Shown: positions 1 through 64,000 of the stretch, one piece after another
Layout: every line of letters begins with the position of its first letter
Numbering within the stretch: the stretch's first letter is position 1
Assembly (NCBI GenBank): GCA_039545315.1
Contig: BCIM01000001.1
Location: 3,567,783-3,631,782, forward strand
Direction of reading: 5' to 3'
Source of the DNA: Kondoa malvinella
Taxonomy: Eukaryota; Basidiomycota; Agaricostilbomycetes; Agaricostilbales; Kondoaceae
DNA length: 64,000 bases
Notes under the pieces: generated by a model
The model's input: only the letters and a program-made list of their open reading frames with translations
The model's database searches: none
What the model was told of the DNA's origin: nothing
Translations under genes and position numbers: made by a program

Positions 1-528
1 TTGTCAGCCTTTTGCGAACCTTGCTCGATCTGACATTGAGCTGAGGATTGGCTCGGCGGATTTGAGCATAGGCTTGCTGCGCTGATTCTATCGGGCCGAC
101 CAGAACAAGTGATTTTTTGTAGCTATCGGCGTAGGAGGTTCAATAGTAGAGAGGAGCTGTTGATTGATTCAGCTTGTTTTCAGTCGTTTCCGAATAGCTC
201 ACATTGGCAAAAACGACTGTCTTGCCAGAGCCTCTGAATTCGAAGTAGAAGTCAGATTTGGCTCACTGAGATAGCAGACGGTGACCTACGTCGGCAAGCT
301 AACTGCAACCCTGTTGACACCTTGCAGAAACGCTTTCTCGCAGGCATTGATGCAATCTCGCTGGTAGTCTCGTAATGTTAACGGTTCTTGTGTTTGGTGT
401 ACAGCAGACAGGAGGCCTTCAAACGAAGGAGTGCTCGACGGAGAGGATACTTCTGCTGCACTGAAGTGACGGACAGGTAGACGCAACCGGGTCAAATCAC
501 GTCCAAGTCGTAGAGCCCGACGGAGCAT
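1..528 (-). CDS. Mitochondrial superfamily 2 helicase, IRC3-like (5' part, runs off the window)
   Basis: The minus strand from an ATG at 528 begins with an Arg-rich, acid-poor stretch (MLRRALRLGRDLTRLRL) typical of a mitochondrial targeting sequence. It is followed by a helicase Q/I region with LRDYQRDC and VAVSLPT. Exon 1 ends near 285 and a GT-AG intron runs down to 234. Exon 2 starts at 233 and completes a Walker A motif read as SLPT-GSGKT followed by VVFAN. A further exon near 115 gives KKSLVLVG...QAYAQIRRANPQ, which fits motif Ia of the ResIII/IRC3 group. IRC3 is a double-stranded DNA helicase acting on mitochondrial DNA. The rest of the protein, including the DEAD-box and C-terminal helicase domain, lies beyond position 1. 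The family call is firm; the exact orthologue is inferred. Confidence 0.75.
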
Positions 529-1329
529 GGCATGTACGAGAGTGACAGTAAAGGAATGGAAGTGCAAAGGAAGACTTGTGCGCAAGCCCGCTGGCGTTAC
601 CATAGGGTCCGAGCGAATTTGGCACGTTGACGAAACCAGCGGAGACGACGATTGAACACAAGTAACGATTGAAGCACTGCTACTATTAGGTCTACAGCGC
701 TCGGGCAGCCAAGGCGTGAAGAGAGCGAGCTCGTACAAGACAAACGTTGCCCACTTTGAAGCTTCACTGAGTTCACCGATTATTTTCTTGCCGCCGAGGT
801 GTGCTCGCTATAATGAACGTATGCCAGTAGTACTAGTACTTGGATCAACAAGAGGAGTTTTCGCGTTCTCTCTTTGTTCGCATGTCTTAGCTGCCTGTAA
901 GAAGTCGAGGCCGACTGAAATGTCTTACAAGCCTACTAGTAATTCAACCGCTGTCTGGACTTGATCATTGATGGAAATCTTTACTTCTCTCTAAGCATCT
1001 CTCCTACCCTCTTGATCCCAAATCGCTCTCCATTATGCCCATTGGCATCTGCCTCAGGCAGTCAAGTCACATTGGCATACCTGCCATACCATAGGTCTTC
1101 CCGCCCTCTAGTGTATGCATAATCACTGTTATGCGTCTCTTCAACAAACATGATTTCCAACCGCAAGTCATGTTGACACAGCCTTCGAGTCAGATCTCAA
1201 ATGTACCTTGTCCAAGGACTATTTGTGCAAGATGAGGCGGTGTAAGCGCTATATCTACGCGTTTTCCTCTGCCTTTCTTTTGCTATTGTCTCTCTCACTT
1301 CTCAAAACTCTGTCGAACATCAATCTATC
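529..1329. other. Intergenic region between divergent genes
   Basis: No convincing gene here. It separates the minus-strand helicase start from the plus-strand PA-domain gene. A short plus-strand reading frame at 1232-1351 encodes a hydrophobic, signal-peptide-like segment (starting MRRCKRYIYAF). It may hold the first exon of the next gene, but I could not join it in frame. Confidence 0.4.
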
Positions 1330-2175
1330 ATGGGCAACGCACTCACCATAGCATATGTCGAAGGTCGCTTGACCATTGCAGTAAGTCGTTGATGCATAGA
1401 CATTCGCTAGTGCTGAATGCCCGTTGCAGAACAGCGACCTCAGCTCAGCCCATACGAACAATTCGGACACATTCCCCATTCGCAGTACAACGGCACTCTC
1501 GCTCCAATCTTTCCCTTCCTCAGCAATGGCAATACCGACAATCTGGAATGCCCGAGTATCGCCTTCGATGTCAATACCAATATAACATTACCACTTCCTC
1601 CCAACAATTGGATCGCTCTGGTTCAAAGGGGAACCTGCCCGGCCGAAACGAAAGCTTTACAAGCGCAACGTCTAGGAGCTATCGGTGTCATTATCGGCGA
1701 CTACTTTTCGGCCAACGATAACTACGACACTGAAGATGATACGCCGTCCTATCATGCACGCAAAGAAGACTCGAGAGAAACGATGCAAGTCAATATCCCT
1801 GTCTATACGATCTCCGGTGTCGCGTATGGGGAATCGATCGCTCTCATTCAACAGATGAATGCAAGAGAAGGAGGTTTGGCTGTGGAGATGGTGCCAGGCA
1901 AGCACCCTGTCGACACAAATTAGTAAGAGCTTGCTGTCCTTCCTGCAGATGGCCAAGCTGAACAAGATCTTAGTGTCTGCTCCATTGTGTTCGGATCTCT
2001 CTTCGTCTTTATGCTATTTACGGGACTGTTCTGTGTTTATCGTAAATTACCGAAAGAGGCCAGGAAGAAGACTGCAGGGGCTGTTCAGGCTGAAGAGAAG
2101 GATACAGCGAAGGATACGCCAAAGTTGGGTGCTGGTGATGCTGACTTGCCGTTGTACGAGGTTTCGAGGGTTTGA
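1330..2175 (+). CDS. Protease-associated (PA) domain membrane protein
   Basis: The main exon (about 1429-1922) encodes a PA domain: an LVQRGTCP motif, then AKALQAQRLGAIGVIIGDY-like sequence, and later an IPVYTISG segment. These are the usual marks of the PA lid domain found in vacuolar sorting receptors, peptidases and PA-TM-RING proteins. A 51-base intron (1923-1973, branch-like GCTGAAC) joins it to an exon with one strongly hydrophobic segment (SIVFGSLFVFMLFTGLFCVY). A charged tail of about 45 residues follows and ends at the TGA at 2173-2175. No RING finger is visible after the membrane segment. The first exon is uncertain: ATG 1330 reads into GTAAGT at 1381, and a better signal peptide lies upstream in other frames. 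The topology is probably type I, with the PA domain in the lumen. Confidence 0.6.
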
Positions 2176-2399
2176 TTTGCAGACTGTTTGACCTGGGTTC
2201 TTTTGCAATCTCTTGGATTTCTGCACTTTTGAGGCAGAAGCTCTGCAATTCAGAGTAGCTATTCGGTACAGAGAGATGTCAAAGAGACGTAAAATGAGTC
2301 GCTGTTCTTAGCAACCCACGACATTGACATCTACGCAAGACAGTCAACACATCCTACACTCCTTCAGACACTCCTTTTACATATACCAGACATCTCAGC

Positions 2400-2971
2400 A
2401 TGGGTGTGCGTCTGGCCTTTCAGCTATCTCGAGCGCTTTTGTTGATCTTTTCTTTTTTCTTTTTTCTTGTGCATAGGGAGGGTAAGCATAACAGGGCAAA
2501 GGCAATCATGCAAGCGCTCATCTGGGCATCGTATAGCAACGGCGCAAAGAGCAAGCAATCCAGAGAGGTGCATATAGATTCTATGAGCGGAAGAGCAAAC
2601 GTTCTGATTTCGCGGGAAATACAGCGAAATGCTAAAGCAGCAGCTGGAGGACCTAAATCTCAGCTCAAGGTCAACGAGAAGGCCATGAACGTTCAGTGCA
2701 AAATCTGCTTGCAGCCTTTCTTGTCTACGTAAGTCTCGATATGCGTGCGTTGTGCGTCAGCTGATTGTTCTGTATAGAGCCAACACCAAGCTGTACGCGG
2801 GAAGAGACTGATCTTTGGCTTGTGAGACTGATTCTATTATGGTAGCTTGCTCCAACATGCAGACAACAAGCACAGCAAGTAAGCCTCGTCTCTAGTTTTA
2901 TCTAATGACTAAACTAATCGCTTTCCGATAGGACGGTTGCGGATTGCTTTCCAGACTTTGTTCAGGCTTAG
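2400..2971 (+). CDS. Small SERF/zf-met2-type zinc-binding protein (At2g23090-like), six exons
   Basis: Spliced product of about 75 residues. It starts MGGGNGAKSKQSRERNAK, continues with PKSQLKVNEKAMNVQC and the CxxC motif CKIC, and then has LLQHADNKHSK and CFPDF. This order matches the small 4F5/SERF-like proteins with a single C2H2-like zinc site that are conserved from plants to fungi. The exons I infer are 2400-2405, 2477-2481 (five bases), 2537-2567, 2625-2728, one starting after the TATAG near 2777, one starting after the TAG near 2847 with the HxxxxH half, and a last exon near 2935-2971. Every junction has GT and AG and keeps frame. Very short 5' exons are a known habit of this gene, but the 5-base exon is extreme. 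The function of the family is poorly known. Confidence 0.8.
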
Positions 2972-3345
2972 TTTGGGCTTATTATAGGTATTTGGCCTCA
3001 CATTGGTAAGCTGCCATCCGTTAGCAGCGATTTTGGATTTGCAGCTGATCGACAGAGTAGTATTTCTTTTCGCATTAGATGGTTGCACTATAGACGCTTT
3101 CGTTGCTCTCATACATTCGCAACCTATGACTTGTTGGGCCCTGTTGCGATGGCTCAAGACTTCACGTTTCTGTGCTGACCGGAAAAGTCTCCGGTTGCTT
3201 CATGTTTGCATTCTCTCGTTCGTTCTTGGTCCATGCTGTTAGATCTACCACGCTCTGTTGCTGTGCAGGTGTCACTGCCAGCTAGACAATGTGACCAAAT
3301 GGCAGATTGATTGATCTGCAACAGAATTTACGCGGTGACATCTCG
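2972..3345. other. Convergent intergenic region
   Basis: This is the space between the 3' ends of the zinc-binding protein gene and the aminopeptidase gene. I see only short unsup­ported reading frames and pyrimidine-rich stretches. Confidence 0.4.
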
Positions 3346-5830
3346 CTATTGCCGTTTGAGCCACTTGACAGCACGCTTGTCAGTCAACAGGGGAAGGAGT
3401 ACCGCTTTACAATCCTCGTTATGCCGTCGCAACCAATCCTTTTCCTCCTTCGACAACAAATGCCACAAGACCATAGTTGTCGAGGTTGGGACCTGTGATA
3501 TGACTTCAGTATCACGCTGACCTGATACGATTGCTGAGATACCTTAGTCAAACGCTCGAAGCACTGCCAATCGTCATCTATATCTGTGACGACAACCACA
3601 CTCTCTATCCGAATGCCGTATCCTGACTTAGGATCCGAAGAGTAGTACCCAGGCTCGTTTGAAAGGCAGTTTCCAGCTTTGAGTACTATCGTGCCTGGTC
3701 CTCTTCGCAAAGGATCATTCGCAGCAGCAATCATCATTGGTCCTTCGTCTATGCCTACTTTCAGCTGGAATGCGCTGACAGGCAGGCAGTTCTACTTACG
3801 AACATTGAGGAATGAGCCAATTCCATGACCTGTGCCGTGAGCGTAATTCTTCCTGTCTTGCCATAAAGGGGCTGATCAAGCTGTCAACAGTCGCAACAGA
3901 AATCTAGAAGCGGAACAAACCTCTGGCCAAGGCATCTGTGAATGCATGCCTTAGATTTCGCAGATGCGCGGAACTGTAGCAGCTTACCGATCTGCGATCC
4001 GGTAGTGCTGCCTTTTGGAAATACAGCTCTGTCGACAGCGATATGACCTTGAAGAACTCGAGTATACGACCGCTTCTGATCTTCCGTCACAAGCGATGAA
4101 TCAAAGAGAAAAGTCCTAGTTGTATCAGTAGTACCTAACAATTGGATATCAAAGGCTTTTTCTCACGCCTGAATTGACAGCTTACCATTTCGATACTGCT
4201 GACCTATATCGCAGACCAACGGCCGACGCGGATCTATCAAGCTGTCCTTATCCTTCGTAGGCATATAATGTGGCATCGAGCCATTGTAACCGCTTCCGAC
4301 AGATGGGTTGTAGCTAGGTGAAAAGTAGTGTTTTTGCTGAGAAGCATAGGAAAGATGAAGTTGAGCAGCTTGGTATTCTCTAATCTTATCTCCGCGGTGA
4401 AGACGTTCTTCCAGGTCTGCTGACCATCTGACCCAAGCTAGAGCGTCCTGGATGTAGGCTTCTCGCATGCCTTGAATTTCGCAGCTGCACTACAAGTCAG
4501 CTTGTGCAGAGAAATCCTGCTCCAGAACCAACCTGTTCTTCACTGACTTGTACTGTTCTACAGGCGAGTCGACAACTTGAACGTATTCCTATCCAGCAGT
4601 CAGCCCTATCACGGAAGCTAAGCGGACAACGAACCTCATCAACAGCCAATGCAAGGGCATGAGGAGTCTTTCCGCTGATCAAGCACTGTACTAATATCAG
4701 CACCGTCTAGCTAATGGTCATGAAGCTGACCGGACCGGTAGCTCTCCCCGTCTCGAGCGCCTTGGCCAGGTCTTCCGCAGGGGCCCAATCAGCCTTGACA
4801 TCTCTCAAATAGGATTCGACTTCAGGCGATAGATGCTTCGGATCCAAAAACAATGTCGCGCCCTCCAAGGTGACGATCGCATAAGCATAGAAAAGCGGAC
4901 AATTCTCTATATCGTTCCCTCGCAAGTTGAACAACCAAGCAATTTCAGATAGATCAGAGAGCAATAAACCGGTCGCCGTTTGTTTGCTGATTTCTTTCCG
5001 GACTCGAGCGAGTTTATCAGATGTTGATTCACCGGCGGATTCAAGCGAGTGAATAAAGATCTTTTCGCATTTTGGTAAAGGCTTGTGATCCCAGGTAAGG
5101 TCGATCAAGTTGTGCGAGGGGAAGATGAGGGATAATTTGCATGCTTTCAATCGAGGTTTGAGGGAGAGAATAGCTTCGTGGGTGAAGAGGAAAGGATCGA
5201 GGCCAATCCGATCCCCTGATGCGGCTTGTTCGAGTAGGAAATCAGTCCAGGAAGGTATTTTGGGTGAGCCAGCTCTCATGATGGTCCACTGGAGGAAGAT
5301 CAGACGAAAGCAAGATAGCATTCCCTGGACAAACATTGTGATCGACCTCGGATTCGACTTGCTGCCAGTAGCGGCCATCTACCCAGATATGTGCCGCGCT
5401 TCATGAAGCATGAGAGCGAGCTTGTCATGCAATCAAAGACAGGCGTACTGGTGACTGATCAAAGCCGTTCCAGCACTCCCAGTGAACCCAGACAGAAAGG
5501 TCAACCGCCTGTCGGAGGCTCCTACGTACTAATAGCAGCATCAGCGAGAAAAGATAGCAACAAGGCTATGTCCAACCTCCGACGAGTGTGCATCCCCAGA
5601 TGGCACAACACTGCCAGGTCATGAGCACTTGCGATGAGCTTGTGAGTCTCAGATCGGACGGACTAGAATTCCAGCTTCTCTTCCATCATGAGAGCTCGTA
5701 GCCTTGCAAGGTTCCCGGATGAATCATAGACCGGCGTGTTGTCATGTTGTTTCTCGTGGGAATTTCGCTCGTCTACGCAGGCCCTCTTGATCCAAGGCAG
5801 TGAGAGGCCACACAGCATGTTGTCCAGCAT
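3346..5830 (-). CDS. Xaa-Pro aminopeptidase (aminopeptidase P, M24B)
   Basis: A cytosolic-type aminopeptidase P that removes an N-terminal residue preceding proline. The ATG at 5830 follows an in-frame stop. The spliced N-terminal creatinase-like domain reads ...LRALMMEEKLEFY-VVPSGDAHSSE-YVGASDRRLTFLSGFTGSAG, then WVDGRYW and the middle domain (exon 4707-about 5290). In the C-terminal pita-bread domain the metal-site landmarks are present: RNG-TTDTTRTF, HGTGHGIGSFLNV, EGPM, LSNEPGYY and GYGIRIES. A conserved C-terminal tail (LWHLLSKEEKDWL...AVKWLKRQ) ends at the TAG at 3346-3348. About ten short introns. The order of domains and the total length agree with the long eukaryotic form. No key residue appears lost, although LKAGNCLSNEPGY has Cys where most relatives have a small or hydrophobic residue. 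Confidence 0.9.
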
Positions 5831-6330
5831 TTACACAGTCGTTCGAGCTAGACCCACGCCGTTGTCCGCTGGCAGTGGTATCTCATGAACCGCGAGCCTT
5901 GATTCGACACAGGCAGTACACAAGCTAGGAGTCCTCTGGTGTCTCCATGCTGCATCTCTAGACGCTATCTCGTGCAGCAGGGAAGCCGCAGCTCTCATAG
6001 GATCTATCGCATGTCGTGTCAAGCCCTTGACATATCAGGACATAGACATGGCTTTCCTGCGACTGTCTGGACCGAAGGAGAGCTTGCTTGACCACATAAG
6101 CCTTCCCACTTCATCCGAGGTTCGATCATCTGCGTTTGCGCCTCGGCGAATCCATCTTCCGTTGATGTCTGCCTCAATTGCGTCAAATTGAACTTCTCGT
6201 CATTGTGCTGTGGAACTTTCGTCGCCTGACTTGTTGTCAGCGACGCCCTCTGGCTTAATGATCTTCACTCCGCTACCACTCGTTTTCCGAAGCGATATCT
6301 CTTGTCTAAACACCTTTGCACACTTCAACA
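5831..6330. other. Divergent intergenic region, probable shared promoter
   Basis: About 500 bases between the divergent starts of the aminopeptidase and the multipass membrane protein. No coding signal found. It must hold both promoters, but I cannot point to defined elements. Confidence 0.4.
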
Positions 6331-8218
6331 ATGTCGTACACAACAAACCGAATAGAGGAAATATTGAGCCAGATGGCCAAAGTACCTCCTGACGAGAACC
6401 CGTACCTGTTCTTGTTAGTACTTTTCTCGTTCATCCTTGTCCTTCGTCTATAGCGCTCTTTCATTGCAGTCGAAAGGCCGTTGACGAACAAATCAACTTT
6501 CCGGTATGTGCTGAAGGTGGTCATGGCATCGCCTAACGAGACTCTCTATAGATGTCTAACGCTTGGTTTGCCCTGATCTACCTGGACAACGTCCTGCTCG
6601 CGATAGCGCTCATCTGCTATATCTATCTCTTTGTCCTGCGATACAAGAGGTCAGCTCTTTGGTTCTGGAAGCTCCTAGATTCGACAGGCGGTAGTGAGCC
6701 TCACTCGCAAATGTGCCAGAGTATCCGCTGATATATCGTCCAGAGATTATCACACCTCATACCACCAACTGTTTCGCCCTCTTCTCAATTAGTTATGGGA
6801 TCTGTGCGGGCGGTGAGTTTACAGCGTCACAAGTAGCCTTTTTATGAATTAATCATGTTCATGCTTGCGACCCCAACAGCTGCCAACATCTTTATGGTTC
6901 TTTCCTGGCATCATATCGGTCAGGAAGCCGTCTATCAATGTCTATACGCCCTCTATTGGCCCTTGAGTGAGTTTCTTAGCTCAGACCAGCCGGCGTAGCG
7001 CCTACTCGAACATCAACAGCCATGCTCGCTATCGTATCAGAACTTCATGGCATCACTGTCTTTCTACTATTGTCCTCTCCTCGCTCTCAGGATATACTGG
7101 GTCGATGGCGCTGGTCTGGAATGCTGGTCAATGCCATGTTCGGGTAAGAGAAATAGCTGTCATTTTCGCACGGAAAGCTGACCTAGATTTTATAGCCTTC
7201 TGTACCTCTTAGTCTTCCTCTCGACAGCCGTTCCTTACGCAATCGCTGGCTACTGGTGGACGAAATTGACAGCAGCGGCTCGAGAGCTCACCAATGCCAT
7301 TACGATCAATGCAAAAGAATGGCAGCTTGGCCAACCATTTGCGTTTGACGGTGAGTCATACCTTAAAGCAGGCTATCGAAGCTGAGTGGTCCCAGTGAGC
7401 TGGCTACCTGCGGTAAATGGTCTTTCTGTCAAAGTGGAATACGGCTACTACACTGCTTTGGCTCACAAAATCCACGTGGCTATGATTATCGTCGTCACCT
7501 CCGTGATTTCTTCTTGAGGTTCTGTTTCAGTATGTACTGACAGGAAAATGTCGTGTGGGCAGCTTTTCTTGCCTGTCGCTATTGCGTATGGTATGCATCT
7601 AAGACAGCAACTGCAAAGGCTTCAAAGCATGCACACAAAGAGCTCGCAGCAAACAAGTCACATCAAGTATCTCCGTAGCTCGTACTGGACTATGCAAGTC
7701 AATTCGCTCTGCTCGACTTGCTGAGGAGACTAATGTTACATTGCCAGTGCATGGGAAACCATCGTCGTGTTGATTACAGCCAGTGCCTATGCTGTTGTTA
7801 CTGGACAATGGGCGTGGCGCTTCTACGAGATCACTGCCAGCCCGAGACGCATTGCAGTGTTGCTTGGCATCCGCTTCACTGTACGCTTGGAGCATCTGCA
7901 GCGAGGAGCGTCAATTTACTCACCGATTCGCGTAGATTTTTCCGGTCTGCTCCTTCTGTATCAGCATTGCGTTACTCTACCGTGCCTTCCGTGGTCAGCT
8001 CGATCAAGGCAAGTCGGGCAATATGGCAGCGCTGAAGACTTCAAATGGTGTCGCTTCATGTAAGCCTTTTCGCTTATTTTAATATACGTTGGCTTATGAC
8101 GCCAGCAGCTCATATTTCTGAAAGGGCAGCGCCTGTTCAGCTTGTCCGAGTGGGTCATTCCGTCAACACTGAGCATGAGAAGGACAAAGACGAGGATTTG
8201 GAAGCTGCAGCGTGGTAG
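6331..8218 (+). CDS. Multipass membrane protein of unknown function
   Basis: Not recognised. ATG 6331 opens MSYTTNRIEEILSQMAK and splices (intron about 56 bases, GTTAGT...TTGCAG) to RKAVDEQINFP, then to an exon at 6552 starting MSNAWFALIYLDNVLL. Successive exons give hydrophobic segments: AIALICYIYLF, NCFALFSISYGICAG, ANIFMVLSWHH, a VFLLL-type segment, LLYLLVFLSTAVPYAIAGYW, IHVAMIIVVTSVI, LFLPVAIAYG, IVVLITASAYAVV and VCSFCISIALLYRAF. That makes about seven to nine membrane segments, followed by a charged tail ending at the TAG at 8216-8218. One junction, after LLDSTGG, seems to need a 29-base intron (GTAGTGAGCC...GCCAG), unusually short for this locus. An alternative removes about 110 bases from an upstream GTCCTG. 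A receptor- or transporter-like role is possible but unsupported. Confidence 0.6.
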
Positions 8219-8417
8219 CAAGTACGCTGTTTTTTTTCTTGTATCACCTCGTGCAATGGACTGCGTTGATGTCTGCACTCACTGCTTCCGAACCTGGAAA
8301 GACATGACGTGATGCCACGTTGGCTAATGTTTATTTCTTTCCTGTGCAGCCAACGCGTCCGAGGGTACCAAGCTAAAGTGATACCTGAGCAGGGCCGACT
8401 GCTATAGATACCCACAG

Positions 8418-11400
8418 ATGAAAGATACCACGTCAAAGCAGGAAACGGCAGAAGTCACCGAGTCAGACATCAGTGACAGCAAGCCAACCAGTGCAGAGGA
8501 GAGCTCCAAGTCGAAGAAACGTACCTCTGTCCCTCCCGGATACTATGACAAGACTCCTTTGCTCGAAGACTATCCAGCTCCGCCTCTGCAAACGAGATTC
8601 CTGTTAGGCAAAGCAGAAGAGTTGAGCGATATCTTGAGTTCAGCCAATCCGGTACATCCTATCACCGCATGGAGATCGTTTTCTGACGAAGAAGACCTAT
8701 CGCTGCATGATGCTTGGTACGAACTGAACGAAGAAGTTAGATCCAAAGCTCTCGACAAGAGTGCGACTCGACTCAAGGACCCGAAGCCGAAAGCTGTCAA
8801 AGAGAAGGACGAATCTGCTCATCTTGATGCGACCTTTGATCCTGATAATGCTTCACCTCCTGGTCATGTTCAAGTCGGGCTGGACTCGTTATTCACTGTA
8901 GATCTGCTCGAACTTTCTTGTTACCCAGTGTTTTGGGTGGGTGGAAGAGTGCCTGTCCAGCTGGCATGTGAGCAGGACGTTTGGCTGATGTTGCCTTTGC
9001 TGACGGATATGCCTAGCATGGTTCTATCCCTCTGCTACACCAAACAAATATATACCAGGTCCGTGTGCAGCTGTAGCATACGTCTAAAATAGACTGAAGC
9101 CACGCTCTCAGTTGAACCAGCTCTAGCTGAAAAGCTTGAAGCAGCATATCATCGAATAAAACGTTAGTCCGGCTGTTTCTGCTCGCACTTCCAGTCTGAC
9201 GTGGATCTATAGCCTGGATACCAAGCTATGCAGATGAACTCAAGGCTGCTGTTGGTCGTATGCAGGTTTGCCTCACGTAGAAATGGCTGCTGACGTGACT
9301 GAGACAGTTGGGGCCGAGTCAGAGCAAAAGCTCCGAGCGGAACTAGACGATTCTTCCATCGATGCCATCTTTCAAGGACCTGAATCAGCGCGCATCTACA
9401 GCCGTGGCGTCGCATCCCGACTGTCAAAATCAATACTTACCACATTCTTGAGCGGCTCAGGACAACATGCTGGCGGATCTCTTGTTCTGCGAGGCTATGA
9501 TGCAATGCTTCGAAATCAGGCCTCCAAGCTACCTAAAACCGCAGATCGTACACCTAGCCGGACACCTAGAAGCTCGTCTCCCGCTCCTAGTGAAAGAAGA
9601 CGGTCTGATGCATCTCCACCGACTTCTAGACCTTCTTCACCCGCTCCGAGTCAACCTCGAAGTGGTGCAGCAGAGAAGCTCGCTTCCATCTTAAGAACAA
9701 AATCATCTACTACTAGTCTTCGAGCAAAAGCATCGGCGACGACTTTGCGCGGAAGGGAATCGAAAGCTTCTTCGAGAGAGACAGCAGCGAAAGAAGTTGC
9801 CCATATCTCGATCGAGGAAGCAGACAAGAATGATCAAGCAGATCCGAAGAGTGCGCAAGGAAGCGCGCAAATATTAGAAGAGCCGAATGTGTTTGTTGAA
9901 GGGGATGAGGAGGAGAAACCGGTCGAACTGAAGAATCTGGTGCTGGTAATACATGGCATTGGTCAAAAGTCCGTTAGATCAACTCCAAGCGGCTTTAATG
10001 CTGATGGATGATGTTCAGGTTGGCGGACATATATGAGAGCTTTTCGTTCAATCATGCTGTGAACCAGCTAAGAGCAAAGTAAATTGTCCACTGAATGATC
10101 AAGCATTGGAGAACTAATCATATCTGCACGATAGCGCGAACAAGCACTGCACCGACCCGGCTTACGCTGAACTCATCGCCGGACAAAGAGCTCAATTTCT
10201 ACCTATCCGGTGGCGAGCCAATCTGAAGCTAGAAGGTGGCTCGGTGGATACGAGTGGAGACACCGATAGCGAGAAACTAGACAACAGATTCACCATTGAG
10301 GATGTAAGATTCGTTCTTTGTGCTGAAGCGGACAGCTAATTCAGTGCAGATCGAACCTGAGGGCATCCCCTTCATTCGAAGTCTCGTCTCCAATGTACTA
10401 ATCGACTTGCCCTTCTATCTGAGCCACCATAGAAGCAAGATGACAAAAGCGCTGGTTCTAGAAGCCAATAGAGTGTATCGCTTGTTCTGCCACCGCAATC
10501 CAAAGTGTGTCTAATTCTTGCTTGATACATTTCAGCTGACACATGATCTAGCTTCGAGAAGAACGGAGGCAAAGTTTCGATTATAGCGCACTCCCTCGGC
10601 TCTTTGCTTGCGACAGACATCTTGAGCGAACAACCTTGTATAGTTCCACCGCTGTCAGATCAACCCCTCACCTCCCTTCAGTCTTCTTCCACTTTTTGCT
10701 TCAACACTTCGTCGGCTTTCTTCGTCGGTAGTCCTGTGGCCTTTTTCTTCTACCTAAATGCTGCTCAGCTTATCGCTCGAAGTGGGAGGGAAAGAACGAA
10801 AGATGTGCCTCCAGATATCGCGCTGGATAGGACACGTTGGGGTTGTCTAGCCGTCGATGTACGTGATCGTTCATGCTATTGGAGGTCTGCTAACTTGCGT
10901 CCAGGATCTGTACAATGTGTACTATTCGACCGACCCCGTAGCATACGCATTGAACGCAGTTGTAGACGTTAAGTGAGTATTTGCTGCAGGCTCGTCTCCG
11001 CAGGCTGAGCTGTGATGATGTAGGCATTCGAAGCGCCTCAAGCCGATAGCCATACCTTCGCAAACCAGCTCTCTGCTGGAAGGGTGAGTTGTCTTGTATT
11101 GACAGTCTCACAGCAACTGATCGAGAAACAGCATTGGCTCGTCTTTCGCTAGAGTTTCTAGCCTTTGGTCCGGCATGTCAGTCCCGTATTTCGGGACTTC
11201 CACAACAGCAGCTGCTCCGGAAGAGGTCCAAAAGAGCAAGACCGCAACCGGGGAGAAACAGGCAGATGGCACGCCTGCTGCTGCTGCTGCTAGACCCTTC
11301 CCGCTCCGGACTACTACATATGACGAAATGGGCGCCTTCCAATACGCCGAGATGAAACGAGCAGAACAGAGGTATCTTTAGCCTCATTGCTCTCAGTTGA

Positions 11401-11688
11401 GCACTTACAACCTCTTTGACAGATTTACAGCGCTTAATCCTCAGGTTTGTGACAATGCTATGCTGCTGTTTATTGCTAATGGCCTTGAAGGGCAACCTGG
11501 ATTACTATCTGCCGGACGAGAGCTATTCGACGATGGTGCCATACTACGGCGCACTCATGGCACACGGCAATTATTGGTCGGACATACGCTTCTCAGCATT
11601 CATCGTAACGCAAATACTGGCCTCACCCAAGGCTCTCGAAGCAAACAAGCGGAAATTGGAAGGTCAAGAAGATTTAACGGTAGACTAG
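8418..11688 (+). CDS. DDHD-domain phospholipase (phosphatidic acid-preferring PLA1-like)
   Basis: The first exon (ATG 8418) carries a Ser/Lys-rich tail, then PGYYDKTPLLEDYPAPPLQTRF and LFTVDLLELSCYPVFWVG, the WWE-like region of this family. Splicing at GTGAGC...CCTAG restores SWFYPS, then RIKPWIPSYADELKAAVG. A Ser/Pro-rich linker of about 150 residues follows (9540-9800). The hydrolase core shows LVLVIHGIGQ and the nucleophile motif VSIIAHSLGSLLATDIL. The DDHD domain has NVYYSTDPVAYAL, then GNLDYYLP and YGALMAHGNYWSD, ending in TQILASPKALEANK. The enzyme releases a fatty acid from phosphatidic acid or related lipids at ER/Golgi membranes. The long low-complexity linker between the N-terminal and catalytic parts is variable in the family. 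An apparent in-frame TAG near 9013 lies inside an intron. Confidence 0.88.
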
Positions 11689-11787
11689 ATATCCCTTGTG
11701 ACAGATTGTACAGTTAGACGACTGTACAATGTAAAATAGCCCTAGACCTCTAAGATGCTTTAGCCCAAAATTCTAGTTCTCGCGAGG

Positions 11788-13251
11788 TCACCGCAGGAAT
11801 CTTGTCCGCCTTGAAATGATCCCCAGCTTCGTCAGCGTGCTGTGCTGTAGTATGTCTCTCCAGGAGCTGCCTGTTCCTGTCAAGATATCCGACTTCGTGT
11901 CTTTCGTCTAATTCCACAAAGTTAGCTCGACACATAATGAAACGCGACGGCTGACCTGCGCGACGATAGCGGGATAGATAGAGAAGGATTTGATGCGCTC
12001 CGTAGCGATGAGATGGACTAGCTCTCAACGTAAGATTGTGCAGAACAGTAGGAACAGAGACTCGCCTATTGCCTGATCTAAAGGCCGAGAGTAGGCAAAC
12101 GCTGGCGAGCGGAGATGACGGATCTAATGGACGTTTAGGAAATCCATGCCAAGCAGATCCCACACTCACCAGTCTCAGAGCACCTTTGCGAGATACCGCA
12201 TAGGCATGACTACACTTGGGGGCGAAAGATGGGCGCAGAGCCGGTAGACTGGCAGCAAGCGGCATAAAGTAGTCTTCTTGCCCCCAGCAATGCCCTACGA
12301 TAGAGTTCAGCAAGTATGCGTGCTGGAAATGAGCGTGACTGACCTAGAAACAGCGTATCCCAGTCTTTTGGTAGTCCAGCGTGTACTTGATTCATCTTCG
12401 TCGCGATATCCATCTGCAGGTATATGAGCCTACAGCAGATCTTATCTAGCGACGCGACTGACCTCCATATCGATGTCGTCCTCGAGGATCAATGCGCTTG
12501 CTGCTCCGGAATCAATGAATTTTCGCAAGGTGAGAATATGAGAATGCCAGCAGGCGATGATCGGTAGAGATAGGTATTGAGTATTCTCGGTCGTGGAAAG
12601 CGAGTTTGTTGAATTTGACAATTTGTTGTATTGCGCAAGAGGTTGATCCAAACCTTCTTCTCGGTCGAGCAGAATCTGGTACATGCTGATCCCGGGACTG
12701 ATAGGTAGTGTCTTTGTGTCGATCGTTGCTGATTGCGCTTGTGCGGTTTCTCGAGTCCACAGATCGGCTCCAGCGAAACCCAATTGCTCTTTCTCCGGAG
12801 TGTCTTGTAAGCGATACACGTCTTCGGCGAACAGATCATCTCGACCATCTCGGTCACAATAGTTGGTGATGCGACAATTCTGCAAGACTTGACGCTGCTG
12901 CGCTACATGACTGAAGATTTGGCTGATGGTAGGATGATGGGCTGGGACAGCGTATGAGGTGTTGACGTGTAGACCAAGCTCTTGCGCCAGGAGCTTGACC
13001 CTCCGTTGACGATCCTTGCGAGTTTCCAGATGAACAAGGTAGACAATGTCGAACCCCAAGGTATCGTTTGGTGCTGCTTTGCTAGGAGACCTTGAGAAAG
13101 CTCGCAAGGGCTCTTCCACCAGGTCAAACCATTTGAGTGAGGTACATCGTGGTATTCCGCTTGTGGATATAGGACAATGCAATAGCGCGAGCAGCATGAC
13201 ACAAGTAAGCAAGACAGATATCGTCAGACCCAGCCAGAGTTTCTGGAGCAT
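11788..13251 (-). CDS. Glycosyltransferase family 25-like type II membrane protein
   Basis: The chosen ATG at 13251 begins a membrane anchor (MLQKLWLGLTISVLLTCV followed by more Leu). In-frame ATGs at 13326 and beyond would add an N-terminal tail. The catalytic domain opens with FDIVYLVHLETRKDRQRRV, then ACWHSHILTLRKFIDSG and ALILEDDIDME, which supplies the acidic metal-binding DxD. It continues with LPKDWDTLFLG, HCWGQEDYFMPL, SHAYAVSRKGA and RPLDQAI-ELVHLIATERIKSF-SIYPAIVAQ. It ends KSDILTGTGSSWRD...RRTRFLR with the TGA at 11788-11790. The order matches GT25 (LPS-glycosyltransferase-like) proteins of fungi. It should act in the Golgi on glycoproteins or cell-wall polymers. The intron at 12024-12065 appears to use a GC donor (AG|GCGAGT), described under findings. 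Confidence 0.82.
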
Positions 13252-13616
13252 GCTCGACGCGTTGCGGTGCAGAGGAAGAGGAAGAGAATGAGGTTGTAGA
13301 TGCAAACAGAAGCTATACGGTTGCATTGAGATTCGTGCTGCATGCCTCAACTTGAGGAGGTCAAACTTTGACCACAATCAATCGCAGCGGCATTGCAGAT
13401 ATTGTTGAAGAGGAAGCAGAGGACACACTGTCCGTGCAAGCCTTGAACGCGCAAAAGCAGACTGGCGACGGTATCAATATTCACAGAATTGGCCATATCT
13501 GGGAATTGCGAGGCTCTGCGCAGCACGAAGCTTGGAGCAGCGAAGCAGATTCGGCCGATCTGATCAGTCTACCAAGACAGGACTTCGAAGCGCTTGCTCG
13601 TTCCAAAGCGAGCATC
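13252..13616. other. Divergent intergenic region
   Basis: This lies between the GT25 start and the ATG at 13617. It is open in the frame of the plus-strand gene back to a TTG at 13368, with no upstream ATG in frame. I therefore treat it as 5' untranslated or promoter sequence. Confidence 0.35.
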
Positions 13617-14702
13617 ATGTCGTCCAGCCTCGGGACGCTCACAAACCCAGATCTCCTGGATATTATTCTATTGCAATGCTTCTCAGACGAATTTGAAGAC
13701 TGCCGTGTACGATGGAGAGACCTTCAGCGACTTGGACACGTCTCTCGAGCTTTCGTTCATCCGGCAAGAAAGGCTTGTCTCAATAGACTGTACATCACCT
13801 CGCTACCTGCCTTAAAATCTCTATGCTACCGTGTGCTACCTCAATTCGGAGGTGTACATGTCCGCTTCCTCATGGTCAATTTGGTTCGCGAGGCATTCGG
13901 TTCGCGAGATCGTCTAGGCATACTGTTTCAAGATCTGGTACCTCTGTTATCTCAATGCACCATGCTCCGGTATCTACATGCGGACCCTTGCTGGCATACA
14001 GACGAGTTGGATTACTTTCCTTCAACAGCATTTCAAACGATTCAAACCCTTGAGCACCTCTCCCAACTTATTTTGTGCGACCCTTGCTGTTTGGGCTTTC
14101 TTGAAGGACTATCCGACGTGCCAATCCCAGCTCGCCTTACGCACCTGCGACTCGATATTATTCTGCCGGACCAGCATCCAAGCGAACACTTGCAACAATT
14201 GGCACGAGCCATGGTAAAGCTACCAGCAGCTTGTCCTGAGCTTGAAGTACTCATCGTCTCGGACAATGGGAGCGCTACACGTCAATTGATGCCTTTGTTG
14301 CACGAATTCCTGGCTGCTGCACCCAAAAGGTTCCGTAAATTGGCACTATCAGCTGACGACTTCGCCGACCAGCCGCATTCTCTTCACTTTTATCTTTCAG
14401 GGGCATGTGCCCCCAGCAGAACTATTTCATTCCGATACATCAGTTCCGCCAAAGATTTCCTCCAAACGCCCGACGCAGAGATGTTCGATGCTTATGAAGT
14501 GCTGCCGCTCACGACACAAGAGTGTGACGCATACCTGAAATTGCTCAAATCAGGTTGGCGACCCGAGACCCGCACTTTCACTCTCTTTTCCGACTTTGCC
14601 TTCACCGAATTTCAAATAGAGGCTGCGAGACAGGCAGCAGAGCTTCGAGGCATGACTATGATACATGATGATCCTGGGATACAACTAGAAGAGCTATACT
14701 AG
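13617..14702 (+). CDS. F-box-like / leucine-rich hypothetical protein, single exon
   Basis: Intronless frame of about 361 residues from the ATG at 13617 to the TAG at 14700-14702. The first 60 residues look like a degenerate F-box: TNPDLLDIILLQC, then RWRDLQRLGHVSRAFVHPARK and LNRLYI. The remainder is rich in Leu with loosely spaced segments (LPALKSLCYRVLP, CTMLRYLHADP, LEHLSQLIL, LTHLRLDIILP), as in the irregular leucine-rich repeats of fungal F-box proteins. Such proteins usually choose substrates for an SCF ubiquitin ligase. The frame stays open 83 codons upstream of this ATG, but only back to non-ATG codons and into the divergent GT25 gene, so the later start is preferred. No specific orthologue is recognised. 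Confidence 0.65.
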   Translation: MSSSLGTLTNPDLLDIILLQCFSDEFEDCRVRWRDLQRLGHVSRAFVHPARKACLNRLYITSLPALKSLCYRVLPQFGGVHVRFLMVNLVREAFGSRDRLGILFQDLVPLLSQCTMLRYLHADPCWHTDELDYFPSTAFQTIQTLEHLSQLILCDPCCLGFLEGLSDVPIPARLTHLRLDIILPDQHPSEHLQQLARAMVKLPAACPELEVLIVSDNGSATRQLMPLLHEFLAAAPKRFRKLALSADDFADQPHSLHFYLSGACAPSRTISFRYISSAKDFLQTPDAEMFDAYEVLPLTTQECDAYLKLLKSGWRPETRTFTLFSDFAFTEFQIEAARQAAELRGMTMIHDDPGIQLEELY

Positions 14703-14738
14703 CTTTTCGGGTATCGTAAGTCCTGCTCGTGGCTGACG

Positions 14739-16000
14739 CTATGCACAATACTGAGCAAATAGCTCGATAGCGGCTTCCGGGTCTTCATGATGCCAGAAAT
14801 GCGAGCCGCCCTTCACTCGCCTGCTATCAACCTCCCGCATATTGGGCTTCGAGCAGATTTCGGAAAGCGCATGTTGCGTCGCAACGCATTCCCAGGCCGA
14901 CTCATCGCACCATACGCTGTGAGTAAAGCAACATCAGACCGGCATATCATCAAAATCAATAGCGCGTACTGGACAAGCTTCACATCCTTCAATGCTTCTC
15001 TTCTGGTGAAGGCCCGCTCGGCCTGTTTGTCCCAAAAAGAAATCTTTGCCGGTCCCCAAACAAGCGCATCTTCTCTCATGGCGGCCTGTCCATCTAAGGC
15101 AGAAGCGATATCTTCCGGAGACATTGTTGTTACATGAGGCGGTTTAGATTGAATATGCTTGCGCATCTCCCACTTGGCAGGATCGGCGGAGGATGGGTCA
15201 CTAGGGCGAGGGTGAGGTTGAGGCAAAAAGTGGGGGTTGAAGGTGTCTTACGGGTGGTCAAAGTGGGCTTGGTGGTCAAATGAGCTTAACGCGGGACAGG
15301 TAAGCTCTGCTGTCCATACCTCCAATCCAAAAGCCAAATTGCTGAGGTCGTTGTTCTACAGGCAGGCTCATGTCCTGCAATGGATTGTCTACAAGCTGTA
15401 TCAAGGTCTATGGCAAGTAGCCTTTAGCAAGCGACCGACACGCATCTGTTTCACGAGCTCCATTAAAGACGAGACGAGGAGGATCTGTGGTAAGCTCTTC
15501 TAAGCATCTGAAGTGTGTCCTCTGACGGTAAACGTACCGTAGAAGATGATTGCCCTCAAGTGCTTCTCGATGACCAGCCGTTCCTTTTCCGCCAAAGTTT
15601 CCGCTTCCGCGAGAAGACTCGACAAAGTCTGATTGCCCAAACTCCACGCAGCCAGGGCAATTTTCCCAGTCACGCCCTCGTTATCTACCAGCCAGACTAT
15701 CAGGCGAGCAAACTCTTTGGCTCGCTTTGCCATGAAGGACCGATAATCTTCTTCAGTCGGGTCTGCCTTGTCTATCCCTGCCGTTTCTTCTTGGCTCAAG
15801 GGTGTGCTATTGCGATAAGAGCGCCTATTGATAGCGATGATGCGGAGGTCATGGCTAGGTGCAAGTTGAATCATCTTGTCGAAAGTCTTGCTGTTGAACT
15901 GCAGGCCGTGGGCAATGACAAGGGTCTTGCCGGACGGCGTCTTGCCGCTGTCGTAGTAGAACAGTTGCGTGCCATTGTCGTCTACAGGAGCGAAAGGCAT
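14739..16000 (-). CDS. Alpha/beta hydrolase, paralogue 1 of a tandem pair
   Basis: Start ATG at 16000 (MPFAPVDDNGTQLFYYDSG). The oxyanion-hole region is LVIAHGLQFNS, followed by LRIIAINRRSYRNST. The nucleophile elbow is ALAAWSLGNQT, that is A-x-S-x-G rather than G-x-S-x-G. Later exons give ISFWDKQAERAF and a last exon with the likely catalytic His in KGGSHFWHHEDPEAA, ending at the TAG at 14739-14741. Introns fall at matching places in the neighbour at 16854-18161, which shares the whole domain order and start sequence, so the two genes are a tandem duplication. The substrate is unknown; the fold suggests an esterase, lipase or epoxide hydrolase. The MPxAPVDD-GTQL start is the strongest shared landmark. 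Confidence 0.78.
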
Positions 16001-16853
16001 GGTTGCGGAACAAGAGCGGAATTCTGTCTTCCAATCGTTTGACAGAGACCGCCAGCTCTCCCCTGCAACCCCTGAGGCAGAGACTCAATTAGGTCTGGCA
16101 GATCTGCAACGATCGCTGCTGTCTTCAGTCCCTCTTCAGCTGCTATTCGGCGAAAACAACAAGCTTGAAATCAAATCAAAGGACGAGGAGACATACGCGA
16201 AAGGCCATGCTTTATCAGTCCATTCACAAGCTCTTCGACAATTGCTATCGTCTCTGGGTAGTCTTTCCATACAGAAGCACCGCTGTCAAGCCTCCAAACA
16301 CGGTTTGCATTCCATATGGTCAATTCACACTTGATGTCGTGACTGGCGGCTACGTCAACGCTGTTTATTTCTTGCGTGGTAGGCATAAACACATCGCATG
16401 GCAGTCAGGCAGTTATTGAGATGAACGATGAGACGAAAAGGATTTTGAATTGGCTTAAAGGGGATGCTGTAAAGTTCAAGGATGATCCTTGGGCAGTCTT
16501 TAAGTCAGGCCTTGGTTCTGCCGAAAAGAGGAAATAGGCAGATCGCCTAAGACCTTGTCAAAGGCAAGCTCGCATTCCCTTTCGACTCTCTTGTTAGCTG
16601 AGCGTGTCACGAGCAGCAATCCAGCTGCTTCTGAAGCTGTGATGCCGTCGGACAACCACGTCGATGTCTCTTCATTCGATGCAGAAGAATGGAATGAGCA
16701 AGAATCTCATCTCTGTGAGCGGCGGATCGCAAGTGGCTTGTACTTTGTGTGACATGCATCTTTGTAAATTGTGTTAATGCGCCTCAAAAGAGACTTTGCC
16801 TTGGTATCGGTCGTATACGTTTATCTCAATCGCTCGGTGCGAAGTGGATCATC
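16001..16853. other. Spacer between the tandem hydrolases, unassigned
   Basis: No gene I can defend. Both strands have scattered coding-like patches. The plus strand ends in an open stretch of about 40 codons (16410-16538: ...NDETKRILNWLKG...DPWAVFKSG, stop TAG) with good-looking amino acid use but no recognisable start or homology. It could be a remnant left by the duplication or a small unrecognised gene. Confidence 0.3.
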
Positions 16854-18161
16854 TCAACTGAGTCTGCATTGATGCGAGGCAAAGGCACTCTTAAACAGCG
16901 ACAAAGCAGCCTCGGGATCTTCTCTGTGATACTGTAGCCAAGCATGAGCGCTTGCCAATAGGACAAGAAGTTACCTACGAAATGACTCGCCCCTTTGACC
17001 TTTGCAGTCTCCAGCTTGCGTGCATTGGGTTGAGCACAATGTTTGGCCAAAGCGAATTGACTGGCAATACATTCCCATCCAGATTCATCACACCAAATAC
17101 TGCACATAAACTTTAGGCCTTGCGCGAGGAAACCAAGGATGACATACTGAAGCAACTTGATGTTTGGAAATGCTTTTGAAGTGAAAGCCCTCTGTCCCTG
17201 CTTGTCCCAAAAAGCAACATCGAAAGTGTTCCATATTAAAGCTTCTTCTCTGCGTGCAGCCGGATCAAGTCCCTCGGCGATATCTTGTTCTGATATTGAA
17301 AGCAGGTAGCTAGGCTTGGATTGGACGACATTGCGAAACTCCCATTGATTCGGGTCTGGCGAGCTTGGATCGGGATGATCAAAGTGACCTAAAATCATTG
17401 TCAGAGTCGTTCGAGCATCAAGAAGCTAGACGTACCACTGACCCATCGAGAGAAGGCCTTGACTCGATCTGCTTCTGGTATGCTCTCGTCCAGTAAGGGA
17501 TTGTCTACATGCAATTAGGCGAGTTACTGCGTCAGACATGCATGTACTTACAGGCTTGGTCTGGGCGAGCAGCAGTAAAGACGTGCGAGGGAGGATCTGC
17601 AGCGAATATGAGCGACGCGCATCTCGGTCTTATTGTGGCTGACCATAGAATATAACAGCCTTGAGCCGCGTCTCAAGCATTGCGCGTTCTTCAGCAGGCA
17701 AGTGATCCGCTTCGGCAAGGAAGCTTGTGGTGGTTTGATTGCCCAAAGACCAGCCTAGTAGAGCAATGTCTCCCTTTACATCTTCATGTTGAATCAAGTG
17801 TATCAGCAGTCTGGATATTTCTTTGGCTCGCTGCGACATGAATGCTTGATAGTCTTCTACAGTAGCTCCAGGCTTTTCGATAGCAGCAAGTTCGTCCTCT
17901 GAGTATGGAGTACTGTATCTATAGCCTCTTCTGTTCACAGCTGCACGCATGATCTCAGCGAACCGACGGAGCAGATCAACAGGTCGCAAACAGACCAATG
18001 ATGCGAATGTCATGCTTTGGCGCAATGTCCATGATAGATGAGAAGCTGGTCAAATTGAAGGAGAAGCCATGCAGACATAGCAGAGTTCGTGCACTTGGCG
18101 TCTTTCCACTATCGGCATAGTATAGCTGCGTTCCTTGATCATCGACCGGTGCAAGAGGCAT
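16854..18161 (-). CDS. Alpha/beta hydrolase, paralogue 2 of a tandem pair
   Basis: Start ATG at 18161 (MPLAPVDDQGTQLYYADSG), nearly the same as the downstream paralogue. An in-frame ATG at 18212 is less likely. Landmarks in order are LLCLHGFSFNLTSF, RRGYRYSTPYSEDEL, and a nucleophile elbow ALLGWSLGNQT (G-x-S-x-G, canonical here). Then come AERAMLETRLKAVIFYG, FWDKQGQRAFTSKAFP, CDESGWECIASQFALAKHC and the terminal KGASHF, spliced to WLQYHREDPEAALSLF. The TGA is at 16854-16856. The catalytic Ser and His candidates are both intact, so the gene looks functional. Why two copies are kept is unknown. Confidence 0.78.
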
Positions 18162-18980
18162 GTCTTGTCGCAGCAGCCCACTGTAGGAATCGTGGATAGG
18201 AGCAAGGAGCAATACGGCTTATCGGCGTTTCTTGCAGATCAACGCCGCGGCAGAGCCGCTGGTCAATACTTTTTCCTTCAAACGTCGTCCATCGATATCT
18301 GGAGAGCATTGCGTTTGTACACGCTCTTGGCATGCTGCGCTTGTGCATCTGGAGGCGGGTATCCACCTGTCTTCGATTCTCGATTTTGCTCGCTTCGGGC
18401 ATAGTATAGCGCAGGAATCGTCCTTCTGGCGGCATGACAACAACGGGTCTGGAGGTGCGTATAGAACACAATTGGGCATCATGACTGTGCGCTGGATGTT
18501 TGTCTCGCCGTCTGCTTTCAAACCCATGCCTTTTCCAGAGACGAGTCTACAAGCTTGCCAGTCTTACACTCGATATGGTGTTCTTCTTGTCATTTGCTGT
18601 CTCTTAGCCCGGCCAATCTATTCGGTCCTATGCTCCCCTTGTACAGAAGAGAGCTAGAAGTCATGCTCTGTAATTCCTCTTCTGCGCGATCTACCATTCT
18701 TTGATACTTCCCTCGGCGTCCCTGTTCTACATCTGAGTGCCCAGACTGAGAGTTTGGAAACAGCGCCGTCAAAGCCATGTATTTGGCAAAGCTGTTCGTC
18801 ATGCCGGCCATGCTTGCTCCCTTTGTATTGGCTTGTCCTTATAGGCCTGGATATCTTCCAGAGTTCTCTTCTTCCAAACCATCATCTCTCTCATAACTTC
18901 TCTGAATCCATCCTAGTCTCCTTCCTTCAGATTACTCGCGCTACAACCTTCCTCTCTCATCTTCAGCTCTGCAAAACACT
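18162..18980. other. Divergent intergenic region
   Basis: No supported gene. The 150 bases before the ATG at 18981 are strongly pyrimidine-rich (repeated CTTCC and TCTCTC), typical of fungal promoters and 5' leaders. Short overlapping open frames on both strands at 18139-18657 look like noise. Confidence 0.4.
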
Positions 18981-20249
18981 ATGACGCTTACCGACGCTGC
19001 AGCCAGGCCATACATTGACTATATCATCAACGCAGCTTTTGCATTCGTAAATGAAAAACCCGGCTGGAACGCTGCAAAGCCGGAGACATCCATCGATGCT
19101 CTGTATAAGAATAAACATCCCCTCAATCACGGTTTCGACACTGCCTTCGCGCGCACGAATGTCAAGAGATATCTCCGCGACTTGTTGGCCAGACGCTTTG
19201 CGCAGGACACGTACCGGTCTGACGCAGCTTCATGGCTGATCGCTGTATGTTCTCTTTCTTTCTGCGGTCACTAGCTGTGCTGATGCGTCATCTCGATTAG
19301 GAAATCGAGGGCCTTCCTCGCTTGGTCAGTCATCATGTTTTGCCGTAATTGATGCGCACCCGCTTATACCTGGATACTTCAGTCTAACCTAACTCACGCT
19401 CAAGCAGGTCGCGGCGTATCACCAAGTAACACCAGATCGGGTCTGCCTACGATCAATACTCAAATGGCAACCATTCCTGAGACGGGGTCCAGTCATTTTG
19501 CAGTCAGTGCAAGCATATTGTACTCTGATTTTCGGAACTGATCATATGCACAGAGTGGACCACTGACTCCTAACCCTTACAAGTACAATAGTACTTCGGT
19601 ATGTATTTGCTACACTCGTCGCAGTACAGCCTGAGATGATTTGATTGCTAGGCATTTACCCCCACGGTTAATGATCCGGCCTTTTCACTTTTCGATGTGA
19701 CTGACCATCCTTTTTCAGACGCAAGCCTCTCCTGGCCAAGCTTGGATGTCACTGGCGGCGTATAGTTTGCCTGGTCAGCAATCTCCGACCACCTCCAACA
19801 ACGTACGCTGAGTTCTACTTGTCTCCGCAATGTTGTGTCTGAAAGTTCACTATCCGGAATAGCGTACTTCCATGTATTCGGACGTATCTTCGCTCCACGG
19901 TGATACTTTGCTGTCTCGAAGCACCTCGCAGTTGTCTGCGATCAGTGCCGTAAGTGTCTAAGATTTGATGCTCTCGCTTGTCTGAACATCAATGCCAACA
20001 GTTAAATCCCAATCGCCTACAAGAACACTACACCCCGACTCAGCAGCAGCACCAGGGGCAGCAGGGTGGTTCATCCAGCGGCGGGGCCCAGGGACATGGT
20101 AAGCTGGTAGTCTTCTAACTGTAAGCAACGCTGACGGAGTTCTCTCAGCGAGAAAGGGCCATTACGGTACCGCTACCGTTTGGGTATATCAACACAAGAA
20201 CGGACAGCACTATTGCTTTTACGATGGTCATAATTGGTGGGCAACCTAG
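18981..20249 (+). CDS. Orphan protein with Gln/Ser/Gly-rich linker and duplicated C-terminal exon
   Basis: Not recognised. Exon 1 (ATG 18981, to about 19243) encodes MTLTDAAARPYIDYIINAAF, then RTNVKRYLRDLLARRF and SDAASWLIA, mostly helical. Short exons follow: EIEGLPRL, then VAAYHQVTPDRVCLRSILKW, then low-complexity Ser/Pro/Asn exons, and NPNRLQEHYTPT followed by QQQHQGQQGGSSSGG. The last exon encodes GHYGTATVWVYQ, NGQHYCFYDGHNWWAT and a TAG at 20247-20249. The aromatic-rich end looks like a small beta-domain. The intron and last exon are repeated at once downstream, and the second copy reads 17 residues further. This gives a likely alternative 3' end at 20505-20507. The GHYGT/YCFYD/WWAT module may be a binding domain, but that is a guess. 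Confidence 0.55.
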
Positions 20250-20507
20250 CGAAAGAGCGCGCAACATCCAGGCGATCTCGACGTCACAGCGCTTGAGGGA
20301 CAAGGTAAGCTTAGTAGTTTTGTAAATCGAAAGCAACGCTGACGGTTTCTGTCTGAGAAAGTGGGCCATTACGGGACTGCTGTCGTCTCGGTATATCAAA
20401 CGGAGCACGGACAGCACTATTGCTTTTACGATGATCGTACTTGGTGGGCAACCTGCAGTGAGAGCACGCAACATCCAGGCGATCTTGACATTACAGGGCT
20501 CTGTTGA
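20099..20507 (+). repeat. Direct tandem duplication of an intron plus terminal exon, about 206 bases per unit
   Basis: Unit A begins GTAAGC at 20099 and unit B begins GTAAGC at 20305. Both carry GCAACGCTGACGG (branch region), GGCCATTACGG, ACGGACAGCACTATTGCTTT, TTGGTGGGCAACCT and CAACATCCAGGCGATCT. The copies differ at scattered bases. Where A reads ACC-TAG (stop), B reads ACC-TGC-AGT and stays open until the TGA at 20505-20507. The donor of A can splice to the acceptor of B in frame. Confidence 0.85.
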
Positions 20508-20844
20508 TCGCACCTGACAGGCGCGATGGCAGGCAAGGGCGCATAGTATCAGTGTCCGTAAACCCCAATAGATTTTCCTCCTTATTGTATAGCATGCATC
20601 GCCTTTTTTCATTCATCGTGCAAGTGATTTCAGTTCCAGTATTAGTCTCGTTCTGAGCTACATATATCGACACTAGTGTATCGGGTCAGGTTATCCCCAG
20701 AATTGTGTATCGATACTCTACGCACTCCGAAGCTGTCTTGGCTTGCGCTGTAGGTCTCACACGTGGGCTATCAGCACGTGCTCTGCAGGTTTGATACACC
20801 AGTCTTCGTCTCAAGCCATACATATCTCAGTGCCCAAGCGATCT
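20508..20844. other. Convergent intergenic region
   Basis: Nothing coding seen. It follows the duplicated terminal exon and precedes the 3' end of a weak minus-strand gene. Confidence 0.4.
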
Positions 20845-21470
20845 TTAGCGGCGAGCTTGCATTCCTTGATCTGGGATTGACGGGCACCACGATGACCGCC
20901 AAGAGAACTTTGCAACCAGCTCTGATGAACGAGTGTTTTGTACACGTGAAGGGGAAGCTGAGCGAGGGTTGAGGAAGCTCAAGAGCGTCCAGATTTGCGC
21001 GTAGGAGCCGGAAAATACTATCATAGAGGCAGTCTTGACAGTACGGATTAGCTTAGTCGCGTCCTGGCCGGCAGAAATCCTACCAGTATTGCCGCGAAGG
21101 ATCACTGCTGCAATTGCGCCTGACAATACAAATCAGCCTGCTGTCGAGACTACAGGTGCTGAAGCTCACCATTTCTCGCAGTGTTTGACGTGACATTACT
21201 TGCTGCCCAAGATTTGCGCAATGGATTCAAAGCAGTGGTTTTCCGGCGCAAGAATGTGGGCTTCCACGGAACGTCTTGGACCATCTTGATGACGAGGAAC
21301 AGCGAAAGCAGCATTCCAATCCATGATCTCAAAAGTCTCCGATGCGACCAGTCTCGCACTCGATCATTATTGCCCGCGTCTCCTCAGCCTGCACATAATG
21401 GGTCACGCTACGAAAGTCGGTCAAAGAGAAAGACAAGGACGAGCATATGAGACGGGAGCGTTTGGAGCAT
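20845..21470 (-). CDS. Hypothetical small membrane-associated protein
   Basis: Low-confidence gene. Two exons join well across GTGAGC (near 21173) and TGTCAG (near 21124). The first has a hydrophobic run WIGMLLSLFLVIKMV. The second reads GAIAAVILRGNTGRISAGQD, then RTVKTASMIVFSGSYAQIW and TLLSFLNPRSA. A possible first exon starts at an ATG at 21470 (MLQTLPSHMLVLVFLFDRL), but the join from it is not resolved. Two or three hydrophobic segments suggest a membrane protein. I recognise no family, and the 3' boundary at 20845 assumes no further intron. Confidence 0.35.
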
Positions 21471-21776
21471 GGTGAGCGGTTTTCATGATTCAGAGCAAGG
21501 CTGGATCTGGCGTGGATTCGTGGAAGCGTGTGAGATCGCCAGTGGTGTAGTAGCATGCGGAAATACAATCGTCTCTATAGTGTAACTAGACTTTGCAAGT
21601 AGGCCGTCCAAGAAACAACTTGTCTTCTTCAAGCGACCGTGTCTGTGATATTTCAACAGCATCAAGATGTGCAACTGAGAACTCGTCGCAAGATACGCTG
21701 GCTGCTCCGTCATTCTAATTAGAGAGACTCGCTCGTTGGCCAGACTGTGACCTTTGCGGCCTTTTCTCGCATCAAG
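21471..21776. other. Divergent intergenic region
   Basis: About 300 bases between the weak minus-strand gene and the phosphopantetheinyl transferase. No defensible coding or regulatory element. Confidence 0.35.
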
Positions 21777-22648
21777 ATGATCTCTGTGAATACCTACGCC
21801 GTGCATCTACCTCTGGCTGGCTTTTCTGTGCGCTGTCTCGTTCTGATGATATTCGCAAAGTCAATAAAGCGTCAAATTTTAGATTCCGCAAGAGCTGCTC
21901 TCTACTCTTCCTGACGCGCTGCAATCCAAGATTCATTCGAAAGCCGAGCAGGCAGATAGCTGTCGTCCGTTCACCGTGTAGTCTCAGTTGGTTGGCTCAT
22001 GAATGGACAGGCACATTGATCGCCTACCTTCTCCCTCGCTATGTTCTTTCCTTGTCGCCGTATTCTATACCATTCAACACTGAACACAAGACGTCCAAAG
22101 GAGGCAAACCATACATTCCTGATTCTGGCATAGAATACAATCTCTCGCATGATGGTGAATATGTCTTGCTTGGAATCAGCACTATACCAATCGGCGTTGA
22201 TGTAATGCACTATGAACTCGACTATTGGCCAAATTGTACACCGGCTGAATTGCTTACAACGCTCCAAGACCACATGACTGAACTAGAAAAGACAAGATTC
22301 AGGCTATTAGACAAACAAGAAGGAGGGCGCTATCTGATTAGATTGTGGGCTTGCAAAGAAGGGATCAGTAAGGCGATCGGCAAAGGGTTGCGGGCTGATT
22401 TGAGCAAGTTTGAGATTCGAGAAAAGGAAGCCAAAGAATGGCAAGTCTGGGTCGAGGAGCGAAAGAGCGATTGGATCATCAAGGAGATGCATCTAGAAGA
22501 AGGCTACTTTGCTGTAATGGTCGTGGAGACAGCTGAAGAGGTTGGACCGACTGCAACGCAAGTCTGGGAATGGGACGAGTTTCTGCGCTTGACCAAGAAC
22601 GCATTGCCGAATGCAGACTCAAGAGTAGAACAAGGCAATTCAGCATGA
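21777..22648 (+). CDS. 4'-phosphopantetheinyl transferase (Sfp/Lys5/AASDHPPT type)
   Basis: Transfers phosphopantetheine from CoA to a conserved Ser of carrier proteins such as aminoadipate reductase, fatty acid or polyketide synthases. Exon 1 is 21777-21827 (starting MISVNTYAVHLPLAG). Exon 2 is 21883-21964 (IPQELLSTLPDALQSKI). The intron at 21965-22010 then rejoins frame as ADSCRTLIAYLLPRYVLSL. Family motifs follow: GGKPYIPDSGIEYNLSHDGEYV (P1/P2 region), IPIGVDVMHYE (the GVD metal-binding site) and RLWACKEGISKAIGKGL (the W-x-x-KE-x-x-x-K motif). Asp and Glu metal ligands and the Lys are all present. Length about 256 residues, normal for the family. Without the 46-base intron there would be a false frameshift. 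Confidence 0.88.
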
Positions 22649-23056
22649 TATCGCTTGCTTTCTCGCTGCTCTCCTTCCTGTTCCGCCTGCGAAATACCTG
22701 TTGGCACTGAAAACGGTTCGTTTCCCATTGTCTGTCACAATTATCGACCACTGCTGATCATCGCGCAGATCATCCATCTAGACGACTGAGTTGCCATGTC
22801 TCGAATACCCCTAAGTCCTGTCAAGCGAAATCGAATGGTCAATGAGCCAATCAGCTTCCCTGATTATGCAGAGGCTTGACAAGGTCTTCGAAAGCTTGTG
22901 TCCAGCAACGCAGATGTACATAGAACGCAAATGAGCCACTGCCAGCCTGTCGAGTCGGCCGACATGATGACGCGCGTGCTGCCGCCAAGCTGCGCAAAGG
23001 CTGTTGTTTTCAAGTCGCTCTGCTTCACCTTGTCTTCCTGACCAAGTTAACCAGAC
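22649..23056. other. Intergenic region
   Basis: About 400 bases between two plus-strand genes. A 27-codon frame beginning MSRIPLSPVKRNR (22794 onward) is the only notable open stretch and is not supported as a gene. Confidence 0.4.
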
Positions 23057-24314
23057 ATGTTCTACGGTCTACTATACGGTTACAAGTATGCTTGATCGTT
23101 CCTCGTCCAGCCTGCTCTGAAGGGAACTTGAATAACAGATATACGGCAGATGCAATTCCTTCACTCGACGGGAAAGTCTGTATTGTTACAGGCGGGTAAG
23201 CATCTGGCTCAGCATGACTCTTCAATCACTGATCTGTTTGTGCAGCAATACCGGGATTGGCTACGAGACAGCGCTTGCTTTAGTTGCACATGGAGCTAAG
23301 AAAGTGTACATCGGCGCACGAACAGAGTCACGAGCGTTGAACGCCATCAAAAACATTGAAGAGCAACATCCGAACGCAAAGAGCGTAGCAGAATGGCTTC
23401 CGATGGACCTGTGCGACTTGGAGAGCGTCTTGAAGGCTGCAGAGACTGTCGCTTCCAAGGAGGAGAAGATTGACATTGTACGTTACTAGCTGATCGGCTC
23501 TGTCCTATTGATGATTCTTCAAGCTGTTCAACAATGCTGGCGTTATGGCTTCGCCTTTGCGCATTACCGACGACGGCGTCGAAGAGCAATATCAGACCAA
23601 TGTGCTAGGGCATCAATATCTGACGACACTCCTGATCCCTAAACTGCTTGCTAGCTCTGATCCGCGAGTCGTCACGTGAGTTTCGTGCGCTTTCTCCTGT
23701 ATTCCTGCTGACCTCTTTGCAGGACTTCCTCTGAAGGACACAATCTCGCCAAGTCAAATACGAACTATGCATCGTTAGACTCAATCAACCAGTGGGAAAG
23801 CACTTGGACCAGGTGAGACCTTTCTCATTGAAAGCAACGCATTTCCTCCAACCCTTTACGCAGATACGGGCAATCCAAACTCGGCAACATCCTATTAGCG
23901 AATGAACTGGCTCGTCGTCATCCTCAAATCATGTCCAACTCTGTTCATCCTGGTGTAATCAAGACTGAACTCGTCAGAGGCATGGGCAATACATACGGCA
24001 GCTTTGTGCATTCTATCGCCAACAACTTGTCTGCTCTGAACGCCTATGCTGGAATCATGTAAGCCGCTTCCCTTTCCTGGTTGTTGAATCTGGTTGATGC
24101 AAAAGGCAGGTTGTGGCCAAATCAAGGAGCTTTGACTCAACTGTACCTTGGAACGGCAGAAGAAGTTCGAAGCAAGAAGATTACTGCGAAATACTACAAG
24201 CCTATTGCGCTGGAAGGCAAACATAGCAAATTGGTTAATCCGGAGCTAGCCAAGACCATGTGGGAGACGAACGAGAAGATCTTGAGTGATCGGGGATTCC
24301 AGCTTTCTTTGTGA
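23057..24314 (+). CDS. Short-chain dehydrogenase/reductase, retinol dehydrogenase-like
   Basis: An NAD(P)-dependent oxidoreductase of the classical SDR type. Exon 1 (ATG 23057) encodes MFYGLLYGYK, a short hydrophobic start. Exon 2 begins YTADAIPSLDGKVCIVTGG and is joined by a phase-2 intron to NTGIGYETALAL, completing the TGGxxGIG cofactor loop. The rest follows in order: KVYIGARTESRA, LPMDLCDLESV, LFNNAGVMASP (the NNAG motif), YQTNVLGHQYLTTLL, VVTTSSEGHN (catalytic Ser), YGQSKLGNILLANELARRH (catalytic YxxxK) and NSVHPGVIKTEL. It ends KILSDRGFQLSL at the TGA at 24312-24314. All catalytic residues are intact across six or seven exons. Relatives act on retinal-like aldehydes, sterols or lipids; the substrate cannot be read from sequence. 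Confidence 0.88.
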
Positions 24315-24828
24315 GATATAGGGTACTGTCCAATGCATTTTGAGATGTTGTGAAAAGCTATACCAAGGTTTCGAAGAGACTGCGAGTAATTTGTGGCCAT
24401 GCTTTGTTCAACCTGTATTGTTTTGAAGGTCGTCAGGCTGAGCAATCGACAGAGCCGCTGCCATCGCTTCGAGGCAGTATCTGGGGCGCGTGAACGTAGT
24501 GGCAAGGCAAGAGAAGCAATGGCAGGACTACCGTCGGATAGAGACGGGTAGAAAGCGCCGAGAAGCCAAGCCATAACAAGGTCAGGACAATTCCGCAGAC
24601 AAAAGGAGAAGCAGAAAGACTACGTAAGCAAGACCAGGATACTTTGACCGCCAAAGGAGAATACCAGAAGGGTCTTTTGAGGACGAGCGTAATTTGACAC
24701 GTCGGCAGCGAATATCTTGCCCAAACAAAAGAAAAGGCCAAAGACTCTGAACACAATGCGATGCTTGAATTCCAATATAACCTGCACTTCCCTATCTTCT
24801 CTGCTGCTGCAACCCTTGCCATGTTTTT
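24315..24828. other. Convergent intergenic region
   Basis: Sequence between the 3' ends of the dehydrogenase and SEC61 beta genes. A minus-strand frame of about 129 codons crosses this region and the last exon of SEC61 beta in another frame. It is hydrophobic but has no motif, and I regard it as a shadow. Confidence 0.4.
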
Positions 24829-25359
24829 TTACTTGGACCACCAGCGAATAAGGTTATGCGTCAAATGAAGGGAGACGACGCTAAAGATGAAGACGACAGC
24901 GAGGACCATGATGATTGTTGGGTCTCTGTGCATGTACAACTCAGAGATGTCCAGGGACAATAGTGAGGGTAAAGACGCACACTCTTAATCCGGGTGTGTT
25001 ATCTGCTGTGTAGAGACGCATCATTGTGCTGCTGCTTCCTCCTGTAAGACATGCCACTCGTCAGCTGATTACAGCAAGAAGAGCAGAGCATGACTGACCA
25101 TGACCTGCCGCTCTAGTCGAATTAGGTTTATCGACCTGCGATTTATCCAAATTCGCTCTCCGCCTGTGGATATCCCCATGCTCATAATAAGCTTATAAGC
25201 CTATAATGAGCGGATAGGACGCACCGTATTGTGCCTGCAGCTGGTCTATTGGCAGTTGTGCGCGCTACTGCTTGAGAGCCAGAACCTTCTGATTCGCTCT
25301 GTTTGGGATTTTATATGAGCTTCTGTCTGTTCCATCTGAGCAAGGGGAGGGCTTGCCAT
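24829..25359 (-). CDS. SBH1: Sec61 complex beta subunit
   Basis: Small tail-anchored subunit of the ER protein-conducting channel. The spliced protein of about 95 residues begins M-SESEGSGSQAV with a Ser/Ala/Pro-rich cytosolic part. The family signature follows, PNSTRAAGHG-GSSTMMRLYT then ADNTPGLR. A final exon reads VDPTIIMVLAVVFIFSVVSL, the single C-terminal membrane anchor, then HNLIRWWSK and the TAA at 24829-24831. Every landmark of Sbh1/Sec61 beta is present. The start is the notable point: only the ATG at 25359 lies close, and between it and the second exon there is no GT. A 58-base intron, 25299-25356, with a GC donor (ATG|GCAAGC) and an AAACAG acceptor fits exactly. Confidence 0.88.
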
Positions 25360-25554
25360 GTTGAGAAGTATGAGGTGTTGGTGAGAGAAGAGGGAGGGAA
25401 GCCTTGGCCCTCTTTGGGTGGTAGACATCCGGGATGTCTAAGCGAGTGTCGGGATGTCTCACAGGATTACAGCTCTCAACTTCCCTCTCTTGTGGGCAAC
25501 AACGACCTAGCTAGCAGATACCATCTCCTTGGCGAGCATATACCCTGTGCAACA

Positions 25555-26873
25555 ATGGATTTCGATGAAGATGGTATCGGTTTAGGACCAGAAGTTGATT
25601 TGACCGAAGCTACGACGCAAGTGGATGAGCCAGAAGAGGAGTTGGACGTCAAGACGAATGCGAACCAACGTGCTTGGCTGGTCAAAGTATGACCCTCTCT
25701 CTTGGTATATATTATCCACATAGGGCTGAGATAACGTCAAGATACCAGAGTTCTTGATGGAAAGATGGACATCTGCACCAGCTCAAGGTCAAGAAATAGG
25801 CAGAGTAAGAGTATACGAGTATGCTCCTTCTTCTCCAATACAATGTAGACATGTGGTAACGCTCTCACACAGAGCAGAAGCTGGTAAACCTCAAGCAGTC
25901 ACCGTCATTCTGCCTTCTTCAATTTCTACAAACCACGCAAACCCTATACCAGAAGAATATGATCTGTCCATTCACAATACTCAATCAGAAAACCTGTTTG
26001 TGTTTGCTGAGAAAAAGGGCGTAGGCAAGAAACGCGTCCGTACGTCCTTGTCTCTCTGTTGCACTTTCGGGTGTTCATAGAGTCGTTGGAGTACAGGCGA
26101 ACCTGCGCTAGTTGGTAAAGTAGTGCATGAATGTAATTTGGCACCAGATGTGGAAGCACCAGCGTATAGAAACATTATGCGTAAAAGAAGGTTGAAAGCC
26201 GCTCAACCGAAAAGACAGTGCGCTTCCCTTTCTTATCTCACACATATGGTATTGATTACGGTCGGGATAGAGTAAAGATGCTTACTGGAGATCAAGCGAC
26301 TCAGAATATGATGGCTTCAGGTGTTGCGTCTACTCTGGCTCAATCTAAATTCAGTGGCTTTATCGTATGTTGTCCTCATTCCTTATTGTCTGCAAAGACC
26401 AATAATTGCATGGATTAACAGAAAGCGAAACCTAAAGCCAAAGGAGATCGATTGGTTCGTTTGCCGGCGAGCGAAGTGCGCGACATGATTTTCGCCGCTT
26501 TTGAAGAGTTTGATTACTATTCGTTGAAAACACTCGTACGTTCTGTTTCCATTTCTCTTCTACTGCCTTTTGTTTCGCTCTAGGTGCACCCTCTTTGATA
26601 ATCGGCATTGCCAATACAAGAGATAGCACTTTCTTCCCCTTTGCTACTGTTAGGATGAATCGCTGACACCGCTTCTTGTTCAAATAGAAAGCAAGAACGC
26701 AACAACCAGAAACTTACTTGCGCGATTTGTTAGAAGATATCGCGCAACTCAACACGCGTGGACCTTATTCAGGTCATTATTCACTCTTGGCCAGTTATAA
26801 ACGCAGGAAGGAAGAAGCGGAAAGGGAGATAGAAGCTGATGCGGCTAAGGTCGAAGGTGGTATGTCTGAATAA
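25555..26873 (+). CDS. TFG2: Transcription initiation factor TFIIF subunit beta
   Basis: The RAP30 homologue of RNA polymerase II factor IIF. The ATG at 25555 opens with an acidic tail (MDFDEDGIGLGPEVDLTE). The dimerisation domain follows: NANQRAWLVK-VPEFLMERW, GRVRVYEY, LSIHNTQSENLFVFAE and EPALVGKVVHECNL. Then come the conserved YRNIMRKRR and the central signature RDRVKMLTGDQATQNMMAS. The C-terminal winged helix reads RLPASEVRDMIFAAFEEF, YYSLKTL-KARTQQPETYLR and DLLEDIAQLNTRGPYSGHYS. The stop is TAA at 26871-26873. Length and order agree with fungal Tfg2. Five or six short introns. The gene is divergent from SEC61 beta, with about 195 bases between the starts. Confidence 0.92.
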
Positions 26874-26984
26874 AGGTCGTGAGAGGGTCGATTGTGAATA
26901 GCAGAAGAGCCGCGGGTGATGACGAGAGCAAAAGGTAGAGCTAGTGTATAGACTGTATAGAGCATTTGCTTTCCACGGCATGTT

Positions 26985-28763
26985 ATGGAACTGTTGTTGA
27001 TCAGAGACGTCGATATACCCACCTTTATACCCAATAGGAGCTATTACTCATGCCTACTTATGCTGAATGAATACCCACACTTGATATACCTGAACAGCAA
27101 ATAGACTCCAGTTATCCTCCGACGACATCAGATAGCCCTCCGCTCACGGACCTAACTTTGCTGCACAACCAAGCAACGAGGCCAGCAGCCATTGGCCCTG
27201 ATCCTCATATACCAGCACGCCTTCTACATTATTTGCACAAGGTGTTGGAAGATGATGCTCGATTTGCTGCCCATGTCCCGGATCAGCTTCAAGGTCTTTA
27301 TTCGTATCTGAAGAAAGTCCTCGATAGAATCACTCAAAAAGCAGAGATCAGCGTCCATAGATACGTTGACGCGTGTATGACTTTTGTTCTGGAAGTCCTG
27401 CTGGACTTGCAAGCCGAACTTGATTAGAGCGTGGAACAGCAATTGTCAGGGAATCCAAAGCTCGGTATCAAGCCTGACGTGGTAGTTGTGGACTCGCTGG
27501 ATAACATCAAAGTCTTGATCGAGGATACGACGCAAAAGGTGCTCGAACAGCACTTTCACACAATAGAATCCATGAAAGTACGATTCGACTGGACGCAGAA
27601 CAATGGCAAGCTTTTGATGCAAGGATCGGCACAGTCGATCCTGATCAAACTGATATGCGTTATGCCGGAACAAAACCTGTCATTTGCTTTTCTTGTCGAT
27701 GGCACAAGATATTGTATCCTGCAAGCGACGCTAGATACCAATGGCGAGAATGTCATCTTGATCTCCAGCTTCCTTCCCTTGCCGACCCTGATTTCCTTTT
27801 CTTCCGATCGTATTGTCTTCGATGCTGGTCACCTTGTCTGCGACAGAAGGATTTCCACGCTCTCTAGCTGTACCTGCATCTATAGTCGAATCGTCATTGA
27901 CTTGGCCAACAGTGACGTTTGCTTCAGACGAGACCAAGCCTGCCGCAAAGCTGGATGCGACGATTGCCGGCCAATGTGCCGTTGTGGAAGAAAGCTCGTC
28001 GTCACATGCTCAAGGTTTCTCGAAGGCTGGAGGTAGCTTGAGGAACCGCTCGAACGACTCTGGATATCTCTCTGCATCTGAGGTATGCTGAAAGGCCAAT
28101 ATGATGCACTAAACCCAGGCTAATTCTACTTCTTAGTATCTGAACATCTGCTTCGCTCCCACTGATCGTGTCCGACCTCCCGATCAATACACAGTCTACC
28201 CGCATTTTGCATATCATAGCTCTTTGCAAACTACTCGACTCGAAATCGGGCATCTCCTGAATACCTCTTCGTTCGCGAGCGCTTTCATGGCGGATCTAGA
28301 CAGAAGGAAAGTGGTAGCCAAAGTTTCGCATCTAGGCTATGAAGGATTTGATATGCTGATAGCGGAGGTCAAGATTTACTTCAAGTTGGAAAGGCTGTTT
28401 GATGTTGCTATACCGAGATGTCATGGCTTGTTCCAGGGAGATGGGCTGTTGGTGCTGCTAACGGACTATGCTGGTCAAGCATTGAAGGCTTGGCCCGAAT
28501 TGTCTTCTGCTTCTGTGTGAGTTCGTCAGTATGTTTTCCTTCGATATTTGCTCATGGCTTAGAATAGTCAACAACTTTACCAGCATCTACTAGCTATCCA
28601 TGCTGAAGGCGTTCATCATGGTGATCTGGCAGAGAGGAACGTCGTTGTTGATCCCGACACTCGACAGATCAAAATTATCGACTTTTCTCACTCGGAGGAG
28701 CACCATTGCGAAGGAGATTGCTACGAGCTAGAAATGGCCAAGAGGCAACCAAAGATCTTATGA
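26985..28763 (+). CDS. FunK1-like fungal kinase-like protein
   Basis: The N-terminal region has DPHIPARLLHYLHKVLEDD, GIKPDVVVVDSLDNIKVLIE, MKVRFDWTQNNGKLLMQGSA and ATLDTNGENVILISSF. This layout is found in basidiomycete kinase-like proteins of the FunK1 kind. A variable linker (SKAGGSLRNRSNDSGYLSAS) leads to the kinase-like domain. It has FMADLDRRKVVAKVS (the putative ATP-binding Lys), VAIPRCHGLFQGDGLLVLL, the catalytic loop HAEGVHHGDLAERNVVV (HGD in place of HRD, Asn kept) and IKIIDFSHSEEH (DFS in place of DFG). The stop is TGA at 28761-28763. A TAG at 27425 is removed by a 45-base intron. The start at 26985 is tentative. Activity is plausible but unproven. Confidence 0.62.
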
Positions 28764-29122
28764 AGCAACTTATATTCCATCCTCTGTGAAATGATCTCGC
28801 TGTGAACCAATCGCTTGGGGACCTTTGCTCGATTCTCTAAATCAATTCATACCCTGGCTGTCTTCTCTCTATGCATTAGAAGAGACCAGAAATCCCTCTT
28901 GAACTGTTTGCAAATCGAACTATGACGCGGCCAACTGCCTTACGTGGCAATTTACTGGCTGCATGCAATCTGCTGCGGTCGAAAAGAAGCTTCTCTTTTG
29001 CTTGTTCATACTGCGATACTCTTGCTCGCGACCACCGCACGGGCCAAGGTCAATTCGCTCAACAGCAAACTTCCGCACCGCGTCAAGAAGCACCTTTGCG
29101 CGGACTAGGGCTCGGCATAGAC

Positions 29123-30075
29123 ATGGCGGAAAAGTCACAAGCAAACATGGCAGAGCATTCACCTTCAGATGGTACAAACGGCGAAAAGAGCAAAATCGGG
29201 CAAGCGAGAGAACAGCTGGAGTGCAGTGTATGCAAGAGTCACGCAAAGGAGATGTTTCAGTGCAGGTAATTGTCAACTTTTGCTCGTATCTAGCTGCTGA
29301 CATCAGCCAATAGCTCATGTAAGTATGCTGGCCTATCTTCCCTGCGCGAACTCTGCTGAAAATAACAGACTGGCCCTTTTCTGCTCTCAAGTATGCCAAA
29401 TTCGAGCCTGGCCATCGCACAGAGAAAGATGTCACGTCACAGCAGCTTCTGAAGAGCTATGCGCTGCGTTCTTTCCCGAGTTGCAGCAATTTCTGGTATG
29501 TCTGCGGTGCCTGTCTCGACTGTGTGCAGTCTAACAGTTTCTGCAGGATGCCAACCCAGTCCCTTTCGGCAAGGAGAACGAGATGCAGATCTTGAAGATA
29601 CACTTCTTCCCCGGTCCTCTCTTTTCTGACACATCTGCACCCATGAAACAAAGATTCAAGTTCTTTTGCGCTCATCTTACGTCAAGACTGTTCAACAGCT
29701 TCATGGACACCTTCCAGATGCCAGCAAAGGTTGTTCATTAGGTGAATGCCGTCCAGACGTCAACAGATCAAGTAGCGTTCTTTCGTTTTGGGCGTCAGAG
29801 CACAAGAGATGATCTCCTGCATGTCGAAGTCAAAACGTTTGTTACGACAGGCAAAGCTGCTCTTGATCCAGATCCAGCAAATATCAGGGAGCTCTCGCAT
29901 CAGTGGGACCGGAAATTCCTGCGTGAATTCCTGCCGAGCAAAGGTTATAATCTGGATGGGGAGGCACACTTTGGCGTTTCTACGGCAGGACAGCGGTGTG
30001 AGTTAATTGATGTGTATGACCGATGCTTTCTCACTTTTGCTTGCAGTAGACCGACGTTGGAACTCTGCAAACTGA
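29123..30075 (+). CDS. MYND-type zinc finger protein
   Basis: The MYND finger is assembled over three exons. LECSVCKSHAKEMFQC joins to SSCK, then to LALFCSQVCQIRAWPSHRERC, giving the CxxC...CxxC...CxxxC...HxxxC pattern. The body follows: ENEMQILKIHFFPGPL, MKQRFKFFCAHLTSRLFN and FMDTFQMPAK. A 69-base GT-AG intron from about 29729 removes a TAG at 29739. Then come TRDDLLHVEVKTFVTTG, HQWDRKFLREFLPSKGY and a last exon ending YRRRWNSAN at the TGA at 30073-30075. The ATG at 29123 is chosen; the frame is open back to an ATG at 28922 that would add about 67 Arg/Ser-rich residues. MYND fingers bind proline-rich partners, often transcription corepressors. The rest of the protein matches no family I know. 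Confidence 0.68.
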
Positions 30076-30340
30076 AAATGCGAATGCAGACTTCGTGCCT
30101 TCGGTCGTGTATCTGTTCTGCTCGCATAACGCCTATTCTTCACTGTCTACTTCTACTGCATTGACCACGAGGGCACCAGCGGAGAAGGCACTTCTTTACT
30201 CTTCTGACGTGATCGAATGCTTTCTTTTGGTCAGCCCTTTCCTTTCTGAACGCCCGTGGTCCGTACTAGTCTCCATGGAGACGGTAAGCTATATATATCT
30301 CACTGCGTTCTTGTCTCTCCTTTCATCCATCATCTTGAAA

Positions 30341-30926
30341 ATGGTCTCACTCACAATCCTGGTCTCCGCCCTGACTGCTTTCGCATCATCTGCCTCGGCT
30401 GCTACTTGGTACCCAAAGCTCACTAGTGCCAATGGTACTACCGTCGAAGTTGGCAAGCCATTCACCGTTACCTGGGTCAGTCCTAAGTTTGAGATTACCG
30501 ATCTAGCTCATGAGCGTGCAGAACAACTCCAGAGCCAGCATTCCCGCCGGCGCTACGGTGAAAGAAAAGTATCAACTTGGCCATGGTCAACTCAGCGCCG
30601 ACAAGCGCGCTGTCTGGTTCAGTCAGTTCTTTGCGTCTTTAGTGAACAAGTCTGACGCGCGTGAAACAGCCTATCCACTCTCTGCCAAAGGCGCTGGCAA
30701 CACTTGCCCTGACCTCCAACCTATTGATGTCTTTGGTATGCCTTATACATCTCGAGTGCGCTCGCAAGTTGATGTATTTCCAGCTCAAAACTCGGTCGAG
30801 GTCGTCATCTCTCGCTGGAACGGACCTGGTGTACCCAACACTGATGTGATCGCTTGGGCCGGTGAGCCATATGGCTTAGAGTCGGCTATTGGCAAGTGGC
30901 TTGTCGTCAAGCCCAACGGTATGTGA
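30341..30926 (+). CDS. Small secreted protein, KRE9/KNH-like fold suspected
   Basis: The ATG at 30341 opens with a clean signal peptide: MVSLTILVSALTAFASSASA, with cleavage expected before ATWYP. The mature part starts with a W-x-P...NGTTVEVGKPFTVTW pattern typical of fungal Ser-Thr-rich membrane-anchored and KRE9/KNH-type beta-sandwich proteins. A 47-base intron follows TW. Later segments are NNSRASIPAGATVKEKY, NTCPDLQPIDVFG, VDVFPAQNSVEVVISRWNGP and DVIAWAGEPYG, ending at the TGA at 30924-30926. No GPI signal or membrane anchor is seen at the end, so the product is probably soluble in the secretory route or cell wall. Whether the stretch 30615-30670 is intron or coding is unclear because its frame stays open. 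Confidence 0.65.
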
Positions 30927-31355
30927 GTAGCCCACAACTTTTGACAGAAGCTAAAGAAATGTCCATCAAGGCCCGACTGTCGCTTCCTGCCTAGGGCTCT
31001 AGACCGTATGCATCGAACCCTCAAGAGTACAGCAACGGGGAGATGATGTATGGCCATGAATAATATAAGCTTCTCGGAGATGACCAATTCTAATTTACGT
31101 CTTACAAGTCGCTTCCAACAGCCATGTGCGCTCTCGTGAATGTGTCCAACTGCTGATACACTGTGTCTGTCCTCGGGCCAAGACTACTGTCCCTTTGTTC
31201 CTGCCTCTGCGATTCGCGTGGATCTCGCACAAGTCGGCGAGACAGCGTGATAAGCTTCACATGTCCCGCAGCAGCCAGGAACCAGATGATCATCTCCACT
31301 TTGCCGCTCTTCACATTTCCAAAGCTCTTGCTTCTCAACCAAGGCGCCTGCGGCC
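30927..31355. other. Intergenic region
   Basis: About 430 bases between two plus-strand genes. Overlapping short open frames on both strands, none with recognisable content. Confidence 0.4.
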
Positions 31356-32438
31356 ATGCTCAACCTGTTCTCACCGACACGAAAGAAGCTGCTATACCTG
31401 TGCGCGACGGTGATCGCGTCGCTTTCCATCCTCACCTGCTGGCATCCACAAGTCGTCGTCTCTGCTAGTTCCGCTCTGGCGCGTGTAGAATTGCCTACCT
31501 TTGATGATATCCGAGATCTCGTCCATTTCCCTAAAGGGCGCGACCCAGCCGCCTTCCCAAAGCTGGTAGCTCTTGATCTGGATTACAGTGTATGGGGACT
31601 GTGGGTCGAGTCAGTCAGATCAAGAAACATCTGGGCTTTGTCTGACCGCCTTCGAACAGGACAATGACTGTGCCTCCTCTCAAATGGAACGGAAAGGATA
31701 TCAATCGCATACACGATACGCAAGGCAAGGCGATGGGCTTGTAAGTTCCCCTCTCGAGCCATCGTAATCCCGTCTCTAAAGCATTGTCCAAGCTACGACG
31801 ACGTACCCAATATCCTACACCGAGTCAAGGCCGCTGGCGCTCACCTATCCTTGGTCTCTCGTATACGGGACGCAGACCTTGCCAGGAAAGCTCTCCGAGA
31901 ATTGCACCTTGCGCCCACCGTTGTTCCTCCTTCGTTGCACAACTTTACAGATCCAAAGACTCTTATCCCATCAATCGATCTGTTTGACTCGATAGAGATA
32001 TACCCGTGTACGTAATGTTCTACAGTAAACTCTAGCACTCGACTGACGTGCACGACGGACAGCCGACAAATCTGAACATCTGAAATTGCTGCACAATCGC
32101 ACAGGCATTGCTTTCGCCGACATGATCCTCTTTGACGACGAAGATCGCAACAGAGGTATTTGTACTTGGCTCTACATCTACTTGGTGCTAATGGCGGGAG
32201 AACAGAGGTCGGCAGCCTGGGTGTTACCTTTATCAAACTACCTTGGCCAGACGGAATGAATGCGGAGCGATTCGATCAGGGTATATTAAGATGGACGAAT
32301 CAAAAGGCAGGCATCATCATGCCTGAGGATGAAAGCAGATTTGGTGAAAATGAACCGACGTCCTACCTTTACAAGCGACGTCTGCCAGAAGCCACAGGGC
32401 ATGTACCGAGCGCAGGAGGCCGGAAGGAAGAGGGATGA
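31356..32438 (+). CDS. Magnesium-dependent phosphatase-1-like HAD phosphatase with N-terminal membrane segment
   Basis: HAD-superfamily phosphatase of the MDP-1 group. The catalytic motif I is LVALDLDYSVWGLWV (DxDx with Ser in place of the usual Thr). The next exons give TVPPLKWNGKDINRIHDTQG, FYDDVPNILHRVKAAGAHLS, LVSRIRDADLARKALREL (motif II), LFDSIEIYP, then ADKSEHLKLLHNRTGIAFAD and MILFDDEDRN (motifs III/IV), and VGSLGVTFIKLPWPDG. The stop is TGA at 32436-32438. MDP-1 relatives dephosphorylate protein-tyrosine or sugar (fructosamine) phosphates. Unusually, the ATG at 31356 adds about 55 residues with a hydrophobic stretch (LLYLCATVIASLSIL) ahead of the domain, in the same exon. It may be a membrane anchor or a mitochondrial leader. 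A later start is not excluded, but none lies between this segment and motif I. Confidence 0.8.
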
Positions 32439-33032
32439 CACCTCAAGAGATGCAAACCACAAGCGGCTGCTTGGTGCTTCCGCAGTCCCGCTTACATCGG
32501 TAGTAAGTTGGCTTCTACTCTTCTCGCTTTAGCTGAACCTTTGGTGTTAAGGCGATCAACGAAATATGAAGTGTATCATGCGTGAATGTATAGGAAAGGC
32601 TCTGTATATGCGTTTCTGCCTTAAGGAGGAATACCCATCATCAATGCTGAATCTCTGCTTGTCAACGACAATGTCATTCTGACCAGGAGATATGCGTTGT
32701 CACTGTTGCGACTGAATGCTAGGCAGAGGAGTATTGATGGTGTTGAGTAGCCGGAGCGGAAACCGGACGCAACCCAAAACTTTACCATCCGCCCTTTGCT
32801 CTCGCCGGCCATGTTGCATCACATCCCAGATGTACCTTCACGACATTGAACCCTTTCTTGTGCTGCTAGTCAGCGCCAGGTCAGCCATGTATGATTCAAC
32901 CTCGTCGGAGCCTTGTTCCTGGCGGCTCGCATGTCTTGCATCTCATGTCTTACATTTTCAAGCATATGTCTCTGTTGTCCCTTCTTGGAAGCCGTCTGTT
33001 TCTCAGATGATGATTCTCTTGCATGCGACCGT
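32439..33032. other. Intergenic region
   Basis: About 590 bases with no supported gene. Open frames at 32716-33045 lack motifs. It must hold the promoter of the downstream transferase gene. Confidence 0.4.
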
Positions 33033-34796
33033 ATGCGCCTCTTGAATAGCTCTCTGTACTTCTCTTCTCGCTTTACCACAGCAATTCTGCTCAACTTGTT
33101 TGTTGTTGCAAGCTTGGTCACATGTTGGAATTCTCTCGCAAGAGTCTCTGAGCCTCTCAAGCAGCATTGGGCCGCTTTCGAGAACGTCTTTCCCGTCGTT
33201 AACGGCAACCAGAATGACTCGAAGGTTCTTTGCAAACTTCCTGCTTGACAGACTGACAAGGCTGAAATCTTTGGCTTCCAGGCGCCGGTCACAGTAGAGA
33301 CACCGACGCCGACACATCAGCTGCAATTGTTCCTCGAGCACCGAGGCATCCATGCTTCGCACGACAAAACGATACTCGTCACTTTGGCAAGCAATGAATA
33401 TACCGCTTGGATCCTTAATCTGGTCGAAGCGCTCGAACAAGATTTGATCGATTCCCTGCTTGTATACTGTATGGATGAGAGAAGCCACGAAGCGTTAAAA
33501 GATCGAATACCATTGGCCTATTATGATCCTCTGTCGGGAAAAGTGGCTGCAACAAAGGTAAACTTATCGTCCGGTCACTGGTCACTCCATCTTGTGCTTA
33601 TTGATCTGGCGCCAGTTTAACGCAATCAACGGCCTCCTGGCTCTCGGATATCACGTCTTGAGCTTCGATGCGGATGTCGTGATCAATCCAGGCCATGATC
33701 TGTTCACAGGGATGTTGCCTCTCAGCGAAAAGTGGGATCAACAGATACAACCAGACTGTTTTGACTGTATTGAGAAGATCAACTTTGGTTTGCTGTGGAT
33801 CCGAAACAATGAGCGCAACAAGGCGTTCTGGATCAAAGTACCTCAGGAATGGAAGGAAAGCCAGGCTTGGGATCAAGGGGTTGTGAATCAAGTGTGAGTG
33901 TAGCTTTATATCTCTTCTATGGCTCGACTCATCGGTCCGGATCCTTAGCTGGAACAACATGACTGCATCGAACGACGCAGAAACACCAATCATCAAATGG
34001 CTAGACAATTCCGCCTACGTCAATCTTATGCTGACAGACTGGCAACAAGCCTTTGGCCAGCGTGAGAGTCTGCGGCACAAGCTGTTCGACCGAGCTGCTG
34101 CAGTGCATATGACCTGCGTGGAAGGGGACCTGAAGGGCTATCTAGCTCGAGAATTTGGCTTGTAAGTCTCTTGCCTCTCGGACCCATACAATCGCTGATG
34201 CTTTGCGTACAGATGGTCGGATGAGAATCAATATTATTCGAAACCGCCGCCTTTGCTTTCAATTGAGGGACAGATGTCTGGCCGATTAGAAGAGCTACAT
34301 CGTCTGCTTTCGACGGCTCTTGTAATAGCAAGGGATACTGGACGTGTCTTGGTTCTGCCTCTTTACATGCAGTTCGAAGATGCAGGGGGAAACGTCCTTC
34401 TGCGTCATCCGTAAGTTGACAGCGACTCGAGGATTTATAAACCGCTGACCATCCTTTCATAGCTACCAACTCTTTCATCAAATTTCGCTTTCAGGCAAGA
34501 CTGTCGAAACCTCGTACCTGACAAGAAGGCAAGAGCTTGGCTTCACCGAGGTATCAGCGACTCAAATACAGGCAACGGATGCAGAAGCTACGCTGGAAGA
34601 AGTCTACCAACTTCGCTCGACGCATCTGATCATGAATACGGAGCAGCTATCGAGTCTTTCAAGAACAGCTGCAAGCGCGAGCCAAGTTGATCTAAAGATA
34701 TGCGAGACGGTTGTAGCTGGGGAAAGCGGAACTGCCACCTGTCTATGGGCCTGTGGTGGATCTAGGGATCTGAGCGAGTACAAGTCGAGTCAATAA
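33033..34796 (+). CDS. Type II membrane nucleotide-diphospho-sugar transferase (GT77-like)
   Basis: The start ATG at 33033 encodes a cytosolic MRLLNSSLYFSSRF and a membrane anchor (TTAILLNLFVVASLVTCW). A phase-0 intron joins NGNQNDSK to APVTVETPTPTHQLQLF. The catalytic domain reads KTILVTLASNEYTAWILNLV, LALGYHVLSFDADVVINPG (the acidic DxD motif), KINFGLLWIRNNERNKAFW and DQGVVNQV, the pattern of the nucleotide-diphospho-sugar transferase domain. Later exons give TPIIKWLDNSAYVNLM, GRLEELHRLLSTALVIARDT and GRVLVLPLYMQFED. A Ser/Thr-rich end follows, with the TAA at 34794-34796. Expected in the Golgi, adding sugars to glycoproteins or wall polymers. The acceptor is unknown. The first exon rests on splice consensus and topology, not on homology. 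Confidence 0.75.
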
Positions 34797-35015
34797 AGGA
34801 ACGAGATCGCTGAGGATAGCTTCTCAGTGGGAAGACCTGTTGTTGTACATGTAATTGACCTGGGTAGAGCATGCAAGCATCGCAAGAAAGCAATTGGAAG
34901 CGTCAAGACAAAGGTAGATTGGTGAATCAATCATTGAGCTGTAAAAAAGTCTACACAGCGTGTAAATCCCCATCACGCTAGTTTTAATCTACACTTTTGT
35001 CGTTCGTCTCGTGCC

Positions 35016-36519
35016 TCACATAATCTTGCCTTGTTGCTTAGCCTGAGCGACCTCTTGCATGCGCTGCATGTCTTCCGCACTTGTACCTTCCAAGTTGATG
35101 CTGAAGCCGAATTTCGACGTGTTCTGTGACACATTGTCAGCAACAGCCTGAACAGTGGTAAAGAGAAGCGGACCTTCCATTGATCAATCTCACCACAGAG
35201 GGTAAAACTCATCAAAGGGTTGAGCCTCTGTTCAAGATGCGCCATAATCTTGCCATCAGATGAGATTTGACCACGGTAGGTCGCTAGACGATAATCAAAC
35301 TTTAACCCAACCGTCGCAGCCGCACTCTTGATGCTTCCACCAGGTGTTGGGCTATCCATATCAGGTCCCAAAACCAATTCTGTTCCCGCTTCCACTTTCT
35401 CTCCCAAGTATTGCCAGTATGAAAGAGCAATGCCTTGTTGCGGTGCTGGGTATTCAAGAGTTGCGATATAGTCTCCTGAAGTAGATTGATCTCTGTACTG
35501 GATGTTGGCGTATCTCGCTTTCCAGTTGACGGTCAAACCGGTAATGTCTGGTCGAGAAGGCAGGTTGATGAATTGTGCTGAGGCTCCTAGAGCGAGACGT
35601 TTGCTGATTGATTGTAAGTGAGAGTAACCGTAAACGCCAGACAAGTCGGTGGGTGAAGGGTTAGCAAGAGAGATGGAGCCTGCCCAGTCTGCGCCTTTGA
35701 TTTCGTGGTCGAAGGTGAATTGTGCTGGAATGCCCGACATTGATCCCATAGGCGGTAGCTGTCAGAGAAGATCAGATCTTAAACGACAACAGGCGTTGGC
35801 TTGCTAGCTCCACTGACCTGGGCCTGAATTTTTGTTGTATGCCCAAGAGCGTTTAATGATCCAGTGTTGAACTTGTTCCAGTCATACTTCATTACACCAA
35901 AGACACCTCCGCTTCCTTCCACTGACGCTTGCGCAAAACACTATTGCAGCATTCAGATCGTGCTGCTGACGTGCAGATATTCGATAAAGCATACCTGATC
36001 AAGCGGCCGGAGTACATCATCGTTGACGACGACAGCAGCAAAGTTGTAGTTGCCTGGAGAAGGACCAGGAGCTCCAGGTGATTGACCACCAAGAGAGAAG
36101 GCATGATTTATTTGAAACATTGGTGCGAGCGAAATGCTCTTTTGCAGTTCGGCTTTGGCTCCATCGAACATGTAATTGCTGGCCAATGCAGCTGTGAGAC
36201 AGGTTCCCTCAGTCAGCACATGTCCAAGACGGGTACAGGGCATCGACACATCCGCAAGGACATTTTTGCCCTCGCTCGATTGTCAAGACCAGCAAATCAA
36301 TCACTCACTCTTTGCTTCTTTGCCAAAAGTCTCGTTTGTTCCAGGTGAAGGTAGCTCTCCTAAACCTCCAGTGACCCAATTCCTATACCGATTCATGACT
36401 TTTGTGAGCGGGTTATAGCTGCTGCCATGATCAATCTGTCTGTCCGGGAAACCCAGTTGGCTGTAGTTGGGCCCTGCTGCTAGGCTGGTATCTGGCACTG
36501 CTGCTGTTATATCGGCCAT
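35016..36519 (-). CDS. TOM40: Mitochondrial import receptor subunit Tom40
   Basis: The beta-barrel channel of the outer-membrane TOM complex. The start ATG at 36519 (MADITAAVPDTSLAAG) leads to YNPLTKVMNRYRNW, then GAKAELQKSISLAPMFQINH and AFSLGGQ. Further on are YNFAAVVVNDDVLRPLDQ, GVFGVMKYDWNKFNTG, IPAQFTFDHEIKGADWAGS, YGYSHLQSISKRLALGASAQ, LTVNWKARYANIQYRDQ and VGLKFDYRLATYRGQISSDG. The final beta-signal region is KFGFSINLEG, and the stop is TGA at 35016-35018. The amphipathic strand pattern and overall length match fungal Tom40. About five introns. The gene is divergent from the lactonase gene, with about 565 bases between the starts. Confidence 0.92.
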
Positions 36520-37085
36520 AGTGTCTCGCGGTATTGAACAAAAAGGAAAAAATGATCGTCAACATGCTTTTGCGTCAAACGATGACTTGTTTGCTACATT
36601 CTATATGACTCAGCTGTGCCCTATAGCAACGTATCCTGCTTGACTGGCGGCCTCGAATCCCTGCTGCTTTGGTTGGGTCATCAGTCAAATAGTCAAGCAA
36701 AGCTCGTAAACGCTGCGAATGATTTGGCATAGCTCTAGCCTCTCGACTGTATAGCCATCTACGACGAGCCTCAGCCTCTGTCTTTCGCTGCAGGATCTTC
36801 CACTTTGGCTTTAATGATATCGTGTCTTGCCTTGATCATGTTGCACAGCTCGCGTACTGATCCTGAACTCACGCCTTTACCGTTTCCTGTCTGTCTCTCA
36901 TTTGCTCTGCTGTCCTTTCGAAGCTTGTTTATTCCCGCCCTTGTTCGTCGGCAAACGCGTCACATTAGCACGACGGCTAATCTCCTCTTTAGCTCTCCAC
37001 TTCCTGTCCTTTCCTTGTCCTTGCTAGTGTAAGCTTGTCCAGCTGCAAAGAACTCCCTCCTTCGCTCGCTACCGACTACCACGAT
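36520..37085. promoter_or_regulatory. Divergent promoter region of TOM40 and the lactonase gene
   Basis: No coding evidence. The half nearest the lactonase start is CT-rich (CTTTCC, CTTGTCC repeats), a common mark of fungal core promoters. The region must serve both flanking genes; no defined site is claimed. Confidence 0.4.
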
Positions 37086-38279
37086 ATGTCAGGTGGATTT
37101 CAGCCAACTAGATATTGCAATGAAGGCACAAAGCTATGGATGCTGTACCTCGGCGACCTGTACTGCGATGAGAGCTTCTCCGTTAGAGGATCTGCTGTTT
37201 CGACCAATTCAAAGTCTGTCTTTCCTCTTGTCCTTTATCAATTATTGCTCACCTTCACGCAGCCCTGACCCAAAACCTATCCGACGCAGATTAGTAGTCA
37301 TGGCTCAGCTGATTGAAATGCCTGGTGTCGGCTTGATCTTGTTCGAGACTGGCTGCGGAGCGAAAGTAGAACAGGTGCGTTCCTATGAGTGTTGACGACT
37401 ATAATTGTCTGACTTGTTGTGCAGGACTGGGGCGGTCCACTGCAGGACGTCTTTACGCCTACCAACATGACTGAAGATACAAGCTTACCAGCACAAATTG
37501 CAAAGACGGGTCATAATATCAAGGACGTAAAGCATGTCATTATCGGTCGTAAGCATCCATGATCCTTGTGCTTGTGCTTGAGCTGATCCTGTGGGTAGAT
37601 CTACATATAGATCACGCGGGCGGATTGAATGATGTAGATTACCATTTCACGCTCGTCGATAACCTCTAATCAGTGCTTCAGTACTTTACCGGATCTGACG
37701 CAAAGATCTGGGTCCATGAAGAAGAGCTCAAGGTTCTGATCGTCTCATTGACTAACGTAAAGCTAGCTAAGCTAATGTGTAGAATTCCTATTGGGCAATG
37801 GCGACGAAAGCAGATTACGGAACTTATCTGCCACACTACATGTCGCTCGATCTCAATTGGCAGACTTTCAACGACGCAAGCTTGGAGCTTTTCCCTGGTC
37901 TACATCTCATTCACTCTCCTGGTCATACGCCTGGTCTTGTGGTGCTGATGATGCATCTGCGCAAAGAAGGGACCTTTATCTTCTCGTCTGATCATTATCA
38001 TGGTAAACTGTGCAAAATATTCGCTAGACAGGCTCTGATACCGGACTTCAGTCAAGGAAAACTACGAAGGCACTCCACAAGGGTGGCTAACGAGAGATCA
38101 CAGTCGGTCAATTCCTTTTCACTCCTGGATTCCCTGCTCATTTCGGTCCGACAGACTCGTGGTTCAGATCTCATTGTCGAATCAAGCGCTTCGTGGAGAT
38201 GTACGATGCCAAGATCTGCTTCGGCCACGACGTTGATGTCTTTGAGACATTCAAGAAGAATCCGGAGCACTACGAATGA
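37086..38279 (+). CDS. Metallo-beta-lactamase-fold lactonase, N-acyl homoserine lactonase-like
   Basis: The start ATG at 37086 (MSGGFQPTRYCNEGTKLWML) leads to YLGDLYCDESFSVRG, DPKPIRRRLVVMAQLIEMP and GVGLILFETGCG. The metal-binding motif is VKHVIIG-HLHIDHAGGLND (HxHxDH), with KIWVHEEELK after it. A phase-0 intron then leads to ATKADYGTYLPHYMSLDLNW and LIHSPGHTPGLVVLMM, which supplies the next metal His. TFIFSSDHYH supplies the bridging Asp. The last exon contains KICFGHDVDVFETFKKNPEH, with the TGA at 38277-38279. All zinc ligands expected for an AiiA/AttM-type lactonase are present. Related bacterial enzymes open the lactone of quorum-sensing signals. In fungi the natural substrate is unknown, so quorum quenching is an inference. 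Confidence 0.82.
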
Positions 38280-38442
38280 AGCAATTAAAGAGGGACAGCC
38301 CACTGTACGACTAACGTTTATGTGATTGATGAAGACTTCGAAAGACTTTGCAACAACAAGCATGCATGCTGACTTGAAAATACATAACATGTCTATCATT
38401 GCTATCCTATCTATTTCCTTCAGGTTTTACGCTGCTACCGAT

Positions 38443-40839
38443 TTAAACCTTTTGGCCAGCTTGCTGCACAAGTTCGCCCTTGCTCGCTTTTCTAGCCTTA
38501 CGATCAGCCATCCATTGCTTTCCGTCGGCCTTGTCTTGCTTGTCCGATTCTCGCGCCAGCTCATGATGCTGCAGCACAAACACCGAAATGAAGAAGGCTG
38601 CACCCAAAAGCGCAGTGACGATGTAGTAAGATGTCTGAATGCCTTTGGTGAATGCTTTTGCTAATGCGTCTCGCTGATCTTCGTTCAGACCATATTCATT
38701 GGCGCTTGATGATATGCGTAAAGGATCTGCCGCAAATGCTGATGCTGCTTCAGCTGGAAGACCTTGCGCCTGTATCTCGCTTCGCAGAGAATTATTAATG
38801 ACTATAGAGTGTGGCAATGGTGTGAGCTGCTGAACCAGTGCCTATTGAAATGAACTTACTACTGGAAGCGACAGCAAGCATCAAAGTCCCGCTTAAAGCT
38901 CTGATAAAATTCCGCATGCTGACAACCGATGCCATGTCTTGCTTGGTAGTAGCAGCCTGCGCCAAGAGCAGAGATGTTTGAAAAGTTTGGCCAGCACTTA
39001 GGACCGGATGAGTGTTTGTCAAAAGACAGGCAAGAAGCAGCTCACCCGAAGCCGCTGATCAACAAGAAGCCGATGATGTGTTCCGTAGGTGTATCTTTGT
39101 TGACTGAAGCCAGCATACCGCTCCCGATGGTCCACAAGAAGAAGCCACAGATGATTGAAGGTCTGCATCGACCTGTATTTTGTACCAGCAGACCGCTCTA
39201 CCGGTTCAGTACAACTTGAGTGACAAGAAGAGGTAGCAGCATGACACCGGCATTGATAGCGCTGGAGCCGCGAACGACTTGGAAGAATGCTGGAATGTAG
39301 AACAGAAAGACAAAGTTTCCCGCTCCTAAGGCAAAATTTAATGCGTAGAAGCCTTTTGGGCATTTAGTAGAGCTTTTCCATTAGCAGAAGTTGCTCACCA
39401 GCTACTGTTCGGATCTTGAAAGTGTTCAGAGGGATGATAGGAAGCGAAGCGATCTTCCATTCGTAGAAGAACAGCCCGAACCAGAGCGACAGGCCGACAA
39501 TGATGGTTGATAGCACCAATGCGTCGTCCCAGCTACGTGCTTGGCCGCCAAGGTTGAGAGCGACCAGTACAAGAATAGTGCTAATCGAAACCAGAGTTGC
39601 GCCTCCATAGTCGACCTGCTTGAGTTTGGTCTTCACGTCTCCTGTGACCGGCTTCAATGGTAGGGCGAAGAAGCATATGGCCGTCGCTGCTGCTCCAACT
39701 GGCACATTGGTCTTAGAAAGAAGGGCAATCAGTAATGAATGATAAATCAGACAATGGAGCACACATAGAATGACCACCTCCAGGACGCATGCTGTGAGAA
39801 GACGGCTCCAATCAGAGGTCCGCTGTAGGATAGTCAGATTCGATCGACCGAACGGCAGAGGTGCGCTGACATGCCCTGAGCTACTGCGATGACGGCAGCG
39901 AGCACGCCTTGAAAGGATCCACGCCTCTTGAGACTGACTATATCTCCGACAATGCACAGGGCCAGCGTCGACAACCCAGCGCAGCCTACTCCGGCCAGCG
40001 TGCGAAAGATAATCAACTGGAGCAAGGTCTGTGATAGACCGCAAGCGAGCGAGAAAATGGTGTAGACGACGAGGCAAGCGAGGAGGAGGATCTTTCGCCC
40101 GAAGATATCACTCAGTCGGCCAAATAGTGGCTGAAAGGCGGTAGAAGTCCTATCGAGAGGTAAGTACGACTAATATGTATTGAAGCCTTGCGCTCTCACA
40201 GAAGATAGGCGGTCGCAACCCAAGTACTTGTCGCGCCACCGCCGAAGTGAGAAGTGATTGTCGGTAAAGTTGTTGCGACCTAATAGATCGCAGCGTCAGC
40301 CGGTATGGAGAGCTTCTTGAAAATTGCCGTCGACCAGAGTTTGCTGGCTGACTGGTTAGCCTGGACTTAGTCTGAATGGACAGGCGTCTCACATCAAGAA
40401 TAGCCAAGAACAGAGCGCTGGAAAGAGCCAGAAACGCGATAATGACCTTTGCGGCAAAAGCACAGGGCGTAGACATGAGCGAACCGATATTGCTACTTAA
40501 CAGTCCGCAATTACCTGCTTAGGCGGCAGTTGATTCGTCTCTGTTTAGCAATAGCTTCAATGCATGCTTTGCGGTTTGAATCAGTGACTCACGATCCTGC
40601 AACACTACCTCCCCTCCTTGCCGACTCTGCAGTTTACAAGGCCCAACACCGCCTTCTTCTAGCGATGCGTCTTGTTTTTCAAGAGGGAGATGTTTCGCTT
40701 CGCATTCTGTGACGACCTGACTTTCTGGGCCTTCATCTGTCTTTCTCGAGCGATCACTGCTGTCATCTTTCTGGTCCAGGCCACGGTCAGCAGCCGAAGC
40801 CACATGCGGCTCTGCAGGATAAGGGCCAGTCACGCGCAT
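38443..40839 (-). CDS. Major facilitator superfamily transporter, DHA/14-TM type
   Basis: Multi-exon drug:proton antiporter-like MFS protein. The chosen ATG at 40839 gives a charged cytosolic tail (MRVTGPYPAEP..., Glu/Lys/Gln-rich). The ATG at 40476 (MSTPCAFAAKVIIAFLALS) is the alternative. Landmarks are SSALFLAILD, VATTLPTITSHFGGGATSTW, LFGRLSDIFGRKILLL (the motif A loop between TM2 and TM3), FRTLAGVGCAGLSTLALCIV and KRRGSFQGVLAAVIAVAQG. Further membrane segments lie at about 39500-39700, 39300, 39000 and 38600. A hydrophilic end follows, LARESDKQDKADGKQWMADR, with the TAA at 38443-38445. Substrate unknown. A decayed copy of its last exon lies upstream at 41260-41468, so this locus was once duplicated. 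Confidence 0.78.
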
Positions 40840-41259
40840 CTTCCGGTGCTGGGTTCTGAATTTGAGATGACAGGCGAAAGAGATGGAAAGTTGCAAGTTT
40901 TTCGAGTCATGCACATCCTCTGAATGGCGATACACTATCGCACAGGTTGGGTACAGGACGCGCAAAGACTTTAATCCCTTAAAGCGGGGTTCACCGCAGG
41001 GTCGACAGGCAGAATAGGCGGTGCAGGACAGGCCAAATTGATGCAGTATTGCTGAAGCGAGAGAGTAGGATAGCCAAGGCCCTTGGAGGCGTCGTGGTTC
41101 TTTGACAAACTCGATTTGAAGGTGGATGCCATGCCCTATGTCCGTAAATCGTCAGAACTTGCCTTCTCAACTGCGCATCGCGTAAGCTAGAGTCAGCTCA
41201 CCTGCCTCTTTGCTGAACACGGAAGAGGAACTTTCAGATCCCTTTCGCCTTTCTGCTTC

Positions 41260-41468
41260 TTATACACTCTCATATTCTTCCACGCCTTTCCCGGCCTTGC
41301 AATGCTTTCTGGACTGTTCACCAGCAAGCCAATTCTTTGCATCTGCCTTGTCTTGCATGTCCGTATCTCGAGTGAGGGCACGGGAAGATGGTCCAGGATG
41401 AGGAAGGACATGAAACAGGTCAAAACCAGAATCGCGGTGCCAGCGCAATGAGACACTTGCATGCCGCA
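41260..41468 (-). pseudogene. Broken duplicate of the 3' end of the MFS transporter
   Basis: One minus-strand frame encodes a last-membrane-segment look-alike (CAGTAILVLTCFMSFLILDHL, comparable with IVTALLGAAFFISVFVLQHH in the intact gene). The frame one base over continues ALTRDTDMQDKADAKNWLAG against ELARESDKQDKADGKQWMAD. Order, spacing and strand are those of the intact gene's end, but a one-base frameshift lies between the halves. No upstream transporter sequence is clear. A 3' fragment left from a tandem duplication fits best. Confidence 0.65.
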
Positions 41469-41925
41469 TGAATGCACTTAACAAACCTGAGCGTTGGCTT
41501 CCAGTCAGGCCAAAAGCTCGAAGCTCGAAGAACTGCGTAAAGAGAAGAGGTCGGCTGCGAAAGCTTCGTACGGCTTAGCCGTGGAAGACCTTGTGCAATC
41601 TCGCGGCGTAGACTACTGCGGCGAACAGAGGACTGAATGCAAGCAGATAAGGAGCTTGAATGAACTTCGTCCTTTCACTAGAGTTGGCGCTGGAGAATCG
41701 TTGCAGCACAATTTCGTCCTTTCCGAAGACAGAGTCTCGGCTGCAGAGCCAGAACAGGAAGCTGAGGGTAGAGCAAAGAGCAGGGTTTTTGCTGTATTCC
41801 GTGTCCGGTGCAAAGGTTGTCCAAGATAAAGGCTTGCAACCCCTTCACGCGCAGTCAACAACATTGACAGATGCGAGAATGATTCTTGTCGCAAGCGCTT
41901 CTGTTCGTGCTCTGTACCATAGCCT
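41469..41925. other. Intergenic, possibly degraded sequence
   Basis: Open frames on both strands (for example minus 41613-41894) but no motif. It may contain further decayed transporter sequence; I could not show it. Confidence 0.3.
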
Positions 41926-42623
41926 TCAAATCGACTGCGGTTCTGAGCCGGATAAGATATTGTCGATCATTCCCTCCCAATCATCCACCTCGTCTCCCAA
42001 ATCCCGCTCGAATAAATAATGCCCTTCCAGATCCAGAGTGCTCGAGATCAGGCGCTCTGCCTGTTCTCGAAATTGGTCTGTCAGATGGCACAAACTGTCC
42101 GGGTAATCGAGTATTGCAATCGCTTCGCTTTCGCTTAATTTAATGCGCAACATGCGGTTGCGCTCAGTGCCTGAAAGAGTCATCTTCTGCCTCATCAAGT
42201 GTATGAGCAGTTTTGCCTGTTCAGATCGAGCTTTGAGAGTATTCATGAGTTGATGAACTCGTTTCAGAACTTCTGGTTCAGTGTAAAGGTGCTTCGCGTA
42301 AATGATAAGGACAGTAGATACTATAGCATAGCCTTAAGCAGTAGCTCATCGACCATAGAGTGTGCGCTCACTGGAGACAAGACCATGCTGAGTTGCGAAA
42401 GCTCGATATGTCGCGTCTTCTTGCTCCACCCTTCGCAAGACGTCATAGTCGATAGCTAACAGTACTACGCATCAGCAGAGAACGCAGCAAAGGTGAAGTG
42501 CCTACCTTCTATCAGACTACAGAGGACGGAACATTGGCTGTGTACATGGTGCTCTCGGGCCAAGAAAGCGGTAACGGCCAAATCAGACGAGCGCGGTATT
42601 CCATGCAGCTGCTCTTCCATCAT
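41926..42623 (-). CDS. Hypothetical helical protein, three or more exons
   Basis: Not recognised. Three exons join in frame through good splice sites. The first has MMEEQLHGIPRSSDLAVTAF followed by LAREHHVHSQCSVLCSLIE. The second (after CTGTTAG) has AIDYDVLRRVEQEDATYRAF and ATQHGLVSS. The third has EPEVLKRVHQLMNTLKARSE, then GTERNRMLRIKLSESEAIAI and LTDQFREQAERLISSTLD. An acidic end follows (RDLGDEVDDWEGMIDNILS) before the stop at 41926. The composition suggests a soluble helical or coiled-coil protein. The in-frame sequence continues 5' of the ATG at 42623 with an intron-like boundary, so an upstream exon may exist. Confidence 0.5.
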
Positions 42624-43152
42624 GAGCTTGTGCAATGCCGATGCTGTCGTCTCCTTGACGGGTGATTGAGTAGGGTAGCCTCAAACTTGCAGCAACTCAA
42701 ACGTTTGCAGATGGACTGGCGACTCCAGAGCAACAGGCAGCTCCCCATCTCTTTGACTGAGGTGTGGCAGCTTGAGAAAGGGCTAACAAGGGCTTAGCGA
42801 AGCTGACCAATAAGCGATTTAACGTTTTAAGTATCTTGATCTCGCTGGCTGCTCGAAGAATGGTACTTCGAGCAGCCTGCTGTATTCGTTGGACGATCAG
42901 GTCATGTAATTTATTGTATTGATACAGCACCCGCATTCCCAAGGAATTCGACGTTTACGAAACAAAAAAGCATTCAAGACCCTTTACTACCTTCAAACCA
43001 CGCTCAGCCGCCAACACACCAGGGAGTCGAGAAAGAGGGAGAGTAAGACTCGGAGATGGCCGCATCTTGTCCTTGCCTTCGCGACTCTACCACTGGCGTA
43101 TTCGAAGCGAGCTGGGAGTTAAGGTAATTCGAGAAGTATAAGTCCACGGCGA
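42624..43152. other. Intergenic region
   Basis: Between two minus-strand genes. A minus-strand frame at 42697-42942 is open but without motif; it could hold a first exon of the hypothetical gene downstream. Confidence 0.3.
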
Positions 43153-44786
43153 TCAATCCAGGGTTACAAGCATACTGTGAGACAATCAGTATTCATAGCA
43201 TTACAAGGCAAGCAAGCTGATAGACTCACGATTCGGCTGATAACGGCTGGAAGTTGTTGACATCAATGCCTCGTTCAAGTAGTTTCGCTTCAGCGCTTTG
43301 CGGCACGAGCTTGTGAATGAGATCCGGTCTGATCGATAGTTCTATTCGCAGAGGAGAATAGATCAGCTTCAGAAAGACCTCTTCGTGCCTGCACAAACCT
43401 TCTTTGGTGAAGTTGAATAGCTCTGGTGCTGGTTTCCCACTGGCCATCTTTCCATCTCCCTCTCGCAGCTCCTCAAAGAAAGGGTGACACATAGCCTCGA
43501 TCGCTGTCAATCGTGCGCCTGGTGTATATTCGAGAAGCTTTGAGATGAGGTCAATCGCTTCAGGCGATGTTCTCGGACGGAAGACCTGTCAGTGCCAGCC
43601 AGCGACCACATCAGCTCACACTGAGATGGATCAGACCGAACTGACCTTTGAGAAAGGGTGGGGTTTGATCTGAGGAAATTTGTGCTCCATGTAGTTCGGG
43701 TTCATAGTCTTGATCTGATCTCTTGTGGGTGTTCCGAGGACTTTGATGATCTCAACTAGCTGGTCGATACCAGACTCGCCAGGGAAGAGCGGCTGCCCAA
43801 GCATCAATTCGGCCATGACACATCCAGTCGACCAGACGTCTGTCAGTGAAAGACAAAATCGCGATCAGCCTTGGCCGAGGCCTGCCATATCTCACTGACC
43901 GATATTAGTTGTGTAATTCGTCGCGCCAAAGATGAGTTCTGGGGCTCTGTAGTATCTCGAGCAGATGTAGGAAACGTTGGGTTCTTTAGCGACTAGGATT
44001 TTTGCAGAGCCGAAATCACACAGCATGAGGACGCCAGTTTGCGGGTTCAAGAGCAGGTTCTGAGGTTTGATGTCTCGATGGCAGATACCTGTCAATTTCC
44101 ATGGGCCCAAATGAGCGCAAGACTATGCTACACATGACCGAAGACTGACCGAGACAATGAATGTAAGCAAGAGATCGAAGGAGTTGGTACATATACAGGC
44201 GGATATAAGGCATTGGCATGGTTTGCTTGAGTTTCGCGTAATGCCTTGATGCGCGGTAGACAGTCTCTGGTACGTATTCGAGCACTAAGTTGAGGTAAAC
44301 TTCGTCCTTCTTTTGCTGTTTACGTTTACGGCACAAAGTCAGCAATTAGGGTAAAGTAGCCAGTTTGTCTCACTGACCCTCTCTCCATTAGAGTAAAAGA
44401 AAGCCCGTAGCTCTACGACATTTGGGTGTGATACGAGTCTCATGATTTGAAGTTCACGATTCTGCAAGCCAAAGGCACTGAGCTAACTCAGAAGAGCGGG
44501 ACATTTCTAACTTACCTTGAAACGCTTATCCTGCAAGACCTTCTTGATAGCTACTTCGCCCTCCATCGCGCCCGGAGTCTTGTCGCCTACCAGCCTAGCT
44601 TGCTGTATTCGCGAAAGTGCATATGAGTTGACCACCTCTAACTCGCTGAGGAGATCTAGGACTGACAAAGACAACACCAAATGACCCGTTACCTACGACC
44701 TTTACCGAGGTGTACGCCAATTCTATCTGTTCGCCCGTCCGGCCCTCGGAAGCGCTGACTCTGATTGTTTTCGTTCCATCGTCCAA
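43153..44786 (-). CDS. Glycogen synthase kinase 3 (shaggy-like) protein kinase; first exon not found
   Basis: CMGC-group Ser/Thr kinase. The readable protein starts [20 protein letters not shown], then [13 protein letters not shown] (Gly-rich loop) and [14 protein letters not shown] (VAIK Lys). It continues with [52 protein letters not shown] (catalytic loop) and [10 protein letters not shown]. The activation loop is [17 protein letters not shown], with the conserved Tyr of GSK3. Later come [40 protein letters not shown] and the end NNFQPLSAE. After the last, a GTGAGT...TCACAG intron probably adds a few residues to the TGA at 43153-43155. The frame has no ATG before DDGTKT, so an upstream exon is missing from this call. 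The kinase acts in carbon metabolism, cell wall and cell-cycle signalling. Confidence 0.9.
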
Positions 44787-45357
44787 AGCTGCTCATCCCA
44801 AGCCGCACATATCATTCATGATGGTCGTAGCATAGCGTATTAGCAGTGCAGAGCGAGGCGAGTCGAGGTAGGCGTGAATAGTATCATTGACGGGCAGGGC
44901 GGGCGTCGAGAATTCGTCGATTTGAGAAGTTCAATGCGTACAATCGTAGCGGCCGTTGCAGATATTGATGTAAAGTGTATATAAAGAGAGAAAGGAAGCA
45001 AACACAACGTCAGCATTTTGGGCTTTCGACAGGCGGATTGCGGGTCGTGTCTCGAGCGACTCGGCGACGACGCAAGGACCGCTGATGAGGGCCGACACGT
45101 ACGTATAGAGCTCGCCATAGTGTGCGCTTAACAGGTCGTCCAATAATAACACAAGTGTCTCCGCACTGGCAGTTGGAGAATGAAAGCGAGGGCCCTGACT
45201 TGAAACAGACGTGTAGGTCAAGCTAAAGAGGTCTATGTAGCGCTACACGCTATTGCGATGCCTCCCTATCTTATATAATGTCGCAGTCACAAGACTCTGC
45301 GAAACGCACAGCAAACCACCTTGCCCGTTACACCGCTCGCGCATCCTTTGCTTAATG
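44787..45357. other. Region between SFI1 and GSK3, probably holding the GSK3 first exon and promoter
   Basis: An acceptor-like GATGAGCAG sits immediately upstream of the readable GSK3 frame, so a short first coding exon should lie in this stretch. I could not choose among candidate ATGs. Confidence 0.4.
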
Positions 45358-48300
45358 CTAGCGAGCCAGACGTATGCCATACCGTGCTCGTACATCAGAC
45401 GTGCTTGTGAGATCTTCTGCTTCGGTTGTAACTTCAGACAGGTCTGCAGCGACATTCGAAGTCCGGTTCGGGTTAGCACTTGAAGCTCTGTATGCTGCCA
45501 GTCGCTTTCGCAGGTCTTTCATGGCCGTTTCTGCTCGTGTTGGTGTCCGTACATCCGAGACGCGAGCTGTACGTGAGACTGAAGGTCGGGAAGTTGGAGC
45601 TGAACTGACTTCTGATCCTGATCGACTACTTGACGGCCTCTTCTCATCTGTGGTCAATGAGCGATGCTGACTGAAGAGTACTCGAGCCGAAGCAGATGCC
45701 CGAGCGAGAGGTCTTTCGACAGGCGGAGCGGAAACTGGCCGAAGAGGCCGGGTGCCCACTTTGCGAAAGCGGCTGCTCTACACTGTTAGCGGTTGATGAA
45801 TGCATTCCAGAGAGCTCACTCTGCAGCTCTTCGAGACCTCCTTGCTTTATGCAAGTACTTCCACTTCGAAAATGCATCACCTGAACAACATCTCAACCTT
45901 TGTCCAACTAAAAGATAACAAGCTTACCTAGTAACTTGCGATAGTACATCTCATCCGCTTGGTTAAAAGCTCTTTGTACCGGTAAGACCCTTTGCCAATG
46001 CTGGAAAGCTCTTCCCTGCGTGTATTGGTTTGCAAAGTGCAGAGCGGGAAGGATCTGTTCATCATTTTAGCTGGCCGACTAGAGAGCAGATAGTCTATCA
46101 CACCTTTGTGCGCTCCTTCCATACTCTAAGACCTTCGCTGAGGTAAACAGATCTTTTCGCTTTAGCAAAGAGCACTTCCTGCAACCGGAATGAGCTTTGC
46201 GAAAGCCGAGAGAGCAGATACTAACCAGACGCTGCAGCTTGTTGTCCCTCGCACGTTCTCGCCATGTGTTGAAAGCAGTTGAAAGGAGCTCTCTGCGTTC
46301 GCGAGCGACTTTCTCCTCTGCCCTTTTGCGAGCCGAAACCCGCCAGCGAGACTTGCGCAACCATTTCTGGAACGTTCTACGCATTCGCTCTGTCGTGATA
46401 CAGATCAGAAGGAACTTCCAAGAGGAGAGGAATGTGCACCGACCTTCAGTTTTCACCTCAATGAAGGTCTGGCACAGGCTCAAGTCGTCGACTCTTCGAC
46501 GAGACGCTCTCTCCCAGATAGCGAAAGTGGATCCTAGTAGCTTTGAATCACTTGTTTGGGCTGCAGACATCGCTCTTGATCGTATATCGACTGTCCGCGA
46601 GACCCACGTCAGAAGGGCTGCTTGACCGAGTTTCTGCCAGAAGTACAGTCAAGACAGAATAAGTCAGATTGTGACGACTTACCTGATGTACATCGTGCTG
46701 GAATCTTGTTACCAGAGCATCATCAGAACGTGCTTTCTGAAGCCTTGCTTTCCAGTCTGCAGCCATCTCCTCAGCGAGCGATAATATCCTGCAAGAGGAT
46801 TCTCACCAGAAAACGCAGCCCGCAAGGCCTTGGCATTCCTCTTCTGCTCCAGCTTTCTCCCTCTCGCAGCCATAGCTTTCAACACCCAGGCAACCCAAAC
46901 TCTCCGGCAGACAAAGAAATCCCTGGCTACTCTAGCTTTTTGTATCGCAAGCTGCTGTTTCGACAAAGCAGCTTTCCATGATTCTACAGATCGGACAGCT
47001 AGGTTTTCGTCATAGTAGATCGAAGCGGCCTTTAAGCGAGCTTGATGTGCTTTTGTGCGATCTGACCATGTTCGAAGGACACCTCGCGCTAAGGTGGTAT
47101 GGCGCTTGTGCTCCAGATGGTTGCCCTTGTCTGCTGTAGAGTAAGCTATATTCACATAGGCAGTACTGGGCGGACCTTGCAACTCCACTACAACAGTGTT
47201 ACAGCGAGTCAACCAAGTATGCAAGTACTTTCGTGCCAGCTTGGCACCCGCATTCAACCTTTGCATCTGATTCGCCCGAGTCTCCATTCGCCAAATCTTG
47301 AGGTATTGAGTAGCTGTATCTCGAATTCTCGCATCTTCGAAAGCTTCCGCGTCAGCTCTCATGCGCTGTACTAGTGTTAGTTGGTCCTCCGACTTTTGGG
47401 CTAAGCTGACCTTTTGCTTTTGCACAGAAGCTTTCCAGAATGCCAAAGCTGCTCTAGACAGATTCGTCTCATACAGACTGTCAGCAGCAGTGATCTTCTT
47501 CCTACCAACAGGTCAGCTGAATCCGCAACCTGATCCAAACGCACGGACTTTCGATGGTACCAAGTGCTCCAAGCGTCTCTCAACAGCAAAGCGTCTCTTC
47601 TAGCCACCACTTCTCTTTCTGCCAGAGAAACAGCTGTGCGATGATGCCATTTGCCCAAAGCTTCGTACACTAAATCGGCTTGCGTCTGTTGCGTCCATTC
47701 TAAAGCGAGCGAATTGAGGTGCCGAATATTGCATGAAATGTTTTGCCAGCGATAAAAGCAGGGTAATAGCAACGCTCTTGCTCTGAACCGATCCGCGCGA
47801 GCTTGCATAGTCTTCAACCGCCATTTCTAAGTATCATGTCGAAATCAGTCAAAGCCAATAAAAAGGCCGATCTAACGCACCTCCCAAACATCGCCCATAA
47901 TCCTATCGCAACGTCTACCGTTCACATACTCCAGCGCTTGCTTCATCTGACTTTCCCATACCCTCCTTCTACGAAATCTGACCAAGCCAGACCAAGTCCT
48001 CAATACCTTCCTTCCCAAGACAACCGCATTCCAAGCTTCCGCTTTCGGCACAAGTACTTCTTCCACCAATCTTAACTTTAACTTCCATACCGCCAACGCT
48101 CTTTTGATCAAAATCCGATCTCGGACTAAAGAAGTCCTGAAAGTGATTGCTTGATGCGTTTCTGTTTGGATCCGCCATCGATCCAAACTTGCTGAAAGGA
48201 GAGAGTAAGAACGGAAATTGTCTGCTTGCTTTATTCGTTCATCTGGCGGGATGGAATGTCTTGAAAGTTCGGATTGATGACGAGGGACACGTATAGAGGG

Positions 48301-48915
48301 GGAAAGGTGTTCGGCTTCTGTTTCAGATGCGGAAGAAGGATAGTCTGATCTGTCAGGTGAAAGGAAAGTGACGCGTTGTTTGAGCGGATGAATGGTTGAT
48401 GGCGTTTCTGATAGCGGAATAGGAGTAGGCAGTATTCTTCCACGAGAAGGAGTAGAAGTCATTGGATGCGCAATCGAGCGATACTTGCGTTGATCAGGCG
48501 TTTTGCGTGGTATGTCAGAAGGCGCTTCAGAATACCGAGGCGTATCTCTAGTAGTCAATGAATCCAGCCTCGCTTTGAGTATATCCAACGAAGGAACGCC
48601 ATTCGACACGCTGTGAGCAGCTCGTTGTGCATTGCTCCATTTCTCTTTCCAAGTAGCACCTCTCAACATGCCCAGTTTGAGGAGCGAAGCGTAAGTCTCG
48701 TCATCTTCTGGTAGATCCAGATCTTGTTCCTCCAACACAGCCTTGTAACGAGTAAAGACATGATCCCAAGTATGAGCGTCGTTCGGTAGAGAATGGATGA
48801 TTTGGTCAATCAACGCGTGTGTTTCGGCTGGTAACAGAGGGAAAGTGACATTTGAGGAAGCGGCTGATGTGATAGAGTGCACTGAATAGGCTTGCGAGTC
48901 TGCTGATAGATCCAT
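45358..48915 (-). CDS. SFI1: Sfi1-like spindle pole body / centrin-binding repeat protein
   Basis: The ATG at 48915 (MDLSADSQAYSVHS) starts a Ser/Pro-rich N-terminal part of about 230 residues, with LLPAETHALIDQIIHSLP and TPSRGRILPTPIPL. A long array of Sfi1 repeats follows, recognised by Trp-centred helical units spaced about 30-35 residues. Examples are SLDRWRIQTETHQ, RALAVWKLKLRLVEEV, VLRTWSGLVRFRRRRVWE, CFYRWQNISCN, ALGKWHHRTAVS, AWSTWYHRK, LKIWRMETRANQMQRL, YLHTWLTRC, SVESWKAALSKQQ, FQKWLRKSRWR and FNTWRERARDNKLQRL. The end is Ser/Arg-rich (SSRSGSEVSSAPTSRPSVSR) up to the stop at 45358. Each repeat binds a centrin, and the protein forms the filament that duplicates the spindle pole body. 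Several short introns. Assignment rests on the repeat pattern, which is distinctive. Confidence 0.85.
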
Positions 48916-49124
48916 GTTTACTTTCTGCAATGAAATCAAAGTCGTTTGCTGCAATGCGCCGTTGTAGGCAGACTGGCAGGGGTATCTAGATGCTGGCAGA
49001 CTGGCCTACGAGCCTCTGTAGCGTTGTGGTATATAGATCATGTAAGCATGCCGGTTGGAAATAGAGACTAGCTTGGCGAAAAAGTCCTTAAGCGGTCGGC
49101 ACAGGAAGACGATAAGCCTCAGCG
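48916..49124. promoter_or_regulatory. Short divergent promoter between SFI1 and the DUF579-like gene
   Basis: About 210 bases separate two divergent starts, with a repeated TGGCAGACTGGC (around 48970 and 48995) and a TATATAGA run near 49031-49038. A shared promoter is likely from position alone. Confidence 0.4.
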
Positions 49125-50312
49125 ATGCCAGCTCTCACAGTGGATAAGCGAAGGATCATCATTGTCAGCTTAGCAATTTTCTTTTTCTTCCTATTCCTCT
49201 TTCTCTTTACGGCCGGACCCAACACTCAAGCGAAAGCAAAGATCCCGATAGCGGAACTCGCCTACACTGACAAGACGCTCTATACACATCCCTGTGATAG
49301 CGATTACCTACAAGTCGCTCACGATTTAGCTTCGAGTGCCAATCCGCCTATACTCGATGAAAGGCAACTCGTAGAGATCAGCACGATCATCCGCACTTCT
49401 GCTTATGCAAGGAATGGACGAGCTAATAATGTTCTCGTCTATGGTTTGGGTCAGTCCAACGTCGCTGTATATGGTCAAAGGCTGATCTTTGGACAAGGGC
49501 ATGATTCGAGTTTATGGAGAGCTGCAAACTGTGTACCTTCTTCGAAACACTCGAAAACGCTCTTTCTTGAAGACTCAAGGGACTGGATCAACGATATAGT
49601 AAAGACGTACCCTTATTTGCAAGCGTAAGTCGGGCCCCGATAGCAACTTTGCTTCGTCTCATGGTTGACTTTACACAGAGAGTTTATCACTTACGATACT
49701 CTACTGCCCAACCTGGATGCGGACTTGAGGGATCAGACGAGAATGACGGAAGCACCTCAGAGCGTGACAGAAAGATGTTGGGATGTGTGAGCCGTCCTTT
49801 CCCTACTTTTCTTCCTTTCTACCTCGCTTTCCTTGTCTGTTGATATACCAAGCAGTGCTGACTATTCGAACCAGGACTCTCATCGACGCACCACTAGGTT
49901 TCGACCAGCACAAGCATCCCGGTCGGGTTGCTCCTTCTTGGTACACGCTACAGAACGCCGAAGAGTGCCTCAACAGTGGGAAGAGGGACGTGGTATACGT
50001 GTTCCTGCATGATGTTGAACGGTAAATCTCTTCTTGCTTAGCACTAGTCTTTCGCTGATAATTTGGGCAGGCCTGGCGAGCAAAAGATCAGGAGTGAGTA
50101 TCCGTTCTCTTCGGTCTGGATTTCAGTGGTACACAGGGGCTGATTTGCTGTCATAGATACGATATTCGATAACCGGGCGCACGTATTAGGCGTTACAAAA
50201 CAATACAGAGGTAAGTCATCTGTTTCTGATTCAAAGCAGTGGTCTCATCGGGCATGTAGGCGATCTGGTAGCGTACGCCATGACAAGAGATACACTCGCG
50301 GGAAGGAAGTAG
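49125..50312 (+). CDS. DUF579 / polysaccharide methyltransferase-like (IRX15/GXM fold) type II membrane protein
   Basis: The ATG at 49125 opens with a short cytosolic part and a membrane anchor (IIIVSLAIFFFFLFLFLF). The luminal domain has LAYTDKTLYTHPCDSDYLQV, LDERQLVEISTIIRTSAYAR, then NVLVYGLG and FGQGHDSSLWRAANC. After these come KTLFLEDSRDWINDIVKTYP and LQA-EFITYDTLLPNLDADL. Then IDAPLGFDQHKHPGRVAPSW, KRDVVYVFLHDVERPGEQK and IFDNRAHVLG follow. The sequence ends LAGRK at the TAG at 50310-50312. This is the order of the DUF579 family (plant IRX15 and glucuronoxylan 4-O-methyltransferases): a VYGLGHDS-like motif, LEDS, DAPxGF and VFVHD-like. In fungi the acceptor is unknown; a Golgi methyltransferase acting on a wall glycan is the natural guess. 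Confidence 0.72.
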
Positions 50313-50513
50313 AAAGAGGTTAGTTGCTCATCGCTGGAGTCGTCAAATCCCCTCAGGTTTGCAAGTAGGTCTGATAGTAGAGATCAACGCAGAAGCAGTA
50401 GAAGTGTAAGAATGCAATTGTAGATAGTCTTCAGTTGCCACATTTTCCCCTGGAGTGAGGGTTACACTCGACGACTTTGGCTTTGACCTCACCCAAACAA
50501 GTATATCGCAACC

Positions 50514-51495
50514 ATGTGGATCGTATCGTGCGTAGAACTCGCTGTTACGTCGCCTAAAGCGTGACTTACTGTCTGACATTCTTGCACAGATGGGTAAGGC
50601 TTATTAGGGCGAACACGTCGACCTCGCGTTGATTTCAGTCTTATGGATTCACAGTTCTGGGATGTCTTAGCCAATTTAGGCTTGAGTGAGTCCATGCCTT
50701 TGCAGTGCGCATACACGCTTTGACGCTTTATTTCTCTCGTAAAGTGAACAAATCCGCCAAACTGCTTTTCCTCGGTCTCGACAATGCGGGTAAGCCTCTT
50801 CTGAAGCCTGTCTTGCTGAAGTACCTGCTCAGGCTTGAAAGCACAGGCAAAACGACCCTTCTACACATGTTGAAGAACGACCGATTGGCCACGCTTCAAC
50901 CTACGCTGCACCCTACTTCGGAGGAGCTGGCAATTGGCAACGTTAAATTCACCACCTATGATTTGGGAGGCCATCAACAAGCCCGTAGATTGTGGAAGGA
51001 CTATTTCCCTGAAGTTGACGGTCCGTTCAACACTCCCTTTCTGCCTCAAAGTAGCTTACTGGAAGCTCTTGGAGGACAGGCATCGTCTATCTAGTCGATT
51101 CACAAGATGTTGAACGTCTACCTGAATCCAAAGCTGAATTGGACGCCCTTCTCGCTATTGAGGAATTGAGCAAAGTTCCCTTCCTCGTCCTCGGCAACAA
51201 GATTGATGCGCCTGGTGCCGTCAGTGAAGAGCAGCTTAGGCACTCGCTCGGTCTGTATCAGACTACTGGAAAGGTCAGCACATCGCTGTCCTTTGCACGA
51301 TTCGTGCTCAATGAGGTGACGATGCTGACAGGGCAAGGTTCCATTGTCGGATATCAGACCTATGGAATGCTACATGTGTTCTGTGGTCATGCGTCAAGGT
51401 TACGGTGAGGGCTTTAGATGGTTGGGTGCGTGCGATTGGCTTTTTGAGATGTGCTATCACTGATAGTCTTTTGTACTGCAGCTCAATACATTTGA
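50514..51495 (+). CDS. SAR1: Small COPII GTPase Sar1
   Basis: GTPase that starts COPII coat assembly at ER exit sites. Exon 1 is a few codons (ATG 50514, MWIV), then [10 protein letters not shown]. The next exons give [15 protein letters not shown] joined by a 70-base intron to [20 protein letters not shown], completing the GLDNAGKT P-loop. Then come [20 protein letters not shown] and [13 protein letters not shown] (switch II, DxGGH). [40 protein letters not shown] (the NKID motif) and [13 protein letters not shown] follow. The last exons are [20 protein letters not shown] and WL-AQYI, with the TGA at 51493-51495. All nucleotide-binding motifs and the amphipathic N-terminus are preserved. The gene has at least seven introns for about 190 residues. 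Confidence 0.93.
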
Positions 51496-51817
51496 TCGGG
51501 TATCGGGACTGGATATGGTTTACGAGACTGCGGGTGAGCGAAAGGAAAATTCAGCCTTTTTGCAAGTGCTAACCATTCCTGGCTTCACAGTATTAGGGCT
51601 TACAATGTCTTTCTTATTACGAATGTGATCTCCTAAATGAAAGCTTCGCTCTGACTGGCCGTACAAGACAGACTCAAGACATCTGTGACACCTTGCCTCA
51701 CGTTGTGTCACGTTGTCTTTCAAGCATGAGTCGTCAGTGTCGTCGTTTCATTCCTTCTCGCCCGTGTTCTACCATTATGAACGAAACGACAAAGTAAATC
51801 ACAACACGAGCAATGTC
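51496..51817. other. Convergent intergenic region
   Basis: Between the 3' ends of SAR1 and STE11. No coding signal; short T-rich tracts only. Confidence 0.4.
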
Positions 51818-54800
51818 TCAAACACCCGTCGGGAACTTGCTCGCTGTTGGTGTCGTTAACGGTGCAGCATTGATGAAAGCGCTGTCGAGCAGCTCTGTTG
51901 CAGATGGTCGAGCAGATTGATCCCTATTTCCTAGTGTCAACACAACGTCAACAGATGTGAGAAGGGACGCACAGCAGGAAAGTCTGCTTGAGGAAATCTT
52001 GAGCTTCGGCGGTAATGTCTTTCGGTATCTCCGGCGAGGCAGACATCGTACCGATCTGCACTCTAATAAGCCAGACGCAGACATATAGTCGACCAGTAAA
52101 TGACTCACTCGGAAGAGCGCTTGCATTTGGTTGAGATTGACGTGAGGATGCGACCCGGTCAGCATCTCTATGATCACACAGCCGAGTGACCAGATGTCGG
52201 CTTTGCTCGTATATGCTTCTTGCTTGACCGCCTCTGCATTTGCAAGTCAGCAAAGATTCAGACTATGGCAAATAAGACACTGACCGGGAGACATCCAGAA
52301 AATGGAGCCTTGCAACGATGGTCGGTGCACGCGTGGATTCGAGAGAAGGTCTAGTCACTGGTCAGTATCACGTTGAAGTATGGCACATAATACTCACTGT
52401 CTTCCACTTTCTTGGAAATACCGAAATCGGAAATCTTGATCGCGCCCTTGTTGTCGACTGGGAAGATATGATTCAGACTACTATACGTTAGCAGATCAAA
52501 CCGCTTACCCAGAATATTGGCGCCCTTGATATCACGATGGATGATTTCTCGCTCGTGCAGGTAGTTAAGGCCCAGCAGGATTTGGCGGACAAATGTCCGG
52601 ACAAGCGGTTCTTCGAAGGCTCCGTAATTTCGGAGAAGAGCAACAACAGAACCACCGGGCACGTATCTGCTTGATGTCAGCTTCTGACCTTGTGTTTTAA
52701 GCCAAGGCTTACTCGAGGAAAATGTTCAGATGTGCTTCGTCAGATGAGGAGTCTGGGAAAGCAAGCTCAGTAGGATAGAGTCAGTCAAGCGAAAGACGCA
52801 CCGAGATACTGCACAATGTTCTCGTGCTGCAAACCCTTGAGCAATTCAATTTCGCGTTCAAGAGCTTCCAACATGCTCTTCTTTCTCGATTCGTTATGCG
52901 AGTCGCCAGATGGTACCTCGACTTGCTTGACAGCCATCAGAGTACCATTGATCGCGTTCATAGCCAAGTAGACCTGTTGGACTTTTTAGCAAGCTTTCTT
53001 GACCACAGGCAGATATAAGTTTACCTTGCCAAAACTACCAGCTCCGATGAGAGCACCCTTGATCCACTTGATCTCGGTCTTGGCTATGAATGAAGAACAT
53101 GGATTAGCAGGGTACACTTGCATGAAGTCATGCACTTACTGCCAGTAGATGTGAGCTTTTGGTATGCAGCATTCTCAGCTTCATCGTCCTCATCCTCATC
53201 TTCATCCTCGCTCTCCTCTTCGTCATCCTCGTCTTCTTCTTCTATACTGTGCTCATCCTCGTCCGTTCCGCTGCTCATTGCGCCTAGAGAAGACTTCCGG
53301 CCAGAACTGAACACGCTGCGCTTATCGTCATCGCCCATCTCGCTGCTTTCATCTGCACCAAAGACGCTCATGCTCATTCTGCGATGCTCAACTTCCGCCG
53401 TGATCTCGTCGACCGTAAGCAGACTGGCGGAATCGCTATCTCTGCCACTTCGCGAAGTCCGCACGCTGAGATGGGAAGACATGCGAGAGCCCATGGACTG
53501 CCTTGAGCGTGACCTTGATTGAAGATTGCCGTCATCTGAAGGCGTTCGTTCTGGTGAACCAGGTATCGAATCTGGCACTTTGATAGCTGGCTTGCCAGGC
53601 AGAGACTCATCGCTTAGCTGCCTGCCTTCGTTGACTGCAGCAGCGGCATAGTGATCTTTTGCTGGCAGGGGGGGAACAGGCGGCTCGTTACCAGATTGGG
53701 ACAGGTTACCAGATGATCCAGCGGAACTGACACTGAAGCGAGAAGTGTTTGGTTTGGTCCTATCCCAGCTTGTGACTCCGACCGCTGATCCAGCATTACT
53801 CCATTGGCTGTTAGGTCGCATCGACTTGCGGATACTGTTTCGGACAGTCTTGTTTAGCGTCTTTCGATCAGCAGAAGGAAAGTAGTCTGGTAAATGGCTA
53901 GCGATCAGTTCTGAAGGAGGACGATGACCAAAGAAGTGTCGAAGCTTGTTGCCTGAGCCAGACAAGAAGTTGTTACCACCGAGCGAAGGTGATCTTGTAG
54001 CTCCAGGTGAAGAATAGCTAGATTCCAGCAAGCCAGACATAACGCTGACTGTACTTGCGCGGTTCATCTTGTTACCGAACCGTCGTTCTTGAGCTTGATC
54101 GTAATCAGGGTGATTGTGTTGTCCATGATCGCCAGAACCGCTCGAAGGTGAGGAAGGCGTCGGCGAAGCTGGTTCGATAGCTGTTCCAGGTATGCGCACA
54201 TCCAGCATGGCAGTGGGTGAAGAAGGTGAGACCAAACCGCCTGGACCATCTTTTGCAGGTACATCTTCTCCAAAGAAATGCTGAAGCTTGTTCTTGAACT
54301 TGCGCCCTTTCGGGTCATCCGATACATTCGGTAGTTTGCGTAAGATGAGGCCTCTTTGCCGTTCAGGTCTATTGGCAGCAAAGCATATAGCTACGAGTTC
54401 CGCTTCTGTCAATACTTTGGCTGTCATGCGATGTCAGCATCATCCTACACCTCCTACTACCTCAGACTCACCTTGACCTTCAGGATTGATCGCAAATATG
54501 CCCCAACCGTCCATCTCAATGAACGCTTCGCTTTCACCATCCTTGACCCGAACAGCATGCGAAACTTGACCCTTTTCCAGTTTACCAAACTTTCGCAATA
54601 CCCTTGTGAAGATCTCACTCGCGTCTCTCGCTCCATCCAAGTCAACAGTCTTGCCCACCCCCTCGTCATTAGTGAACTTGACTGTTCTTCTGCGCAGATC
54701 TTCTAATGGTACTTGTTGCGCTACCAAACCAGAAGCGGTAGCAGAGACTGTTCCCGCTGCAGTAGTAGGTCTAGAGAAACCGCCTCTTCCTACAGTATAG

Positions 54801-55975
54801 CCATCTGTTTGTCTTTGGGCAGCTGGAGGTGGAAGACCAGCTGTGATGTTATTGAAGCTTTCGTTTATAGGCGAAAGGCCATGTGCTTTCGTGGGCGCAG
54901 GTCGAAGTGTCGCTATTTCTTCTCGAGTAGGAGAGTTGTTGGCATATGGATGGGTAGAGTAAGGTTGATATGAAGATGCGTTGGCTGTTGATGGTCGACC
55001 AGGAAGAGTAGCTGAAGGAACAGTAGAGTGACCCAGGGAGCCAGAGCGGAAGTGATTTGGGTTCTTTGTCGTGTTTGGCCAAGCGGGTTGGTATTTTCCA
55101 GGTCGGATTGTTTGCGAGCTATTTGAGCTGGCAGTTGAATTAGCTGAAGGTTGACGTTGCCGTAGAGCTGGCACGATGGGAGCGGGAGGCAGTTCGGAGG
55201 TAGGAGGTGGCGGCAGACTGCTTTTAGGCGCGGGTAGAGCGGGAGGTCCAGGCTGACGAGGTGAAGAGCCTCTTCGTATTTGTGAGCCAGATATTGAAGG
55301 TGACAGTCCGCCTGCAGCGCTTGTAGGAGCGGAAAGGAAAGATCCAGATGAAGAAGCAGAGCCATGAGAATGATTGCTGCTCGTCGTTCTAGGATTTGGC
55401 GAAATGCTGGGCTGACCTGGCCGTATAGTGTTCTGATGCAGCAACAAGGGGGGCGGTATCCGTTGTTGATTTCTCGCAGATCCAGACCTCTTTAGAGAGC
55501 TATCTGAAGCAGACGAAGGCATAGCAGCTTCCCTTGAGCTGGTAGAAAGGGACGAGTTGGATTGCGAAGATGTCAACATGGAACGTCTCCCGCCTGAAGC
55601 CATGCAAGCTGTTCTTAGCTTCTTGATAGCGACCACAATCTTGATACGATCGCCCACAGACTGGACGCTCATCTCTTTCAAAGCTTGCTGATCCACATCA
55701 AGCAGAACATCTCCTCTAATGTCGTTTTCACGAAAGATTTGCTCATACTGGGCGCACTTGTTGTCGCTGAGCCACTGTGCTACCATTTGATCGTCCCAAG
55801 AGCGAACCCATTCGAGAATAGAGTGACCGTCGGGCGGATGCATAGACCCAACGAGCGAGCTGGGATTCGATATGCTGTCGTTCCGGCGCGAGTGGTACGA
55901 GTCAGCAGAATGAGGCGCCGAATTGGCATAGCCAGATGCATCTTGCAAAGACGAGGAGCGACCTGCGACTGCCAT
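51818..55975 (-). CDS. STE11: Ste11-type MAP kinase kinase kinase (SAM, RA and kinase domains)
   Basis: ATG at 55975. Residues about 55-120 form a SAM domain ([46 protein letters not shown]). A Ser/Pro-rich linker follows. A Ras-association domain lies near residues 420-505 ([58 protein letters not shown]). After a phase-consistent intron a second Ser-rich region (53084-54427) ends in an acidic stretch. The kinase domain reads [84 protein letters not shown] and [17 protein letters not shown]. The stop is at 51818. It heads the pheromone, filamentation and osmotic-stress MAPK cascades. All catalytic motifs are intact. Domain order is as in Ste11/Byr2. Confidence 0.93.
53178..53250. repeat. Low-complexity TCATCC/TCT repeat coding an acidic run in STE11
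   Basis: Imperfect trinucleotide repeat (ATCCTC, TCATCT, CTCTTC units) that reads on the minus strand as a run of about 25 Asp and Glu residues. It lies between the Ser-rich linker and the kinase domain. Prone to slippage length variation. Confidence 0.75.
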
Positions 55976-56357
55976 CGCGTGTCGAAACTTGTAAATACAA
56001 GCGGGTTATCAGCTTGCAGGGGTATAGCAAAGCCTGGGTTATAGCTCGTTCATTCTTGGTATATAGCCAGTCGTTCGTTGCAGGAGATGAAAAGACTTGG
56101 AAGGCTCCAGACGAAAACATCATGCCATGAGCTCGAGCGCAAGTTTGCCTAGAAGCGGCGAACCAAGACGCTATTTCAGCATACAAAGCAATGCTACAGT
56201 ACTCTATCGCTCTTCTTGCTTGCTTTCTCAACTAGCTGTTCCATCTCACCGATGCTTGAAGCTAACGCACGAGATCAACCAATGCTTTCGCTTGATCTGC
56301 GTAGCTGAGCAGCCGGCTTGACAAGCGGCTGGACTCTTCCTCGAACCTAGAACTGGC
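55976..56357. other. Intergenic region upstream of STE11
   Basis: About 380 bases between the STE11 start and the amidase stop, both on the minus strand. No gene seen; it should contain the STE11 promoter. Confidence 0.4.
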
Positions 56358-58597
56358 TCAGCTTTGATCAATAGTTGACACCTCTGAAACCACCTGAGTA
56401 GCTTGCTCGAATGCATAAGCGTAGGCTATCAACTTCTCCTCGCTCCATTTGCGACCAACAAAGGATATACCGAATGATGCATTGGGTCCTTGGCTGATGA
56501 GACCGCCTGTTTCAGTGATACCTCTTGCATCTGCCGGATAGTGACTGAAAAGGGCGCTGATAAGCTAACAGATGTAATGGGAAGTAACAACTCACCCAAG
56601 AGGAACAGATATCTGCGGATAGCCAGCCAGAGGAGCTAATTCGATTCTGGTCGAGGGCATGACCAACACATCCAGATTATGCTGATAGCCGTCATTATCA
56701 TGTAACCACAGCTCATGACATCGGCTCACGTTCTCGAGCGCTCCTAGTATTGTACCTTTGTTTCCATAGAATGCGCAGGCTTCCGCAGCTGCGATGAACT
56801 CTGGCGAAGATGAATTCAGTCCAAGCTCAATAGCCTGTTCGATCCTGATCTACAAGAAGGGTGAGGATGATTGGCCGGATTCAGCAGCGAGCACGCACCG
56901 CATTTCTTTCAGCGTAAAGCTCACCGGGACAGGCTTTGGTGTAGTCCAGTAGGTCTTGTGCGTTCTTTATATCATTTGGATTGTACTCAAGGCCTTCAAA
57001 GTATTGACCAACCCCTTCTACGAATTGTACTCGATGTCGGAGTTTCTAGGTAGGGCCATCAGCTATCGACGATGCGCGCAATGATAAACATACGACAGCA
57101 TCCTCAACAACTGATTTATGGTCGGTTCCAGTTGGAAACTCTATGTCTTGCTGGACAATTGCACCGAGATTCTGCATGACTTCAAGGGCAGCATCAAAGG
57201 CAGCTTTCTCGTAGTCTGGAAAGTCGTTGTATGCATTGACGTGTGATGCTGGAATGCCTGTTTCGGAGTCAACGAGTTGCATATGACCTGCTTTACAAAG
57301 AGCGCACCGATACGAACCCCTTTCAAAGAATCCATCTTGCACGCCTTGACATAGTCTGGGACACTTTCGAGAGGATTGCTCAGGGATAAGGAATCCTGCT
57401 GATCTCTTCCGGCGCAAGCTTGTAGGACAGCAGCACAGGTCATGATATCTGGAGCCATTGGTCCGATCGTACTGTATCAATGATCAGCCAGGACCATCTC
57501 AAAGCAATGTCGACGTACTCTGAAGTAGCGCTGATAGGTATTACCAGGTGCCTGGAGGTCAAACCAGATGTCGGCTTGATGGCGGCCTACAGATGATTGG
57601 CATCGTTCTTCTGACGGCAATAAGGCTGACTTACGACATTGTTGACATTAGCGGGACCGATTATGCTGCCTCGCGTCTCCCCGCCTAAACTTGCCATCGA
57701 AAGTCCTATTGAGGCTGCAACGGCTGATCCGCTGCTGGAGCCGTCGCACATCTGATTCTCATAGAAAGCACCAAGCGTTTGTCCGCCGACTATACGCCTC
57801 GATGAGTGATTCGTTCGGGTGGTAAGGAGATATCAAACGCACGGCCACTCCAGCCGCTGCAACATTATCAGAGCAGCTCCGCTTCCCTAAAGGCTACAAA
57901 CTTACTCCGTTTGGTCGAGGCTTCTATAGTTGGACCATTCAGATAGATTATCTAGAGCAGAACATCAGTTCATAGTACCAAGCACAGAGAGCAGCCATAC
58001 TTTTGCCCAGGATGATACAACCCGCTTGTCTGTCGGAACATGAGTTCATCATTGGCTCTGTCGTATTCAGACGTACTTTAGCTTGGCCACTACTGTCGCA
58101 TCTCCGGGTGGAATGGATCCGAGCAGGGCATAGCTGCCTGCATTGGTATTCATAAAGGTTTGACTGTGGCCATGTCAGCATTCGAGCAGCAGATCGGTAC
58201 TGAAACTTACTCTGGGCGTGCTGTTGCGATGCTGCCTTTGACAAGCTTTCGTTCGTTTCAGCAACAGACTAGACTGCTCGAAAGTGCTCACGATCGGTAG
58301 TCCATGTAATGGCCCGCGCGTCTTGCCAGCAGTCCTTTCGATATCAAGACGTTTCGCATCCAGCACTGCATACTGTAATGGGGATCAGATCCGATGCGAA
58401 ATGACCGACAGATAAGCGTTTACCGGATTGAGCTCCAAAACTGCTCGGAGGCGAGGATTCACTTCTTGTATGCGTTCAATGTAGGCCAATGTCAAGTCGA
58501 CTGAATTAAAGTTGCCTTGAGCGAGACCTTTGGATAATTCAGAGATTGGAGCAGATAGCAGATCCGGCAGGGGCTGCCTCGCAGACGAAGTAACCAT
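56358..58597 (-). CDS. Amidase-signature family hydrolase
   Basis: Hydrolase of the Ser-cisSer-Lys amidase family. The ATG at 58597 (MVTSSARQPLPDLLSAPISE) leads to LAQGNFNSVDLTLAYIERIQ and EVNPRLRAVLELNP. Then come YAVLDAKRLDIERTAGKTRG and PLHGLPIV, the start of the Lys-containing region. The core signature is FYENQMCDGSSSGSAVAA followed by SLGGETRGSIIGPANVNNVV, with the nucleophile Ser in the second block. Later parts are IGPMAPDIMTCAAVLQACA, DYVKACKMDSLKGVRIGAL and ASHVNAYNDFPDYEKAAFDA. The C-terminal GRKWSEEKLIAYAYAFEQAT ends at the TGA at 56358-56360. About ten introns. ETRGS departs slightly from the usual ETDGS/ETGGS. The substrate may be an amide, nitrile-derived amide or fatty-acid amide. 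The true first exon may lie further upstream. Confidence 0.85.
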
Positions 58598-59564
58598 ATC
58601 GTGAAGTAGTAGTCCAAGAGAGAGGCATGATATCGTCAATTAGAACGCTCAAGAACAATGAATCGAAGGCGTAAAGCAGTGCACGTTTGAACGCAATGCC
58701 ATGATCTGGCCAAGTGCGGTGCAATTTGCGGATTGAGTAGTGCATAATGAACCTGTCCTTGCATTCACGTTGTCGCCGTAAAGCGGTTGGCCAGAAGACA
58801 GCATGTCACTTCTTGACGCCCGACATCTATTACTTGCTGGTCCTGCGTCCAGGTCATGCTTTTACGCGTTGCTACTGCTTCGAGCGAGGTCGCTGTCTAG
58901 CTTGCTGTGTTCTTTTGACCTGGTCTTATATACAGAGACTAAGAGCTAAGACCTGGTTGCAGTTCTGGATAACCTTGATGCGGAAAAGACTTTTGCTTGC
59001 TGGACTAGCTCGAGGCTACTTGTCTTGGCCTTGGTTGTTTAGTGCAGACGCGGAGGCGAACTGACTGACGACGATTCCATACTCTCACCTCTTTCTGGAT
59101 ACTACTGTAATGCGGACCTACTGATACGCCGTGTATCCCCCTACGATCTCTGATCTTCGAGACAGACCATCTGACACCTTCTTGTGGACCTCTTCAATTC
59201 TTACCTCCAATATGCTCCAATACCAACAGCCTCTTGTTGCTCCATTGCAGTCTTCTCATCTGTTTCCAGCAACCCAGGTTGTCCAATAAGCTTCTCGTGC
59301 TCTCCCGTGAAGCCTTTACCACATGTACATCTAGTCGTCTCACTTTCGCTGGTCGCTGATTCCTTTGGCTGGACTGAGATGTACATCAGCGACATCGAGG
59401 CGATGCATGATATTCTAGATTGGCATCACTTCAAATTCGATTAACGATGAACGATGTTCTCGATTGGCACGCCCTTGATCGGAGCTCGACTTCTGCTCCC
59501 AACTCTTACTGGAAAAGGTACGTTGGTATATAATTGTTGCATGATCAGTGTTAAACATCAAAGG
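58598..59564. other. Intergenic region
   Basis: About 970 bases upstream of the amidase, running to the tRNA-like element. I see no supported gene. Short frames at 58747-59064 and 59184-59444 on the plus strand have no motif. Confidence 0.4.
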
Positions 59565-59744
59565 CCCGTATGGTCTAGTCGTATGATTCGTCAGTCCATC
59601 AACACTCATTACCACCGTTTGCTGACACCCAACACAGCTGCTTTGGGTGACTTGCAGGAGGTTAGCATCACCACTAACACCCAAAAAAACACACAACTAA
59701 CGATTTATCGCTTAGGTCAGGAGTTCAATTCTCTTTGCGGGCCG
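59565..59744 (+). tRNA. tRNA-Pro-like gene interrupted in the anticodon region (split gene or pseudogene)
   Basis: The 5' part (59565-59589) starts GCCCGTA, then TGGTCTAGTCGTATGATT, which matches the acceptor strand and D-arm/A-box of eukaryotic tRNA-Pro. The 3' part (59715-59744) reads AGGTC, AGGAG-TTCAATT-CTCTT (a five-pair T-arm with B box), then TGCGGGC and a discriminator C. The two acceptor strands pair over all seven positions (one G-U), with correct spacing to the T-arm, and C73 is usual for tRNA-Pro. Between them lie about 125 bases where 17 anticodon-arm bases are expected. No clear anticodon arm joins to the flanks, although GCTTTGGGTG at 59641-59650 resembles the tRNA-Pro(UGG) loop. 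G18 is replaced by C. It may be a tRNA with unusual intron(s) or a decayed copy. Confidence 0.5.
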
Positions 59745-60541
59745 GTTGCTTTCGAGCGAGAAAACCATCTTTTTGCTTCACGGTCTGGCTCTTTTGGTTC
59801 CCGCGAGCGGAGATGTATGCATGCATCTGCAACGTGGGAAGTCCAGCACCATAGACATGAAGCGGTGCATCCACCCGTTCTGTTACAATTATCTTGACCA
59901 AATGGAAAGTAGCAGCTGTATATAATGAGGCGATAGCGTTGCAAGGCTCCAAAGTCTTTTGGATCTTGTCACAATATGGCGATTTGAAGAGAGAGAAAGG
60001 GACAGAGTTCGATCTCGTTACTAAATCGCATAGACAGAGAAGAGGACAACAGGGTGATTTCAACGAAAGACAGTGGAATAGCGACCACTCTCACTATCAC
60101 GGAGAGATTCCCCAGACCCAGACGAGACAAGTATACCAGAAAGAGCGAGAGAGCCAAGGTACAGAGGAGCACGATAGCGTGGTTTCGGAAACAGGCTACC
60201 TGGTAAGATGACCAGAACATGACAGAAGCCAATGCATAGCTGCTCTAAGAGCTAGAAGAGTGAACTCAAGGACACCAACGCTAATACGACGACATCACGC
60301 CTTCTTTGCGTTGAATCGATCCGCAAACCTGCTGACAATTTACCACAGCACATGAAGGCAAAGCAAAGGACCGACCTTTGCAAGTCGTCTCTTGTAAATC
60401 ATGGGTTGCTGAGTTCGGTAGACCTACTTGATGTGGCATCTTCGGCGGAGATGACGGGCAGAGCAGGTGCTACAGCGAGGCTGTTTGCCGTAGCTGTTGT
60501 CGGATGCTGAGCGATTTCCCGCGGCGGTTGTCGAATCACCT
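59745..60541. other. Intergenic region
   Basis: About 800 bases between the tRNA-like element and the 3' end of a minus-strand gene. A plus frame (59894-60211, Gln/Arg/Glu-rich) and a hydrophobic minus frame (59969-60232) overlap; neither has a motif or splice support. Confidence 0.35.
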
Positions 60542-61467
60542 TCAATCATCTAGTGTGAGCTGTTGCAATACCTCATCAACGCGATCGTCTACGGGATGGG
60601 CAATGATACTGAAGCTGTGCAAACGAATGTAAGTTGTGAATCCCATGCCTGTCCTAACTTACTGCCATTTCGATCATAGCGGCTCGCTTCCTTTCTCGTG
60701 TAGCAGCGTCACCATAACCCTTTTTGATCTGCAAATGAAGAGGGGAATCAGCACTGCCAAAGATCTCGCCAAGGCAACGCACATAATGACATCCAAGCAC
60801 CGTGTCGCGATCGAACTCGTCCGTTTGCACTATGCGTCGTAGCAGCTGAGAAGCTGTGATGCAAGTCAGCGTCAGTGGTCGCACGAGACGCGTTACAGGA
60901 ACATACGCAGAGATGATTCCATACTAGAGTCAATCTGATACGCGCATAAGCATCCGTTGGAATGCCGCCTTTTTAGAAAGCTCACCTGCTCAGCTACGGT
61001 CAAGTAGGAATCGCCGACCTGCCCTGCTGCAATTGACTTTTCTGCTCTTGCCATAGCATGACAAATTATGACAGTCGCCGAGAAAATGCGCTGTCGTAGT
61101 TCTCCATTGGCGAACGCGTCAAATACGGTCTGCGCTCCAGCTCTGGTAATTGGATCGACCACAGTCTCCTGAAATTCTTGGTAGAGCTCGAGTGCACGCG
61201 TTGCGGAATCGAGACCCAAGCCTTGCAAGTTGAGATCTTGGGCAGCGCGAGCCAGAAAAGAGAAGGTCTACGCGCTTGCAAGTACAAGATCATAGTGCTG
61301 AACTCGTCCGCATAGACTAGGGCCTCGCACAAAAGCAGAGCACGCAGGAAGAGGCCCGCGTCGAACGCCTTTTGTGCAAGGAAAACATATTCTTCGATTG
61401 GTCTCATGTTGAGGCATGTGACGCCGCGTATGGTGTGCGGCTTTTGTGGGAAGAGTCCTCTCGACAT
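60542..61467 (-). CDS. Hypothetical helical protein
   Basis: Not recognised. The start may be the ATG at 61467 (MSRGLFPQ) or at 61407 (MRPIEEYVFLAQKAFDAGLF). Exon 1 continues LRALLLCEALVYADEFSTMI and splices through a short intron (about 35 bases, donor GTAGAC) to HLNLQGLGLDSATRALELYQ. Then come EFQETVVDPITRAGAQTVFD, LRQRIFSATVIICHAMARAE and DSYLTVAEQ. Further exons give YGIISA, LLRRIVQTDEFDRDTVLGCH, YVRCLGEIFGSADSPLHLQI and RERKRAAMIEMA. A last exon probably ends HPVDDRVDEVLQQLTLDD with the TGA at 60542-60544, but that last join is not resolved in frame. The pattern suggests an all-helical repeat-like protein. No catalytic motif or membrane segment is seen. Confidence 0.55.
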
Positions 61468-61884
61468 GGTCGCTTCTTGGCTTCCTCGTTTCTCTCTCCC
61501 TTGTGCGTCACCAAAGTTTGGAAGAAACTGTTCTTGTTCCTTCAAGCAAAGCGAAAGAGCCCTGTGATAGCGCTAAGCAAGTGTGCTGGGCTAGCAGACG
61601 CGAATACTCCTTTCCGTATCATTTCTGCTTTGGCGTTCTTGTCTTCCATTTCAAAGCGTACTCGCGTTTCGCAAACGCAGCGTTCACGTTGCTGCATGTC
61701 CAGATACGCAGCTTGTTTGAACGTTGCTTCTCAATAATTCCATCTTTTTGCTCATTCTTCCCTTTCAGCAGGCTCTGATCGCACCTTTGGATCAAGCGCT
61801 TAATCTGCATTTGCGGCTAAGGTCAAACATATATACACTACTTGCACACCATTTCACAAAACCAGCACAAAACCAGCCGCAGCA
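61468..61884. other. Intergenic region
   Basis: Separates two minus-strand genes. No coding content supported; it should carry the promoter of the hypothetical gene. Confidence 0.4.
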
Positions 61885-64000
61885 TCACCAACCAAACATT
61901 ACGACGACCGCAGACACTTTTGCCTTCCTATTGAGAAGAGGTGTGATGGCAAGAGGGCAGATTCGGCCTTGAATAGTGTAAACTGAGCCTGGCGGGAACA
62001 CTCGAAGCCTGGGAGAGATCATGAAGAAATCTTGCTTGGCAATTTGCTTCTTGATTTCAGCTACCGACCCAGGGAGGTTTAGCTCTTCAATCAGCTGACC
62101 AAAATTGGCACCTTGAGCCCAGTCGCATGGTAAAGCGGGTGAAGAGAATCGGATAGTCAATGTTTCCGGGTCGAGGAAAACGAATTTGGCTGGTGTCTAA
62201 GAAAAAGCCAGCTTTTAGTTCGAGCTATAATGTAGTAAACGATGCCATTCACCTGATTTTGCCATTGAAGCACCTCTGCTGGACTGTTGAGCTGTGTCGG
62301 ATCTGAAATCACTTCTCTTGGCTGTTTACTACTTGTCGCGCCGAGCACTCCCAGAGGTGCGCATGCAGAAGTGGGCGCTTGAACTACTTCAAAAGTTGGC
62401 TTGCGCTTCATAGCTCGACCTGGACCTTGATGGCGACCCGAGGTAGCTTCGAATGCGAGAGCACTGGCATCTTGCAATCTTTGGTTCCTGTCCTGGATGG
62501 AATTTTCGATGCGAGTGCTGGCCACTGATTGCGAAGATCGAAGCGCTTCTCTCTGTTCTTGCACAATCTCGCTGTCGTGTCCTTGGGTGACATCGAGATT
62601 ATCGTTGAGCAGCCATGACAAGTCTGAAGTTTGAGAAGATAGGTTGAGTTGCTAGACAAACACTTTAGATTTGTTCATTCCGCAATCACAAGCGACCCAC
62701 ATGACCTAGGATATATCTGACAGCGCCAGTCTCGTCCCGTAGGCATTTCATCTGAAGTAGCACCCAAAACGGCGTCCCCTCTTTCGTGTAATTGATCATG
62801 AGCTCTACAAACAAGCACGCTTGATCAGCAGCTATCTGGGTAAAAATATAGCTCACATACCTTGTATGTCTGCACCCACTTTTAACGCCTTTCTGATCCT
62901 GGCAACCACCGCTGGCGAGCTCTCGGGTCCCTGCAATTCTCGACAGTTCATACTCAATGTTTCCTTCAAAGTGTATCCAGTCAATGCTTGAAATCCCTTG
63001 CTACACATCTGTATCACATCTGATCAGGTATGATGAGATCAAGAAAGCCAGGAACGTACGCTCAAGATCATATCTGGTCCATCGCGCAGATCTGCAAGAG
63101 GTTGATGAGTCATATTACTAGCAAGTGTTACGGGACTGGCTCACCTGCTAAGCAGAAACTGTCTCGGTTCTGCTGGCTCGTTTTGACGAACGCCTTTTGA
63201 GCTAGTGTCAAACGCAGCTTGACGAAGCGCGACCAAGAGTCTTCATGCATAGCTTGAAAAGCTACATCTGCTTGCTCTGCGAATGGATCCGGCAGGATTT
63301 GTAACTTGACAGAAGAGGCTTCGAGACATTTCCGTTCCGCGTTGGAAAGGTTGAGTGCAAGAGGAGCAGCCGTTGGAACGTGTAGATCATGTACACGTCG
63401 GCAAAGGCTTTGTAATGCTTGGAGATCGCTAGATAGTTGTTGGGCATTCTAACACATTTGGATCAGGCTTTGATCTGACAGATATAATGGCAGACTGACC
63501 AGCCAGAAACAAAGCTGCTCGGCGCCTAGTTCGCTTGCTAAGAAAGCGCCGAATTTGGCCAAACCGACTGTTCCGAAGGCTTGTTTAAGATGTCTCGCAA
63601 CAGGCAGAATCATCAACGTACTCGGATCTTCCAGCGCCTGTCTGAGACTATCTTGGTTCATAAGGGAAGCGTACTTCTTTCCACCTGGACGTGCAGACAG
63701 TTCGACAAGAGGAGCATTCTGCTCATGTTGCGGATTGTAACAAGGCAGGGTATCAAGAATATGGGTAGGCACTTCTTCCCCATTGCTGGACTCGTCTGAT
63801 TCGGCATTAGGAGAACCGAATTTAGCACCGCTATCTCGGCGATTGTTGGATGGGAAAGAGACCAGCGTTGGAGAGTTCAGCTTTGGTATTGACCATCTCT
63901 CGGATTTAGGAGATTTGGCGCCTTGGTCTAACGTAGGAGATTTCGGAAGCTGATACCACTTGCGTGATGTAGCATCTTTGGCAAAGGACTTGCGTCTAGG
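61885..64000 (-). CDS. RGS-LOV photoreceptor-like protein (5' end beyond the window)
   Basis: The readable part begins in a Ser/Pro/Lys-rich region. It enters an RGS domain (SLRQALEDPSTLMILPVARH, then LAKFGAFLASELGAEQLCFW; later LRLTLAQKAFVKTSQQNRDS). A LOV/PAS domain follows: DLRDGPDMILS, GFQALTGYTLKETLSMNCRE, LQGPESSPAVVARIRKAL (62871-63002), ELMINYTKEGTPFWVLLQM and DETGAVRYILGH-QLNLSS (62701 onward). The photoactive Cys of the NCR motif and the terminal Gln are kept. The C-terminal part has NFGQLIEELNLPGSVAEIKK, DFFMISPRLRVFPPGSVYTI and QGRICPLAITPLL, stop at 61885. This order matches fungal RGS-LOV proteins such as Botrytis BcLOV4, which bind flavin and move to membranes in blue light. 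RGS domains speed GTP hydrolysis by G-alpha. The start lies past position 64000. Confidence 0.82.

What the first reader, a model, noticed from the sequence alone, without database searches (positions are those of the whole stretch)
61885..64000. RGS-LOV blue-light receptor with a divergent LOV signature
The protein combines an RGS domain with a LOV domain. That architecture is known in fungi (BcLOV4-type) to couple blue light to membrane binding and possibly to G-protein signalling. The photoactive Cys is present in MNCRELQ, where the canonical motif is GRNCRFLQ. The preceding Gly-Arg are Ser-Met here and the Phe is Glu, and the Asn expected after GTPFW is Val. The Gln near the domain end is kept. 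These changes sit around the flavin and could alter photocycle speed or even light sensing. The conserved C-terminal segment supports a working protein.
Basis: partly seen in the sequence, partly recalled or inferred. Interest (0 to 1): 0.75.

Follow-up and report, generated by a model that had tools for sequence, protein, structure and literature searches.

The report
Probable blue-light receptor, one of two
A probably fungal gene at the edge of the window encodes a likely blue-light receptor joined to a G-protein regulator; a second copy nearby shows that one of its odd active-site changes is shared by both copies and another is found only in this one.

Summary
The gene runs 24 bases past the window; with genome sequence I get 8 exons and 589 residues: RGS, LOV, linker, C-terminal segment. 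LOV keeps Cys291, Gln354 and six other core flavin residues; Val333 replaces the flavin-contacting Asn, Glu293 the usual Phe. New: a full RGS-LOV paralog, B, starts 14.9 kb away, head to head. B has the same Asn-to-Val and Gly-to-Ser changes but normal NCRFLQ. So Val is old and shared; Glu and Met are private to this copy. Among 170 other Cys-bearing LOV rows (two query-biased, slightly overlapping sets) the Asn is kept in 168 and position 293 is never charged. Alanine mutants of this Asn in two model LOVs stay photoactive. The basic amphipathic linker proposed to bind lipid in BcLOV4 was not found by a crude score. Best reading: a working RGS-LOV photoreceptor whose signal acts on the RGS/G-alpha side; its recovery speed cannot be predicted. 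No other fungal RGS-LOV sequence could be obtained, so how usual these changes are in the family stays open.

The parts
63622..64000 (-). exon 1, in-window part (full exon 64024-63622): N-terminus and start of RGS
   Evidence: gene model; ATG at 64024 read from locus L006
63568..63621 (-).
   Evidence: RGS score 24.2 to 30.3 bits after removal; absent from paralog B
63500..63567 (-). exon 2, RGS
63145..63448 (-). exon 3, rest of RGS and start of LOV
63060..63091 (-). exon 4, LOV N-terminal part
62861..63008 (-). exon 5, LOV with the SMNCRELQ motif
62701..62804 (-). exon 6, LOV with MINYT and FWVLL
62253..62651 (-). exon 7, LOV Gln and post-LOV linker
61885..62196 (-). exon 8, conserved C-terminal segment of unknown fold, stop at 61887-61885
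   Evidence: 34 of 96 aligned residues identical to B
63200..63676 (-). RGS domain, residues 117-240 (introns included)
   Evidence: Pfam RGS 30.3 bits, residues 126-234; RGS14/RGS10/RGS4 structures matched; 77 of 124 identical to B
62637..63166 (-). LOV domain, residues 252-358 (introns included)
   Evidence: PAS_9 41.5 bits; aureochrome and phototropin LOV structures; 55 of 107 identical to B
62943..62945 (-). Cys291, expected adduct-forming cysteine (AsLOV2 C450)
62937..62939 (-). Glu293 in place of the Phe of NCRFLQ (AsLOV2 F452), Phe in paralog B
   Evidence: hydrophobic in 90 of 90 Cys-bearing comparison rows
62761..62763 (-). Val333 in place of the flavin-contacting Asn (AsLOV2 N492), shared with paralog B
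62649..62651 (-). Gln354, signalling glutamine (AsLOV2 Q513)

Best explanation
This is a full-length RGS-LOV photoreceptor gene, copy A of an old pair in what is probably a fungus. Its LOV domain most likely binds a flavin, probably FMN, because it lacks the loop insertion that the same genome's WC-1 LOV carries. It most likely forms the usual light-driven bond between Cys291 and the flavin. Losing the Asn at position 333 removes one hydrogen bond to the flavin C4=O and should change the speed or strength of the response rather than abolish it. The light signal leaves through Gln354 and the strand and linker next to it, and most likely changes how the N-terminal RGS domain meets a G-alpha subunit. 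The two copies have probably diverged in photocycle and partner, with Glu293 as a tuning or stability change of A alone. Shown: the gene model, the domains, the kept and changed residues, the paralog and the signs of purifying constraint. Inferred: flavin binding, photocycle and output.
For: Gene model with GT-AG introns and matching domains. Eight core flavin-site residues kept in both copies. Codon-position differences between A and B are 41/32/80 in RGS and 45/29/80 in LOV for positions 1/2/3; identity falls from 62% (RGS) and 51% (LOV) to 18% in the N-terminus. N492A in AsLOV2 recovers in 54 s against 80 s (PMC3903614, passages). YtvA N104A recovers in 620 s against 2100 s in wet E. coli cells, and changes at N104 are called moderate and not destabilising (PMC4161478, passages). 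RGS of A keeps DSWSRF, which aligns with DSYARF of RGS14. G-alpha matches exist in this genome, best 170 bits. MoRgs5, N-terminal RGS and C-terminal PAS/PAC, interacts with the G-alpha subunit MagB (PMC3248559, passages), and its deletion mutant is reported to hold more cAMP (PMC10056346, passages).
Against: Glu at position 293 has no counterpart in 90 of 90 Cys-bearing rows of one set, all hydrophobic there, so it could destabilise the fold. The LOV domain was not modelled. The C4=O Asn is kept in 168 of 170 rows. N492Q and N482A of AsLOV2 gave too little protein to study (PMC3903614). The Asn before FW that contacts G-alpha in mammalian RGS domains (recalled) is Gln in both copies, so GAP activity is not certain. 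MoRgs5 deletion gave no visible phenotype, and its authors suggest a role outside G-protein signalling (PMC3248559). In YtvA, changes at the other flavin Asn partly uncouple output (PMC10949197, passages).
Confidence: 0.6

Rival explanations
1. BcLOV4-type receptor: light frees a basic amphipathic segment, which then binds anionic lipids of the plasma membrane.
For: Same order of domains, RGS then LOV then linker then C-terminal segment, as described for BcLOV4 in PMC8993538 (passages). A basic stretch GRHQGPGRAMKRKPTF lies in the linker of A; 58 of 1000 shuffles of the linker reach its score. The highest-scoring basic amphipathic windows lie elsewhere: residues 229-246 of A at the end of RGS (1.95, no proline) and residues 9-31 of B in the N-terminus (up to 2.29); these were not set against shuffles.
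Against: The post-LOV linker carries net charge -3 in A and -1 in B. Its best proline-free window is reached by 917 of 1000 shuffles in A and 677 of 1000 in B; its best window of any kind in B by 411 of 1000. The score is a crude one.
Confidence: 0.2
2. Light-blind copy: Glu293 and Val333 together prevent flavin binding or the photocycle, and A serves as a dark partner or scaffold for B.
For: Glu293 is charged where 90 of 90 Cys-bearing comparison rows are hydrophobic. The Asn-Pro-like pair of the second strand is Met-Ile in A but Gln-Pro in B. A scores lower than B on PAS_9, 41.5 against 47.5 bits.
Against: Eight core flavin residues, including Cys291 and Gln354, are kept in A, which would be expected to drift if light sensing were lost. 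Val333 is shared with B. Alanine mutants of this Asn are photoactive.
Confidence: 0.17
3. Pseudogene or gene-model artefact.
Against: No stop or frameshift in the 589 codons of the model; third-position excess in the aligned domains; two intron positions shared in place and phase with B.
Confidence: 0.03

Closest known systems
Fungal RGS-LOV proteins (BcLOV4 of Botrytis cinerea; MoRgs5 of Magnaporthe oryzae; LovB of Fusarium fujikuroi)
   Same: As passages describe them: BcLOV4 has an N-terminal RGS, a LOV domain, a linker and a C-terminal domain of unidentified function; MoRgs5 an N-terminal RGS and C-terminal PAS/PAC; LovB RGS and LOV with the flavin-binding Cys in 663 residues. A has 589 residues and B 678.
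   Different: Here two diverged copies start 14.9 kb apart, both lack the C4=O Asn, and copy A has Glu in the photoactive motif. A basic amphipathic linker was not found by a crude score. Sequences of the known members could not be obtained, so whether they share the Asn change is open.
Natural glutamine-deficient LOV receptors (around 350 in PMC9098866, passages)
   Same: Natural receptors that lack one residue of the flavin hydrogen-bond network; that paper reports productive, if often attenuated, signalling without the Gln.
   Different: Here the Gln is kept and the Asn equivalent to N492 is lost instead.
White Collar-1 LOV of the same genome (C5:646726-647076)
   Same: LOV domain with photoactive Cys.
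   Different: WC-1 has GRNCRFLQ, Asn at 492 and an 11-residue loop insertion; A and B lack the insertion and the Asn.

Membership tests
RGS-LOV photoreceptors | RGS domain N-terminal to a LOV domain in one protein | tested here: met
   RGS 126-234 (30.3 bits, cut-off 23.9) and PAS_9 254-351 (41.5 bits, cut-off 27)
RGS-LOV photoreceptors | photoactive Cys and core flavin residues in LOV | tested here: met
   Asn290, Cys291, Arg292, Leu294, Gln295, Arg308, Asn323, Gln354 kept; the Asn at 333 and Phe at 293 are not. AsLOV2 numbering assigned by me from recalled AsLOV2 sequence
RGS-LOV photoreceptors | sequence clustering with known fungal RGS-LOV proteins | not testable with these tools
   0 of 49 and 0 of 79 returned proteins list RGS (PF00615); each search scored only the 7995 and 7998 candidates sharing most words; C-terminal search found none
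BcLOV4-type lipid-binding RGS-LOV | polybasic amphipathic linker between LOV and C-terminal domain | tested here: inconclusive
   none found by one crude score; linker net charge -3 (A), -1 (B); a proline-containing basic stretch in A is reached by 58 of 1000 shuffles
BcLOV4-type lipid-binding RGS-LOV | light-driven binding to anionic phospholipid | not testable with these tools
   needs purified protein
LOV photoreceptor (chemical) | flavin bound, reversible Cys adduct under blue light | not testable with these tools
   sequence is permissive; needs spectra
RGS GTPase-activating protein | RGS fold and G-alpha contact residues | tested here: inconclusive
   family matched and D-S-x-x-R-F kept in A (D-A-x-x-R-F in B); the contact Asn before FW is Gln in both; which residues contact G-alpha is recalled, from RGS4

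The most novel reading that the evidence does not exclude
A natural lineage of LOV receptors works without the flavin C4=O asparagine, a counterpart to the known glutamine-deficient receptors, and has split into two copies: B with a normal photoactive helix and A with a charged residue in it. The pair would then read different light doses, or serve different partners, from one fused RGS-LOV design.
Probability: 0.3. Interest if true: 0.6.

Novelty: new variant of a known kind. Interest (0 to 1): 0.42.

Why it matters
An RGS-LOV protein, BcLOV4, underlies single-component optogenetic tools, yet the natural role of these proteins in G-protein signalling is little tested. A pair of diverged copies in one genome, alike in one active-site change and different in the other, is a natural experiment. 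Swapping Glu293/Phe349 and Val/Asn between A and B would tell what each site does, and a working LOV without this Asn would show how little of the flavin hydrogen-bond network signalling needs.

Tried and rejected
Homologues: three protein searches. One search, with the C-terminal segment, found nothing among 101 candidates. I do not read this as rarity, since no hit was named as fungal at all. Considered and rejected: that Val333 is a peculiarity of this copy (B shares it); that the RGS match is spurious (it improves when the intron is removed); a wider segmental duplication (with 78 ORFs of the 7.5-kb locus L029 against the window and L006, only the RGS-LOV gene matches). The C-terminal segment as a hidden PAS: B gives PAS_4 at E 0.057 and PAS_10 at E 0.095, both below cut-off, A nothing; a single-sequence model of exon 8 has mean pLDDT 43, so no fold search was made and the question stays open.

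That was withdrawn: N492A and N104A speed recovery, but Leu at F494 and Ser at N414, which both copies also have, slow it in AsLOV2, so no net direction follows.

Papers: Glantz 2018 (PMC6099885) and a 2016 LOV survey are not held. BcLOV4 facts come from passages of PMC8993538 and PMC12941744; LovB and the cAMP remark from passages of PMC10056346. Eight paper searches were made. None asked for Asn-deficient RGS-LOV proteins by name, and most listings were cut, so I make no claim that they are unreported. PMC9308134, PMC10751770 and PMC3836802 were looked at in passages and added nothing decisive.

Full report
What is there. The window is a piece (contig C1, 3567783-3631782) of a 19.1-Mb genome in 20 contigs; the many short introns and White Collar-like genes point to a fungus (inference). 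The finding lies at the right edge of the window. I fetched the sequence beyond it and built the gene on the minus strand. A first model gave 607 residues. Comparison with a second copy then showed that 54 in-frame bases inside RGS, 63621-63568, start with GTACGT, end with ACAG and interrupt a conserved stretch. Taking them out gives 8 exons and 589 residues and raises the Pfam RGS score from 24.2 to 30.3 bits, cut-off 23.9, with the match now starting at profile position 1 rather than 11. The start codon, 64024, lies 24 bases outside the window. The splice sites are placed by hand and by comparison with B; there are no transcript data.

Domains. Residues 1-116 have no family match and align poorly with B. 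RGS covers about 117-240 and matches RGS14, RGS10, RGS6/7 and RGS4 structures. LOV covers about 252-358; the best solved relatives are aureochrome and phototropin LOV domains, E 2.5e-21. Residues 359-486 are a linker and 487-589 a C-terminal segment, conserved with B, without a family match in A.

The second copy. A search of the genome with the LOV domain alone gave two weak neighbouring matches on the other strand (E 0.05 and 0.08). They belong to a complete RGS-LOV gene, here called B, at C1:3646658-3649134, 10 exons, 678 residues. The two start codons are 14.9 kb apart and the genes point away from each other; other open frames lie between them. Identity is 77 of 124 aligned residues in RGS, 55 of 107 in LOV, 50 of 125 in the linker, 34 of 96 in the C-terminal segment and 20 of 110 in the N-terminus. 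Differences by codon position 1/2/3 are 41/32/80 in RGS and 45/29/80 in LOV, the pattern of protein-coding constraint. Two intron positions are shared in place and phase, out of 7 in A and 9 in B, so the duplication is probably old. Outside the gene nothing in the 7.5-kb locus around B matched the window or L006. Of the seven matches, four are A itself, two are B and one is the WC-1-like gene on C5; the search reads exon by exon and could miss more.

The photoactive site. AsLOV2 numbers were assigned by me from the recalled AsLOV2 sequence; A numbers are in brackets. Both copies keep N449 (290), C450 (291), R451 (292), L453 (294), Q454 (295), I466 (307), R467 (308), N482 (323) and Q513 (354). 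Both have Ser for G447, Val for N492, Leu for F494 and Ser for N414. Only A has Met for R448 (B has Lys) and Glu for F452 (B has Phe); B has Met for V463 where A keeps Val. I counted these sites in two sets. The first is the 93 proteins returned: 103 aligned rows including A, B and own WC-1, so 100 others, of which 90 rows in 87 proteins have the Cys. In those 90, N492 is Asn in 90, G447 is Gly in 90, and F452 is Phe in 84 and Met, Leu, Val or Ile in 6. The ten rows without the Cys, dropped before that count, are more varied; eight of the 100 rows lack the Asn and one has Asp at F452, all among those ten. There N492 is Asn in 78, Ser in one (L060, Microcoleus vaginatus HSN003) and Ile in one (L062, a Beijerinckiaceae genome bin); F452 is Phe in 80. 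Both sets are biased: they were found with A, B or A, B and WC-1 as query, and one of the two DNA patterns asked for Phe or Glu at F452. At least one organism, Actinotalea sp. M2MS4P-6, occurs in both sets, so 170 rows are slightly fewer than 170 proteins. Neither set holds another known fungal RGS-LOV.

What the changes mean. In YtvA the equivalent of N492, N104, bonds the flavin C4=O (PMC10949197, passages). In AsLOV2, N492A recovers in 54 s against 80 s for wild type, but F494L takes 206 s and N414S 685 s, and N492Q and N482A gave too little protein (PMC3903614, passages). That paper adds that other variants at N492 and neighbours typically lengthened the cycle. In YtvA, changes at N104 are described as not destabilising and moderate, with N104A 620 s against 2100 s in wet E. 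coli cells (PMC4161478, passages). So loss of this Asn is compatible with a working photocycle, while the net speed of A or B cannot be predicted; Val itself has no data in what I saw. Leu at F494 is common (26 of 90 and 67 of 80 rows). F452 is not in the list of flavin contacts as I recall it; the position is hydrophobic in all 170 Cys-bearing rows, so a Glu there is the more puzzling change. It may affect packing or speed; I cannot decide which without a structure.

Output. The review PMC8993538 (passages) describes BcLOV4 as apparently held back in the dark by its RGS domain and bound to anionic lipid in light, with a basic amphipathic linker between the LOV helix and the C-terminal domain speculated to do the binding. 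In A and B that linker has net charge -3 and -1. The best proline-free window is reached by 917 of 1000 shuffles in A and 677 of 1000 in B; with prolines allowed, by 58 of 1000 in A and 411 of 1000 in B. That crude test gives the lipid reading no support from the linker. Against me, the highest-scoring basic amphipathic windows lie elsewhere, at residues 229-246 of A and 9-31 of B, and were not tested further. The other route is G-protein signalling. RGS keeps D-S-x-x-R-F in A, while the Asn of the E-N-x-x-F-W contact (recalled) is Gln in both copies. The genome has clear G-alpha matches, best 170 bits, among 28 that may include Arf-like genes. MoRgs5 interacts with MagB, but its deletion had no visible phenotype and its authors doubt the G-protein link (PMC3248559, passages); a review reports raised cAMP in that mutant (PMC10056346, passages). 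I therefore put light-modulated RGS first, without certainty.

Other light sensors in this genome. A WC-1-like gene with GRNCRFLQ and a WC-2-like gene (named by eye), photolyase/cryptochrome pieces at three places, and single weak matches for phytochrome (27.3 bits, cut-off 27) and opsin (26.4 bits, cut-off 24.6). The RGS-LOV pair is therefore probably not its only light sensor.

Verdict. The change that looked most worrying, Asn to Val, is shared by a second gene, and alanine there is tolerated in two other LOV proteins. Of the two copies, the change special to this gene is Phe to Glu. Whether either is usual in fungal RGS-LOV proteins could not be tested here.

Noticed in passing
outside the window, G000 C1:3646658-3649134 (locus L029): Complete second RGS-LOV gene (B) with NCRFLQ and the same Asn-to-Val change, head to head with the window's copy.
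   Followed up: yes
L060 and L062: Two bacterial LOV domains with intact NCRFLQ but Ser or Ile in place of the C4=O Asn: natural LOVs without this Asn outside fungi.
   Followed up: partly
window 53084-56005, minus strand: Open frames with a SAM-like and an RA-like stretch that look like the N-terminus of a Ste11/Byr2-type MAP kinase kinase kinase (by eye, no search).
   Followed up: no
locus L007 (G000 C5:644000-650500): WC-1-like gene with a CxxC zinc-finger-like stretch (ECTKCGQ...LCRTC) after its PAS domains; PMC4831468 says WC-1 of basidiomycetes lacks the finger.
   Followed up: no
window 62253-62636 linker, minus strand: Proline-containing basic stretch GRHQGPGRAMKRKPTF in copy A without an evident counterpart in B.
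   Followed up: partly
residues 229-246 of A (exon 3) and 9-31 of B: Highest-scoring basic amphipathic windows of the two proteins, outside the post-LOV linker.
   Followed up: no
window 61888-62196 (exon 8), minus strand: C-terminal segment conserved between the copies with no family match in A; the B piece gives sub-threshold PAS hits (E 0.057), so a degenerate PAS is possible.
   Followed up: partly
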